Translations under genes and position numbers: made by a program
Part shown: positions 1 through 51,268 of the stretch, in pieces
Position numbering within the stretch: position 1 is the first letter of the stretch
Layout: each line of letters opens with the position of its first letter
DNA from: Actinomycetota bacterium
Lineage (GTDB): Bacteria > Actinomycetota > CADDZG01 > WHSQ01
Direction of reading: 5' to 3'
Assembly: GCA_030446465.1 (NCBI GenBank)
Contig: JAUJNI010000001.1
Coordinates: 819,240-870,507, forward strand
Length of the DNA: 51,268 nt
Notes under the pieces: generated by a model
Database searches by the model: none
What the model was told of the DNA's origin: nothing
What the model saw: the letters and a program-made list of their open reading frames with translations, nothing else

Positions 1-86
1 TCGTACTCGTTGACGACGGGTCGGAAACGCTGGCGGAGTATGAAGCGGTCGTGCTTGTTCGGGTCAACCGGGGGCGGAGTAGTCAT
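1..86 (-). CDS. N-terminal fragment of a protein running off the window edge, possibly LURP-one/scramblase-like
   Basis: An open frame starts at an ATG (complement of 84-86) and runs out of the window after 28 codons. The peptide begins MTTPPPVDPNKHDRF and continues ILRQRFRPVVNEYE. A basic, aromatic start of the type RFxLRQRxRPxVNxYE is what I recall from actinobacterial LURP-one-related/scramblase-like proteins. Only this short stretch is visible, so the family call is a guess from the N-terminal motif. The 125 bases between it and the next gene hold nothing I recognise. Confidence 0.4.
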   Translation of the reverse strand, partial: MTTPPPVDPNKHDRFILRQRFRPVVNEY

Positions 87-211
87 CAGCCGCTAGCCTA
101 ACGGGAATAGGGTCGCAGATCTACGCAAGTTTGTAGCCTCCAACTCATCGCGCACGATTCGCTCCTGTAGAAGGGCGGGTAGAGGCGTTCTTCGTCCAGC
201 GCGATTCAACG

Positions 212-658
212 TCAGACCACTCCCTTCCCACCACCCCGTGGGCGGTCACCCGTTGCGCGAAGTGCTATCCAGCGCGCGAGGAAAGGGGCAGCAGGTGCTG
301 CGGCGGTGAGGGGGACGAACAGACTGGACTGAAGCTCGGTCCCCGATGAAACGACGCCAATGAGGAAAAGGATCCCCAAGAGAATGGAAAGAACGACGGC
401 GGTGGATGTTGGTGCCGGCAATTCTCGGCGTTGCAGAACCCCACGTGTGCCCAGTGCGGCCCCCAGGATCGTGGCGCAAGCGGCAAGGGTGGAGATGCCT
501 ATGAACACAGCGTCGCTCGCGTCGGAAAAGGCTAGGAATCCCAAAAGCACCAAGCAACCTCCACCGATGGGTATTCCAAGAAGGGCGGCTCCGAGCAGAG
601 CTCCTAAGAATGTCGCTAGATATCCTTGCCCTTCGGTCCGATTGGTCGCTGTCCTCAT
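212..658 (-). CDS. small integral membrane protein, unknown function
   Basis: A 148-residue protein with about four hydrophobic segments, roughly residues 13-42, 48-70, 85-105 and 112-132, and a short basic C-terminus ending GKGVV. No catalytic motif is visible and I do not recognise the family. The ATG start has no clear ribosome binding site, so it may be leaderless or start elsewhere. The gene stands alone, upstream of a pseudogene on the same strand. The coding call rests on length and coherent membrane topology; overlapping frames on both strands look like shadows. Confidence 0.6.
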   Translation of the reverse strand: MRTATNRTEGQGYLATFLGALLGAALLGIPIGGGCLVLLGFLAFSDASDAVFIGISTLAACATILGAALGTRGVLQRRELPAPTSTAVVLSILLGILFLIGVVSSGTELQSSLFVPLTAAAPAAPFLARWIALRATGDRPRGGGKGVV

Positions 659-811
659 GTAAGGAGCTTAGGGGTAGGTGCCGGGCGACACCGGGTCCGC
701 CGATGGCGAGCGCGAGAAAGCCTGAAGCGAGCTTACGAGCACCAATAGCTCAGCCCAAGGAGGCGCTCTCAGCCGGTCACGACGGTGACCCGCAGGCAGT
801 GAATCGGACGA

Positions 812-1315
812 TCAGCTTGCGGCGAAGGGCTCCCGCAGGCCAGTGTCGAGATCACGGGGGAATGTCCGAGCTCGCGCCACGCCTTGTCGTCACTGGCCCA
901 ATAGGTCACGTCGTCCGCCGCGCCGATCGCCTCCTTGAGATTGACCGGCGTGCCGAGGAGCCGGTTGAGGACGCCGCCAAACGGCACCAGAAGTTGAACC
1001 CTGTGTTCGGGAACATTAGGGACTTCATGCGTCCGGCCCGCACCTGCTTGATCAGGTTGGCGACCTCTGAGGTGTCCCCCGGCCCATAGACGCCGCCCGG
1101 CTGAACGACGACGATCGGCGCACCGCGCTCGACCCGCTCGAGCGCGACCTGATGTGCCAGATGCTTCGTGTCCTCGTAGTAGGAGAGAAACTCATCTTCG
1201 GCGGGCGTGAACCCCTCGTTCACGACCTCGCCACGCGTGTTGCCGAAGATCCCGACGGTCGAGACGTAAACGATTTCTTTACGCAGGCCTCGATCGCCGC
1301 GTCGAGAACTTGGCC
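812..1315 (-). pseudogene. decayed NAD-dependent epimerase/dehydratase (extended SDR)
   Basis: Remnants of an extended-SDR epimerase lie in at least three frames. In order they read VLDAAIEACVK, then KEIVYVSTVGIFGN through ERGAPIVVVQPGGVYGPGD to PNTGFNF, then VLNRLLGTPVNLKEAI through VTYWASDDKAWRELGHSP, then RDLDTGLREPFAAS and a stop. The N-terminal Rossmann GxxGxxG region is absent. A block of about 60 residues normally found between the TGFNF motif and the substrate-binding C-terminal part also seems missing. The shifts lie near short homopolymers (an AAA run near 1280, a CCCCC run near 860), but the missing blocks argue for real decay. The fragment begins immediately after the stop codon of the next gene, which suggests an old deletion junction. 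Confidence 0.75.
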
Positions 1316-1681
1316 TCAGTGGCCGGCCCGCAGCCACGCGACGATCCAACCGATCTCCGAGGCAAGATCCTGTACGTAGGTCTTGCGCATCTCTCCTTTA
1401 GGGATGTAGGTCAGATCAATCGCGAGCAACGTTAGGGCTGTCGCAATGCCGAGCCGACGGGCAACCGCCAGAGATTCTTCAGAATCATCCGCGGTCAGTT
1501 GGACATAGCCGACCGAGAGGAGGAGACCACCGACGGTCTTCTGGAGATAGATGTCTCTCTTGTTGCCATAGATGAATTCGAAGCTACGCAGGCTGACTAT
1601 CGGCCATGCCCCCCCGATGACGTTGAAGAGGCCCTGCGCTCGAGCGAGGTCTCTCAGATTTCTTGTTTGCTTACGTCGCAC
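1316..1681 (-). CDS. small membrane protein of the ARAQGxFNVxGGxWP type, unknown function
   Basis: A 121-residue protein starting at GTG with a strong AGGAGGAG site 2-4 bases upstream. Residues 12-30 read RAQGLFNVIGGAWPIVSLR, followed by SFEFIYGNKRD and a hydrophobic stretch (VGGLLLSVGYVQL). A second membrane segment (IATALTLLAIDLTYI) follows. I recall uncharacterised bacterial membrane proteins with this ARAQG...WP...RSFE pattern but know no function. It is directly followed by the epimerase remnant, so its last residues may lie at a deletion junction. Confidence 0.65.
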   Translation of the reverse strand: MRRKQTRNLRDLARAQGLFNVIGGAWPIVSLRSFEFIYGNKRDIYLQKTVGGLLLSVGYVQLTADDSEESLAVARRLGIATALTLLAIDLTYIPKGEMRKTYVQDLASEIGWIVAWLRAGH

Positions 1682-1779
1682 AGCTCCTCCTAGGCCATTG
1701 GTTGAGTGAGCCGATGCTATGTCCTCGCGCGACCAGAGCCGTCGGTCTGGTCGAGTCCGCGCTGAGCGGCTGAAGGCTG

Positions 1780-2316
1780 TTACTTAGCGTTGGGTCGCAC
1801 TACAGCGCGGCTTCCGCGTGTCCGTTGTTCACGGGAGACCTCGTCGAGCTGCAGCGCCTGGTGTGGGATGTTCCGCTGCTCCAGCGCCGTGCGGAGCGCC
1901 TGGGCCGCTTTGGTGTCACGCCTGCTGAATCGAAAGATCGTTGTCGTGCGTTGTCTTTCGGCTGAGGCGTTGCCCCACTTGAACCATAGGAAGCGATGCG
2001 CCGGCTGGTGTTCCCGGCGGGCCATCGGAGGATGACTCAGCACCACGGCATAGCAGTTGTACTGCGTTCCGTCCGCCCACCGGCTCACTTCTTCCAGGGC
2101 AATCTCGTGGTGCCGACTGTCGGGATCCCCCCAGTTCGCGAACAGGAGCCTTCGTGGGCTGAGAAGGAGGAAGGTCCACCCGCCGCCTGAGCCGATGTCC
2201 GATTTCAGTTCGCCTAGCTCTTCTGCGGTTCCTACTGCAAGCGCCGGTTCATCAGCGGCGAGCAGGCTCCGCAAGCGCGCCTCACATTTGTTCTTCATGC
2301 GTGAGCCCGGGTTCAT
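1780..2316 (-). CDS. hypothetical soluble protein
   Basis: A soluble protein of up to 178 residues that I cannot assign. The central part has alternating strands typical of a PH-like or bacterial DUF fold (TFLLLSPRRLLFANWGD, then CYAVVLSHPP and FLWFKWGN). The C-terminal third is helical and charged. Two ATGs, at 2316 and at 2298, are possible starts and neither has a good ribosome binding site. It stands in a run of small minus-strand genes. Coding is supported by length and composition only. Confidence 0.5.
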   Translation of the reverse strand: MNPGSRMKNKCEARLRSLLAADEPALAVGTAEELGELKSDIGSGGGWTFLLLSPRRLLFANWGDPDSRHHEIALEEVSRWADGTQYNCYAVVLSHPPMARREHQPAHRFLWFKWGNASAERQRTTTIFRFSRRDTKAAQALRTALEQRNIPHQALQLDEVSREQRTRGSRAVVRPNAK

Positions 2317-2334
2317 GGAGCGGGCGTCGGGTCA

Positions 2335-2805
2335 CTACGCAGCTCGAGTGCGTCCCATGTGGCCCCGACGGCGGAGCTCGAAGACGCCGGCGAGGCCGAG
2401 CGCCAGCGCACCAGCTATCTCGACCAGCACGACCGTCCAGGACAGCGCCGTCACTCCGGTGTTTCGGGCCCCGGGGAACGCATCGCTGAATGCGCTCCAA
2501 TGCGGCAGCAGATGCACGGCCGCGACGCCGAACGCAATGGAGATGCCGGTGACGGCAGCCATCAGCGGTGCCAGGCGATGTCGTGACAGAACAAGCGCAA
2601 TCACGACCAGGCCCACGGCGGTCGACAGGTAACCAGCGGCTTGCACCTGAGGCGTCAAGACATCGGTGCCTCGACGCAGGTGATCGGCGAGGTGCAGCGC
2701 CAGCCCTGCGGCGTAGAGCAGGGCGCCGTACCTGAGAAACTGCTCACCCCGGGACGTGGAGCCCTCGCCCAGCGAACCCGAGCGCTTCTTGCTGTGGTCA
2801 CCCAT
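2335..2805 (-). CDS. four-helix integral membrane protein, unknown function
   Basis: A 156-residue protein starting at the ATG of MGDHSKKRSGS, chosen because GGAAGGTG lies 6 bases upstream; the longer reading to 2892 lacks a site. Four hydrophobic segments are visible: YGALLYAAGLALHLADHL, the segment ending TAVGLVVIALVLS, LMAAVTGISIAFGVAAVHLL and ALSWTVVLVEIAGALALGLAG. The loops hold scattered His and Asp residues (HLADHLRRG, HLLPHWSAF). Membrane proteins of this type are common in actinomycetes, but I know no function. Confidence 0.65.
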   Translation of the reverse strand: MGDHSKKRSGSLGEGSTSRGEQFLRYGALLYAAGLALHLADHLRRGTDVLTPQVQAAGYLSTAVGLVVIALVLSRHRLAPLMAAVTGISIAFGVAAVHLLPHWSAFSDAFPGARNTGVTALSWTVVLVEIAGALALGLAGVFELRRRGHMGRTRAA

Positions 2806-3005
2806 CTCGTTCACCTTCCATCGACGGATCGCCCTAGCCACCGGATAGATCGCTTGTGCGTCCTTGTCGCCATTGTCCTTGGCTAAAGACACTAGCGTTT
2901 CCAGCCGGGCCGAATGCCCTTGGCCAGGCAGACAAGATCATTGCTACCGTGCAACCCGCAAGCGCTTATCTGGATGTCTTCCGTGGAAGGGGAAGCCGCA
3001 CATCC

Positions 3006-4076
3006 GTGGCTGAGGATCCGTACGCATTGAAAGAGGGCAGGGTTGCAGGCGACCTCCATAAGGTACTGCGCGCGCATGCCGGTGACTACGCGGGTGTGGC
3101 GTTGAGCAACATCGTGCGGGAGTTCCCATCGGATGTGCGGCATCTGATGCGTGAACCCGGTGATGTGCCACTCAGGCCGAAAAGGCGGACGCCCGCCTTC
3201 TACGGCAGCTTTGACTGGCACTCATGTGTTGAGATGCACTGGCTTCTGGTGCGTTTGCTGCGTGTCGTCGGCGACGTCGTGCCTCAGGACGACATCCGGA
3301 GGGGCCTCGATGAACACTTCACGCCCGCAGCATTGGAGGCCGAGGCACGGTTTATCGCCCATCCCGACAACCGCAACCGGGAACGACCCTACGGTTGGGG
3401 ATGGGCATTGCTGCTTGCTCACGAGCTCGCAGAGTGGGATGACTCCGACTCCTCCCGCTGGGCCGCTAACTTCTCGCCCTTGGCGGATGCAGTGACCCGG
3501 AACTTCCTTGACTGGCTTCCCAAAGCCACCTATCCGGTGCGTCATGGCGTGCATCCCAACAGCGCGTTCGGTCTCTCGCTTGCCCTGCCCTATGCCGGCG
3601 GGCGAGCAGACGCAGGCTCCCCTGAGCTGCTTGATGCCATCACCGCCGCGGCTCACCGGTGGTACGACGAGGACACCGACTACCCGGCCGGCTGGGAGCC
3701 TTCAGGGTCGGACTTTCTGTCACCGGCGCTGGTGGAGGCCGAGTTGATGGCACGGCTGCTGCCCTCGGGTGAATTCCTCCGGTGGCTGGATGCCTTCCTG
3801 CCGGGCATCGCCGAGGGGGAGCCGTCCGCGTTATTTACGCCCGCGGTCGTGTCGGATTCGAGCGACGGCCAGATCGCTCATCTCCATGGTCTCAACGCGA
3901 GCCGTGCTTGGTGCTGGCGCCGACTCGCCGAGGAGCTCCCCGACGATGACCCACGTACCGGGGCCGCTCTGTCCTCAATGTGGAGGCATGCGGATGCCGC
4001 ATTGCCCCACGTCACTGGAGACGATTACATGGTCGAGCACTGGCTCGCCGCCTATGCGGTGCTTCTGTTGAGCTGA
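3006..4076 (+). CDS. DUF2891 family protein
   Basis: This matches the DUF2891 pattern in order: AFYGSFDWHSCVEMHWLLVR, then YGWGWALLLAHEL, YPVRHGVHPNSAFGLSLALP, WEPSGSDFLSPALVEAELM, FLRWLDAFLPG, GLNASRAWCWRRLAEELP and EHWLAAYAVLLLS. The repeated Trp/His motifs resemble an alpha/alpha-barrel of the glycosidase or epimerase kind, but the family's function is unknown to me. I chose the GTG at 3006 (VAEDPYALKEG) because GGGGAAG lies about 10 bases upstream; an open frame extends back to 2856, and a GTG near 3096 is also possible. Length is about 356 residues, near family size. Confidence 0.82.
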   Translation: MAEDPYALKEGRVAGDLHKVLRAHAGDYAGVALSNIVREFPSDVRHLMREPGDVPLRPKRRTPAFYGSFDWHSCVEMHWLLVRLLRVVGDVVPQDDIRRGLDEHFTPAALEAEARFIAHPDNRNRERPYGWGWALLLAHELAEWDDSDSSRWAANFSPLADAVTRNFLDWLPKATYPVRHGVHPNSAFGLSLALPYAGGRADAGSPELLDAITAAAHRWYDEDTDYPAGWEPSGSDFLSPALVEAELMARLLPSGEFLRWLDAFLPGIAEGEPSALFTPAVVSDSSDGQIAHLHGLNASRAWCWRRLAEELPDDDPRTGAALSSMWRHADAALPHVTGDDYMVEHWLAAYAVLLLS

Positions 4077-4134
4077 CGGTCGTGGTCGCCTTCGATCTGA
4101 ACGACCCCCGCGATAATCAAGCCAGGAGCGGGCC

Positions 4135-4183
4135 GTTCTTTCTGAGAAAAACCACACGAGGGGTGGGAATCCTCAGAAAGAAC
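4135..4183 (+). promoter_or_regulatory. long perfect inverted repeat in the leader of the selenoprotein gene
   Basis: GTTCTTTCTGAG (4135-4146) is perfectly complementary to CTCAGAAAGAAC (4172-4183), giving a 12-bp stem with a 25-nt loop. The loop contains a smaller CCAC/GTGG pairing. It starts 58 bases after the DUF2891 stop and ends 25 bases before the next ATG. The 3' arm is followed by purine-rich sequence, not a T run, so it is not a classical intrinsic terminator. It could be a leader structure, a protein-binding palindrome or a processing site. Confidence 0.6.
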
Positions 4184-4208
4184 GAAAGACGCAGTCGAAG
4201 GGAGTTTC

Positions 4209-4760
4209 ATGGCTTGGATCCACGTCATCTCCGAGGAAGCGGCGGGGCCGGAGCTCATGCCCCTCTACAAAGAGATCGTCGACCCCGTGAGTGGGCGCGT
4301 GGACAACATCCTCGCTATTCACTCTCTGCATCCTGAGGGCCTGGACGGCCACTTTTCCCTGTACAAGGCCGTGATGACTGGGACGCCGACACTCCGCAAG
4401 GCCGAGCGCGAGATGATCGCCCTCGTCGTCAGCAAGATCAACGGTTGTCATTACTGAGTGACCCACCACAGGCGCGGTCTGCGCCGCTTGCTCAAAGACG
4501 ACGACCTGGTGGCCCGCATCGAGACCGACTACCGAAGCGCCGGCTTGGACGACCGCCGCTTGGCGATGCTGTCGTATGCAGAGAAGCTCACGAAGTCGCC
4601 GAGCGCCGTGGATAAGGACGATGTCGCCACGCTCAAGAATGCGGGTTTCGGAGATGCCGATGTCTTGGCGATCGCGGAGGTCACCGCCTACTACGCGTAT
4701 GTCAACCGCATCGCCGACGGCCTCGGCGTAGAGGTCGAGCCATGGTTCACGCCCGATTGA
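4209..4760 (+). CDS. AhpD-like (carboxymuconolactone decarboxylase family) probable selenoprotein with in-frame TGA
   Basis: The frame 4209-4760 is interrupted only by TGA at 4455-4457 and encodes 183 residues if read through, with residue 83 as selenocysteine. It matches the peroxidase-related AhpD-like family on both sides of the TGA: AEREMIALVVSKINGCHY, then the TGA, then VTHHRRGLRRLL and later MLSYAEKLTKSPS and VNRIADGLGVEVEPW. In Cys homologues the redox motif reads NGCHYCVxHH, so the TGA sits exactly at the second Cys of CxxC, giving CxxU. AhpD-like selenoproteins are an established prokaryotic family. A GGGAG site lies 6 bases before the ATG. A SECIS-like hairpin follows the TGA. An ordinary nonsense mutation is less likely, because the downstream frame is intact and conserved. 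The selA, selB, selC and selD genes are not in this window. Confidence 0.85.
4455..4494 (+). promoter_or_regulatory. SECIS-like element directing UGA recoding
   Basis: Just 3' of the TGA, GGCGC (4471-4475) and GCGCC (4481-4485) form a 5-bp stem around the loop GGTCT (4476-4480). A lower pairing of TGAG (4455-4458) with CTCA (4491-4494) closes the element. Exactly 18 nt separate the TGA from the loop. From memory, the E. coli fdhF SECIS recognised by SelB has the same GGUCU loop and the same 18-nt spacing. The stem encodes RRGLRR, where Cys homologues usually have a GEAL-type sequence, as expected if RNA structure constrains the protein. Confidence 0.75.
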
Positions 4761-4795
4761 GCCCGCGGCCCCAAAGGCGGCAAGGCCTTGCAGGC

Positions 4796-5563
4796 GTGAA
4801 GGGTGATCCTTATCTCGAGCTGGCTGATGACTTCGTTCGTCATTACGAGACGCTGAGAGGCGTGGTGCGTCACGCTCTCGTGGCGCGCCAGCTGCGTGAG
4901 CACATGCCAGAGCCTCCCGCCGACATTGTCGACGTGGGCGGAGGCGCCGGGCATCAGTCGATCCCTCTGGCCTCGGAGGGCTACCGAGTGGTCATCCTCG
5001 ATCAGTCCGCCGAGATGCTTCGTCGAGCCGAAGAGGAGCTTGCTCGGCACACCCCCGAGATAAGAAGCAGAGTTAGACTGGTCGAGGGGGCCGGCGAGCA
5101 TGCGCCCACAGTCTTGGGTCGACAGAAGTTCGAGGTTGTTCTCTGTCACGGGGTGCTCATGTATCTCGAGGAGCCAGGGCCCATGCTGGCGGCAATGGCA
5201 GGTGTGGCCAGGCCCGGAGCAATATTGTCCGTGCTTGCCAAGAACGCCGCGGCCCTCGCCTTGCGTCCCGCGCTGAGGGGGCGCTTCGATGACGCCGTTG
5301 CTTCTTTCGACACGGACCGGGATGTGGGCGGGCTTGGCGTCGTCACTCGTGGCGACACCGTCGAAAGTCTCGCCGAGATACTCGAGGGACTGTCCGTCGA
5401 CCTGGTGGATTGGTACGGCGTGCGCGTGCTGACCGATCACCGTTTCGACGAGCGACCGGGTCCGGATCTCGCAGCCGTTCTCGCAGCGGAGTGGGAGGCG
5501 AGTCGCCGTGATCCCTACCGCTCGGTCGGTCGCCTGATACACGTCATCGGCCGGATGAGATAA
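4796..5563 (+). CDS. class I SAM-dependent methyltransferase
   Basis: A protein of 255 residues. Motif I is ADIVDVGGGAGHQSIPLA, followed by the acidic loop VVILDQSAEML, a motif-IV region FEVVLCHGVLMYLEEPG and the post-motif GAILSVLAKNAAALAL. The Asp ending the second strand fits SAM ribose binding. Overall it resembles the SmtA/CmoM-type group, but the substrate cannot be told. I chose the GTG at 4796 (VKGDPYLELADDF); an ATG at 4742 would overlap the selenoprotein gene. The gap to that gene is 35 bases, so co-transcription is plausible. Confidence 0.8.
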   Translation: MKGDPYLELADDFVRHYETLRGVVRHALVARQLREHMPEPPADIVDVGGGAGHQSIPLASEGYRVVILDQSAEMLRRAEEELARHTPEIRSRVRLVEGAGEHAPTVLGRQKFEVVLCHGVLMYLEEPGPMLAAMAGVARPGAILSVLAKNAAALALRPALRGRFDDAVASFDTDRDVGGLGVVTRGDTVESLAEILEGLSVDLVDWYGVRVLTDHRFDERPGPDLAAVLAAEWEASRRDPYRSVGRLIHVIGRMR

Positions 5564-5693
5564 GCCGTACAGCGAGTCGAGCATCCACGCGTTACACATG
5601 CCGCAGGGAGCCACCGTAGCTTTGCCTCGGCCGCGTGGCCGGTAGCATCATCCGCACTCCCAAGTCGTCGATCTCTCACTTCAATGGAGATGC

Positions 5694-6686
5694 ATGAAGA
5701 GCACACATCGGGCCGCGGAACCTGTCGATGAAGCAGGCCCCGGTCCCCAGAACGAGTCGAACGATCGAGCGTTGGTTGAGGCGAGAGGTCTGACCAAGCG
5801 GTTCGGTGAGTTTGTCGCGGTCGACGCAATCAACTTCAGCATTCGCCGGGGGGAGGCGTTCGGCTTCCTCGGCCCCAACGGCGCAGGCAAGACCTCGACG
5901 ATGCGAATGATCGCCGCGGTCTCGCCCGTAACAGAGGGTCGGCTCGAGGTCTTCGGGACCGACCCGGCCACTCATGGGGCGGAGATCCGCGCTCGGCTGG
6001 GCGTGGTCCCGCAGTCCGACACGCTCGACACCGAGCTCACCGTCTTCGAGAACGTGTACATCTACGGGCGCTATTTCGGTCTTCCGGGGGAAGTGCTACG
6101 CCCCCGTATCTCTGAGTTGCTCGAGTTCGTCCAGCTCGCGGAGCGGGGCGACAGCAAGGTCGAGCCGTTGTCTGGTGGAATGAAGCGGCGCCTCACGATC
6201 GCGCGCGCCCTGGTCAACGAGCCGGACCTGTTGGTGCTGGACGAGCCAACCACCGGGCTCGACCCTCAGGCTCGCCATGCTCTGTGGGACCGTCTCTACA
6301 GGCTCAAGCAACGGGGTGTGACACTCATCATCACCACCCACTACATGGACGAGGCAGAGCAACTCTGTGATCGCCTCGTTGTGATGGATCAAGCAAAGAT
6401 CGTCGCCGAGGGCTCACCCACGGACCTCATAGCTCGCTACTCGACCCGCGAGGTTGTCGAGCTGCGGTTCCCCGTTGGGGTTCAGGAGAGGATCGGCGAC
6501 CGGCTCGACGGTCTGGCAACGCGCTCGGAAGTGCTGCCCGATCGTGTCCTGCTCTACACCGATGACGGTGACCGCACGACGGCCGAGATCACACGGCGCG
6601 AGCTCGCGCCCGAATCCACGGTGGTCCGTCGCAGCACGCTCGAGGACGTCTTTCTTCGTCTCACCGGACGGACCTTGGTCGACTGA
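5694..6686 (+). CDS. ABC-2 exporter ATP-binding protein, DrrA-like
   Basis: An ATPase of 330 residues. Walker A is GFLGPNGAGKTSTMRM, the Q-loop is VPQSDTLD, the signature LSGGMKRRLTIARAL, Walker B LLVLDEPTTGLDP and the switch TTHYMDEAEQL. After about residue 235 there is the C-terminal extension typical of DrrA/NodI-like ATPases (EVVELRFPVG to LEDVFLRLTGRTLVD). It forms an operon with two permeases: the stop codon overlaps the next ATG. ATPases of this group drive export of drugs, lipids or polysaccharides; the substrate is not deducible. Start at ATG 5694, with GGAG about 6 bases upstream. Confidence 0.93.
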   Translation: MKSTHRAAEPVDEAGPGPQNESNDRALVEARGLTKRFGEFVAVDAINFSIRRGEAFGFLGPNGAGKTSTMRMIAAVSPVTEGRLEVFGTDPATHGAEIRARLGVVPQSDTLDTELTVFENVYIYGRYFGLPGEVLRPRISELLEFVQLAERGDSKVEPLSGGMKRRLTIARALVNEPDLLVLDEPTTGLDPQARHALWDRLYRLKQRGVTLIITTHYMDEAEQLCDRLVVMDQAKIVAEGSPTDLIARYSTREVVELRFPVGVQERIGDRLDGLATRSEVLPDRVLLYTDDGDRTTAEITRRELAPESTVVRRSTLEDVFLRLTGRTLVD

Positions 6687-7462
6687 TGCTTCCCGTCCCC
6701 CTACGAGTCGTCGAGGCCAACGCCAGGACCTACCGCCGCACCTGGAAGGGAAGCGTCGTGACCACCTTCCTCAGTCCGGTGCTGTTTCTCGCCGCCATGG
6801 GACTGGGCCTCGGCTCCCTGGTCGATCGAGAGACCGGCGCTCGGGCGCTGGAGGGACTCGCGTACATCTCCTTTTTGGCCCCCGGGCTTCTCGCCGCGAC
6901 CACCATGCAGACCGGGGCTTCTGAGTCGTCATGGCCGGTCATGGCCGGGATCAAGTGGATCAAGACCTTCGACGCCGCCCTCGCCACGCCGGTTGGGGTT
7001 CCGGATCTCGTCGCCGGCCATCTCGTCTGGGTGGCGGTGCGTCTCCTCATGACCTCGGTGGTGTTGGTGGTGGTCATAGCATCCTTCGGAGCGGTTTCCC
7101 TAGCGGACGCGTTGCTCGCCGTTCCGGCTGCGGTGCTGACGGGCATGGCTTTTGCTGCGCCGGTCACCGCCTACACGGCTTCTACGGAGCAGGAGACGAG
7201 GCTGAGCAGCCTCTTTCGTTTCGCAATCATTCCGATGTTCTTGTTCTCGGGGACGTTCTTTCCGGCATCGCAGCTGCCGGACTGGCTCGAGTCGGTCGCG
7301 TATGCCACGCCGTTGTGGCACGGAGTGGAGCTGTGTCGAGGAGCGGCGCTCGGGACGGACGCCACCCTGCCGGTCGCCGCCCACGCGAGCTACCTTCTCG
7401 CCTGGGTTGCCGTTGGTTGGTCCCTGTCCGTGCGTAGTCTGCGCCGAAGGCTTCTGCCATGA
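6686..7462 (+). CDS. ABC-2 type transporter permease (first of two)
   Basis: A membrane protein of 258 residues with six predicted helices. An amphipathic N-terminus (RVVEANARTYRRTWKGSV) precedes the first helix. The C-terminal part carries the ABC-2 signature region FRFAIIPMFLFSGTFFPASQLP followed by YATPLWHGVELCRG. This is the DrrB/NodJ-like organisation. The ATG shares its A with the TGA of the ATPase gene, so translation is coupled. It probably pairs with the next gene product as a heterodimeric channel. Confidence 0.9.
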   Translation: MLPVPLRVVEANARTYRRTWKGSVVTTFLSPVLFLAAMGLGLGSLVDRETGARALEGLAYISFLAPGLLAATTMQTGASESSWPVMAGIKWIKTFDAALATPVGVPDLVAGHLVWVAVRLLMTSVVLVVVIASFGAVSLADALLAVPAAVLTGMAFAAPVTAYTASTEQETRLSSLFRFAIIPMFLFSGTFFPASQLPDWLESVAYATPLWHGVELCRGAALGTDATLPVAAHASYLLAWVAVGWSLSVRSLRRRLLP

Positions 7463-8268
7463 GCGCTCAGAGCCTCGGCCTTCGCGTCATCCCTGCAGCC
7501 GTATTCGGGCGCAGGGCGCGCTCGGTTCTGGAGCGCAACCTGTTCGTCTACAAGCACATCTGGATAATCCTTTTTTCCGGGTTCTTCGAGCCACTCTTCT
7601 ATCTGTTCGCCGCGCGCGTTGGACTGGGGCAGCTGGTGGGGGACGTGCGGAATGGCTCTGGGGAGCGTATTGACTATGCGGCGTTCGTGGCCCCCGCGTT
7701 GCTGGCGGCTTCGGCGATGAACGGCGCGGTCTACGAATCTACGATGAACATCTTCTTCAAGCTGCGTTACGCGAAGGTCTACGACGGGATGCTGGCGACT
7801 CCTCTGGGTCCGTTCGACATTGCGCTAGGCGAGATCGGCTGGTCCTTGATAAGAGGCGCTCTCTACGCCGTGGGCTTCATCGTCGTGATGTGGGTCGCCG
7901 GATTGCTTCAGTCACCACTGGCAGTGCTCGGCTTGCCCGCCGCGTTGCTGATTGGCTTCGCGTTTGCGGGGGCCGGCATGGCTGCGACTTCCTTCATGCG
8001 TAGCTGGCAGGACTTCGACTTGGTCAACCTCGCCATACTGGTCTTGTTCCTGTTCTCCGCGACGTTCTATCCGTTGAGCGTGTATCCACCGTGGCTCCAG
8101 CTCGTTGCCCAGCTCTCACCGCTGTACCACGGTGTCGTCCTCATCCGATCGTTCACGCTCGGGACGCTGGAGCTCACACTTCTGTGGCACGCCCTCTTCC
8201 TGGCGGCTATGGGAAGCGTCGGGCTCGCAGTTTCTGCGTTTCGTCTGCGGAAGCTGCTGACGCCGTAG
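7459..8268 (+). CDS. ABC-2 type transporter permease (second of two)
   Basis: A permease of 269 residues, homologous in plan to the preceding gene product: an N-terminal RSVLERNLFVYKHIW segment, then six hydrophobic segments, with the ABC-2 motif LFLFSATFYPLSVYPPWLQ and LSPLYHGVVLIRSFTLG. The ATG overlaps the stop codon of the first permease (ATGA). Two dissimilar permeases with one ATPase suggest a heteromeric exporter. The gene converges on the DEAD-box helicase gene, and the 52-bp gap holds only a short GC hairpin (CCGCAGTGCGG). Confidence 0.9.
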   Translation: MSAQSLGLRVIPAAVFGRRARSVLERNLFVYKHIWIILFSGFFEPLFYLFAARVGLGQLVGDVRNGSGERIDYAAFVAPALLAASAMNGAVYESTMNIFFKLRYAKVYDGMLATPLGPFDIALGEIGWSLIRGALYAVGFIVVMWVAGLLQSPLAVLGLPAALLIGFAFAGAGMAATSFMRSWQDFDLVNLAILVLFLFSATFYPLSVYPPWLQLVAQLSPLYHGVVLIRSFTLGTLELTLLWHALFLAAMGSVGLAVSAFRLRKLLTP

Positions 8269-8320
8269 CCACCTTCCGCAGTGCGGATCGCGCTCTGCCC
8301 GCGGGCTTGACTGAACGCTG

Positions 8321-9508
8321 CTAGAACCTGCGCTTTGGTCGGGATCGCATCATCGAGCGCCCGCCCTTGTGCGAGGAAAAGACGATACGAGGCGGAGCCA
8401 CCGCCATGCCGTGATGTTCGAACTCCTCCTGCAGCTGCAGGTTTGCCGCGATTCTGCTGACGTCGGCCTGCTGGTCCGGCATGACGAGCGTTGTGCCAAG
8501 GCCGCTGCGCCCCGCTCGAGCGGTGCGTCCGACACGGTGAAGGTAGCTCTTGTGATCCTCTGGGGGATCGAAGTTCACCACGTGCGTGATGTTGTCGACG
8601 TCTAAACCTCTGGCGGCGACGTCGGTCGCGACGAGGACATCCGCCTTACCCGACGACAGCCGGGCGAGCGCGCGCTGCCGTTCGGGCTGCGAAAGGTCTC
8701 CGTGCATCGCGACGACTTTCAACCCTCGCGTGCGCAGCCTCTTCTCCAAACGGTCCGCACCTCGCTTTGTGCGCACGAACACAAGAGTGGTCCCTCGTTC
8801 CTCGAGGAGCACCTTTGCCAGGCGATCCACCTTGTCACTGCTGGTCACGGGAAGGAAGCGGTGCTCTGCCTCCTCGACCGTCTGCGTGGGAGATTCAACC
8901 TCGTGAAGCACGGCGTCGACCGTGTAGGCGCGAGCCAGGCGACCGGTCGGGCCGTCAAGTGTCGCGGAAAAGAACATCGTCTGACGATCCTTGGTGATGC
9001 GGGCGACGATGCGATCTACCTGTGGCTGAAAGCCCATGTCCAGCATCCGGTCCGCCTCATCGAGGACGAGGATCTCAATCCCTTTGAGCGACACCAATCG
9101 CCGTTCGACGAGGTCTTGAAGCCGGCCGGGGGTCGCAACAACGATCTGCGCGCGGCTCGCACGGCGAGCCTGGTCGTTAAGGCTGGTGCCGCCGTAGACC
9201 GCCGTCACGCGCAGCCGGCGCGCTTCTGCGATCCCTGAAATCTCCTCAGAGACCTGAACGGCAAGCTCGCGGGTCGGAACCAGCACGAGGGCCCCCGGAT
9301 GAGTTAGCGATGGATCGAGACGCTCGACCAAGGCCACTCCGAAAGCAAGGGTCTTCCCCGATCCGGTTCGCGACTTGGCCAGCACGTCACGTCCGGCGAG
9401 GGCGTCGCTCATGATGAGTGTCTGGATGGGAAACGGGCTATTGATACCGCGCCGCTCGAGGGCCGCGCACACCGGCGTAGAGACGCCAAGCTCAGCAAAA
9501 CTAGACAC
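8321..9508 (-). CDS. DEAD-box ATP-dependent RNA helicase, RhlE-like
   Basis: Motifs appear in order: Q motif FAELGVSTPVCAALERRGI...PFPIQ, motif I AKSRTGSGKT, Ia VPTRELAVQ, Ib TPGRLQDL, II VLDEADRMLDMGF, III FFSATLD, IV TTLVFVRTKRGAD, V VLVATDVAARGLDVDN and VI HRVGRTARAGRSG. The protein unwinds RNA duplexes and is usually involved in ribosome assembly, mRNA decay or cold adaptation. I start it at the GTG at 9508 (VSSFAELG), because AAGGAG sits 6 bases upstream; a longer open frame to 9604 adds a non-conserved leader. The C-terminus is short and basic (RSMMRSRPKRRF), which may bind RNA. Length is about 395 residues. Confidence 0.92.
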   Translation of the reverse strand: MSSFAELGVSTPVCAALERRGINSPFPIQTLIMSDALAGRDVLAKSRTGSGKTLAFGVALVERLDPSLTHPGALVLVPTRELAVQVSEEISGIAEARRLRVTAVYGGTSLNDQARRASRAQIVVATPGRLQDLVERRLVSLKGIEILVLDEADRMLDMGFQPQVDRIVARITKDRQTMFFSATLDGPTGRLARAYTVDAVLHEVESPTQTVEEAEHRFLPVTSSDKVDRLAKVLLEERGTTLVFVRTKRGADRLEKRLRTRGLKVVAMHGDLSQPERQRALARLSSGKADVLVATDVAARGLDVDNITHVVNFDPPEDHKSYLHRVGRTARAGRSGLGTTLVMPDQQADVSRIAANLQLQEEFEHHGMAVAPPRIVFSSHKGGRSMMRSRPKRRF

Positions 9509-9598
9509 GTTCAACTCCTTCTGGATGGCGTTCGCCACCCGTTGCGGGAGACTCACGACCCGTAACGCCTGAAGGAGGAACGGAGAGCAGAATCTCAC

Positions 9599-9617
9599 GG
9601 GCAACCATCTGTTGCCC
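9599..9617 (-). other. hairpin in the leader region of the helicase gene
   Basis: GGGCAAC and GTTGCCC form a perfect 7-bp stem around a 5-base loop. It lies about 90 bases upstream of the chosen GTG start on the minus strand. The 180-bp gap between the helicase and phosphoesterase genes holds no gene I recognise. A leader structure would fit the autoregulated or cold-regulated 5' UTRs known for DEAD-box helicase genes, but this is only suggestive. Confidence 0.35.
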
Positions 9618-9688
9618 TACGAAGACCATAACAGTGACCGCAACGACTCTATTCCCCTTGCAGGGTCGTGTTGTTTTGCGCCGGTGGA

Positions 9689-10639
9689 CTAAGGGCGAGA
9701 CGCGCCGAGCGTGAAGTCGTCGAGGATCGAGCCGTCGACCGCGACTGCGGTTAGGCGCAGGGTGGTCTCAGAGCCCTCGATGGTCACGAAGTGGTGCTGG
9801 GTGTCGTTCCCCGCCACGCGTGCAGGGGTTCCCTCAGGGCAGGTGTCGAGGGCGTACAGGGGGGCTCCGCCACCGCCGGTCACCACGTACGTGACGCCGC
9901 GTGAAGGACCGAATCGCTGATAGGCGTGATCGTGACCATTCAGCACGAGGTCGACGTCCTCTTGCTCGAACACCGGCACCAAAGCTTCGACCACCTCTGG
10001 AGTGCTGTCGTGATACGCGCAACTAAAGGCGGGTTGGTGGAACACGACGATCTTCCACGCTGCGTCCGACCTGCTGAGGGATTTCTGGAGCCACCGCAGC
10101 TGCCGGGGGTCTGACGGGCGATTTGCATCGATGACGAACAGCTCCGCATCTCCAATCGTTCGGCTGTACCAGGGGCCGGGCATGTTCAACAGTTGCATGA
10201 CACTCTGGCCCCCGTCCTCTTCGATGTCGTGGTTGCCGAGCGACGCCACAATCCTCAAGTCTGCTTGCTCGACCCACCCGTACGGGTCCCTCCACGCGGC
10301 ATCGAAGTAACTTGGGTCACCTTCCGGGTAGACGTTGTCGCCGGTCGTCACCAGCGCGTCGGCACCGTGACTCCGCACCCGGCTCCTTACCGCTTCAGCA
10401 AGGGAGTTCTCGGCTGCGTCACCGGTCCCGAAATCCCCTATGGCGACGAGAGAAAAGCTCGGATTCGCCAGCGAAGCCTGTGCAGTGGGGGAGGGCGAAG
10501 GACCGACTGCAGAGCTGCTCGGCAGCGTGTCCGCGGGTGCGGGGGAGCGTTGCGCAGCCCGCCCGGGGGCGTCGTCCCCACCACAGGCGGCGGCAAAGAG
10601 TGCCAGCAGAACCGCGACGACCCTGCAACGTATCTGCAC
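9689..10639 (-). CDS. metallophosphoesterase lipoprotein, purple-acid-phosphatase-like
   Basis: The N-terminus is a lipoprotein signal with lipobox LFAAAC, then a Ser/Pro/Ala-rich linker to about residue 60. The phosphoesterase blocks follow: LVAIGDFGTGD, VTTGDNVYPEGDPS, ASLGNHDIEEDGG, VVFHQPAFSC and VLNGHDHAYQRFGPSRG. These supply the Asp, Asn and His residues of a binuclear metal centre. The protein is predicted to be anchored outside the membrane and to hydrolyse phosphomonoesters or diesters of unknown identity. It follows the glycosyltransferase/mutase gene in the same direction with a 26-bp gap. Confidence 0.88.
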   Translation of the reverse strand: MQIRCRVVAVLLALFAAACGGDDAPGRAAQRSPAPADTLPSSSAVGPSPSPTAQASLANPSFSLVAIGDFGTGDAAENSLAEAVRSRVRSHGADALVTTGDNVYPEGDPSYFDAAWRDPYGWVEQADLRIVASLGNHDIEEDGGQSVMQLLNMPGPWYSRTIGDAELFVIDANRPSDPRQLRWLQKSLSRSDAAWKIVVFHQPAFSCAYHDSTPEVVEALVPVFEQEDVDLVLNGHDHAYQRFGPSRGVTYVVTGGGGAPLYALDTCPEGTPARVAGNDTQHHFVTIEGSETTLRLTAVAVDGSILDDFTLGASRP

Positions 10640-10665
10640 AGCCCCATCTTGAGCCAGGAGCGAAA

Positions 10666-12957
10666 CTAGCCGGAAAGCATGGCTACTTCCCTCTCGATGC
10701 GAAGATCCTCTGTCTTGTTGGCTTCCCTCGTCGAGATGCGTCTGAAGACGGCGAGTGCCTGGGCGGCCACCTGGTCCATGTTGTAGTACTTGTAGGTCGC
10801 GAGCCGCCCTACGAAGTGCACCTTTGGAGTCGCGTCCGCGAGCGACTTGTAACGCTTGTAGAGCTCGGCGTTCTCAGGGCGCGGCACGGGGTAATAGGGA
10901 TCCCCTTCTGCCCTTGGGTGCTCGTACACGATCGTTGTCTTGGGATGCTCCTGGCCGGTCAGATACTTGAACTCGGTGACGCGCGTGTAGGCATGCTCGT
11001 TCGGATAGTTGATCACCGGCGCCGGCTGCCTGACGGGGGCATCGATAGTTTCGAACTTGAACTCGAGTGACCTGTACGGCAGCTTTCCGTAGCGGAAGTC
11101 GAAATACTCGTCGACCGGGCCTGTGTAGATCATCTCGACGTAAGGGATGAAGTCCACGATCTCACGGTAGTCAGTGTTGAGCATGATCTTGATGTTCGGG
11201 TGATCGAGCATCTTTTCGAACAGGCGCGTGTAGCCGTGTAGCGGCATCGCCTGGTAGCGGTCGGTGAAGTAGCGATCATCACGGTTCGTCCTGGTCGGAA
11301 CTCTCGCGGTGACCGAGGCATCGAGGTCTGATGGGTCCAGATCCCACTGCTTGCGCGTGTAGTTACGGAAGAACTTCTCATAGAGTTCGCGGCCGACCTT
11401 GCTAACCACAACGTCCTCCGAGGTCCTGCAATGTTTCACGGGCTCGGCCACGGAGGCGAAGAAGTCCTCTAGCTCGAGGCTGTTCAGGCTCAGGCCATAG
11501 AGCTGGTTGATCGTGTCGAGATTGATAGGAAGGGGCACCAGGCGTCCGTCGACGCTCGCGAGGACTCTGTGCTCGTATTGTCGCCACTTCGTAAACTGGG
11601 AGAGGTAGTCGAAGACCTCACGCGAGTTCGTGTGGAAGATATGCGGGCCATACTTGTGGACGAGCACTCCTGCGTCGTCGTAATGATCGAAGGCGTTGCC
11701 CCCGATATGCGGTCTCTTGTCGACGACCAGCACCTTCTTGTTGGCCTCGCTCGCAAGCCGTTCCGCCAGGACACTTCCGGCAAAGCCCGCCCCCACCACG
11801 AGGTAGTCGAATGCCTTCGTGGCACGGCGGTCTCTCCTCGAGGTTTGCGGGACCGCGGGGACCGCCGCCTTTGCCTCGAGCGACCTGGTTATCTCGGTCT
11901 GCATGCGCGCCGCGATGGAGTCCCAATGGTGGAACTTCAGCAGGGGTCGCACCTCTGTGTCGCGAGCCTCCTGTGAGCCTTCATACGCAGCAACACAGCT
12001 GGTGGCGAATCCGTCTGCGTCGTCGCGCAGATGCACCACGCTTCCGTAGTCCGCCACGACGTCGGGTACTGCAGTCGAAACAACGGGCAGTCCCGCCGCG
12101 AGGTACTCGAGTGTCTTGGTTGGACTGATGGACTGGGTCGTTTCATTGAGCACGAAGGGCATCAGCGCGACGTCGAAGCCGGCCATAATCTCGGGCAGGC
12201 GATCGTACGGCTGGTGGCCGGGATAGCTGATGTTGGGTCCGTGAGGGAGAGACGATCTATCGATCTTCACGATCGGCCCCACCATCTGAATCTCCCAGTG
12301 GGGCAGCTTTGCGGCCAGCTCGCCCACCAGCTCGAGGTCGAGACGCTCGTCGATCACACCGACGTATCCAGCGACCGGCCGATCATGTGGTTCCCGGACC
12401 CGACGCGCCGATGCATAGTGCTCTGGTTCCACCCCGCTGGGAAACAAAAAGGTGCGCTCCGGGTTGTGCTTCTTCACTTTGTGGAAGAGGCTCCGTCCAC
12501 CCGCAAAGACGACGTCTGCAGCGGCGACGGCCTGGTGTTGACGAAGCCGGAGCGGCTCGAACGCATCCTTGAAGGAGGCGAGGTCGTCCATCACGTCGTA
12601 AACGAGCAGGGAAGGGTTCAGGGCCTGCGCCATCTCGAGGGCCATGGGCGTGTAGAGCCACACCAGCGGATCCTTGACGGGTCCCAACAAGGATTTCAGT
12701 TGCTCCAGGTAGCCATCCGCCGTGGGGTCTCCGAAGGTAGCGAACCTTTCCGGCCCGGGGATGTCCATCCACACGCGTGTTACCGGGCCCGCCTGCTCCC
12801 ATCTCAACTCCGGCTTGTCGACGTCGCACGGCCACGGCTCTTCGACGAACCAGGTCCGGCGACCACGGCCGAGACGGGAGATGAGGTGATGGGGGCGCTG
12901 CCACACGAAGGTCCACCTCAGGTGTGAAAGGACAATGAGATCAGCTTGCGAGGCCAT
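10666..12957 (-). CDS. fusion of a glycosyltransferase and UDP-galactopyranose mutase
   Basis: Residues 1-375 form a GT-B-like glycosyltransferase (LIVLSHLRWTFVWQRPHHL near the start, VAGYVGVIDERLD in the middle, and STAVPDVVADYGSVV in the donor-binding half with YLAAGLPVV). From about residue 383 a complete UDP-galactopyranose mutase follows: VVGAGFAGSVLAERLA for FAD, HIGGNAFDHYDDAG, KYGPHIFHTNSREV and a C-terminal VHFVGRLATYKYYNMDQV. The mutase converts UDP-galactopyranose to UDP-galactofuranose, and a linked transferase might use that product. I start at ATG 12957 (MASQADLIVLSH) with GGAGGAG about 10 bases upstream; it overlaps the upstream glycosidase gene by 17 bases. Confidence 0.9.
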   Translation of the reverse strand: MASQADLIVLSHLRWTFVWQRPHHLISRLGRGRRTWFVEEPWPCDVDKPELRWEQAGPVTRVWMDIPGPERFATFGDPTADGYLEQLKSLLGPVKDPLVWLYTPMALEMAQALNPSLLVYDVMDDLASFKDAFEPLRLRQHQAVAAADVVFAGGRSLFHKVKKHNPERTFLFPSGVEPEHYASARRVREPHDRPVAGYVGVIDERLDLELVGELAAKLPHWEIQMVGPIVKIDRSSLPHGPNISYPGHQPYDRLPEIMAGFDVALMPFVLNETTQSISPTKTLEYLAAGLPVVSTAVPDVVADYGSVVHLRDDADGFATSCVAAYEGSQEARDTEVRPLLKFHHWDSIAARMQTEITRSLEAKAAVPAVPQTSRRDRRATKAFDYLVVGAGFAGSVLAERLASEANKKVLVVDKRPHIGGNAFDHYDDAGVLVHKYGPHIFHTNSREVFDYLSQFTKWRQYEHRVLASVDGRLVPLPINLDTINQLYGLSLNSLELEDFFASVAEPVKHCRTSEDVVVSKVGRELYEKFFRNYTRKQWDLDPSDLDASVTARVPTRTNRDDRYFTDRYQAMPLHGYTRLFEKMLDHPNIKIMLNTDYREIVDFIPYVEMIYTGPVDEYFDFRYGKLPYRSLEFKFETIDAPVRQPAPVINYPNEHAYTRVTEFKYLTGQEHPKTTIVYEHPRAEGDPYYPVPRPENAELYKRYKSLADATPKVHFVGRLATYKYYNMDQVAAQALAVFRRISTREANKTEDLRIEREVAMLSG

Positions 12958-14269
12958 CGAGGAGCTCCTCCCAGTCGGCGTGTATCTGGACGGTTGCAGG
13001 GCACATGCCACTCTGCGCCGGTTCGGGGTCTTGCCACTGCCAGTGACTCATCTGGGGCAATAGGCCCCGGAGCCATCTGTCCAGCGGCGGTGCGAAGTGG
13101 AATGCGGGCAGCGACTGGGATGATGCGCCCCCGGCCGCCATCGCGTACGCCGACGACATGACCGATGGATGGCGCTCGAGGTTCTCGTCCAGCCAGTAGA
13201 CGCCGACGGGGTCGATGTGTCCGTCGGCGTTGGCCAGCATGCCATCCCAATCAAGGGAGTCGATGAACGGGAACCAGCAATATGCATCCAGTGGGGCGCC
13301 TGCAGCTCGAGCCACCTCGCATTGTTCCAGCGTGTACTTGAGCCAGCTGGCCCTGTCCGTTGCGTAGCCTCGAATGTTCGTCTCCCCCAGCATCAGCGGC
13401 AGCCCGTAGCGTTCCCAGTACTGGGTGACGAGCGCCGCCAGGCCCTGAGGGGTGGGCGACGGCGTCACCCCCTCGCACTCATCCGAGAACGACCACTCGA
13501 GGTGCGCGTAGTAGTCAAGTGCCAGCACGTCTATTTCTCCGCTTGGCACCTCGAGAAGTTTCTCTCCGCCGGTCTCGATAACGCGTCTGAAGAACGGCCG
13601 ATCGGGATCGAGATCGTGCCCCAGCAGCAAATCCAGGACGAAGAATCGCCTGTCATTGGCTAGAGCAGCGAATCCCTCGCCATTGACATGGGAGGCCGAA
13701 TGACCTTCACAGGGCTCGACGTAGACGTGGAGCGCGCTCGGGAGCAAGTCGCGATACATCTGCATCGCTTGGGCCAGGGCGGGGATGACGTTGCGACAGA
13801 GCTCGACGAAGGAATCCATCCCTCGTCCGTAAGGGGGCCAAACCCCCTCGTGGCCGGTCAGCAGCAAAGTCGTGAAGGGTTCGTTTAGGAGGGTGTACTC
13901 GGGAACCCAGGGGTAACGGATCGCGAAGGCTTCGCAGAAGCGCAGGTACGCGTCGTGAAAGCGCGGGTCACCAAATCCACCGACCAGCCACCGGGGATAA
14001 CTGCAATGGTGCAAGAGGTCGACGATCGGGGTGAAGCCCCGGTGCTGCAGGTATCCCAACAGTTCGTCAGTGGCAGACCAGTCGTATTCTCCAGGCGCCG
14101 GCTCGATGCGATGCCAGCGGATGGGGTATCGGAGCCGCGAGACCCCGCAGGATCGAAGCAGCGCCAGATCCTCACGCCATTGATAGGTGTGCCCGGACGT
14201 CTCCAGTATGTCCACGTCATGCTGTGGCATATACGTGCTCTCGAACGCGCCGACGAACTCAATAGGCAA
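12941..14269 (-). CDS. glycoside hydrolase family 1-like protein
   Basis: A protein of 442 residues with a TIM-barrel glycosidase layout. The N-terminal part has WREDLALLRSCGVSRLRYPI and RIEPAPGEYDW. The acid/base region is PEYTLLNEPFTTLLL and the nucleophile region is LPLMLGETNIRGYA, matching the NEP and (T/G)EN motifs of clan GH-A. It lacks a signal peptide, so it acts in the cytoplasm unless moved by another route. Homologues of this type often sit beside or fused to sugar-nucleotide enzymes. Here its 3' end overlaps the glycosyltransferase/mutase gene. A non-hydrolytic or transglycosylating role in polysaccharide assembly is possible. Confidence 0.82.
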   Translation of the reverse strand: MPIEFVGAFESTYMPQHDVDILETSGHTYQWREDLALLRSCGVSRLRYPIRWHRIEPAPGEYDWSATDELLGYLQHRGFTPIVDLLHHCSYPRWLVGGFGDPRFHDAYLRFCEAFAIRYPWVPEYTLLNEPFTTLLLTGHEGVWPPYGRGMDSFVELCRNVIPALAQAMQMYRDLLPSALHVYVEPCEGHSASHVNGEGFAALANDRRFFVLDLLLGHDLDPDRPFFRRVIETGGEKLLEVPSGEIDVLALDYYAHLEWSFSDECEGVTPSPTPQGLAALVTQYWERYGLPLMLGETNIRGYATDRASWLKYTLEQCEVARAAGAPLDAYCWFPFIDSLDWDGMLANADGHIDPVGVYWLDENLERHPSVMSSAYAMAAGGASSQSLPAFHFAPPLDRWLRGLLPQMSHWQWQDPEPAQSGMCPATVQIHADWEELLDGLAS

Positions 14270-14472
14270 TAGAGGTTCCCTCTGCCGGAAGGCGGGCCAG
14301 TGCGATCGGACAGAAACCCAGTCGCACCTGGGGATCGCTCGACCCAGGGGCGGCTACTGAATCAGCTCAGCACCATACCGCAACGCCCAAGTTGCATGGT
14401 GTTGTGACTCGGTCGGCTGCTTGGGACTGATTGTCAAAGCGCGCACGGAAAAGAAGTGCGACACTCCATGGC

Positions 14473-15456
14473 GTGCAAACGAGAAGGCTGGGGTCGACCG
14501 GCCCCCACATCACGACCATTGGCTTCGGTGCTTGGGCCCTGGGCGGGCCGTCGAAGTTTGGATGGGGGGCCGTCGATGACGACGAGTCGATCACCGCTAT
14601 ACGTCATGCAATCGAACGCGGCGTCAACTGGGTCGACACCGCGGCCTTTTATGGACGCGGGCACTCCGAAGAGGTAGTTGGGAGGGCCGTGGCGCCATGG
14701 TCCGGTAGTGAAGACGTGCTGGTCGCCACTAAATGCGGTCTCAGGTGGGAGAGCGATGATCCCGACGAACCACCGCAGAACAACCTGCGCCCCGACTCCA
14801 TCCGTTACGAGTGCGAGCAGAGTCTCAAGCGGCTGGATGTAGACCGCATCGACCTCTATCAGTTTCACTGGCCGGACGAGACCAACACCCCGGTCGAGGA
14901 CTCGTGGCAGACCATGGTGGAGCTCGTCGACGAAGGCAAGGTGCGCTGGATCGGAGTTTCCAACTTCGACGTGGAGCTCCTCGACAGATGCGAGGCCATC
15001 CGGCACGTCGACTCGCTTCAACCACCGCTCAGCCTCATAGACACTGCTGCCCTGAAAGAGGTCATTCCCTGGTGCCGGGACCACGACACGGGCGTCGTCG
15101 TTTATTCGCCGATGGCCTCGGGGTTGTTGACCGGAAGGTTCGACAGACAGCGGGCGGAAAGCCTTCCTGAGGGCGACTGGCGCAGGACAGCCCCCGCCTT
15201 CAATGAGCCGGAGCTGTCACAGAACCTGGCTCTGGTAGAACGGCTAAAGGTCATCGCGGAGCGTCTCGGAACCAATCTTCCGTCTGTGGCGGTCGGCTGG
15301 ACGCTGGCCATGCCGGGCGTCACCGCAGCGATCGTCGGGGCAAGGAGGCCCGACCAGGTCGACGGATGGCTTCCCGCAGCCGATCTGCACTTGAGCGAAC
15401 CAGATCTGGCAGAGATCGACTCGCTGCTAGAGGAGCAGGTTCAGCAACAGAGTTAG
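14473..15456 (+). CDS. aldo/keto reductase
   Basis: The catalytic tetrad is visible: Asp in WVDTAAFYG, Tyr in the same motif, Lys in VLVATKCGLR and His in LYQFHWPDETN. The NADPH-binding C-terminal region reads VTAAIVGARRPDQVDG. The family reduces aldehydes and ketones or opens sugar derivatives in an NADPH-dependent way. I start at GTG 14473 (VQTRRLGSTGPHITTIGFG), where family similarity begins; a TTG at 14431 gives 14 extra residues. The 3' end overlaps a small gene on the opposite strand. The 200-bp gap to the divergent glycosidase gene holds an imperfect CCAGtGCGA/TCGCaCCTGG-type hairpin and nothing else I recognise. Confidence 0.88.
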   Translation: MQTRRLGSTGPHITTIGFGAWALGGPSKFGWGAVDDDESITAIRHAIERGVNWVDTAAFYGRGHSEEVVGRAVAPWSGSEDVLVATKCGLRWESDDPDEPPQNNLRPDSIRYECEQSLKRLDVDRIDLYQFHWPDETNTPVEDSWQTMVELVDEGKVRWIGVSNFDVELLDRCEAIRHVDSLQPPLSLIDTAALKEVIPWCRDHDTGVVVYSPMASGLLTGRFDRQRAESLPEGDWRRTAPAFNEPELSQNLALVERLKVIAERLGTNLPSVAVGWTLAMPGVTAAIVGARRPDQVDGWLPAADLHLSEPDLAEIDSLLEEQVQQQS

Positions 15457-15546
15457 CAGGATGGACGCTCCGATGGAGAACAGAATCATGAAGAGGCAGC
15501 CCATTCCGCCGCCAAGTGGCCTCACTTCCCAGTTCCCAAAACGCAC
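15427..15546 (-). CDS. 39-residue single-span membrane protein
   Basis: GTG at 15546 starts MRFGNWEVRPLGGGMGCLF (initiator shown as Met), followed by one hydrophobic helix ending TLLLNLLL and a TAG stop. GGAGGT lies 9 bases upstream. A basic/aromatic N-terminus, a GGGMGC motif and a single helix match short membrane proteins I recall from actinomycete genomes, which automated annotation often misses. It overlaps the last 30 bases of the aldo/keto reductase gene in the opposite direction. Function is unknown. Confidence 0.65.
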   Translation of the reverse strand: MRFGNWEVRPLGGGMGCLFMILFSIGASILLTLLLNLLL

Positions 15547-15572
15547 CTTGGGCTACCTCCATCCTCGAACGT

Positions 15573-15601
15573 CAAAGGGGTCGCTTAGTGCGACCCCTTT
15601 G
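15573..15601. terminator. perfect 12-bp hairpin, probable transcription terminator
   Basis: CAAAGGGGTCGC (15573-15584) and GCGACCCCTTTG (15590-15601) pair perfectly around the loop TTAGT. It lies between the aldo/keto reductase gene and the convergent DUF3618 gene. The AAA/TTT at the stem base gives a short T tract on either strand, so it can serve as a bidirectional terminator. It lies just upstream of the 39-residue protein gene on the minus strand, so it may also end read-through from the DUF3618 operon into it. Confidence 0.7.
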
Positions 15602-15651
15602 AACCCTGCCGTCGGCCCCGTGGGCCGTTGGATCAGTTGATGCCTAACTAA

Positions 15652-16374
15652 CTAGGAACCGGGCGTGGACGTGCCCGAGGTTCCGGTCGTGCCAGAGGTT
15701 CCAGTAGTGCCCGTAGTGGTCGTCGTTACGCTGGTCGTCGTCCCGGTCGTGGGAGTCCCCGACCCTGACGAGCTCGTGCTGGAGGCGACGTCTTGGGCCT
15801 TCTCCTGCGCGCTGGAGGCGAGCTCTTGACCCTGCTCCTGGCCCACCTCTTTGGCTTTGTCCTTGGTCTTCTGAACGGCTTCCTGAGCCGAGTCCTTGGC
15901 GACGCTCGCAGCTTCTTGCGCCACCTGCTTGCCGCGATCGAGCGCCTCCTGGCCCGTCTCTCTTGCCTTTTCCTTCACCTCGTCGGCGATGGGGCCGAGC
16001 TTCTCGTCCTCCACCCGGGTCGAGGGAATCGCCATGCCGGCAAGGAAGCCCACCGCGAAGGAGCCGAGGGCGAGTCCCAGCGGGTTCTCCTGTGCCATGC
16101 CCGCCGTCTTCCTGGCGCCCCTCTTTAGGTCCGAGCTGCTTGGGGTTGCGCCGCTGACGGTTGACACCGTGGTGTCCTTGGCCCCTGCGATGGACTCGAC
16201 CACGCTGTCCTTTGCGCCCCTGACGGAGTCGACAATCGAGTCTTTCTTGCTCGTTATGGAGTCTTTGGCCCTGGACTTGACGTCGGCCTTGTAGCCGATC
16301 GCCTCGACGGTCTCACCCATCCGGGCGCGGGTCTCCTCTATCTCTTGGCGGATGTCGTCGGGTGCTTTGCCCAC
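15652..16374 (-). CDS. DUF3618 protein with membrane segment and Ser/Thr/Gly-rich tail
   Basis: A protein of 240 residues. The N-terminus matches DUF3618: DDIRQEIEETRARMGETVEA followed by IGYKADVKSRAKD. A hydrophobic stretch near residues 98-116 (NPLGLALGSFAVGFLAGMAI) can span the membrane. A long Ala/Lys/Glu/Gln-rich helical region follows (repeats like DRGKQVAQEAASVAKDSAQE). The last 45 residues are almost only Ser, Thr and Gly. GTG start with GGAGG 7 bases upstream; it overlaps the preceding Holin-X gene by 37 bases, so translation is probably coupled. The trio is typical of actinomycete cell-envelope/stress loci; function is unknown. Confidence 0.85.
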   Translation of the reverse strand: MGKAPDDIRQEIEETRARMGETVEAIGYKADVKSRAKDSITSKKDSIVDSVRGAKDSVVESIAGAKDTTVSTVSGATPSSSDLKRGARKTAGMAQENPLGLALGSFAVGFLAGMAIPSTRVEDEKLGPIADEVKEKARETGQEALDRGKQVAQEAASVAKDSAQEAVQKTKDKAKEVGQEQGQELASSAQEKAQDVASSTSSSGSGTPTTGTTTSVTTTTTGTTGTSGTTGTSGTSTPGS

Positions 16375-16751
16375 TCGATGTCCTCCTTAACGGTCTCGAC
16401 GGTCTGTTCCGGTTTGGCGGGTCCAGCTTCTTTCAGCTTCTCTTTGCCCTTCATTGCGAGGAATGCAGCCACCGCGCCGTAGATCACAGTCACGATCAGG
16501 GCGGCCAACCACACATTGTTCAGCAGCTCGCCGAGCATGAAGATCAAAAAGAGCGTGAAGGAGAACAGCGCCAGAAAACCGATCACTCCGGCGCCGCCGA
16601 GCATGCCGGCCGCCGGCTTGGCGTGCTGGCTCTTCTCCGACATCTCCACCTTCGCCAGCTGGATCTCCTGGCGGACCAGCGTGGCGGTGTCTTGCGAGAG
16701 CTGCTTGAACAGCTCCCCTAAGGGTTGCGTCTTGAGCTCCTCGTGGTCCAT
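16338..16751 (-). CDS. phage-holin superfamily (Holin-X/DUF1469) membrane protein
   Basis: A protein of 137 residues. It starts LGELFKQLSQDTATLVRQEI, the usual N-terminal helix of actinobacterial Holin-X proteins, followed by LAKVEMSEKSQ. Two hydrophobic helices follow (GVIGFLALFSFTLFLIFML and VWLAALIVTVIYGAVAAFLA). The C-terminus is Lys-rich. Despite the name, these proteins are chromosomal and occur beside DUF3618 genes, as here, so a phage origin is not implied. The ATG is one base from the stop of the upstream gene. Confidence 0.85.
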   Translation of the reverse strand: MDHEELKTQPLGELFKQLSQDTATLVRQEIQLAKVEMSEKSQHAKPAAGMLGGAGVIGFLALFSFTLFLIFMLGELLNNVWLAALIVTVIYGAVAAFLAMKGKEKLKEAGPAKPEQTVETVKEDIEWAKHPTTSAKR

Positions 16752-16754
16752 GGG

Positions 16755-17405
16755 CTACAGCTCCGAGGTGGAAGTCGAACCGGTTCCCGTGGTCCCGTAC
16801 GGATCGACGGACGTCGTGACGCCCGTGCCGGAGGGGTATGCCGAAGGAGGCGGCGCGGGCGGTACGGCGGTCGGCTCCGGGTACCCGACCGAGCCCGTCT
16901 CCGGTACAACCACCGCGGTGCCGACCGACTCCCTCAGCTGCGAGCGGGTCCTCGTGCTCGTGTAGTAGGAGTCGTAACGTTGGGCGCTCGAGGCCTTGAG
17001 GAAGCGAGAGGCGATCAGCCCCAGGCCTGCCCCGACCGCAACGACTGCCCACGGCTGGCGGCGGGCAAGATCCTCGACATCTTTCAGGAGCCTGTCTCCG
17101 TCGGACTCGCTCAAGTACTGACCGAAGCTCTCGATCTTGGAAGCCGCCTGCTCGGCCAAGCGGGCGGGCTGATCCTTGTCTCTGTTGCGCAGCTCCTCGG
17201 CAACGGACCTCAGGTCGTCAGCCGTGGTCTTGACCTGGTCGCCCATCTGCGAGGAACGTTGGTCGACCTGGTCGCGAAGACGGCTCTTGGCCTGCCCTGC
17301 GGCGTCTTGGACCTGCGCCTGAGCCTGTCCCGCCATCTCCTGCACCTTCTCCTTCGCTTGTCCGGTAGCTCCGGACCCACCCTGGTTAACCTGAACCGAA
17401 GACAT
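16755..17405 (-). CDS. envelope/stress-associated protein with one membrane segment, first gene of the DUF3618/Holin-X operon
   Basis: About 216 residues from ATG 17405, chosen over the longer frame because GGAGGG lies 9 bases upstream. The N-terminal 60 residues are helical with repeats of the type QAKEKVQEMAGQAQAQ, like late-embryogenesis or CsbD-like stress proteins. One hydrophobic segment, WAVVAVGAGLGLIASRFLKA, follows. The C-terminal part is Pro/Thr/Ser/Tyr-rich. It reads into the Holin-X and DUF3618 genes and is probably co-transcribed with them. The 208 bp before it, shared with the divergent SDR gene, presumably contain both promoters; I could not pick them out. Confidence 0.72.
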   Translation of the reverse strand: MSSVQVNQGGSGATGQAKEKVQEMAGQAQAQVQDAAGQAKSRLRDQVDQRSSQMGDQVKTTADDLRSVAEELRNRDKDQPARLAEQAASKIESFGQYLSESDGDRLLKDVEDLARRQPWAVVAVGAGLGLIASRFLKASSAQRYDSYYTSTRTRSQLRESVGTAVVVPETGSVGYPEPTAVPPAPPPSAYPSGTGVTTSVDPYGTTGTGSTSTSEL

Positions 17406-17613
17406 CAGGCATAGCCCTCCTCTCGCGTTGTCACCCCGAATGAACCGAGCTGGTGCGGCAGCGGCAGCCCTCAGGCTGCCCTTCAACCAGTCCCTCAGTA
17501 ACTACCCAAGCACTCCGTGGCGAAACAAAAACTAGACTGGCCGTTTGAGACTCGTTGTCAGCAGGTCGTTATGCGGCATTGACGGCGCGACGTAGCTAGA
17601 GAGAGGGAGAGGC

Positions 17614-18381
17614 ATGGCCCGCATCGCTATCGTCACAGCGTCCGACTCCGGCATAGGAAAAGCGACAGCAGTCGCCCTTGCCGGGTCCGGCTGTGACGTC
17701 GGCATCACGTGGCACCAAGATGAAGCGGGGGCCGAGGGAGCTGCCGAGGAGGTAAGGGCTCTCGGTCGCACCGCCGAGGTTCGTCGGCTCGATTTGACCG
17801 CCTTGCCCCAGGCAGTAGGCGTGATCGAAGAGCTGATCGATGCCCTTGGCGGCGTGGACGTGTTTGTCAACAACGCCGGAAAGGGCGTTAGCGCGCCGTT
17901 CCTCGAGACGTCGCTTCAGGATTGGCAGGAAGTCCTCGACGTCAACCTGAGCGGTGCGTTTCTCTGCGGTCAGTCTGCTGCAAAGCGGATGGTGGCGGCG
18001 GGCAAGAGGGGGCGCATTATCAACGTCACGTCCGTGCATGAGCACGTTCCGAAGAAGGAATCGGCGGCATATTGCGCGTCGAAGGGCGGTCTTGGTCTTC
18101 TGACCAAAGTCATGGCGCTCGAGCTCGCGCAGCATGGCATCACGGTGAACGCAGTGGCGCCGGGGGAGATCGCAACCCCCATGACCGGCGGTGAGGACGT
18201 GGACCCCCATGAGCGAGAGAGGCCCGGGATACCGGTGGGGCGCCCCGGTCATGCTCGCGAGATTGCGGACGCAATCGCTTTTCTGGCCTCCCCTCAGGCC
18301 TCCTATGTCACCGGTGAGTCGTTCGTGATCGATGGGGGGCTTCTGTTGATGGCGGCACAGGCGAACCAAGAGCTGCGTTAA
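17614..18381 (+). CDS. short-chain dehydrogenase/reductase
   Basis: A protein of 255 residues. The cofactor motif is VTASDSGIGKA, with Ala where most family members have Gly (TGxxxGIG). NNAG appears as FVNNAGKGVS, the catalytic Ser in INVTSVHEH and YxxxK as YCASK. The C-terminus has NAVAPGEIATPM and SYVTGESFVIDGG. It is an NAD(P)-dependent oxidoreductase of the classical SDR group, similar to 3-oxoacyl-ACP or glucose 1-dehydrogenase-like enzymes; the substrate is unknown. AGAGGGAG precedes the ATG by 4-5 bases. It ends 8 bp before the udgX gene. Confidence 0.9.
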   Translation: MARIAIVTASDSGIGKATAVALAGSGCDVGITWHQDEAGAEGAAEEVRALGRTAEVRRLDLTALPQAVGVIEELIDALGGVDVFVNNAGKGVSAPFLETSLQDWQEVLDVNLSGAFLCGQSAAKRMVAAGKRGRIINVTSVHEHVPKKESAAYCASKGGLGLLTKVMALELAQHGITVNAVAPGEIATPMTGGEDVDPHERERPGIPVGRPGHAREIADAIAFLASPQASYVTGESFVIDGGLLLMAAQANQELR

Positions 18382-18389
18382 GTAGAGCC

Positions 18390-19013
18390 GTGACTCCCCA
18401 GATCACGACTGCGGCGCCGCTCGTCCCCGACAATCCCACGCTGACGTCACTTCGTGATGTCGCGGCAGGTTGCCGGGCCTGCGACCTCTGGAAGACCGGC
18501 ACCCAGACGGTGTTCGGGGGCGGAGCTCGAGAGGCTCAGGTCATGCTGGTTGGTGAGCAGCCGGGGGACCGCGAGGACGTTTCGGGGGAGCCGTTCGTGG
18601 GACCGGCAGGGAAGCTGCTGGACCATGCTCTGGAGGAGGCCGGGATAGGTCGTCGCGCTGCCTACGTGACCAACGTCGTCAAGCACTTCAAGTGGGAGGC
18701 CAAGGGGAAAAGGAGAATCCACAAGAAGCCCAACCTCCAGGAGATCACCGCCTGCAGACCGTGGCTCGATGCAGAGATCGCCGTGGTAAGGCCCAAGGTG
18801 ATCGTCTGCCTCGGAGCCACTGCGGCCCAGGCTCTATTGGGGAAGGACTTTCGCGTCAGCCGGCAGCGCGGCCGGTTCGTCGACTCCCCGCTGGCGCCCT
18901 TTGTAACCGCAACCGTGCATCCCTCTTCCATCCTCAGAGGTTCGCCCGAGTCCCGGGCTGCGGAGCTCAGAGACTTCGTGGCGGATCTGTCGAGGGTTCC
19001 CCCTGTTCTGTAG
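18390..19013 (+). CDS. udgX: UdgX-type uracil-DNA glycosylase
   Basis: A protein of 207 residues with family-4-like plan: CRACDLWKTGTQTVFGGG with the first iron-sulfur Cys residues, then GEQPGDREDVSGEPFVGPAG, then HFKWEAKGKRRIHKKPN, and TATVHPSSILRG near the end. The KRRIH loop is the feature that distinguishes UdgX, whose His is known to form a covalent bond to the deoxyribose after uracil excision. Further Cys residues lie in EITACRPW and VIVCLGATA, as needed for a [4Fe-4S] cluster. It acts in the cytoplasm on uracil in DNA. GTG start; it may be co-transcribed with the SDR 8 bp upstream. Confidence 0.88.
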   Translation: MTPQITTAAPLVPDNPTLTSLRDVAAGCRACDLWKTGTQTVFGGGAREAQVMLVGEQPGDREDVSGEPFVGPAGKLLDHALEEAGIGRRAAYVTNVVKHFKWEAKGKRRIHKKPNLQEITACRPWLDAEIAVVRPKVIVCLGATAAQALLGKDFRVSRQRGRFVDSPLAPFVTATVHPSSILRGSPESRAAELRDFVADLSRVPPVL

Positions 19014-19070
19014 CCTCCATAGGGGCTCGGCCCGCGGGGGTGTTCCCGCGCTTCGGCGAGGGCGCGGCAC

Positions 19071-19850
19071 ATGGGGGCCCTAGCGCGCTTCGAGGTCATG
19101 GCTGCCACGTCCGAGGACCGGCTGGACCTGGGCGAGGCCGCGTTGCTCATCGGAGCGGCGGCTCAGCCGGGAGTCGACGTCGAAGCCTCTTTGCGTGGCC
19201 TGGACACGTTTGCCCGCGATGTTCACGACCTCGACGACCTGGTTGCACGGTTGTTTCATGAGTTCGGCTTCAGGGGCAATGCGGGCGACTACTACGACCC
19301 CGACAACTCTTTTCTGCACCGGGTGATCGAGCGGAGGGTGGGGATTCCGATCACCCTTGCCGTGGTCATGATGGAGGTGGGACGTCGAGCCGGCGTCGAG
19401 CTCGAGGGCGTGGGCATGCCCGGCCATTTCCTCGTGCGCGATCCGCACGTGGGCGTCTACATCGATCCCTTTGCCGGTGGAACGACCCTCGATGAAGCCG
19501 CGTGCGAAGCGATATTCAGAGCTTCTACTGGGGCCGGCCCCGAGATCCAGTTCGGCTCTGACTTGCTGGCCCGGGCGACCAAACACGACATCCTGGCGCG
19601 CATCCTTGCAAACCTCAAAGCGATCTATCGATCTCGGGGCTCTTTCTCTGAGCTCGAGTTGGTGCTGCGGATGCGGTTGAGCTTGCCCCGAGCGGGCGTC
19701 GCCGAAGTGATCGAGTTGGGGGAGACCATCGCCCTCCAGGGGGACTTTGGCAGGGCCGCCACCGAGATGGAGCGGCGCGCCGAGACCGATGTGGGTGACT
19801 CAGAAGCTGTCGTTGCGGCTGCGCGGGGCCTGCGCGCCCGTCTCAATTAG
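19071..19850 (+). CDS. SirB1 family (transglutaminase-like) protein
   Basis: About 259 residues matching SirB1-type proteins: NSFLHRVIERRVGIPITLAV, MMEVGRRAGVELEGVGMPGH and FLVRDP, followed by YIDPFAGG. The C-terminal part has helices resembling the tetratricopeptide-like tail of this family (HDILARILANLKAIYRSRG). The exact activity is unsettled; the fold is transglutaminase-like, and homologues in other bacteria are linked to gene regulation or protein modification. It starts at ATG 19071 and lies 57 bp downstream of udgX on the same strand. Confidence 0.82.
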   Translation: MGALARFEVMAATSEDRLDLGEAALLIGAAAQPGVDVEASLRGLDTFARDVHDLDDLVARLFHEFGFRGNAGDYYDPDNSFLHRVIERRVGIPITLAVVMMEVGRRAGVELEGVGMPGHFLVRDPHVGVYIDPFAGGTTLDEAACEAIFRASTGAGPEIQFGSDLLARATKHDILARILANLKAIYRSRGSFSELELVLRMRLSLPRAGVAEVIELGETIALQGDFGRAATEMERRAETDVGDSEAVVAAARGLRARLN

Positions 19851-19856
19851 GTCGGC

Positions 19857-20375
19857 TCAGCGAATGCGACAGGCATCGAAGCTCGAGCCCGAGCTCCTTG
19901 CGTCGGGCGTGAAGGCCGTCTGCCGAAAGGTCCAGTGACCGCCGCCCCCGGAGGCACTGAACTCATAGACCTCTGACATGGTCCAGCGGTAGCGCAGCGA
20001 GGGGCCACCACAGCTCCACCACCCCGATGCCTCAGAAGGCGGCGCGGCGGCCACCTCTGAGCTGGAGAAGGGCCTCACATCGATCGCCTCTCCTGAGGCG
20101 TCCCTGCCGGTAAAGACGGTGGCCGTCCCCTCGACCTCGGTCACGGCCTGCCCCACGGCAGACACCGATCGACAGCTCGTGCCCTCGTAGCGGATCGTCA
20201 CCTCGCCTCCGTAGTACCAGGCAGGCGCGCGATAGAAACCCCTGTCCGGCTCGTAGGTTTGGACGTGGTCGAAGGGCCCACAGCCGGGCTCGGGCTCTTG
20301 GGCAAGCGCTCCGGGGCCTGTTGAGGCAACCAGAAGGAGCGCTGCTGCGGCTACTAAGGTCGATCGCGTCGTCAT
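19857..20375 (-). CDS. secreted protein of unknown function
   Basis: A protein of 172 residues with a clear signal peptide (TLVAAAALLLVASTGPGALA, cleavage after about residue 25). The mature part is rich in Gly, Tyr, Trp and Ser and has four Cys (PGCGPFD, TSCRSVS, WWSCGG, DACRIR), which may form two disulfides. No enzyme motif is visible. It is convergent with the SirB1 gene, and its promoter would lie in the gap before the sensor kinase gene. Signal and mature part look intact. Confidence 0.7.
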   Translation of the reverse strand: MTTRSTLVAAAALLLVASTGPGALAQEPEPGCGPFDHVQTYEPDRGFYRAPAWYYGGEVTIRYEGTSCRSVSAVGQAVTEVEGTATVFTGRDASGEAIDVRPFSSSEVAAAPPSEASGWWSCGGPSLRYRWTMSEVYEFSASGGGGHWTFRQTAFTPDARSSGSSFDACRIR

Positions 20376-20670
20376 GGGTTTTCTAAATGGTCGGTTGGCG
20401 AAGAATGGAAAACCATACGTCGGCCACCAGCAAACGTCTACCTATTTCCGAATAAGCGCTTCCCGATTCCCCGTAGCCGGCTCGGCCTCCGGCCATCACG
20501 TCGCCGGGTAGGGCTCTCGTCCGGGTCCGCACTCCCGCTTGCTGAATAAATCTTTTCTCGACGGCACCCTCAGTCACCCCCCTTTTGCAGCCGAAAGAAC
20601 CAAGAAGGCCGCGCCATCTCTGGTGAAGCGGGGCGCGCATGGGCCAAGGGACGGCAGGGAGATCGTTTGG
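20376..20670. other. 295-bp intergenic region between divergent genes
   Basis: The region separates the secreted-protein gene (minus) from the hybrid kinase gene (plus). It contains GC-rich complementary stretches such as GGCCTCCGGCC, and GGTAGGGCTCTCG near 20507, which superficially recall riboswitch text. I could not complete any known riboswitch consensus on either strand. An open frame runs through it from a TTG at 20539 into the kinase, but that segment has no domain similarity I can see. Confidence 0.4.
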
Positions 20671-22614
20671 ATGGGTGACAAGCCTGCGGTGACGGAGGAT
20701 CGTCGTTTCCGCGATCTGGTCGAGGGCCTCGGGGCCATCGTGTGGGAGTTTGATCCTGCGTCCCGGCACTTCACCTATGTAGGCGGGGTGGCGGAGAAGA
20801 CGCTCGGGTATCCCGTTCGGCGGTGGCTGGAGGAGCCTGACTTCTTGAGCACCATCCTCCATCCGGACGGTGAGGGATGGGCCCCCGATGTCTGGGCCCA
20901 AACGCTAAACGATGGTGACAACGAACGATTCGAGTTCAGTGTTCTGAGCGCGGGCGGCGACCTGGTGTGGCTGAGGGGCATCGTCAGAGTCGACAGCGAG
21001 ACGGCAACGACTCTGCGCGGCGGGATGGTCGATGTCACCGAGCGCAAGCTCGGGGAAGAGTCCCTCGGCCTCCTTACTCGAGAGAGCGAGCTGATCCTGA
21101 AGGCTGCGGGTGAAGGCATCTTCGGCCTCGACCAACAGGGGCGGGCCACATTCATAAACCCGGCCGGCGCACGGATGCTGGGGTGGTCGACGGACGAGGT
21201 CTTGGGTGCACGGCACCACGACCTCGCGCATCACTCGAGACCCGACGGGACCCCCTATCCGATAGAGCAGTGTCCGATCTTTCTATCGATGCAAGAGGGG
21301 ACGCTGCATTCGGGGGCCGAGGAGGTGTTCTGGAGAAAAGACGGGACGTGCTTCCCGGTCTCTTACACGAGCACACCGATCGAAGAGGATGGAGTCGTCT
21401 CCGGCACCGTTGTGACGTTTCAGGACGTCACCGAGAGGACGGTTCTGGAAGACCAGCTTCGCCAGTCTCAGAAGATGGACGCGGTGGGCCAGCTGGCGGG
21501 GGGCATCGCTCACGACTTGAACAATCTTCTGACTGCCATCCTCGGCAACTGCGAGCTGATGTTCGACGACGAGCTAACCGACACCGTGCGAACCGCCGCC
21601 AAAGAGATCGAGCTCACCGCCGACATGGCGGCCGCCCTCGTCGATCAGCTGCTGGAGTTCAGCCGTAGACGAGTGCGGGAGACGCAAGTCTTCGACCTGG
21701 ATGAGGTCGTCGGTGCCATCCAGCCAATGCTTCGCAGGGTGATCCGTGAGGACATCCAATTCGTGACCCGCCTGGGCGCCGACGACGGAAGGGTGAAGGC
21801 GGACAGGGGCCAGATCGAGCAGGTGCTCCTGAACTTGACCATCAATGCGAGCGACGCAATGCCCGACGGCGGAACCGTGGTGATCGAAACGACAAGGGTC
21901 GACACGAGGACAGCGGGGCGACTACGCAAGCACCTGCTAGCTCCCGGTGAGTACGTGCTCCTGAAGGTGACGGATACCGGCATCGGGATGGACGGCGCGA
22001 TCAGCCGTCGCATCTTCGAGCCGTTCTTCACCACCAAGGAAAGGGAGCCGGGAAAGGGAACCGGTCTGGGTCTGGCAACCGTCTACAGCATCGTCAGTCA
22101 GAGCAACGGACGCATCTACGTCGAGAGCGAGCTCGGCCGGGGAACGACCTTCTATGTCTACTTCGTAAGAGAGAAGTCCGGAGGCGATGAAGAGGAATCC
22201 AAGGCGTCGCCCGCGGATGCCGAGGCGCCGGAGGAGACGATCCTTCTGGTCGAGGACGATCACATGGTGCGCTCCGTGGCGTTGCGGATCTTGCGTAAGC
22301 GCGGGTACGAGGTTCTCGAAGCAGCGAGTGGGGGTGAGGCCGTCGCCCTGAGCGACGGGCACTCGAAACCTATCGACCTCTTGCTCACCGACGTCGTAAT
22401 GCCCGAGATGAGCGGGTCCGTTCTTGCGGAGAAGCTGATTGGTGATCGCCCCGACATGGCGGTGCTGTTCATGTCGGGCTACGCAGAGGAGGCCCTTGGG
22501 CCGGGCGGTGTGGCGGGAAAGAGCATCCACTTTCTTGCCAAGCCGTTCAGGCCGGCGGATCTCGCGGCCAAGGTGAGGGAGGTGCTTGATCACCGTGCGC
22601 GTGCTCGTAGTTGA
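20671..22614 (+). CDS. hybrid sensor histidine kinase: two PAS domains, HisKA, HATPase, receiver
   Basis: About 647 residues from ATG 20671 ([18 protein letters not shown] about 10 bases upstream). PAS 1 lies at about 10-125 ([16 protein letters not shown]), PAS 2 at about 140-265 ([17 protein letters not shown]). The phosphoacceptor His is residue 281 ([15 protein letters not shown]). ATP-site boxes are [29 protein letters not shown] and [12 protein letters not shown]. The receiver at the C-terminus has its phosphorylated Asp at 574 ([13 protein letters not shown]). No membrane helix is visible, so it senses a cytoplasmic signal. It overlaps the response regulator gene by 20 bases. Confidence 0.92.
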
Positions 22615-23269
22615 AGACGACCCCCGGGTGTCGTCGCTCTTGCGTCGAAGCCTGGAGCGAGAGGGTCACGCCGTAGATGTCGCGGGCTCGGGAAGAGACG
22701 CGCTTTGGATGGCCGTCGAGACGGACTATGCCATCGTCGTGCTGGACGTGATGATCCCGCCCCCCGACGGTTTCGCGGTGTGCCGGCGGCTGCGCCAGCG
22801 AGAAAGGTGGATGCCGATCCTGCTGCTCACCGCAAAGGGCGAGGTCGAGGACAGGGTGACCGGTCTGGACGCCGGTGCGGACGACTACCTTGCCAAGCCC
22901 TTCTCCCTGCAGGAGTTTCATGCCCGCGTGCGTGCTTTGGCGAGGAGAAAGCCGGTCGAGCGACCCACCGTCATCGAGGTGGACGACATCACCCTCGATC
23001 CGGCGAGCCGCCTGGTGACCAGAGCCGGCGTTGTGGTCGACCTGACTCCGAAGGAGTTTGCTCTGTTGGAGCTGTTCCTGCAGCGGCCCTCCGAGGTGCT
23101 CAGCCGTCGCGCCATTCTCGAGCACGTGTGGGACTTCGCCTACGACGGTGACTCGAACGTGGTGGATGTCTACGTGAGGTACCTGCGGGACAAGATCGAT
23201 CGCCCCTTCGAAAGATCATCGATCGAGACGGTAAGGGGTGTCGGGTACCGCCTTCGCCCAAGCGCCTAG
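22595..23269 (+). CDS. OmpR/PhoB-family response regulator
   Basis: About 224 residues from GTG 22595 ([12 protein letters not shown]), which overlaps the kinase stop; a TTG at 22586 is possible but too close to the ribosome site. Receiver domain: acidic pocket VEDDP, phosphorylated Asp 51 (VVLDVMIPP), Thr in LLLTAKGE and Lys in YLAKPFSL. The C-terminal winged helix is clear: LTPKEFALLELFLQRPSEVL, LEHVWDF, NVVDVYVRYLRDKID and ETVRGVGYRLRP. It is probably phosphorylated by the upstream hybrid kinase. Its targets may include the sortase gene 70 bp downstream. Confidence 0.92.
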   Translation: MRVLVVEDDPRVSSLLRRSLEREGHAVDVAGSGRDALWMAVETDYAIVVLDVMIPPPDGFAVCRRLRQRERWMPILLLTAKGEVEDRVTGLDAGADDYLAKPFSLQEFHARVRALARRKPVERPTVIEVDDITLDPASRLVTRAGVVVDLTPKEFALLELFLQRPSEVLSRRAILEHVWDFAYDGDSNVVDVYVRYLRDKIDRPFERSSIETVRGVGYRLRPSA

Positions 23270-23342
23270 GTCCAAAGCGCCGCTTGCTCGGGGGCCTGGC
23301 CGGGTCCTCATTGTCTTCTCATGTGCGGTGGAACCACCCGAT

Positions 23343-24182
23343 ATGCACCAGAAAGCACTCAACCTCGGGGGCGCCGGTTCCGACAACTCCACTATGGAGA
23401 GACAAGCCAGACCTATTCCACCCCGAGCGGCCGTAGTCGCCCTCTGCGCCGCCCTCTTCGTGGTACTTGCCGGGCGGGGCACTGTGGCCGGCATGGAGAC
23501 GGCTAAGGAGTCGACGCTGGCCCGTACCGTCTCCATCAAGTCCGCGGCAAGTGAAGCCTCAGATGGTCGCCGTCGCCAGAACCTGCGGAGCCGGGCTGCC
23601 CGGGTTGCAACCGATAACAAGCAACTGCGTTCCACCACTCCCACAGGCCCCTCGGAGAGCTTCAACCCATCGCCCGGGCAAGTCGTCTTCGAGATGGACA
23701 TTCCGTCAATCGATCTGCACGAAACCGTGGTGCAAGGCGTCGAGGCATCGCAGCTCGCACGAGGGCCGGGTCACTACCCCTCGTGCGGCGTCTACTTCTC
23801 GACTCCCTACTGCAGTGAGTTCGAGCAGGTGTGGCCCGGAGAGGTGGGGCGCACCGTCGTCGGTGCCCACCGGACCATGGCAGGAGCGGAGTTCTTCGAC
23901 CTTGGCGAGCTACGCTCCGGCGACGACATCAGGATCAGGGCCCCCTGGGGTGACTTCGTCTACCGGGTGACCCGGCAACAGATCGTCGACGACGGGGATC
24001 GTTCGATCATCGTGCCGGGCATCGAGGCGCGTGAGCTCGTCCTCGTGACCTGTCACCCCAAGTTCTCCTCGGCACAGAGGCTGCTGATCTACGCCCGTCT
24101 GGTCCCTCCTGCGGCTCCATCCGAGCCCGAGCGACCGGCGAAGCCAGAGACCGACCGCGGGTTCCCCGCTCTGGGTCTGTAG
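23343..24182 (+). CDS. sortase family transpeptidase
   Basis: The sortase core is VFEMDIPSIDLHETVVQGV, then TVVGAHRTMAG with the catalytic His, FFDLGELRSGDDIRI, LVLVTCHPKFSSAQRLLIYA with the catalytic Cys and Arg. One membrane segment near the start (AAVVALCAALFVVLAG) anchors it with the catalytic domain outside. The arrangement is closest to class E/D actinobacterial sortases. The start is uncertain: ATG 23343 (used here) or ATG 23394 (MERQARP). An unusual pair of Cys in the YPSCGVYFSTPYC segment could be a disulfide. No LPxTG-type substrate gene is in the window. Confidence 0.82.
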   Translation: MHQKALNLGGAGSDNSTMERQARPIPPRAAVVALCAALFVVLAGRGTVAGMETAKESTLARTVSIKSAASEASDGRRRQNLRSRAARVATDNKQLRSTTPTGPSESFNPSPGQVVFEMDIPSIDLHETVVQGVEASQLARGPGHYPSCGVYFSTPYCSEFEQVWPGEVGRTVVGAHRTMAGAEFFDLGELRSGDDIRIRAPWGDFVYRVTRQQIVDDGDRSIIVPGIEARELVLVTCHPKFSSAQRLLIYARLVPPAAPSEPERPAKPETDRGFPALGL

Positions 24183-24191
24183 GAGCCCGGG

Positions 24192-25028
24192 ATGAGGCAG
24201 GAGACGCGGCAGGCCCTCGATCAAGACCACGGGGACATCACGACCACGGACCCGGCCGCCACCGAGGAGAAGGCCGCCCAAGCCCAGCTCCATCAGTCCG
24301 AGAGGATGGAAGCGCTGGGCCGTCTCGCAGGCGGCATTGCACACGACTTCAACAACCTCTTGGTCGTCATCATCAACTACGCGACCTTCCTGCTGGAGAG
24401 CTTCCCTGAGGACGACCCGAGACGGGGGGACGTCGAGGAGATAAGGCGTGCGGGCGAGAGGGGGGCCAGGTTGGTCAAGCAGTTGGTGAGCGTCTCGCGC
24501 CGTGAGGTTGCCGCCCCGAGATGGGTCGACCTCAACCCGGTGGTGCTCGGGGCAGAGGAGTTCCTCAGGCGCATGCTCGGCGACAACCTGAGACTGACCT
24601 TCCGACAGCAGCCGGGCCTCTGGAGCACGAGGGTCGATCCTCGCCAGATCGAGCACATCCTGTTCATCCTTGCCCTGAACGCACGCGACGCGATGGCGGG
24701 CGACGGGCGACTGATCATCGAGACCACGAATGTCACCATTGAAAAGGAACAGATATGGGAGCCGGCGGGAGTGCTCGCCGGCGACTACGTCTCGCTCATG
24801 GTGACGGACACCGCCCTTGCAACGACCGACCAGGTTCGGGCACACATCTTCGAGCCCATCTGGCGCACCAAAGCCGGCCCCGATGCGATCGGCCTGGGAC
24901 TGGCGACCGTGTACGGGTTGGTGGAACAGGCAAACGGCAGAGTGTCGGTGCACTTCGATCCCGAGCGGGGCACCACCTTCAGGATCTACTTCCGGGCCAG
25001 CCGCAACAATCCGCTTGCCGAGAGGTAG
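24192..25028 (+). CDS. PAS-less histidine kinase with degenerate ATP-binding motif
   Basis: About 279 residues with no sensor domain. The phosphoacceptor His is residue 51 ([16 protein letters not shown]), and the helix after it is normal. The N box is intact (ILALNARDAMAGDGR), and G2 is [13 protein letters not shown]. The G1 box, normally DTGxGM, reads VTDTALATT and has lost both glycines. The F box, normally FEPFFTTK, reads IFEPIWRTK. The kinase core may therefore be inactive or a pseudokinase acting as a phosphotransfer or phosphatase partner. AGGAG precedes the ATG, and the gene starts 9 bp after the sortase gene, so it probably belongs to the same operon. Confidence 0.8.
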   Translation: MRQETRQALDQDHGDITTTDPAATEEKAAQAQLHQSERMEALGRLAGGIAHDFNNLLVVIINYATFLLESFPEDDPRRGDVEEIRRAGERGARLVKQLVSVSRREVAAPRWVDLNPVVLGAEEFLRRMLGDNLRLTFRQQPGLWSTRVDPRQIEHILFILALNARDAMAGDGRLIIETTNVTIEKEQIWEPAGVLAGDYVSLMVTDTALATTDQVRAHIFEPIWRTKAGPDAIGLGLATVYGLVEQANGRVSVHFDPERGTTFRIYFRASRNNPLAER

Positions 25029-25036
25029 CGGCTCGT

Positions 25037-25886
25037 TCAGCCGAGGGCGATCAGCGTGGCTGCGAGGCCCGCGCAGGCGAGGCCGGCGACTTGGGGGCGG
25101 TGCAGCCGCTCGTGCAGCACCACCCGAGCCAGCACCACCGTGCTTGCCGGATAGAGCGAGGTGAGCACCGCCACGAGAGACAACAGCCCGCGCCGCGTCG
25201 CGAGGAGGTAGAGCAGGTTGGCGGCAACGTCGAGGACGCCGGCCCCTCCGATCCCCGCCATGGTTCCGGGGGCCGGGCTGAGTTGCGGACGCACCACGAG
25301 GATCGCGGCAACGATTACGGCGAAGGAGCCGCCCCGGGCACCGACCAGGGCCACAGCCCCGAGTCATCGCCTGCAAGCCCCAGGAAGATGAAGAACCCCC
25401 GAAGCACAGTCCCGCCCCGACGGCTTCCAGCAGCCCCGTCGGTCGAGCCCCCTCCGTACCGGAACGGACCGGAGCCGTCTCGTGTCCCAAGGACACCAGA
25501 GCCACCGCGGCGAGGCCGAGGGCGACACCGATGAGGGCCACCCACGTGGGGCGCTCCCCGCTTGCGATACCAACCACCACGGGAATGCTTGCGGCAACGA
25601 CCGCGGTCACGGGGGCGACCACGCTCATCTGGCCCCGGGCAAGCCCTCGGTAAAGAAGCGTCACCCCCAGCCCACCGGCAACTCCGGCGGCGGCGCCCGC
25701 TCCTGTGGCGGCTCGGTCCCAAGGGGTGTCGAGCAGCAGAGGCACCGCCGCGAGCATGAGGACAGAGCCCACCACCTGAGAGAGCAGGACCACGGCCAGG
25801 ACGTTGGTCCGCTTGGTCATGAGGCCCCCGAGAAAGTCAGCCGCTCCATATGCAAGCGCCGCGCCCAAACCGAGAACGATGACCAT
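25037..25886 (-). pseudogene. EamA/DMT-family transporter gene with two frameshifts
   Basis: The N-terminal half runs from ATG 25886 ([20 protein letters not shown]) and continues [40 protein letters not shown] and LIGVALGLAAVALVSLG up to GAGLCFGG. It then continues in a second frame (FFIFLGLAGDDSGLW) and a third (ALVGARGGSFAVIVAAILVV to VAGLACAGLAATLIALG). The two shifts lie near 25325-25400. Restored, the protein would have ten helices of the drug/metabolite transporter type. It converges on the degenerate kinase gene. Confidence 0.75.
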
Positions 25887-25989
25887 GGGGCTATCTTGCT
25901 GTAGAAGGAGCGGCCGGCGCGCCGGTCCACATGGTCCGCGCACACCGTCGAGGGCACAATGCTTGCCCGTAGAGCAGAGGAGGCCCAGG

Positions 25990-27330
25990 TTGTCTGATCG
26001 GTTCGACGCCATCGTGATTGGAATGGGGCCCGGCGGAGAGGTGGCCGCGACCCGGCTGATCGACGGCGGCATGAAGGTCGCAGTGATCGAGCGGGAGCTC
26101 ATCGGAGGCGAGTGCGGCTACTGGGCCTGCATTCCGTCAAAGACCCTCATTCGTCCGGCGGAGGCTCGTTGGGAGGCAAGGAGGCCGCCGGAGTGAACAC
26201 CCCGGAGCTGGTATGGAAGGAGGCCTCCGCCTATCGCGACTTCATGATCCGGAACCTCGATGACTCCAAGCAGGTGAGCGAGTACGAGGCCAAGGGGGCC
26301 GAGGTCATCAAGGGCAGCGCGCGGCTAGGGGGCCGGGTGTCGTGGAGGTCGACGGGCTCCGGCTGGAGGCAGATCACGTCGTCGTCGCGACGGGGTCGGA
26401 TCCGGTCATGCCGCCGATCGACGGGCTCGGCGAGGTTGAGGTGTGGACCAACCGGGAGGCCACTTCCTCAAAGAGGTCCCGGGCCGGGCCGTAGTCGTGG
26501 GCGGGGGCCGGTCGGCATCGAGATGAGTCAGATCCTGGCCCGCTTCGGGTCCGAGGTCACGCTGGTGCAGGGCGCCGAAAGGCTTCTCAACCGAGAGGAT
26601 GGGGAGGCGTCCGAGCTGGTGCACGCTTCGCTCGAGCGGGACGGCATCGACGTGCGCGTCGGGACCCACGTGAGCGCGACCGAGCCGGTCGACGGACGGG
26701 CTCGAGTGACGCTCGACAATGGGGACACCGTCACGACCGACGTCGTCATAATCGGCGCCGGGCGCAGGCCCAGGACCGGGGACATGGGCTTCGAGTCGGT
26801 TGCGGTGGAGCCGGCCACGTGGGCTGCAGGTGGACGACCGTTGCAGCGTCACAAAGGGCCTGTGGGCGGTGGGGGACGTGACCGGCGTGGCGCTCTTCAC
26901 CCACGTCGCCAAGTACCAGGGACGGGTGGCCGCGGCCAACATCCTGGGGACCCCTGCCACGGCCGACTACCGCTCGATCCCTCGCGTGGTGTTCTCTGAC
27001 CCGGAGGTCGCGGCGGTCGGCGTGACCGAGGAGCAGGCCCGCGCCAAGGGGCTCGACATCGCAACGGGCTCCATTGATCTGGCTGAGGCGATCGCGCGCC
27101 CCTGGACCTACGCCACGAATCCCGGCGGACGACTCGGCCTGATCGCCGATCGCGGACGAGGCGTCCTGGTGGGTGCTTGGGCGGTGGCGCCACTTGCGTC
27201 GGAATGGATCCACGAGGCAGTGCTCGCAATCCGCGCACGGATCCCGATTGCGACCCTGCTCGACACCGTTGCCCAGTTCCCGAGCTACTCGGAGGCGTAC
27301 CTCGCGGCGCTCGAAAAGCTTGATCTATAG
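25990..27330 (+). pseudogene. FAD-dependent disulfide oxidoreductase (mercuric reductase/lipoamide dehydrogenase-like) with several frameshifts
   Basis: It begins at TTG 25990 with GGAGG about 6 bases upstream ([20 protein letters not shown]) and has the redox-disulfide motif [14 protein letters not shown]. Similarity then moves between frames: [14 protein letters not shown] to KGSARL; VVEVDGLRLEADHVVVATG to WTNREAT; FLKEVPGRAVVVGGG; PVGIEMSQILARFGSEVTLV to VVIIGAGRRPR; and VDDRCSVTKGLWAVGDVTGV to the C-terminal dimerisation region YSEAYLAALEKL. That implies about five single-base shifts, some in G/C runs (for example near 26510). If intact it would be a class I NAD(P)H-dependent oxidoreductase. 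The stop lies 24 bp before the SOS helicase start. Confidence 0.8.
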
Positions 27331-27362
27331 GGATCTCAGACTATAGTCGAACATATGTTCGA
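27320..27362 (+). promoter_or_regulatory. promoter and LexA (SOS) box overlapping the helicase start codon
   Basis: A perfect palindrome TCGAACATATGTTCGA (27347-27362) contains CGAACATATGTTCG, matching the Gram-positive/actinobacterial LexA box CGAACRNRYGTTCG. TATAGT (27342-27347) is a good -10 element, and TTGATC (27320-27325), 16 bp upstream, a plausible -35. The helicase ATG (27355) lies inside the palindrome at the expected transcription start, so the mRNA is probably leaderless. LexA bound here would block the -10/+1 region. Confidence 0.85.
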
Positions 27363-29409
27363 CATAGGGCAGGGCTCGGGCTGGAGGAGCGAGCTCAACG
27401 ACGGGCAACGGGCGGCGGTCGAGCACGGTGACGGTCCTCTTCTTGTCGTGGCGGGGGCCGGAAGCGGAAAGACCAAGACCCTTGCGTGCCGGGTGGCGCA
27501 CCTCATCGAGAAGGGCGTGGACCCGAGTCGAATTTTGTTGCTGACCTTCACTCGCCGCGCTGCGCAGGAGATGCTTGCAAGGGCGGCTCGCCTGACCGCG
27601 GACGGCCACGCCGGACGGGTGATGGGCGGCACCTTTCACTCTGTCGCCCACCGGCTGCTCCGCACTCACGGCTCGGCCATCGGCTTGTCGCCCTCGTTCT
27701 CGGTGATCGATCAGGCCGACTCGGCAGACCTCATGAATCTGATCAGAAGCGATCTGGAGCTGGGCGCGCAGGGTCGCCGCTTTCCTAAGAAGGACACCCT
27801 CGCATCCGTCTACTCGCGCACCGTCAACGGGTCGACCAAGCTCACCGATGTTCTTGGTCGTCACTTCCCCTGGTGCCTCGACGAGGTTGACGGCATCCGC
27901 ATGGTCTTCGAGGCATACGGCGTCCGTAAGCGAGAGCACAATCTCGTCGACTTCGAGGACCTGCTGTTGTTCTGGGCGGCCCTGCTCGAGACGCCGGCAG
28001 GAGCCAAGATCACCGAGTCCTTCGATCACATTCTCGTGGACGAGTACCAGGACACGAACGGGATGCAGGCCGACATCTTGCGGGGCATGGGACAACGGTC
28101 TTCCAACATCACGGTTGTGGGCGACGACGCTCAGGCGATCTATTCGTTCCGGAGTGCAAGTGTTCACAACATCCTGCAGTTCCCTGCCGACTTCCCAGCC
28201 TGCGCGGTGGTGCTCTTAGAGCAGAACTACCGCTCGACCCAGCCGATCCTCGACGTATCCAATGCGGTAATCGCCGGAGCCGCGCGCCGTCACGACAAGC
28301 GCCTGTGGTCTCGCAGGTCTTCCAGTGCACGGCCGGTGCTGCGTACCTGCGTCGACGAGTCCCAGCAGTCGGAGGCTCTGTGCGTCCAAGTGCTCGAGGA
28401 CCGCGAGCGCGGGATAGCTCTCAACAAGCAAGCAGTCCTGTTCCGGACTGGTCACCACAGCGCTCACCTGGAGATCGAGCTCGCTCGTCGAAACGTTCCC
28501 TTCGTGAAGTTCGGCGGACTACGGTTCGTCGACGCAGCGCACGTGAAGGACGTGGTCGCGCTGCTGCGCATCCTCGACAACCCGAGAGACGAGCTCGCCT
28601 GGTTCAGGGTTCTGCAGTTAATAGAGGGGATCGGACCTGTGACTGCCGCGCGCCTCATGCGGGATGTCGACGTCCGGACTAGTGCAGCGGGGGAGCGGTC
28701 CTTACTGCATGATCTGGTTGTCGATCCGCCGGACATGCCTGCGCCCGCGCGAGCCGGGTTTATTGAGTTGGCGGAGGCCCTGCTCGATTGCCTTGACGCC
28801 TCGCTGGCGTCGGCGCCTGCGGTTCAGGTCGAACGATTGCGCCGCTGGTGCGAGCCGGTCTTCGAGCGGGTCTATGACAACCTCTCGAGCCGCATAACGG
28901 ATCTCGTTCAGCTCGAACGGATTGCTGCCGGCTACTCGTGGAGAAGCCGGTTCATATCCGACCTCGCCCTTGACCCACCGGTCTCGACCAGCGACCTTGC
29001 CGGCCCTCCACTCAAGGACGACGACTACCTGGTACTCAGCACGATCCACTCCGCGAAGGGGTGCGAGTGGGACGTGGTCCACGTCATACACGCGTCGGAC
29101 GGAATGATCCCTTCCGACATGGCGACGGGTGATGAGGAGGGTCTCGAAGAAGAGCGACGCCTGTTCTACGTCGCGCTTACCCGGGCCAGGGACGGGCTCC
29201 ACGTCTACTGGTGTCAGCGCTTCTACCACCGCAGGATGGGACTGGACGACACTCACGGTTACGCGCAGTTGACGCGCTTTTTGCCGCAGCCGATCGCCGG
29301 TCTTTTCGAGCAGCGCACTGTTGCTGTAGAAGACGACGATGTCGTTGGAGTGGGATCACCTTCCACGGTGCAGTCGATGGTCGAGAGACTGAGCGAGCTC
29401 TGGGCCTGA
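27355..29409 (+). CDS. UvrD/PcrA-like superfamily 1 DNA helicase, SOS-regulated
   Basis: A helicase of 684 residues. SF1A motifs are in order: Q-motif-like LNDGQRAAVEHGDGPLL, motif I VVAGAGSGKTKTL, Ia LLTFTRRAAQEML, II ILVDEYQDTN, III VVGDDAQAIYSFRSA, IV LLEQNYRST, V STIHSAKGCEWDVVHVIHAS and VI FYVALTRARDGLHVYW. It is an ATP-driven 3'-5' translocase in repair or recombination. The ATG lies inside a LexA box, so the protein begins MFD, and expression should rise on DNA damage. It probably has its own promoter rather than reading from the broken oxidoreductase gene upstream. Confidence 0.93.
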   Translation: MFDIGQGSGWRSELNDGQRAAVEHGDGPLLVVAGAGSGKTKTLACRVAHLIEKGVDPSRILLLTFTRRAAQEMLARAARLTADGHAGRVMGGTFHSVAHRLLRTHGSAIGLSPSFSVIDQADSADLMNLIRSDLELGAQGRRFPKKDTLASVYSRTVNGSTKLTDVLGRHFPWCLDEVDGIRMVFEAYGVRKREHNLVDFEDLLLFWAALLETPAGAKITESFDHILVDEYQDTNGMQADILRGMGQRSSNITVVGDDAQAIYSFRSASVHNILQFPADFPACAVVLLEQNYRSTQPILDVSNAVIAGAARRHDKRLWSRRSSSARPVLRTCVDESQQSEALCVQVLEDRERGIALNKQAVLFRTGHHSAHLEIELARRNVPFVKFGGLRFVDAAHVKDVVALLRILDNPRDELAWFRVLQLIEGIGPVTAARLMRDVDVRTSAAGERSLLHDLVVDPPDMPAPARAGFIELAEALLDCLDASLASAPAVQVERLRRWCEPVFERVYDNLSSRITDLVQLERIAAGYSWRSRFISDLALDPPVSTSDLAGPPLKDDDYLVLSTIHSAKGCEWDVVHVIHASDGMIPSDMATGDEEGLEEERRLFYVALTRARDGLHVYWCQRFYHRRMGLDDTHGYAQLTRFLPQPIAGLFEQRTVAVEDDDVVGVGSPSTVQSMVERLSELWA

Positions 29410-29430
29410 TCCGCCACTATCATCCTGCGC

Positions 29431-30213
29431 ATGGAGCTCGTGTATCGGCCTGTCGTTGGCCTTGCACTCGGCTTGATGAAGGCCATGAAATACAAAGTGA
29501 CTGCAACGGGATACAAGCACGTGCCCGAAACCGGTCCAGCCGTCATAGCAACCAACCACGTTGGCTACTTAGACTTCATTTTCGTCGGTGCCGCAGTAAG
29601 GCCGCGAGGGCGCCTGGTCCGCTTCCTCGCCAAGAGGGAGGTCTTCGAGCATCCGGTTGCCGGACCCTTGATGAGAGGCATGAAGCACATCTCCGTCGAT
29701 CGCTTCGGACAAGCCAGCACGGCCGTCGCCGCTGCGGTCGCCGCCCTCGAACGGGGTGAGGTCGTCGGTATGTTTCCCGAGTCGACCATCAGCCGCTCGT
29801 TCGTGCCTCGAGAAGGGAAGTCCGGGGCCGCTCGTATGGCGATGCTGGCCGGCGCCCCCCTCGTGCCCGGTGCGGTATGGGGAAGCCAAAGGATCCTCAC
29901 CAAAGACAGGCCGAAGAACCTCGAGCGGGACATCGCCATCTCGGTCGACATCGGGGCTCCTATCGAGTACGACCGCGATGAAGATCCGGTCGACGTCACC
30001 AAACGATTGATGTTCACTATCTCTGAGCTGGTCGATCGCGCGCAGGGCGACTATCCGCAGGCCCCCAGAAGCGACGCCGACCGGTGGTGGCTGCCCGCCC
30101 ACCTTGGCGGCACGGCTCCCACCGTGGCGGAGGCCGACGCCATGGCCGCGAGGGACGCCCAGCGCAGGGCAGAGGAGAGGCAGCGCAGGCTCCGTGGTGA
30201 AGAAACCATCTGA
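29431..30213 (+). CDS. 1-acylglycerol-3-phosphate acyltransferase-like protein (PlsC)
   Basis: A protein of 260 residues. The acyltransferase motifs are NHVGYLDF (block I, NHxxxxD, with His and Asp), then VRFLAKREVFEHPV, MKHISVDR and block III GMFPESTISRSF, where most enzymes have FPEGTRS. Block IV is VPGAVWGS. It should transfer an acyl chain to a glycerol-phosphate or related acceptor at the inner membrane surface. The C-terminal 40 residues are charged and Ala-rich (VAEADAMAARDAQRRAEERQ). It lies 21 bp after the SOS helicase gene and could be co-transcribed. Confidence 0.85.
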   Translation: MELVYRPVVGLALGLMKAMKYKVTATGYKHVPETGPAVIATNHVGYLDFIFVGAAVRPRGRLVRFLAKREVFEHPVAGPLMRGMKHISVDRFGQASTAVAAAVAALERGEVVGMFPESTISRSFVPREGKSGAARMAMLAGAPLVPGAVWGSQRILTKDRPKNLERDIAISVDIGAPIEYDRDEDPVDVTKRLMFTISELVDRAQGDYPQAPRSDADRWWLPAHLGGTAPTVAEADAMAARDAQRRAEERQRRLRGEETI

Positions 30214-30245
30214 CGAATCTAAGGAAGGCAGCTAAGGGACTCGGC

Positions 30246-31136
30246 TTATCCCTTCCGGCCGAACAGGTACGCGGAGGCAAGTCGGTTGGTCGCCTCTCCT
30301 CGCTCAACGAGTGGGCGCAGGTGTGCCTCGAACCGCTCGGCTTCCTGGGGCGTTAGAGCTCTCTGAATGGCTTCCCGTTGCGTCGGGATCAGTGGATTGC
30401 CGGAGGTATCCAGAAAGGCGTCCCAGCTCGTGAACCAGGTGCCGGGCGAAATCTCGGCCTCGTACTGAAGGTGGATGCTGGAGAACCCGGCGTTCTCAGC
30501 AAACTCCAGCAGATCGCGATCGTCAAAGTCCACCAGGGTGGCGTCGGGTTTGTCGTCGTCTTTCCTGTAGATCTCCTTGACCTTCCGTGCGAGCTCCATC
30601 ACGGGTGCGACATCAAAGCCCAAGAAGATGTTGTCGGGTTCAGGGTGCCCAAAGCGGTTGATCGGCTCGTACACCGAGAACCGCCCACCTGGCTTGAGCA
30701 CACGGTGAAAGGCATGGAAGGCGTCCTGCTTTCGGGGGAAGGAAAGGTAGATCAGGACCGAGCGGGTGGTGACTGCGTCGACAGACGAGTCATCTATGGC
30801 TGCGAGGTCATCGGCCGACGTGCGCACGAAGCTGCACCTGTCCCTGATGCCGAGTTCCTCAGCCAGACTCTGACCGTAGTCGAGGAGATCCTGTGAGATG
30901 TCGCTGAAGATCACGTTGCCACTCGGGCCAAGAAGGTCGAGTGCACCGAAGGCGATGAGACCGTCACCTGCACCCACGTCGAGCAGGAGCTCTCCCGGAG
31001 TCAGATGGGCATTGTCTAGAACTCGGGCACGCACCGGACGCAGGAACTCAAGCTTGGCCTCCTCCTGCATCGGATCCCCGGCGTGACCTCGCTCAAGAAC
31101 CCACCTCGCCCACTTGTCCTGCACCTTCTCGGCCAC
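30246..31136 (-). CDS. class I SAM-dependent methyltransferase (ArsM/UbiE-like plan)
   Basis: A protein of 296 residues. Motif I is LLLDVGAGDGLIAFGAL, followed by VIFSDISQDLLDYG for the ribose-binding acidic position, and TTRSVLIYLSFPRKQDAF with VLKPGGRFSVYEPINRF further on. The protein starts at GTG (VAEKVQDKWARWVLERGHAG). A helical C-terminal domain of about 110 residues is beyond the minimal fold and may bind substrate, which I cannot identify. It converges with the PlsC gene. Confidence 0.82.
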   Translation of the reverse strand: MAEKVQDKWARWVLERGHAGDPMQEEAKLEFLRPVRARVLDNAHLTPGELLLDVGAGDGLIAFGALDLLGPSGNVIFSDISQDLLDYGQSLAEELGIRDRCSFVRTSADDLAAIDDSSVDAVTTRSVLIYLSFPRKQDAFHAFHRVLKPGGRFSVYEPINRFGHPEPDNIFLGFDVAPVMELARKVKEIYRKDDDKPDATLVDFDDRDLLEFAENAGFSSIHLQYEAEISPGTWFTSWDAFLDTSGNPLIPTQREAIQRALTPQEAERFEAHLRPLVERGEATNRLASAYLFGRKG

Positions 31137-31219
31137 GGAGGCGAGTTTAGGTCTGGGCGTTGCCGGTTTCAGCCCAGGGGAGCCAAGTCAGTCAGTACGC
31201 AGGCTTACCTAATCTGTCT

Positions 31220-31972
31220 CTAAAAGGGGACCTCCTGCGCCAGCAGGCCGCTCCCTGCCCCACGCCCGGAGAGGATGCGGCAGAACTCGACGGCGTCGAT
31301 GGTGATCTGCTCGCCTCCGCCCTTCTTAGTGAAGGTTCCGCCCGCGGGCCCCTCTAAGGTGAGCGTGAACGGCTGGCCGTGGCGGCGCGCCCACTCCGCG
31401 ACGACGTCCGCGACGATGCGGCCGTCGTGGCCGGGGGTGAGCACCAGCTCGCGGCCGGTGGCTCTGGTGATGTCAACGCGATGCATCCAGACGTCGCGGG
31501 TGAGGATCACGTCGAGCAGGTAGCCCAACCGCCACGTCTCGGTGACGCCGGCCACCTCCTCCTTCATGGTCGTCCTGCGGAGCGCACTGGGAACGCGTGC
31601 TCGGGCCCGGGCGGATCTGGGAGCCACCTCGACGAGGCGGTCGATCAGTTGGTCCGTTCCGAGGTGGGCGCGCTCGCGCACCTGCACTGCGGTCATGCCG
31701 TCGATGAAAGGACCGTCGCCGGCAGCCTTCTTGCCGGCTCTCATCTGGTGGATGAACTGGGGCAGCGACGCGAATGCCTCCATACCGCCGAGCACGTGCG
31801 AGGTCATCGCCCGCACGTCCCATGCCGGGCAGTCGGTCGGCTTCGGCCAGTCCTCGGGTCCCAGCGATCGCACGAGGTCCACGGCGCGCTGGTTCTCGGT
31901 GGCGGCGAGCACCGACGCCTCCTCCCGGTTGATCGGGGCTATCTGCTCGACCGAAGTGGAAGTCATCGTCAC
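31220..31972 (-). CDS. maleylpyruvate isomerase family, mycothiol-dependent-type protein
   Basis: A protein of 250 residues. The N-terminal DinB-like helical bundle has the family pattern DWPKPTDCPAWDVRAMTSHV followed by LGGMEAF, then GTDQLIDRLVEVAP and LGYLLDVILTRDVWMHRVDI. The His residues in SHVLGG and VWMHRVD are candidate metal ligands. The C-terminal part reads FTLTLEGPAGGTF. Members use mycothiol or bind an unknown thiol; the substrate is unknown. GTG start with GGAGGAG 6 bases upstream. It overlaps the TetR gene stop by 4 bases, so the two are translationally coupled. Confidence 0.85.
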   Translation of the reverse strand: MTMTSTSVEQIAPINREEASVLAATENQRAVDLVRSLGPEDWPKPTDCPAWDVRAMTSHVLGGMEAFASLPQFIHQMRAGKKAAGDGPFIDGMTAVQVRERAHLGTDQLIDRLVEVAPRSARARARVPSALRRTTMKEEVAGVTETWRLGYLLDVILTRDVWMHRVDITRATGRELVLTPGHDGRIVADVVAEWARRHGQPFTLTLEGPAGGTFTKKGGGEQITIDAVEFCRILSGRGAGSGLLAQEVPF

Positions 31973-32574
31973 CTTTCGCTCCTCCTTTTCATTCGATTCA
32001 GATGGTTGATCAGCATGTCCACTGATTCGTCGACCAGCCGAGCCCAGCGATCGCCACCAGGATCGTTGGAAATCTGCTGGCTGGTGAGACCGGTGCCGAC
32101 CGCGGTCACCAGGTCGAGCATGTCGGGTTCGTTAAAGCCCATGGCGGTCAACCGCTCGCGCAGCACCTCGAGGCCCTTTATGGAGATGGCAAAGGACTCG
32201 GGGGACGGTTGGAAGCCCGGGATGCTGCGCTGGAAGAGAAGCTGGTAACGGACCGGGTCCTCGGTGGAGAAGTCGAAGAAGAAGTGCGTGATGGTCTTGA
32301 GGTCCTCCAGGGGATCGCCGGTGAAGGGGAGACGGGTCTCTCGCTCCAGGAACTCCCTCGCCCCCTGTGCGTACATCGCGTCGTAGATCGCATTCTTCGA
32401 GTCGAAATAGGAGTAGAGCGAGGGCGCTCGCATGCCCACCTTGCTCGCCAGCTCCCGGAGGGATAGCCCGGCGAGGCCCCCGGCACGCGCCAGCTCCCAC
32501 GCTGCCTGGATGATCTCCGCCACCGTTGCCTTATAGCGTTCGGCTCGCCTATCCAAGTTCGGAGTGTCTAACAT
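31969..32574 (-). CDS. TetR-family transcriptional regulator
   Basis: A protein of 201 residues. The N-terminal helix-turn-helix is AGLSLRELASKVGMRAPSLY followed by SYFDSKNAIYDAMYAQG, the canonical TetR DNA-binding pattern. The rest is helical and would bind a ligand and dimerise. It is the first gene of a two-gene operon with the maleylpyruvate isomerase-like gene, which is probably its main target along with itself. Its ATG is inside a CTAAC/GTTAG inverted repeat, a candidate operator. Confidence 0.9.
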   Translation of the reverse strand: MLDTPNLDRRAERYKATVAEIIQAAWELARAGGLAGLSLRELASKVGMRAPSLYSYFDSKNAIYDAMYAQGAREFLERETRLPFTGDPLEDLKTITHFFFDFSTEDPVRYQLLFQRSIPGFQPSPESFAISIKGLEVLRERLTAMGFNEPDMLDLVTAVGTGLTSQQISNDPGGDRWARLVDESVDMLINHLNRMKRRSER

Positions 32575-32612
32575 CGTTAGGAAACGCTAAGGCTGTGGGA
32601 CTGAGCTGTCAA
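32568..32612 (-). promoter_or_regulatory. promoter and candidate TetR operator at the tetR start
   Basis: On the minus strand TTGACA (complement of 32607-32612), a 17-bp spacer and TAGCGT (complement of 32584-32589) form a good sigma-70-type promoter. The inverted repeat CTAAC-3 bp-GTTAG (32568-32580) covers the ATG of the regulator gene, about 9 bases past the -10 box. The transcript is therefore leaderless or nearly so, and a bound dimer would block initiation. Five-base arms are short for a TetR operator, so it may extend further. Confidence 0.6.
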
Positions 32613-32626
32613 GAGCCAGCCCCGAC

Positions 32627-33382
32627 TTATCTAGTTGCCAAGGCCTCCTCGAGCACCGGGTAGATCGCGTCCGCCCACAGGGCGTAGCCGTCGGCACTCG
32701 GGTGGAAGTCGTCGGTGCTGTGGTAGCGATCCGGGTCCTTCGCGAACAGGGGGCCGGTCACCCGGGCCAGCTCCACCGTCGTGACCCCTCGCTCTTCGGC
32801 AACCCCCTCGATCGCCGCGGCGACGACGCGCCCTCTCCACCCCGCGATGGATCGGAGGGGCTCGAGAAAGGCAGGCGCCCTCATGTCCGGCGGTCCGGCG
32901 ACCACCACGGTGGCGCCGGTGGTCTCGAGCCGGCTCAGGATCGCGTCGGAGTCCTCTCTGATGGCATCGAGGGAAGTCGCGTGCGTGACGTCGTTAGCGC
33001 CCATCCCAACGAAGACGAGGTCGGGCCGAGCCTCAAGCGCCTTTGGCACCTGGTCGCTCAACACGTCGGCCACCCGGGCCCCCGAGACTCCGAGGTCGAT
33101 CAACCGCACCCTGCGCCCATCGGCGGCGAGTCGCCGCGCCAGCAGAGTGGGGTAAGCCTTGGCGGCCGAGCCTGCGCCGACTCCGGCTGCGGTCGAGTCA
33201 CCCAGGACCACGAACCTAAGGGGCCTGGCCCCCGACCCGAAATCGCCACCTACGTCCAGCACTGGGCTGGTCGGTAAGTAGTCGCGCCGAAGGGCCAGGA
33301 AGATCTCGGCTCCGATGACGACGGCGCCAACGATGACCAGGCCCAGCAGGATCAGGGCGATGCGTTTGAGCACCCCCGACAC
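32627..33382 (-). CDS. SGNH/GDSL-type hydrolase, membrane-anchored
   Basis: A protein of 251 residues. One N-terminal hydrophobic helix (LILLGLVIVGAVVIGAEIFL) acts as signal anchor. The SGNH blocks are FVVLGDSTAAGVGAG (Ser nucleophile), LGVSGARVADVL (Gly), VFVGMGANDVTH (Asn) and TDDFHPSADGY (Asp and His). It should hydrolyse esters such as acylated lipids or sugars on the outer face of the membrane; the substrate is unknown. It is divergent from the R2-like gene across a 39-bp gap. Confidence 0.88.
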   Translation of the reverse strand: MSGVLKRIALILLGLVIVGAVVIGAEIFLALRRDYLPTSPVLDVGGDFGSGARPLRFVVLGDSTAAGVGAGSAAKAYPTLLARRLAADGRRVRLIDLGVSGARVADVLSDQVPKALEARPDLVFVGMGANDVTHATSLDAIREDSDAILSRLETTGATVVVAGPPDMRAPAFLEPLRSIAGWRGRVVAAAIEGVAEERGVTTVELARVTGPLFAKDPDRYHSTDDFHPSADGYALWADAIYPVLEEALATR

Positions 33383-33421
33383 GCTACGTTATCTGTCTCG
33401 AGCCGAGAGAAAGGTCGTGCG

Positions 33422-34720
33422 GTGTTGGACGAGGTGGGTGAGCCCAAGGAAGTCATCTCCTACGAGCGCCTCTATCGGTTGTGGGAGACCGGCAACTGGA
33501 GCGCCACGGTCATCGACTTCTCGCAAGACGCAAGAGATTGGTCAGAGGCCTTCGACGAGCGCCAGAGAGAGGCGCTGTTGTGGAACTACGCGTTGTTCCT
33601 CGTCGGCGAAGAAGCGGTAGCGCGAACCCTGACCCCCGTCCTGGATGCGGCCCCAGGACACCCCCAGAGCATCTTTCTCACGACTCAGATCGTGGACGAA
33701 GCTCGTCACCACGTGTTTTTCGACCGTTTCATGCGAGAGGTCGCCGGACTCGGACGAGACACTGCCTCGACGTTGGGCGCGGTCGACGGCTACCTCACGT
33801 GGGGGTTTCGCCAGGTATTCGGCGAGCTGGATCGGCTGAGCGAGGCGCTTCGCAAGAAGCCAAAGGACCGCGCCTTGCTGACGCAGGTGGTTGCCCTGTA
33901 TCACGTAGTCATCGAGGGGATGCTTGCCATCGCGGGCCAGCACTTCATTCAGCGCTACCTAAAGGAGCGCGGCCTCCTCCCGGGCTTTCGCGTCGGAATA
34001 GACAACGTCTCGCGCGACGAATCACGTCACGTGGCCTTCGGAATCAAGTTCCTCGGAGAGCTCGTCCGTTCGTCCGCCGAGTGTCGTTGTGCGGCTATCG
34101 AGTTGTGGGACCGCATCATTCCTTGGTCGACGGGGGTCTTCATCCCTCCCAACATGGATCGCTACTACACCGAGGCGTTTGGCTTCACGCTCGAGGAGAT
34201 CTACGCCTTCGGTCTCCGATCGCTGGAGATGAAGCTCGCCCGGGTCGGCATCGCGCCGGAGGAGGTGTCTCTGTTACGCAAGGAGGACCGCACCCAGTCC
34301 TACGAGGAGCGGGCGCGGCGCATCTGGGTCCTTATCGGCTCTGGCATCCTCGGTGACGACCGGCGCGAGCCCGAGCCCACCGACGAGGCGCTCGAGATCC
34401 TCTTTCAGGGCATGACCTACTCGATGGACCTCGAGGTGGCGCGCTCGCTCGGCGGTCCCATCCAGTGGGACTTCACTGATGCCGAACCGTGGCACATCGT
34501 GGTCGTGGACGGCCACACCCAAGCGAAGCCGGGGCGGGTCGGCGACCCCGCCCTTACCTTTGAGGTCGCTTCGGGAGAGTGGTCCAAGATTGCGGTGAAT
34601 CGAAGTGATCCGCGGGTCGCGTTGCTTACCCGCAAGCTCAAGGTGAGGGGGCCCTGGTCCGCCAAGAGCAAGCTACCCAAGCTGTTCGACCAGAAGAGCC
34701 CGCCTTCGGTCACCGCGTGA
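33422..34720 (+). CDS. diiron R2-like (ferritin superfamily) protein with C-terminal SCP2-like domain
   Basis: A protein of 432 residues. The N-terminal about 310 residues resemble ribonucleotide reductase R2-like or AurF-like diiron proteins: a Glu in [10 protein letters not shown], ExxH in [12 protein letters not shown], then a helix [16 protein letters not shown] and a second ExxH in [15 protein letters not shown]. These four Glu and two His would bind two irons. From about residue 325 the sequence changes to SCP2/sterol-carrier-like text ([40 protein letters not shown] and [13 protein letters not shown]), which may bind a lipid. This fusion suggests an oxygenase or oxidase acting on a lipid. 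GTG start. Confidence 0.8.
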
Positions 34721-34785
34721 CGAGGTGCCCGGCGCCGATCTGGAAGACTGATGAGCACGGGCTAACCAGACACCTAGGAGGAGCC

Positions 34786-34998
34786 ATGGATAGAGAGTCC
34801 CAGGACGACCGGGTCGACGACCTGAGCGGTGGCTCCGACCTGCCGCAACCGGGAACCGAAGAGCCGGTCGAGCAAGCGGGCGAGGACCCCGGCTCCACCG
34901 AGGGTCCCGGCAACGTTTCCGTGGACGAACCCACCGCTTCCGCCCTCGACCCGGATCCCGACGCGGAGACCGACTGGGAGAAGAGCGCCGGCGGCTGA
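34786..34998 (+). CDS. small acidic hydrophilic protein
   Basis: A 70-residue protein rich in Asp, Glu, Pro, Gly and Ser, with no hydrophobic core, ending [12 protein letters not shown]. It is predicted to be disordered. The start at ATG 34786 is supported by AGGAGG 4-5 bases upstream, one of the best ribosome sites in the window; longer frames have none. It follows the R2-like gene by 65 bp. I recognise no family, and its acidity could reflect an antistress or binding role. Confidence 0.65.
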
Positions 34999-35042
34999 GC
35001 GAAGCGCTTGGCAAAAGTGACGGACGCCAGCACTATGGCCCG

Positions 35043-35522
35043 GTGAAAGACCTCAACTTCTACAAGTTCAGAAGCGTGTGGGACCTCCAAGCCGAGCCGG
35101 ACGAGGTGTATGCCGCCCTGGCGGAGATCGGCGACTACCCGTGGTGGTGGCCCGAGGTCAGGACGGTCACGAAGATCGACGACGTTTCTTGTGAGGTTAG
35201 GTGCCGTTCGCTGCTGCCCTACGACCTCGTGTTCATGAGCCTGCAATCACGCAAGGACCCAGAGGCACGAGTGCTCGAGGCGGTCTTGAGGGGAGACCTC
35301 GACGGCTTCTCTCGCTGGACCATCGACTCGGCCCACTCGGGGAGCCGCCTGATCTTCGATGAAGAGGTGGTCGTCACCAAGCCGCTGCTCAGGCGCCTTG
35401 CGCTCCTGGCGCGGCCTGCGTTCAAGGCCAACCATGCAGTCATGATGAGACACGGACGCAAGGGACTGAGGGCTTACCTGGCCGGATACAAGCTGGGCAG
35501 GACGGGCTCCACCACCGCCTGA
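35043..35522 (+). CDS. SRPBCC (START/polyketide cyclase-like) family protein
   Basis: A protein of 159 residues starting at GTG (VKDLNFYKFRSVWDLQAEPD). The ligand-binding fold is suggested by the N-terminal strand-helix start LQAEPDEVYAALAEIGDYPW followed by WWPEV, then the SRWTIDSAHSGSRLIFDEEV strand pair and a long C-terminal helix (PAFKANHAVMMRHGRKGLRA). Such proteins bind lipids or aromatic ligands in a deep cavity. It might work with the R2/SCP2 protein, but this is inferred only from proximity. Confidence 0.78.
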   Translation: MKDLNFYKFRSVWDLQAEPDEVYAALAEIGDYPWWWPEVRTVTKIDDVSCEVRCRSLLPYDLVFMSLQSRKDPEARVLEAVLRGDLDGFSRWTIDSAHSGSRLIFDEEVVVTKPLLRRLALLARPAFKANHAVMMRHGRKGLRAYLAGYKLGRTGSTTA

Positions 35523-35527
35523 GAGGT

Positions 35528-36043
35528 TCAGCGAGTCTTGACCGCCACCAACCTCAGGTACTCGGAGCTGCCGTCGTTGGCAGCATTGATGGCGAGCTCG
35601 TCGCCGGCTCGCAGCAACAAGAAACGCCCGTCTTCTCCTCGTTGCTCCTTCACCCGTTCCACGAAGCGATGCAGAAAAAGGTCTTTGGTCCTGGCCTCGA
35701 GTCGCTCGAGGTCGATGACGATCCCTACTTTGCGTTCGCTGACGGTGCTTCGCTCGTCCAAGGCGGCCCTCCCACGGGCTCTTGCCGTCCCCACTTGTGA
35801 CGGCCACTCCCAGAATATGTCTTCCCCTGAAGGCGTCGGCTCAACCCTCAGACGAGCAAGCAGAGCGAGATTGGATTGGATGTCTGGGGGAAGGGTGGTG
35901 GCATCGCTCAGGTGAAAGAAGGGCACGGGGCGGAACAGGGTGCGGACCGCGGCGGCAGGGCTTCTTCGGGCGCGGGACTCTTTTTCGGGCTGTGGTACGG
36001 CCTTCCCCTCTACGGCAGAGCCCGCTCCGACTAAGACCTCCAT
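35528..36043 (-). CDS. hypothetical soluble protein
   Basis: A protein of 171 residues, no recognised domain. The first 40 residues are Ala/Arg/Pro-rich and probably disordered. The rest reads as an alpha/beta fold (RKVGIVIDLERLEARTKDLF, LHRFVERVKEQRGEDG and RFLLLRAGDELAINAANDGS). There is no clear ribosome site before the ATG at 36043. It faces the KhtT-like gene across 22 bp and converges with the SRPBCC gene. Antisense shadow frames are less convincing. Confidence 0.55.
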   Translation of the reverse strand: MEVLVGAGSAVEGKAVPQPEKESRARRSPAAAVRTLFRPVPFFHLSDATTLPPDIQSNLALLARLRVEPTPSGEDIFWEWPSQVGTARARGRAALDERSTVSERKVGIVIDLERLEARTKDLFLHRFVERVKEQRGEDGRFLLLRAGDELAINAANDGSSEYLRLVAVKTR

Positions 36044-36065
36044 GACGCGGCAAAAAGGAGGGTGA

Positions 36066-36551
36066 GTGAGCGAGATTCAGGAAGTCAAACTCCCCGGGGT
36101 CGGGGTGCGTTACGAGTTCGAGACGACCGAAGGCAGGCGCATCGGGGTCATCTCACACAGGACCGGCTTACGAGAGATATACGTCTCGAGGCTCGACGAC
36201 CCCGACGAGTTCAAGCGGGTCTTGGGTCTGTCTCCTGACGACGCCCGCACCCTTTCCGAGCTCCTGGGCGCGACCCGCGTCGCCCAACAACTCGCCGCCC
36301 TTCAACAGCGAATAGAGGGCCTGGTGATTGATTGGCTCCACGTGCGTGCAGACTCCGTCTATGCGGGCCAGACGATCGGTGACGCGCGGATACGAACGCG
36401 CACCGGCGTCTCCGTCGTCGCCATAGTTCGGGGTGAGGACGCCGTTCCTGCTCCGGGCCCAGAAGAGACGCTTCACCCTGGCGACTATCTGGTGGTCGTG
36501 GGTACCGCGCGCGGCGTCGAGCAAGCAGTCGAACTGATGCGCGCCGGGTAG
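36066..36551 (+). CDS. RCK C-terminal (TrkA-C) regulatory subunit of a cation/proton antiporter, KhtT-like
   Basis: A protein of 161 residues starting at GTG (VSEIQEVKLPGVGVRYEFET). The N-terminal part matches KhtT-like subunits (TTEGRRIGVISHRTGLREIY). A TrkA-C domain follows from about residue 85: GLVIDWLHVRADSVYAGQTI followed by VSVVAIVRGED and LHPGDYLVVVGTARGVEQAV. Such subunits gate the antiporter in response to a nucleotide such as c-di-AMP or to pH. It stops immediately before the antiporter GTG, so the two form a coupled operon. Confidence 0.87.
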   Translation: MSEIQEVKLPGVGVRYEFETTEGRRIGVISHRTGLREIYVSRLDDPDEFKRVLGLSPDDARTLSELLGATRVAQQLAALQQRIEGLVIDWLHVRADSVYAGQTIGDARIRTRTGVSVVAIVRGEDAVPAPGPEETLHPGDYLVVVGTARGVEQAVELMRAG

Positions 36552-37733
36552 GTGGAACACCCTGAACTCCTAGTTGAGCTGGGCGTCGTCCTGGTCGGAT
36601 TGGCGGTGTTGTCGCGCCTCGCCACGCGCATCGGGATGCCCACGATCCCGCTGTATCTGACCGCCGGGTTGGCCTTTGGCAAGGGCGGGATAGTTCCGCT
36701 GGTTACCGCGGAGGAGTTCGTTCAAGTCGGAGCCGAAATCGGTCTGATTCTGCTCCTTTTCATGCTGGGGCTCGAGTACACCGCCGCTGAACTAACGACG
36801 ACTCTGCGGGCGCAGGCGCCCGTCGGTCTGCTCGATCTGTTGCTGAACTTCACGCCCGGTTTCCTCGCAGGGCTTGTGCTTGGGTGGGGCTTCGTGCTGG
36901 CGATCGTCCTGGGGGGCGTCACTTTCGTCTCCTCCTCCGGAATCATCGCCAAGGTCCTATCGGACCAGGGCTGGACCGGTAACCGCGAGACCCCCATCGT
37001 GCTGTCGACCCTTGTGATCGAGGACTTGGTGATGGCGGTCTACCTGCCGGTCGTCGGGGCGCTCCTCGCAGGCGAGGGTGATGTTGCGAGCCTTGCCCCC
37101 GCCGCCATTGGTGTCGCCGTCGTCGTCGGCGTTCTGGCCGCCGCCACGCGGCTCGAGGTAGGGATCAGCCGACTGGTCTTCAGCCGGTCTGACGAATCGT
37201 TGCTGCTTACGATCCTTGGGATGACCATCCTTGTCGCTGGCGCCGCCGAGGTCTTCGGGATATCTGCGGCGGTCGCTGCTCTGCTCGTGGGGATCGTGCT
37301 GTCGGGACCCGCCGCCGAGGCCGCGCACGGTCTATTGAGCCCAATGCGGGATCTGTTCGCTGCGATGTTCTTCGCCTTCGTCGGCTTGTCTGTCGACCCG
37401 GCCTCGATCCCTCCGGTTCTCGCCCCGGCGAGTTTCCTCGCGGTCATCACCCTGCTGACGAAGGTAGCGACGGGTTGGATTGGTGCTCAGCGCGCAGGCG
37501 TCGGAGTTCGCGGCCGGGCTCGTGCGGCGGCGCTGTTGACCGCACGCGGCGAATTCTCGATCGCGATCGCCGGGTTGGCCGCTGCAGCAGGCGTCGCGGC
37601 CAACTTCGAAGCACTCGCGGTTAGCTACGTCTTCGTCCTCGCCATCGTGGGTCCCATTCTGGCCCGTCTCGCAGATCCGATTGGTGAAGCGCTGGTTCAC
37701 CGACTGCAAGCGCGCGAGGCGAGTGTGCGTTGA
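36552..37733 (+). CDS. CPA2-family cation/proton antiporter, KhtU/KefB-like
   Basis: A protein of 393 residues with about 12 membrane helices. It opens VEHPELLVELGVVLVGLAVL, then LYLTAGLAFGKGG, QVGAEIGLILLLFMLGLEYT, VTFVSSSGIIAKVLSDQG, VLSTLVIEDLVMAVYLPVVG and AAMFFAFVGLSVDPASIPPV. The Asp in VIEDLVMA is in the position used for ion exchange in CPA2 antiporters. It should export K+ or Na+ in exchange for protons, regulated by the preceding TrkA-C subunit. GTG start directly at the upstream stop codon. Confidence 0.9.
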   Translation: MEHPELLVELGVVLVGLAVLSRLATRIGMPTIPLYLTAGLAFGKGGIVPLVTAEEFVQVGAEIGLILLLFMLGLEYTAAELTTTLRAQAPVGLLDLLLNFTPGFLAGLVLGWGFVLAIVLGGVTFVSSSGIIAKVLSDQGWTGNRETPIVLSTLVIEDLVMAVYLPVVGALLAGEGDVASLAPAAIGVAVVVGVLAAATRLEVGISRLVFSRSDESLLLTILGMTILVAGAAEVFGISAAVAALLVGIVLSGPAAEAAHGLLSPMRDLFAAMFFAFVGLSVDPASIPPVLAPASFLAVITLLTKVATGWIGAQRAGVGVRGRARAAALLTARGEFSIAIAGLAAAAGVAANFEALAVSYVFVLAIVGPILARLADPIGEALVHRLQAREASVR

Positions 37734-37775
37734 ATCGAGTGGGGTAAGGCCCCCACAGGAAGAGAGGTGAGGAGC

Positions 37776-37952
37776 GTGCTCATTTACGTTCCCGCGCTAG
37801 CACGGGTACTGCAAGAGGCAAGGAAGCGTCGCGAGCAGCGTCCTCGTTCACGTGGATCCGCCCCCGAAAGCACGTCTGAGTCGTCGGACTACCCGGGAGC
37901 CAGGGCGAGAAGGAATCGCAGCAGGGTGATCGTCCGCCGCAGGCGAGTGTGA
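37776..37952 (+). CDS. possible small basic protein
   Basis: A 58-codon frame from GTG 37776 with GAGG about 6 bases upstream. It begins MLIYVPALARVLQEARKRRE (initiator shown as Met) and ends in an Arg-rich tail (RVIVRRRRV). The Arg-rich composition is common in GC-rich shadow frames, so it may be spurious. It would follow the antiporter operon in the same direction. I recognise no family. Confidence 0.3.
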   Translation: MLIYVPALARVLQEARKRREQRPRSRGSAPESTSESSDYPGARARRNRSRVIVRRRRV

Positions 37953-37965
37953 GACCCGGAGAGCA

Positions 37966-37988
37966 GAGAGACCCCTTGTGGGTCGCTC
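37966..37988. terminator. possible terminator hairpin after the antiporter operon
   Basis: GACCC (37970-37974) and GGGTC (37980-37984) form a stem with loop CTTGT, and outer GAG/CTC extends it across one mismatch. There is no T run. A GTCGGGGCCGAC near-palindrome follows at about 37991. It lies between the convergent antiporter operon and anti-sigma gene, a logical place for a terminator, but the support is modest. Confidence 0.35.
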
Positions 37989-38011
37989 GGTCGGGGCCGA
38001 CGCGGCTTCCC

Positions 38012-38848
38012 CTAGAAGTCGAGCGTCGCTTCCATGATCATCGGCCCGCGCATCGCTTCGTCGTCGTGCACGGGTTCTAGCGTCACTTCGATCCGTGGGA
38101 AGTCGCGGGGATCGACGGGAACCTCGAGGGGCAAAGTGCGGGTCTCGCGGCCGCCGTTCACGGCGAAAGCCCCGAGGGGTGTTCGCGCTCCGTCCTCTCC
38201 GACCAGCCACAGCTGGCACACGTAGCCATGCGGCGTCGGGGGATAGTCCTCGAGATGCAAGACGAGCCCGAAGTGATCCCGGGGAAGGCGCATTAGCTGT
38301 CCCTGAACCGGGGGCCAGGACGCTGTCGATTGGGTGAGCGGCGCGAGCTCGAAGCGGCCGACCATGTCGCCCCACGGTCCGAATCGATCGTTCACCCGGT
38401 TCAGGCGCTCCCGAGCGTCGCTCGCGTCCGAGTACCAGTTGACTCCCAGAAAACCCAGGATCAGCAAGGAAGCGGCAAGGCCGGGCGCCAGCACCGGAGC
38501 GACTCTGTGCCAGCCGCGCAGCTTGCGGGGGGCCGTAAGCGCGCCGGATCGCTCCATGGCGTCGCGCTCGAGGAGCAGCGGTGGGTCATGCTCGAGAGGC
38601 GCCGCCTCGACGAGCGCGGCTACCGGTTGTAGCTCGACGAAACGGAACACATCTCGCTCGAGGTGCTCGGGGACGTCCTCTTCGAGTGGCGCTAGGCGCG
38701 TGAGGTCGATGGTGTGCCGCACCTCTTGAAGCGTCCTCCGGCAGCCGGAGCAGGTCCTGAGGTGTCCTTCTGCCGCCTCTTGCTCCTCGTGCGTCGCGTC
38801 CCCGGTTGCTATACCTGCTAGCTCGAGTGTGAGGTCGTCACAGTTCAC
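38012..38848 (-). CDS. RskA-type zinc-binding anti-sigma factor
   Basis: A protein of 278 residues. The N-terminal zinc domain has His and Cys in EGHLRTCSGCRRTLQE (HxxxCxxC). One membrane helix near residues 110-130 (VAPVLAPGLAASLLILGFLG) separates it from an extracytoplasmic domain of the RskA/anti-sigma-K type (FGLVLHLEDYPPTPHGYVCQ, LWLVGEDGARTPLGAFAVNG and IEVTLEPVHDDEAMRGPMIM). It should hold the ECF sigma factor inactive at the membrane until a signal triggers its proteolysis. The ATG overlaps the sigma-factor stop (ATGA). Confidence 0.87.
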   Translation of the reverse strand: MNCDDLTLELAGIATGDATHEEQEAAEGHLRTCSGCRRTLQEVRHTIDLTRLAPLEEDVPEHLERDVFRFVELQPVAALVEAAPLEHDPPLLLERDAMERSGALTAPRKLRGWHRVAPVLAPGLAASLLILGFLGVNWYSDASDARERLNRVNDRFGPWGDMVGRFELAPLTQSTASWPPVQGQLMRLPRDHFGLVLHLEDYPPTPHGYVCQLWLVGEDGARTPLGAFAVNGGRETRTLPLEVPVDPRDFPRIEVTLEPVHDDEAMRGPMIMEATLDF

Positions 38849-39432
38849 CGACGGCCCTCCTCAACGATCTCCATCTCTATCAAGATGTCTCGAAGTTGCC
38901 GCAGCCCCTGGTAGATGCGCGTCTTGACGGTACCGAGCGGTATTCCTAGAGCGCGGGCAATCTCGACCTGGGTAAACCGATGGACGTAGGCAAGCCGAAG
39001 CACCTGCTGTCGCTCGGGCGGAAGCGACTGCACCGCCTTGGCAATCTCCCATTGGCGCCAGGCCGCTTCCTCGTTCCATGGCTCCGAGCCCTGTTGGGCA
39101 AGGTCTGCGCTGGGCACGGGGGCCCGGCCCCTGGCGCGCGCGAGGTCTGATGCCACGTTCCGCGCGATCCCGAAGATCCATGAGCTGGCAGCTCCGCGGG
39201 CAGGGTCGTAGACGCTGGCTCGACGCCACACGCGCAAGGTGACCTCTTGAACCAGTTCTTCCGCCAGTGCTGCGTCGCTCAGCCATCTCACTCCGAGGTT
39301 GTAGAGGGGCTTCTCAAATGCCCTGTAGAGCTTCCTCAATGCATCCACGTCGCCGCGCCCAACCTCGAGGAGGAGTCTCGCCTCGTCCTCTTGTTGTCCC
39401 GAGCCCGCTTTTGCTCTCGTTCCCAATACCAC
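38845..39432 (-). CDS. ECF RNA polymerase sigma factor
   Basis: A protein of 195 residues. Region 2 has LYRAFEKPLYNLGVRWLSD, ELVQEVTLRVWRRASVYDP and SSWIFGIARNVASDLARARG. Region 4 has LPPERQQVLRLAYVHRFTQV and the helix-turn-helix EIARALGIPLGTVKTRIYQG. It belongs to the SigK-like ECF type, which fits the adjacent RskA-type anti-sigma factor. It starts at GTG (VVLGTRAKAG); a downstream start is possible because residues 1-15 are poorly conserved. Targets are unknown, and no promoter matching its own consensus could be seen with confidence. Confidence 0.88.
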   Translation of the reverse strand: MVLGTRAKAGSGQQEDEARLLLEVGRGDVDALRKLYRAFEKPLYNLGVRWLSDAALAEELVQEVTLRVWRRASVYDPARGAASSWIFGIARNVASDLARARGRAPVPSADLAQQGSEPWNEEAAWRQWEIAKAVQSLPPERQQVLRLAYVHRFTQVEIARALGIPLGTVKTRIYQGLRQLRDILIEMEIVEEGRR

Positions 39433-39534
39433 CCCGCCCCTAGGAACGGTTTCTTCTGTCGGGGCTAGTGTCCCAGATGCTTAGGGTTATGCCTCTGGGT
39501 TGTGAGTGGCGGACACCAATCCGCTTGCGATGCC

Positions 39535-40743
39535 CTAGGTCGAAGGCTGTGGTGCGAGCGGCACGGTGTAAGTGAACCTCGCCCCCCTACCCGGCGAGCT
39601 GTCGACCTCGATCTGTCCTCCCTGAGCCTCGATCATCTGCTTGCAGATGAAGAGGCCGAGGCCGGTGCCGTGCACCTGTTTCCCGGGAGGTTGCTCGAGC
39701 CTCGAGAACTTCTTGAACAGCTTGTCGTGGGCCTCCGGGGGGATGCCCGGGCCGTGGTCCGCAACGGAAAGACGCAGTTCCCCCTCGCCTATCTCGATCG
39801 TCACCTCGACCGGCGACCCCGGTGAAGAGAACTTGACTGCGTTCGACAGCAGGTTGTGGAGGATCTGCCTCTGGCGTTTCTCGTCCCCGAGTGCCGTAGG
39901 CAATGGTGCCGGCACGTCCGTGACAAAGGGGACGGCTTCGTGAGCACCCTTCTGCTCCTCGACGGCCTGTTTCACGAGCTCAGCAAGGTCAAACGGTCGA
40001 ATGTCGTAGCTGAACTCGCCCGACTCGATTCGAGCGACGAGAAAGACCTCGTCCATCAGCTCTGTGAGATTGCTCGCGCTCGAGGACATGCTCTCGAGGA
40101 GCGACGTCCTGTCCTCTTCGCTGAGTTGTTCCCAACGCCTCTGCAGGGTCTTGGTCAGGCCGCGTATCGCAGCGAGCGGATTGCGCAGGTCGTGGACCAC
40201 CATGGCCACGAAGTCGTTGCGGAGCCGATCGAGCTCTGTGAGGCGTTGAGAGACCGCACGTTCCTTCTTGAGGCCCTCTTCGAGGTGCTCCCGGTGGCGA
40301 CTGAGCTCTTCTTCCATCTCTTTGCGGACGGTTACGTCGCGCAGGATGGCTACCACGTAGCGGGACGGCTCCGGGGCCTGGGTCACAGGGGTCAGAGTGA
40401 ACTCGAGGTGGATGTGCTTGCCGTCCTTTCGAACACCGGGCAGGTTCAATACCGCATGCGAGTCGATCAGCAGCCCTTTTCCGGTCTCGTAGTAGTGAAC
40501 CAGGCCCCTTCTGTGCTGAGCTTGGAACTCGTCGGGCACCAGAGCATGCAGCGGCATGCTCAGGGCTTCATCGGCGGAGTAACCAAAGATGGCTTCCGCC
40601 GCGGAGTTCCACAACACGATGCGTTCGGTGGCGGCGTCACCGATGACGACGCCGTCTCGGACACTGTCGAAGAGGGCGCCGATGCCGAAGTCGCTCGGAC
40701 GGAAGTCGGGATGATGGGGGAGCCTTTGATAGGGCTCGTTCAC
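39535..40743 (-). CDS. PAS-domain sensor histidine kinase
   Basis: About 402 residues from GTG 40743 (VNEPYQRLPHHPDF), chosen because AGGAGG lies 9 bases upstream; ATG 40752 is next to the ribosome site and less likely. A PAS domain covers about 20-145 (RIVLWNSAAEAIFGYSADEA, then RKDGKHIHLEFTLTPV). A coiled helix follows (KEMEEELSRHREHLEE). The phosphoacceptor His is residue 184 (MVVHDLRNPLAAI). ATP boxes are NLLSNAVKFS, VADHGPGIPP and GTGLGLFICKQM. No membrane helix is visible. No response regulator gene is adjacent. Confidence 0.9.
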   Translation of the reverse strand: MNEPYQRLPHHPDFRPSDFGIGALFDSVRDGVVIGDAATERIVLWNSAAEAIFGYSADEALSMPLHALVPDEFQAQHRRGLVHYYETGKGLLIDSHAVLNLPGVRKDGKHIHLEFTLTPVTQAPEPSRYVVAILRDVTVRKEMEEELSRHREHLEEGLKKERAVSQRLTELDRLRNDFVAMVVHDLRNPLAAIRGLTKTLQRRWEQLSEEDRTSLLESMSSSASNLTELMDEVFLVARIESGEFSYDIRPFDLAELVKQAVEEQKGAHEAVPFVTDVPAPLPTALGDEKRQRQILHNLLSNAVKFSSPGSPVEVTIEIGEGELRLSVADHGPGIPPEAHDKLFKKFSRLEQPPGKQVHGTGLGLFICKQMIEAQGGQIEVDSSPGRGARFTYTVPLAPQPST

Positions 40744-40790
40744 TTCCTTCATCCTCCTAGTTGACACCTTCCGCCCCAAGAGCTTAGTGA

Positions 40791-40916
40791 TCAATCGATC
40801 GCCTCACCTGTATCCCTCGGTCGTCGCCCTCGCTTGGTTGAGCCCGGCAGCGGCATTTGGTTGAGGAGCTCATCGAGCAGTTTGCGATCGGCATGGTTGG
40901 TATGGTTAATGCTCAT
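40791..40916 (-). CDS. possible 41-residue protein upstream of the PAS kinase
   Basis: An ATG at 40916 starts MSINHTNHADRKLLDELLNQ and continues to a TGA at 40791. GGGAG lies about 11 bases upstream. The peptide has a natural amphipathic composition, unlike the Arg-rich shadow frames. It would lie 47 bp before the kinase gene, on the same strand. It could equally be noncoding leader sequence, and I know no relative. Confidence 0.35.
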   Translation of the reverse strand: MSINHTNHADRKLLDELLNQMPLPGSTKRGRRPRDTGEAID

Positions 40917-40951
40917 GCGGCTCGCGCTCCCCTTAGTAGCCTGTTGAACGG

Positions 40952-41677
40952 ATGCTGAAGGACGTCGACAGGGCCGTGCTGACACGTCTTCTCGATCTGC
41001 AGGCAGAGGACAGCGCGATCAGCCGGCTGCAACTGCGCAGAGCCTCTTTGCCCGAGGCACAGCGCCTGGCCGAAGTGAAGGACCTCCTCGACGAGCTCGA
41101 ATCGGATCTCGACATCGCCACCAAGCAAGCCGATGAGATTGCCCGAGAGCAAGCGCGCATCGAGGGTGAGATAAGTCTCGTCGAGGCCAAGACCGGCAAG
41201 GAAGAGAAGAGATTGTTCTCTGGAGCGGTGGCCAACCCGAGAGAGCTCGGGGCACTGCAGGCGGAGGTCGAGATGCTCAAACGCAAGCGCTCGACCGCTG
41301 AAGATTCGCTGCTGGAGGTCATGGTTCAGCGTGACGACGCAGTAGAGACGATGCAGCGCCTGGCTTCAGAGCGTGAGGGGGCCGCCTCGCAAGCCGAGCA
41401 GTTGAGCGCCACGGTCGACGCGCTCATTTCCGATATCGATGCGCAGCTGGGGTCGCACCAAGAGGCCCGACAAGGCATCTCGGCCGAGCTTCCCGAGGAT
41501 CTCGTGCGCCTCTACGAGCAAGTGCGGGACGCCAAGGGTGGAGTCGGGGCCGCCGCCTTGGTCGGCGGAGCATGCCAGGGGTGCCACACCCAGCTTGCGG
41601 CCAAGGAAGTCGAACGCCTGAGGGCCGCCGGTGGCGTGCAACGCTGCGACAACTGCAGACGCATCCTCGTCGTCTGA
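40952..41677 (+). CDS. coiled-coil protein with C4 zinc ribbon (COG1579 type)
   Basis: A protein of 241 residues. The first 180 residues are nearly all helix with heptad character (RLAEVKDLLDELESDLDIAT, QARIEGEISLVEAKTGKEEK), broken by the conserved SGAVANPRELGALQAEVEML segment. The C-terminus is a zinc ribbon with four Cys: GACQGCHTQLA and QRCDNCRRIL. The family is widespread in actinomycetes, usually beside an RNase H gene, as here. A role in nucleic-acid binding has been suggested, but the function is unknown. No NIF3 partner is in the window. Confidence 0.87.
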   Translation: MLKDVDRAVLTRLLDLQAEDSAISRLQLRRASLPEAQRLAEVKDLLDELESDLDIATKQADEIAREQARIEGEISLVEAKTGKEEKRLFSGAVANPRELGALQAEVEMLKRKRSTAEDSLLEVMVQRDDAVETMQRLASEREGAASQAEQLSATVDALISDIDAQLGSHQEARQGISAELPEDLVRLYEQVRDAKGGVGAAALVGGACQGCHTQLAAKEVERLRAAGGVQRCDNCRRILVV

Positions 41678-41722
41678 TAGTGGGCGCGCTAAACAGGTGA
41701 GATCTCGCCGGCCGGTCGACAA

Positions 41723-42208
41723 GTGAAGGGTGTCCTTCATACCGATGGTGGAGCGCGCGGCAACCCGGGTCCCGCCGGCATAGGAGTCGTGCTGCGCACA
41801 CAAGCCGGTGACGTCATCGGCGAGATGGCCCGCGGCATCGGCGAATCCACCAACAACGTCGCCGAGTACACCGCGCTCATCGAGGGCTTGCGGCTGGCGC
41901 TCGAGAAGGGAATTACGGAGTTGGGCGTTCGTTTGGATTCAGAGCTCGTCGTCTCCCAGGTCACGGGGGCCTGGAAGATCAAGAACGACCGATTGCGCGC
42001 CCTCGCGGTGGAGGCCCGGCGGCTCCTCGAGCGCTTCGACAGCTTCGAGATCGCGCACGTGCGCCGAGAGCACAATGCCGATGCGGACAGGCTTGCGAAC
42101 CAGGGCATGGACGCGGCCGCGCTCGACGCTGAGCTGGGGCCCGAATGGGGGCAGGGGAGTGCACGCGAGCCGCGCACCGCTCCCGGGCAAGACACTTTCT
42201 TGCGCTGA
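41723..42208 (+). CDS. rnhA: ribonuclease HI-family protein
   Basis: A protein of 161 residues starting at GTG. The active site is visible: Asp in LHTDGGARGNPGPAGIGVVL, Glu in NNVAEYTALIEGL and Asp in GVRLDSELVVSQV, with a last Asp in REHNADADRLANQGMD. This is the RNase HI/Rv2228c-like single domain that cuts RNA in RNA-DNA hybrids. It follows the zinc-ribbon gene by 45 bp in the usual actinomycete arrangement, so the two are probably co-transcribed. The last 20 residues are a nonconserved tail. Confidence 0.88.
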   Translation: MKGVLHTDGGARGNPGPAGIGVVLRTQAGDVIGEMARGIGESTNNVAEYTALIEGLRLALEKGITELGVRLDSELVVSQVTGAWKIKNDRLRALAVEARRLLERFDSFEIAHVRREHNADADRLANQGMDAAALDAELGPEWGQGSAREPRTAPGQDTFLR

Positions 42209-42211
42209 ACC

Positions 42212-42727
42212 ATGATCCTGTGGCACCTGGGCACCGCGGCTCTGATCGTTTATGCAACCCTCGGACGCCGTCGCATCGATTACCGCTTCATCCTCATCGG
42301 CTCGGTGCTCCCAGACGTCATCGACGGTGTCTTGGGTTTGTTCTTTTTCGAGGGTCGATCAGGACGCTGGATCGCGCACTCGATCCTGGCGGTGATCACC
42401 GTGACCGTAGTGATCCTGATTGGCTTCAGGGGCGAGCGCAGGCAGTCGTGGTTCGGCATCGGTGTCGGGTGGCTGCTGCACCTGGTCGGGGACGGCATGT
42501 GGCGGGCCCCGGTGACGTTTCTGTGGCCCGCGTTCGGCACTGAGTTCGCCGGCGTTCCTCGAGAGCCGTATTCATGGGACCTCTTGGTCCACCCGCTCGA
42601 CCACCTCGGCACCTGGGGTGGGGAGCTGGTGGGGCTCGCGATCCTGGCTTGGTTCTGGGTCGCCTTCAGGCTCGGGCACGGGGGCCGGTTGAAGCTGTTC
42701 CTGAGCGATGGTTACCTTCGGCCGTGA
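42212..42727 (+). CDS. membrane-bound metal-dependent hydrolase-like (DUF457-type) protein
   Basis: A protein of 171 residues with about four membrane helices. It carries the patterned His/Asp residues of DUF457/YdjM-like proteins: ILWHLGTAA, FILIGSVLPDVIDGVL, RWIAHSILAVI and VGWLLHLVGDGMW. These could bind a metal at the membrane. The substrate is unknown. It starts 3 bp after the RNase HI stop codon, so it may belong to that operon. Confidence 0.72.
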   Translation: MILWHLGTAALIVYATLGRRRIDYRFILIGSVLPDVIDGVLGLFFFEGRSGRWIAHSILAVITVTVVILIGFRGERRQSWFGIGVGWLLHLVGDGMWRAPVTFLWPAFGTEFAGVPREPYSWDLLVHPLDHLGTWGGELVGLAILAWFWVAFRLGHGGRLKLFLSDGYLRP

Positions 42728-42764
42728 CGGTCGGCGAAAAATCGATCTCGCTGCGGCTATCGCT

Positions 42765-42945
42765 CGAGCGTCCCGAGGTAGAGTCGGCGGCGTTGACAAC
42801 CGAATACCCGTGCATCGACGAGGGGAAGTCCGGTCAAAGTCCGGCGCTGTCCCGCAACTGTAGGCCCGCTCTGACCGAGCGGGCAAGCCAGAGCACCTTC
42901 CCGATGTGGGGCTCGATTCCTTCGAGGCAAAGGATCAAGAGCCGC
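42765..42945 (+). promoter_or_regulatory. cobalamin riboswitch
   Basis: The conserved core is visible: AGGGGAAGTCCGGTCAAAGT (42821-42840), then CCGGCGCTGTCCCGCAACTG with TAG (42841-42863), a GCCCGCTC/GAGCGGGC hairpin (42864-42883) and AAGCCAGAGCACCTTCC (42885-42901), the B12-box region. GCATCG (42812-42817) pairs with CGATGT (42902-42907) as the closing helix. These match the adenosylcobalamin riboswitch consensus (Rfam RF00174 type). Ends are approximate. The gene just downstream is a remnant of a B12-related ECF transporter subunit. Confidence 0.9.
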
Positions 42946-42965
42946 GGATTCCGTCCGTCTCTTAG

Positions 42966-43274
42966 ACCCTTCCGAGCTTCGGCTTCGTCGTCGCTTTTTT
43001 GTTCGGAGCAGTCATGAACCTGTGGTTCTGGCCCTTCCGAGCAGGAAGCTCGGCAGTCGGTTGGGCGCCCGAGCTGGGGGCCGCGGCCAACCTCGCCCGC
43101 TACGCCAAGTTCTACCTGCTCACGTCGCTGGGGTGGGACGCATTCGGTGCCGTCGGCAACGCTGCGCTGGTCATCGGCCTGGGACGGCCCTTGCTCGGCT
43201 CCCTGGAGCGCGCCGCTCGCAGGATGCATCTCGACGTGCAGCCGGCGACGGGGGTCGACACGAGCACGACATGA
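42966..43274 (+). pseudogene. 3' remnant of an ECF transporter S-component gene
   Basis: After a TAG at 42963 the frame reads LPSFGFVVAFLFGAVMNLWF and WPFRAGSSAVGW, then ARYAKFYLLTSLGWDAFGAV and GNAALVIGLGRPLLGSLERA. This resembles the last 90 or so residues of actinobacterial ECF S-components (typically over 200 residues). Coding similarity continues about 15 codons upstream of the first ATG at 43014, so the ATG is internal and the 5' half is gone. A possible terminator-like CCGA/TCGG hairpin with a TTTTTT run (42972-43000) lies in the same stretch. The stop overlaps the next ATG (ATGA). Confidence 0.65.
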
Positions 43275-44410
43275 GCGGCCTCCTCGACGGCGTGCGCGTC
43301 ATCGATCTATCGCGCGTGCTGGCCGCGCCCTACGCCGGGCAGGTGATGGCCGAGATGGGGGCCGACGTCATAAAGGTGGAGGGGCCGGGCGGAGACCCGG
43401 CCCGCGCCATCGGTCCGCACATCGACGGGCGTTCGGTCTATTTCTCGTCGTTGAACACGGGAAAGCGGGGCGTCCTTCTCGATCTGCGCGAGGCCTCTGG
43501 CCGGGAGGCGCTCCACTCCCTCATCGCAACTGCAGACGTCGTCCTTCACAACTTCAGGCCGTCGAGCGCCGCTGCTGTCGGACTCGAACCGGATCGCCTC
43601 CTCGAGGCCCACCCCACTCTGGTCGTTGTCACCGTCACCGGCTACGCCGGCTCGAGCGAGAGAGCGGGGGAGGGGGCCTTCGACGTCACCATCCAAGCCG
43701 AGACCGGGATCATGGCCGTCACCGGGGAGCCGGGTCGGCCTCCGGTGCGCGCAGGGGTCGCGGTGAGCGACCTCGTCACCGGTTTGTGGGCCGCCTTCGG
43801 CGCGGTTGCTGCGCTGTTTGCACGCGAGCGGGGGGCGGGCGGCCGCCACGTCGAGATCCCCATGGTCGACGCGACGCTTCCGCTTCTTTCTTACATGGCG
43901 AGCACTGCGTTCGTCACCGGCCAAGACCCCATCAAGGTTGGTTCGGGTCATCACTCCGTCTTTCCGTACGGCGCCTTTCCGACACGGGACGGCTGGATGG
44001 TGATCGCGGTGTTGTCCGACAAGTTCTGGCCCCGCCTGTGCGCCGCGCTCGGTCTCGAAGATCTCGAGCGCGATGAGGAACTCGCGACGAACGAGGGCCG
44101 TTTTCGCCGGAGGCAAGAAGTCGAGGAGGTGCTGGTCGGAGTGCTGACGCGCCTGCCGACCGACGAGGTCGACCGGCTCCTCACCGACGCCGCCGTCCCG
44201 CACGCCCCCGTGCGCGGGATCCTGGATGCCCTTATGACTCCCTATGTGGCGGGGCGCGGGATCGTGAGCCACGTCGCTTCACCCGAGGGCGCTTACAAGG
44301 TGGTCCTGGGGCCGTTGCGTGCAGGGGGGCCGCTGTCGCCGGCCCCGGCCCTCGGTGAGCACACCGAGGAGGTGCTTGCCGAGCTCCGAGGGTCGTCCCA
44401 CAGCGCCTGA
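43271..44410 (+). CDS. CaiB/BaiF family (type III) CoA transferase
   Basis: A protein of 379 residues. Hallmarks are LDGVRVIDLSRVLAAPYAGQ, MGADVIKVEGPGGDPARAIG, NTGKRGVLLDLREASGREAL, LHNFRPSSAAAVGL and the Asp of AFDVTIQAETGIMAVTGEPG (catalytic Asp in FDVTIQA). It moves CoA between carboxylic acids; the donor and acceptor are unknown. The ATG overlaps the stop of the S-component remnant, so its translation is coupled to a B12-riboswitch transcript. Confidence 0.9.
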   Translation: MSGLLDGVRVIDLSRVLAAPYAGQVMAEMGADVIKVEGPGGDPARAIGPHIDGRSVYFSSLNTGKRGVLLDLREASGREALHSLIATADVVLHNFRPSSAAAVGLEPDRLLEAHPTLVVVTVTGYAGSSERAGEGAFDVTIQAETGIMAVTGEPGRPPVRAGVAVSDLVTGLWAAFGAVAALFARERGAGGRHVEIPMVDATLPLLSYMASTAFVTGQDPIKVGSGHHSVFPYGAFPTRDGWMVIAVLSDKFWPRLCAALGLEDLERDEELATNEGRFRRRQEVEEVLVGVLTRLPTDEVDRLLTDAAVPHAPVRGILDALMTPYVAGRGIVSHVASPEGAYKVVLGPLRAGGPLSPAPALGEHTEEVLAELRGSSHSA

Positions 44411-44414
44411 GGGG

Positions 44415-44420
44415 CATAAT
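44415..44420 (+). promoter_or_regulatory. probable -10 box of rnpB
   Basis: CATAAT lies 7 bases before the first base of the RNase P RNA stem P1 (44428), the expected distance to a transcription start. No convincing -35 box was found at the usual distance (around 44392-44397). Confidence 0.5.
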
Positions 44421-44427
44421 GGAAAGC

Positions 44428-44790
44428 GGAAGCCGGCCGGGTGGCCGCGGCGCGACCAGTCGCGTCGAGGAAAGTCCGGACTCCACAGGGCAGGACGCTG
44501 GAGAAAGTCCCAGGCGGGGTGACCCGCGGAAAGTGCCACAGAAAACAGACCGCCCGGCGCAGGCCGGGTAAGGGTGAAACGGTGAGGTAAGAGCTCACCA
44601 GCGCCCCGGGTGACCGGGTCGGCTCGGCAAACCCCGTCCGGAGCAAGGCCAAGCAGGAGGCAGGTGGCCCGCCCGCCCCTCGGGGAGCCTCCGGGTAGGC
44701 CGCACGAGGCGAGCGGCAACGCTCGCCCCAGATGGATGGCCACCGCCGCTCTCAAGGGCGGTACAGAATCCGGCTTACAGGCCGGCTTCC
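44428..44790 (+). ncRNA. rnpB: RNase P RNA (type A)
   Basis: The conserved landmarks occur in order: GAGGAAAGTCCGGACTCC near 44467, ACAGAAAACAGACCGCC near 44540, AAGGGTGAAACGGTGAGG followed by TAAGAGCTCACCAG, GATGGATGGCCACC near 44731, and GGTACAGAATCCGGCTTACA near 44759. GGAAGCCGG (44428-44436) pairs with CCGGCTTCC (44782-44790) to close stem P1 and define both ends, about 363 nt. It is the catalytic RNA of RNase P, which removes 5' leaders from tRNA precursors. Confidence 0.95.
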
Positions 44791-44797
44791 AGATCTC

Positions 44798-44833
44798 GGG
44801 CCCCCGCCGCGGCGGGGGCCCTCCTTTCTTTCG
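44798..44833 (+). terminator. intrinsic terminator of rnpB
   Basis: GGGCCCCCGCC (44798-44808) pairs with GGCGGGGGCCC (44811-44821), a very strong GC stem, followed by TCCTTTCTTTC. It begins 8 bases after the end of the RNase P RNA. Confidence 0.85.
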
Positions 44834-44879
44834 CCCGTGAGCGGGGTCGGGGCGGTAGCCCTCGGGCGAAGGAACGGGC

Positions 44880-45140
44880 TTAGGCATCTTCCCGGCAGAG
44901 GGCGAACCCGAAATCGCGGTTGGCCGCCATCTGCTGAAGAGCGAAGCCCTCGGAGACGGGTGAAACGTCGATGACGATGGCGCTGCCCTCCACGTTCGAG
45001 TCCTCGACCCGCAGAAGGTTGCTGTACGGCTCTCGGGAGACCAGGCTCTGGCCCTCTTCGAGCGCGTTGGTGCGTTGCCCGAGGTCGGCTTCAGCGTCTT
45101 CCGCGTCCCCGTAGTGCTGCCGAGAAATCCCCCTGAGAAT
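44880..45140 (-). pseudogene. 3' fragment of an unidentified gene
   Basis: A minus-strand frame with natural codon use encodes a C-terminal-like peptide, TNALEEGQSLVSREPYSNLL followed by RVEDSNVEGSAIVIDVSPVS and a stop (end FALCREDA). There is no plausible start between 44880 and 45140. Upstream the frame runs into the oppositely oriented VOC gene. It looks like the truncated end of a longer gene whose 5' part was lost. I cannot name the family. The alternative is that it is simply a long shadow frame of the intergenic region. Confidence 0.4.
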
Positions 45141-45146
45141 GGCTTC

Positions 45147-45518
45147 ATGAAGATCTCTCGAACGATCATCGTCCTCGACGCAGCCGACCTGAACACCGTC
45201 AGTTCCTTCTGGGCTGGACTGCTGGGCGGGACGGTCGTTGCAGACGACGATGACGGTTGGCACAGCGTGGTGGTGGACGGCGAGTGGCGGCTCGGCGTTC
45301 AGCTCGCGCCGAACCATGTTCCTCCCGACTGGCCCGACGGGACGCCGCAGCAGATCCATGTCGACTTGTGGGTCGACGATCTCAAGGCCGCGCATGAGGA
45401 GGCCATGGCGCTGGGCGCGCGGCTGTTGAAGCCGGCGGATGACCTCGAGGCGGCTGAGGGCTTCCAGGTCTATGCAGACCCCGCCGGCCACCCGTTCTGC
45501 CTGTGCTGGGGTGGTTGA
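45147..45518 (+). CDS. VOC-superfamily (glyoxalase/bleomycin-resistance-like) protein
   Basis: A protein of 123 residues, single VOC module pair: RTIIVLDAADLNTVSSFWAG followed by LLGGTV, then HSVVVDGEWRLGVQLAPNHV and the second half HVDLWVDDLKAAHEEAMALG with YADPAGHPFCLCW at the end. Few metal-binding residues are evident: His in QIHVDLW, Glu-rich turn. The substrate is unknown. ATG 45147; it begins just past a fragment gene on the other strand, so it may have inserted there. Confidence 0.82.
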   Translation: MKISRTIIVLDAADLNTVSSFWAGLLGGTVVADDDDGWHSVVVDGEWRLGVQLAPNHVPPDWPDGTPQQIHVDLWVDDLKAAHEEAMALGARLLKPADDLEAAEGFQVYADPAGHPFCLCWGG

Positions 45519-45627
45519 TGGAGCTTGGCCCGGGGCCGGCACGTCGCGATGCGGAGCGAGAATGAGCCGGGAGTAGGCGTCTCTTACTGTCGCCGTCAGA
45601 CACGATGACCCAAGACGAGCCTCCTCT

Positions 45628-46008
45628 TCACGCCTGCGCGACGCATTCAACTTCCACCCGCGCTCCCTTGGGCAACGCGGCCACTCCAACAGTGGCCCGG
45701 GCGGGGGGGTCTGCTTCGAAGAAGGTGCCGTAGACCTCGTTGAAGGCGGGGAAGTCGCCCATGTCGGTGAGGTAGGCCGTGACCTTGACAACGTCTGCCA
45801 CGTCCGTCCCCGCAGCCTGAAGGACGGCACGGAGGTTCTCGAGGCAGCGCCGCGTCTGATCTTCGATCGAGCCCTCGATCAACTCGCCACTTTGCGGGTC
45901 AAGGGGCACCTGCCCCGAGCAGAACACGAGCCCGTTGGCGCTTATCGCCTGGGAGTAGGGGCCGATTGCCTCGGGAGCATTCGACGTCTTGACCACCGAC
46001 TTCGCCAT
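45628..46008 (-). CDS. RidA-family reactive intermediate deaminase
   Basis: A protein of 126 residues. It shows the family landmarks SNAPEAIGPYSQAISANGLV, FCSGQVPLDPQSGELI, EDQTRRCLENLRAVLQAAGT and DVVKVTAYLTDMGDF, ending in ARVEVECVAQA. The Arg in PPARATVGVAALP and the Glu of VEVECVA are the residues expected in the active-site cleft of the trimer. It hydrolyses enamine/imine intermediates such as 2-aminoacrylate. ATG 46008 is chosen because GGAGG lies 7 bases upstream; a longer frame to 46029 is possible. Confidence 0.9.
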   Translation of the reverse strand: MAKSVVKTSNAPEAIGPYSQAISANGLVFCSGQVPLDPQSGELIEGSIEDQTRRCLENLRAVLQAAGTDVADVVKVTAYLTDMGDFPAFNEVYGTFFEADPPARATVGVAALPKGARVEVECVAQA

Positions 46009-46175
46009 GGCGTTGCCTCCTGCGTTCAATGTAGGTCCGACGGGCCAGGCCAGAATCTAAAGCCGAGGAGCGACGGTGGTTCCTTCGAGCCCCCCGAAGT
46101 GAATGCTGCCCTGAAGCCGTCCGGCTGCCGGCAGGGCACCACAGACTCCTGGTCAGGTGCGGCCCTGGAGTCGTC

Positions 46176-47609
46176 CTACTCGGGTCCGGGGGGGCGAACC
46201 GTGTAGATCCGGTCCGCCCTCGAGCCAGCCCTACGGGCCCGGCCCGCCTCGTCACCATCAGACTCGGCCCCTGGCTTCGGAAGCGGGGGCCAGCGCAGGA
46301 GGTCGTCGCTCTGGAGCAGGACGTGCACTGCGATGTCTCGGTCCATGGTGTCGCCGTTCCAGCGCGGCATGGTCTCTGCATCGATGGCCATGCCTGCGGC
46401 CCGGTGGCGCTCGACCAGAGCGGGGCCCTTCGGGGTGGCCTGCGTGGGTTCTCGGATGGGGACGCCGTCGGGCCGTCTAAAGACCAGCACTCCGTTTTCC
46501 CTGGCGACCCCAAAGCCGCCCTCATGGACCAGACGATGATGGTGCCAGCACAGCACCACGAGGTTCTCGATGCTGTTGTCTCCGTGGCGGACGACCCAGC
46601 GGATGTGGTGGCGCTCGGTCAAGCAGGTGCGCCTGCACCCGGGGAACTGGCAGTGGCGGTCGCGGGCCTTGAGCGCACGGTCGATGCGGGCAGGGATGGT
46701 TCTGGTCTTGTTTCCGACGTTGAGCGGCTCGCCGTCTCTTTCTATGACCGGGGTGACGCTTGCGTCACAGGCGAGCCGGCGAAGCGTCTCGGGATGAAGC
46801 CCAGGTCCTTCGTGCAGCTCAGCTACGCCCTGCTCGCCTTGGAGGGTCGCGATGTCGGCGTGGAGCAGGATGTGGTAGCGGTCTGCTCCCTGTCTCGCCT
46901 TGGGGTCGTTAGCCAAGGCGGTCTCGGCCATGGCCACCAGCGCATCGGCGGTCCTTGTCTCATAGGAGGGACGCTCCTCGCCCTTGTCGCATTCACGCAG
47001 CGCCTTTTCTGTCACTTCGAGGGCCTTGGTCACCAGCGCGCCGTCCTCGGGGCACAGCCGGGCCCTCAGATACCAACCGTCCTCGTCATAGCCGGAGCGG
47101 CAATAGCGAGATGCGTGGCGCTGGTTGATTACCTCTAGCTCGGCCCCCCTGAGAGCACGTCCGTAGTCCCTGACCATGCCCTCTGTGTCCTGGGGGCTCG
47201 CCTGGCTGGCGATCGCCACCAGGTCGGCCTCGTTGTGTTCGGTCGCGATCTTTGAGATGGCGGCCGCCTTGGAGAAGCTCAGCTCCCCACAACCCAACGC
47301 GTCCTTGATCTGGGGGCGCTGTGCCAGGGCCCTCGCCACGCGGACCTGCTCGGTGGCGGCCCTGGGTGAGCTCCCGCTGGTGGCGCTCAGCCACGCGGCA
47401 CAGCTCGAGTAGCCCCAGTGGGCCCAGCCTCTTGCCCGATCGAAGCGCTCGACCAAGCCGAGCAGCTGGCCCATGGCTATGTTGATGTGCCCCGCGAGCT
47501 GCCTGATGTCGTCCTCGAGGGCCTCGAGGCTTGCGGGGTCGAGGCGCTCCTCATCGCTACAGGAGCTGCACGACTCGGCCATCTCCGGCTTTCTTGCATT
47601 GTCGAACAT
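46176..47609 (-). CDS. DUF222-HNH endonuclease (13E12-type), SOS-regulated
   Basis: About 477 residues. The N-terminal DUF222 part includes LDPASLEALEDDIRQLAGHI, LGLVERFDRARGWAHWGYSS and AWLSATSGSSPRAATEQVRV. The C-terminal HNH motif has CQFPGCRRTCLTERHHIRWV then ENLVVLCWHHHRLVHEGGFG, with two Cys and the HH...H/N/H residues of the nuclease. The family is abundant in actinomycetes and related to mycobacterial 13E12 repeats; its target is unknown. I start at ATG 47609 (MFDNARKPEM), inside a LexA box, rather than the longer frame starting MSQALSII at 47639. Confidence 0.88.
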   Translation of the reverse strand: MFDNARKPEMAESCSSCSDEERLDPASLEALEDDIRQLAGHINIAMGQLLGLVERFDRARGWAHWGYSSCAAWLSATSGSSPRAATEQVRVARALAQRPQIKDALGCGELSFSKAAAISKIATEHNEADLVAIASQASPQDTEGMVRDYGRALRGAELEVINQRHASRYCRSGYDEDGWYLRARLCPEDGALVTKALEVTEKALRECDKGEERPSYETRTADALVAMAETALANDPKARQGADRYHILLHADIATLQGEQGVAELHEGPGLHPETLRRLACDASVTPVIERDGEPLNVGNKTRTIPARIDRALKARDRHCQFPGCRRTCLTERHHIRWVVRHGDNSIENLVVLCWHHHRLVHEGGFGVARENGVLVFRRPDGVPIREPTQATPKGPALVERHRAAGMAIDAETMPRWNGDTMDRDIAVHVLLQSDDLLRWPPLPKPGAESDGDEAGRARRAGSRADRIYTVRPPGPE

Positions 47610-47622
47610 GTGTTCGATTATA
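47603..47622 (-). promoter_or_regulatory. -10 box and LexA (SOS) box overlapping the HNH gene start codon
   Basis: On the minus strand TATAAT (complement of 47617-47622) directly abuts CGAACACATGTTCG (complement of 47603-47616), matching CGAACRNRYGTTCG. The ATG (complement of 47607-47609) lies inside the box, giving MFD. The geometry is the same as at 27320-27362. The mRNA is probably leaderless and repressed by LexA. A -35 box is not clear. Confidence 0.85.
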
Positions 47623-47639
47623 GAGAGGGCCTGAGACAC

Positions 47640-47665
47640 GAAACTGTGGCACAGGCCACAGTTTC
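47640..47665. repeat. perfect 11-bp inverted repeat upstream of the SOS-HNH gene
   Basis: GAAACTGTGGC (47640-47650) is followed after 4 bases (ACAG) by its exact complement GCCACAGTTTC (47655-47665), then AAAAAAAA (47666-47673) on the plus strand. The A run would be a T run 5' of the stem on the minus strand, so this is not an intrinsic terminator of either neighbour. It lies 17 bases upstream of the HNH -10 box and could be a protein-binding or recombination site. Confidence 0.6.
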
Positions 47666-47759
47666 AAAAAAAAGTAGAGACACTCCCTTGGGCGATGACC
47701 GCGCCACGCTAGGCCATGCACAGAACGCTTCTCTGGGGAGGCCCTGCCCTTGCCCCTGC

Positions 47760-48596
47760 TCAGGAGCTGTGAAGAAGCTCCTTTTCCGTCTCGAAGCTCG
47801 TCTGCGGGTAATCCAAGAGTGGCTCCCCTGCCCTTCTTCGCTTCAGCGATGCCGCACTCAGCCAACCAACTGAGACTCCGGCCATCAACCACCCAGCGTA
47901 CGCGGCCCAGGGCGTTTCCCGGCGGTTATCGACCCGGTCGAGGCGGCGCTCCAGGGTGATGATCTGGCGTTGCAGCAAGACCGAGTCCCCTTGCAGCGCG
48001 TCCACATCGACGCCGATTGTCGCGGTGTCGGCCACCGACTCGCGCACCTCGGCCCCCAGCGCACTCATACGTTCTGCCATGCGCGATTGCAGCCGATCGA
48101 ACTGATTTGTGAGACGTGCCGTTTCTGGACCCACCACAGCGACCTTCGTTGGAACGACGTTGGCGAGGGGATGAACACACCCGGCGTCGCAGAACATCAG
48201 CGCGTAGCGGCCGAGCTCGAGGTCTGGCACGACAAAGCGGGTATGCGCACGGACCACGTTCGAGTTGGAGTCATCCAGCACGACCCTGCCGACTCTAAGA
48301 GCCTCGGCGCCGCCCAGGGTCCACCAGTTACGCGGGTCTGGCTTGGTCATGGCCTCATTGACCATTCCGTAATCCAAGCCCTGGATCAGATAGACATAGA
48401 ACTCGCCGGTTGAGCGTGCCCGAGTGGCTGTCTCGATGGAGCGAAAAAAGACCTCGTCACGAACTTCGACCGTCTCGCCCGTGACAAGCTGAGAATCTTC
48501 AACGTTGATGTATGACCACCAGCCGCCCCCGGACGCCGCCTGAGGGAGCGACAACGCAATACCCACGATCGCCAAGACGGTTAGTTTGGGCAGCAT
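47760..48596 (-). CDS. secreted, C-terminally membrane-anchored protein of unknown function
   Basis: About 278 residues from ATG 48596 (MLPKLTVLAIVG; GGAGG 10 bases upstream). It has a signal peptide (LTVLAIVGIALSLPQAASGG), then a beta-rich extracytoplasmic domain with one possible disulfide (ALMFCDAGCVHPL). A coiled region (FDRLQSRMAERMSALGAEVR, VLLQRQIITLERRLDRVDNR) follows, then a C-terminal membrane helix (WAAYAGWLMAGVSVGWLSAA) and a basic tail. The layout resembles copper-resistance or coiled stalk proteins, but I know no function. The 118 bp to the next gene hold no gene. Confidence 0.65.
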   Translation of the reverse strand: MLPKLTVLAIVGIALSLPQAASGGGWWSYINVEDSQLVTGETVEVRDEVFFRSIETATRARSTGEFYVYLIQGLDYGMVNEAMTKPDPRNWWTLGGAEALRVGRVVLDDSNSNVVRAHTRFVVPDLELGRYALMFCDAGCVHPLANVVPTKVAVVGPETARLTNQFDRLQSRMAERMSALGAEVRESVADTATIGVDVDALQGDSVLLQRQIITLERRLDRVDNRRETPWAAYAGWLMAGVSVGWLSAASLKRRRAGEPLLDYPQTSFETEKELLHSS

Positions 48597-48721
48597 CGTC
48601 ACGTCGCCTCCTCGATCACCAGCATGTCTGCACGTTCATAGGGTTCGACGCTTCGAACCGGCGGCCGGTTCTCACGACAAGCGTGTTAGCGGCGCAACGG
48701 TCTGCCCGTTAAGGTGTCTGC

Positions 48722-49673
48722 GTGCACAGCCGGAGGTACGGCGCCCGGCGCCCGATCCTGAGTGTGCTTGCCACTGCGCTCGCGACGCTCGGTCTCATAG
48801 CCAGCGCGTGCAACTCCGAAGGGGCGGAGGGCTCTGTGGCCGAGGCGCTGTCGTTCGCACCCCGAGATGCAAATCTCACTGAGGTCACCAATATTGCTTC
48901 GGTCTTCGAGCTGGGAGGCGAACCCCCGGTCGAGGCTAGCTTCGAGGACAAACAGGAATACCTACTGGACTCGGGGCCGGCCGGTCAGGCCCTCGACGTG
49001 GAGCTGCTCCAGCCTGAGCTCAAGGAGAACTGGGGGTTCGACCTCCTGGACCTCGAGTGGCAGGCGCGCATCGACGAGTCGTACGCGCTCAAGTTCCGCG
49101 ACGACTTCGACTTCGGCCCTCTGGTGAGCCGCTTTGACGAATGCGACTTCGAGACCGAGGAACGAGATGACGCCGTCGTCTACTCGCGCGAGCTCGACAT
49201 ACAAGATGAGTGCTTTGCCGACGAGTTCGGGCTCGGCCCCCCCATGCAGATCGCCAACACCGCCTTGTTCTAAGACGAAGGGGTGGCGCTCATGGCCGTG
49301 GAGCCGGACATGCTCGATTCGATGCTTGAGGCCAAGTCTGAAGGCGATTCTCTTGGTGAGGTGGAGGAGTACTCGGCCGCTGCTGGACACGTCGACGAAG
49401 CAGATGCGGTGACGCTGGTGTCGTCCGCGGACACGTGCACCCCCGCCGGAACTCTCACCCCGGAGATCGTGCAGCAGTTGCTGTCCCGTTTTGGTGGCCG
49501 CCGCTACGAGACGATGGCGCTTGGGACAACCTACGAGGAGGACGGCAGCAGCGGTCGCATTGTGCTGCACAAGCCCGAGCAAGTTCGTGTGAACGTCCTC
49601 ATCTGCCGCCATCCCATGCGGCCGCCCCGACGGTACGGGTGCCATCGTCCAGAATGCCGGGCTCACCCGCTAG
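48722..49673 (+). pseudogene. lipoprotein gene with in-frame TAA and a 3' frameshift
   Basis: GTG 48722 starts a lipoprotein with signal ILSVLATALATLGLIASAC. The first part runs to MQIANTALF and an in-frame TAA (49271-49273). The same frame then continues with DEGVALMAVEPDMLDSMLEA and EEYSAAAGHVDEADAVTLVS. Near 49595 it must shift by one base to reach the likely C-terminus GRPDGTGAIVQNAGLTR at 49673; without the shift it ends in Arg/Pro/Cys-rich text. TAA is not used for Sec or Pyl, so this is a nonsense or sequencing event, not recoding. I do not recognise the family. Confidence 0.65.
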
Positions 49674-49686
49674 CATGCCCCTCGTG

Positions 49687-49944
49687 CTAGGAGTCCGAGC
49701 TACCCACCGCCTCTTGCTTCGGCTCCGGGCCCCCAACCACCTTGTCGCCGAACACGATGGTCACCTCTCGCTCCCGTGCATGGCCGGTGACGGGCTCGAG
49801 GCCGGCTTCCTCGGGAGTGCTCGCGTCGCTGCGCTCGATGTAGGACTCGATCTTGCTCATCGCAAAGAGGAGGCCGGCGATCACCAGCGGCCACGCCACG
49901 AGCACGCCGAGCAGGAATATCCGGTAGCCGGTCACGTTCGACAT
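49687..49944 (-). CDS. small single-span membrane protein
   Basis: About 85 residues from ATG 49944 (MSNVTGYRIFLLGVLVAWPL). One hydrophobic segment (GYRIFLLGVLVAWPLVIAGL) is followed by a hydrophilic, acidic tail ending PKQEAVGSSDS. The ribosome site is weak; a longer frame exists upstream but reads as shadow. It is divergent from the M20 peptidase gene, which starts 20 bp away, so both may use one compact promoter region. Function is unknown. Confidence 0.55.
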   Translation of the reverse strand: MSNVTGYRIFLLGVLVAWPLVIAGLLFAMSKIESYIERSDASTPEEAGLEPVTGHAREREVTIVFGDKVVGGPEPKQEAVGSSDS

Positions 49945-49964
49945 CGCCCACAGTGTGACAGAGG

Positions 49965-51143
49965 GTGACCACGTCGTTGGGATTACTCGGCCCCCTGCTG
50001 CAGCGTGACCGCATGGTCGGCCGCCTGGTCGAGCTCGTGCGTGCCAGATCGGAGAACCCGCCCGGTGAAGAGGCCGAGGCCGGTGCGCTCGCGGCGAGGT
50101 TCTGTGACGAGCTGGGCCTTGACGTGGCCGTTCACGAAGCCGATCCGGGGCGGCCCAACGTGGTCGCACGCTGGACCTCGGGCGAAGGACCTACGCTCGG
50201 GTACTGCTCCCACTTCGACGTGGTCCCGGCGGGGGATCCCGCTCTATGGTCCATCGACCCCTATGGGGGCCACATCGCCGACGGCGTCATGCATGGTCGT
50301 GGATCGTCAGACGCCAAGGGGCCCATCGCCGCGGCGCTCGAAGCAGTGGCCATCCTCAAGGACGCAGCCGTGCCTCTTGCCGGAACGCTCGAGCTCGAGC
50401 TCGTCTCCGACGAAGAGACGATGGGATTTAGAGGGGCCGGCTATCTCGTCGAGCAGGGGATCTGCCGGCCGGATGTCGCCATCGTGGGTGAGCCCACCTC
50501 GCTGCGCCTCGTACGCGCCCAGAGGGGGGCGAACTGGTTCCGGATCACGACGCACGGTCTGGCGGGCCATGGCTCGGCTCCCGAACGGGGGCGCAACGCT
50601 GTCAAGTTCATGGCCGAGATCGTGCTTCGGCTCGAAGAGACCCTCCCCGACCTCGCCCACGAGGTCCTCGGGGGGCCGAGCCTCAACGTGGGGACGATCC
50701 TCGGGGGCACCAAGGTCAACATCATCCCGGCGACGTGCGTGATCGAGGTCGATCGACGCAGCATTCCGCAGGAGTCTCCGGAGGACGTCATCGGGTCCGT
50801 CGAAGCCGCGGTCGAGCTTGCCAAGCAGCGCTTTCCCGACCTCGAGGCTACCGTCGAGCTGCTCTTTGCCGGCGCTCCGTTCGAAGTGGACGAGCAAGGG
50901 AAAGTATGCACGACGGTGGCGGCGGCGATCGAGGAAGCCGTAGGACGGCCTGCCGACATCGTGGGCTTTCGGGGCGCGTCGGACGCGAGGTTCCTCGCCG
51001 AGGCCGGAGCCGAGGTTGTCGTGTGCGGGCCCGGCGACATCGCCACCGCGCACACCGCGAGAGAGTTCTTGAACCTGGACGAACTCGAGCGCTCCGCCCT
51101 GATCTACGCGCTGTCATTCGCCCGTCTCCTCGCGCCCGCCTGA
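49965..51143 (+). CDS. M20-family metallopeptidase (ArgE/DapE-like)
   Basis: A protein of 392 residues. Metal ligands of the M20 family are present: His in LGYCSHFDVVPAGDP, Asp in MHGRGSSDAKGPIAA, Glu pair in LVSDEETMGF and a last His in IATAHTAREF. The dimerisation domain between (NWFRITTHGLAGHGSAPERG) interrupts the catalytic part as usual. It removes an acyl group from, or splits, a small peptide-like substrate in the cytoplasm; whether it is ArgE, DapE or a dipeptidase cannot be told. GTG start at 49965. Confidence 0.9.
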   Translation: MTTSLGLLGPLLQRDRMVGRLVELVRARSENPPGEEAEAGALAARFCDELGLDVAVHEADPGRPNVVARWTSGEGPTLGYCSHFDVVPAGDPALWSIDPYGGHIADGVMHGRGSSDAKGPIAAALEAVAILKDAAVPLAGTLELELVSDEETMGFRGAGYLVEQGICRPDVAIVGEPTSLRLVRAQRGANWFRITTHGLAGHGSAPERGRNAVKFMAEIVLRLEETLPDLAHEVLGGPSLNVGTILGGTKVNIIPATCVIEVDRRSIPQESPEDVIGSVEAAVELAKQRFPDLEATVELLFAGAPFEVDEQGKVCTTVAAAIEEAVGRPADIVGFRGASDARFLAEAGAEVVVCGPGDIATAHTAREFLNLDELERSALIYALSFARLLAPA

Positions 51144-51152
51144 GACCATCCC

Positions 51153-51268
51153 GGGCCGGCCGTGCGATGTGACTCCGACACCCGTCACCGGGGCCACATC
51201 AACAATGGACACGGGGCCGGCCGTGCGATGTGACTCCGACACCCGTCACCGGGGCCACATCAACAATG
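51153..51268. repeat. two exact copies of a 55-bp unit, 61-bp period, at the window end
   Basis: Bases 51153-51207 and 51214-51268 are identical (55 bp), separated by GACACG, so the period is 61. Each copy contains GGCCGGCC near its 5' end, and GATGTG...CACATC and GTGAC...GTCAC inverted repeats. The second copy ends exactly at the last base of the window. That suggests a longer tandem array whose remainder was not assembled. Confidence 0.85.

Follow-up and report, generated by a model that had tools for sequence, protein, structure and literature searches.

An AhpD-like gene of an uncultured actinobacterial lineage with an in-frame TGA at the second position of its CxxC motif, predicted to encode a selenoprotein

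We analysed a window of 51,268 nucleotides (the whole stretch of DNA under study) from the genome of an Actinomycetota bacterium. Its forward strand carries, at positions 4209-4760, a gene of the AhpD-like, peroxidase-related family (TIGR01926 / COG2128) whose frame runs from an ATG at 4209 to a TGA at 4758-4760. The sole internal stop is a TGA at 4455-4457, which falls at residue 83; the frame contains no frameshifts and no further stops. With this codon read through, the coding part without the final stop (4209-4757, +) specifies 183 residues. A sequence-only reading of this DNA had claimed that TGA alone breaks the frame, that similarity to the family is continuous on both sides, and that the codon stands where homologues have their second redox Cys, and each of these claims was borne out. 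The TIGR01926 profile matched residues 3-178 of the read-through protein, covering both halves, with 141.4 bits (cut-off 81.8), and the match to PF02627 (Pfam CMD), at residues 50-124, spans the TGA. The surrounding residues are C80-H-Y-TGA-V-T-H-H87, compared with C-x-x-C in homologues. The TGA (U83 if read as selenocysteine) therefore lies at the second position of the redox motif, and the first, partner cysteine, C80, is encoded by the TGT at 4446-4448 (+), as placed by sequence and alignment. The presence of an in-frame TGA at the second Cys of CxxC in an AhpD-like gene is confirmed.

Two further features flank this gene. A SAM-dependent methyltransferase gene lies at 4742-5563 (+), and if it begins at its earliest possible start it shares 19 nt with the end of the AhpD-like gene. 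Just upstream of the AhpD-like gene, the window contains a perfect 13-bp inverted repeat (CGTTCTTTCTGAG / CTCAGAAAGAACG, 4134-4184) with arms 25 nt apart, and the stretch around it folds strongly (z = -3.9). Arms of 12 bp at the same spacing were found at one other intergenic site of the genome (C1:22764-22812, L075), a single arm was found at another locus (L007), and a promoter and terminator scan gave no match. The repeat has the look of a dispersed palindromic element, or else of a regulator site, and is not specific to the selenoprotein gene.

The residues flanking the TGA resemble the active site of characterized AhpD-like enzymes. In PA0269, an AhpD-like protein, a proton relay is formed by Glu36, Cys48, Tyr50, Cys51 and His55 (PMC3141380). 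The window protein has the CxxC/CxxU motif together with a conserved flanking Glu and His, and the spacing of E68, C80, Y82, U83 and H87 is exactly that of the five PA0269 residues. By this spacing, E68 (codon 4410-4412, +; U minus 15) would be the proton-relay Glu and H87 (codon 4467-4469, +; U plus 4) the proton-relay His. An alignment of 26 sequences showed E68, U/C83 and H87 to be invariant in the family. Because the relay spacing is shared with PA0269 and these three positions are invariant, selenocysteine (Sec) would replace the second catalytic Cys.

Downstream of the TGA lies a putative bacterial SECIS upper hairpin, GGCGC-GGUCU-GCGCC, at 4471-4485 (+). A 13-nt spacer (4458-4470) is followed by GGCGC (4471-4475), the loop GGTCT (4476-4480) and GCGCC (4481-4485), so the geometry proposed from the sequence, 13 nt to the stem and 18 nt to the loop, is exact. 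That reading had also pointed to a GGUCU loop at the same spacing in fdhF, and a query of TGA, 18 nt and GGTCT indeed matched the annotated fdhF gene of E. coli. A published bSECIS model requires a loop of 3-9 nt with G in its first two positions, a stem of 4 bp or more and a distance of 16-37 nt from the UGA (PMC13188914); the window hairpin, with its 5-bp stem, GGUCU loop and 18-nt distance, agrees with this model. An Rfam scan of the region returned no match to a SECIS-type family, only a chance-level sRNA match.

The geometry thus stood, but the weight of the hairpin on its own did not. When we redrew the 20 codons after the TGA synonymously in 20,000 trials, 48% of the resamplings placed a stem of 5 or more pairs where a SECIS would lie, and in neighbouring genes 41% of ordinary codons are followed by such a stem. 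We therefore rejected the hairpin as stand-alone evidence. It gains support because the 15-mer GGCGCGGTCTGCGCC is kept letter for letter, silent sites included, in four relatives (L031, L042, L043 and L044) whose proteins are 52-70% identical to the window protein. All five close sequences (window included) share the consecutive codons CGC GGT CTG CGC without a difference, compared with 3/35 comparable conserved four- or six-fold degenerate positions elsewhere (Fisher p = 4e-4). The stem is invariant among these five sequences and so offers no base-pair covariation in its favour; more distant Sec relatives have different, sometimes weaker, hairpins. Conservation of the TGA position and of the 15-mer across genomes is beyond chance.

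Homologues were collected by genome searches at the level of order, class and phylum. Aligned with the read-through protein, Cys homologues matched over its full length, and those lacking TGA have TGC or TGT at the U83 codon. In 13 other genomes a TGA lies exactly at this codon (L031, L042, L043, L044, L046, L047, L048, L010, L049 (= L032), L011 (= L054), L060, L066 and L012), a count that excludes six further genomes also listed with a TGA in the match. Each of the 14 TGA-bearing sequences whose position was checked has its TGA at alignment offset 0 and no other TGA in the matched stretch. Close relatives from other families of the phylum keep both the TGA and an identical hairpin, among them an Acidimicrobiales MAG, the source of L031. 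A tree of 26 proteins implied at least two changes between Sec and Cys forms, the details being unsure owing to some long branches. One TGA-bearing relative (L010, genome G013) has the motif C-H-C-U, with an extra Cys beside the Sec. Three of the genomes that hold close relatives also have a second, more distant AhpD-like copy with a TGA in the match (G217, C244; G185, C5; G076, C8).

selA was found in all 13 searched genomes with a position-checked TGA, the host genome included (in G178 as a fragment below the cut-off), and a tRNA-Sec in 11 of the 13, the two genomes without one being 83-84% complete. Several Cys-only genomes (G277, G097, G146, G297 and others) yielded neither selA nor tRNA-Sec.

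Searches of the host genome itself (2.76 Mb in 6 contigs, 96% complete) recovered all four of selA (519.3 bits), selB (328.7 bits), selC and selD (388.3 bits); the tRNA-Sec scored 83 bits and was called by ARAGORN as tRNA-SeC with anticodon tca. selB, a gene that by eye resembles fdhD, and selA are neighbours. The host selenoproteome was sampled family by family. The host selD has a TGA of its own near the N-terminus (SYSHGGG-U-ACKL; L026 around 1531, C4:510091), in the region in which known SelD selenoproteins carry Sec, and is itself a predicted selenoprotein gene. An in-frame TGA is also present in the gene for a formate dehydrogenase alpha subunit (QARI-U-HSSTVPGL; L070, C6:630602-631243). 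The genome further contains a Cys paralogue of the AhpD-like family with the motif CLYC (L016, C2:77103-77483). It also contains WhiB genes, which among the named control genomes occur in the actinobacterium alone and which assign the genome to Actinomycetota; a kinship tally with an Acidimicrobiales relative gives the same placement.

We weighed three other explanations of the TGA. Cys homologues have TGC or TGT at this codon, one base away from TGA, as would be expected if the gene were a pseudogene or the TGA a sequencing error. However, the identical codon occurs in independent assemblies from other genera and families; its recurrence in the 13 other genomes practically refutes this explanation, and no second lesion disturbs the frame. 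Between the window and its relatives, the part downstream of the TGA has a dN of 0.21-0.37 and a dS of 0.79-1.24, and therefore the downstream protein is under selection; dN before the TGA is 0.32-0.56, and the downstream dN is not higher. With purifying selection continuing past the TGA, we regard a point mutation or error as very improbable. Mechanical ORF calling does return two ORFs, 4209-4457 (82 aa) and 4458-4760 (100 aa, from a GTG at 4458), just as the sequence-only reading expected of automated annotation, and these are exactly the products that two separate genes would have. Yet the split would fall inside the catalytic motif, and Cys homologues are single proteins. Nor is a start codon conserved directly after the TGA: of the five close sequences two have GTG there, and the other three have ATC, ATC and ACG. 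A pair of genes is accordingly even less probable than an error.

Decoding of the TGA as some other residue, through reassignment (e.g. TGA = Trp) or near-cognate read-through with no SECIS, could in principle occur, and the hairpin by itself lacks significance. Against this stand the complete Sec pathway of the genome, the use of TGA as the ordinary stop of both the selenoprotein gene and the gene upstream, the occurrence of Cys rather than Trp at the U83 place in homologues, and the conserved silent sites of the hairpin. We give this explanation the same very slight chance as that of two genes.

Selenocysteine decoding, as inferred in the sequence-only reading, is supported and remains the preferred explanation, and we put at about 0.96 the probability that the gene encodes an AhpD-like thiol-dependent oxidoreductase whose UGA is decoded as Sec through SelB and tRNA-Sec under direction of the hairpin. 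In the proposed mechanism, the downstream hairpin would direct decoding of the UGA at 4455-4457 by the SelB/tRNA-Sec pathway, and at the AhpD C-x-x-C site the selenol of U83 would stand in for the second catalytic cysteine. E68 and H87 probably activate this selenol, which would then likely attack a hydroperoxide or disulfide substrate, with C80 serving as the putative resolving thiol. The analysis shows the anatomy of the sequence, the presence of the machinery in the genome and the conservation of TGA and hairpin in evolution; from these we infer Sec incorporation itself and the peroxidase-type chemistry, as well as substrate and reductant.

The overlapping methyltransferase gene (4742-5563) is a possible operon partner of the selenoprotein gene. 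In one TGA-bearing relative from the same family (L011 1501-2700, genome G005), the first Cys is replaced by Ala (A-H-Y-U), and the protein forms a single-frame fusion with a SAM methyltransferase domain. By ORF inspection, no methyltransferase was seen directly downstream in the other Sec relatives inspected (L031, L042-L044, L046-L049, L010, L060 and L066), a check limited by the shortness of most loci, and we did not adopt it as a conserved partner. The two genes might instead be paired as a selenol-plus-methyltransferase module rather than encoding a peroxide-detoxifying enzyme; in the L011 fusion, where the partner cysteine is lost (A-x-x-U), the chemistry would then fall to one selenol. 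We consider such a module unlikely, although less so than any of the three explanations of the TGA weighed above.

The gene is a further member of the AhpD-like CxxU selenoproteins, here in an uncultured actinobacterial lineage. For this lineage, the analysis documents the Sec pathway together with no fewer than three predicted selenoproteins (the AhpD-like protein, SelD and formate dehydrogenase). It also sets right a gene that would be cut in two by automatic annotation. The general picture is unchanged because AhpD-like CxxU selenoproteins were already described in 2005.

Several known systems share parts of this arrangement. Structures have been solved for Cys proteins of the peroxidase-related TIGR01926 type (PDB 2pfx, 3c1l, 2oyo and 2prr), which are homologous over most of the chain and carry Cys where the window protein would have Sec; the CxxC of 2pfx aligns with C80-x-x-U83. 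AhpD of Mycobacterium tuberculosis and PA0269 of Pseudomonas aeruginosa have the same five-residue relay spacing (E, C, H or Y, C, H; PMC3141380), but are Cys enzymes of different subfamilies and helix order. NF041238, the AhpD-related CFYUT (seleno)protein family, likewise combines an AhpD domain with CxxU; membership of the window protein was ruled out by its score of 48.4 bits against a cut-off of 175. The SECIS of E. coli fdhF has in common the GGUCU loop 18 nt past the UGA, and differs in gene and lower stem. The closest system is the AhpD-like CxxU family itself (COG2128 / TIGR01926); the sequence-only reading had rightly stated that AhpD-like selenoproteins exist. The family is catalogued with 27 CxxU sequences of COG2128 in the 2005 Sargasso Sea survey (PMC1088965), as AhpD-like 1 (COG2128), among the commonest marine selenoproteins with 299 sequences, in the 2008 GOS survey (PMC2398784), and as TIGR01926, CxxU, in a 2026 review (PMC13188914). 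The window gene shares with it the family, the Sec position at the second residue of CxxC and a bacterial SECIS just downstream; only the lineage, an uncultured actinobacterium, differs, and the window hairpin has the fdhF-type GGUCU loop.
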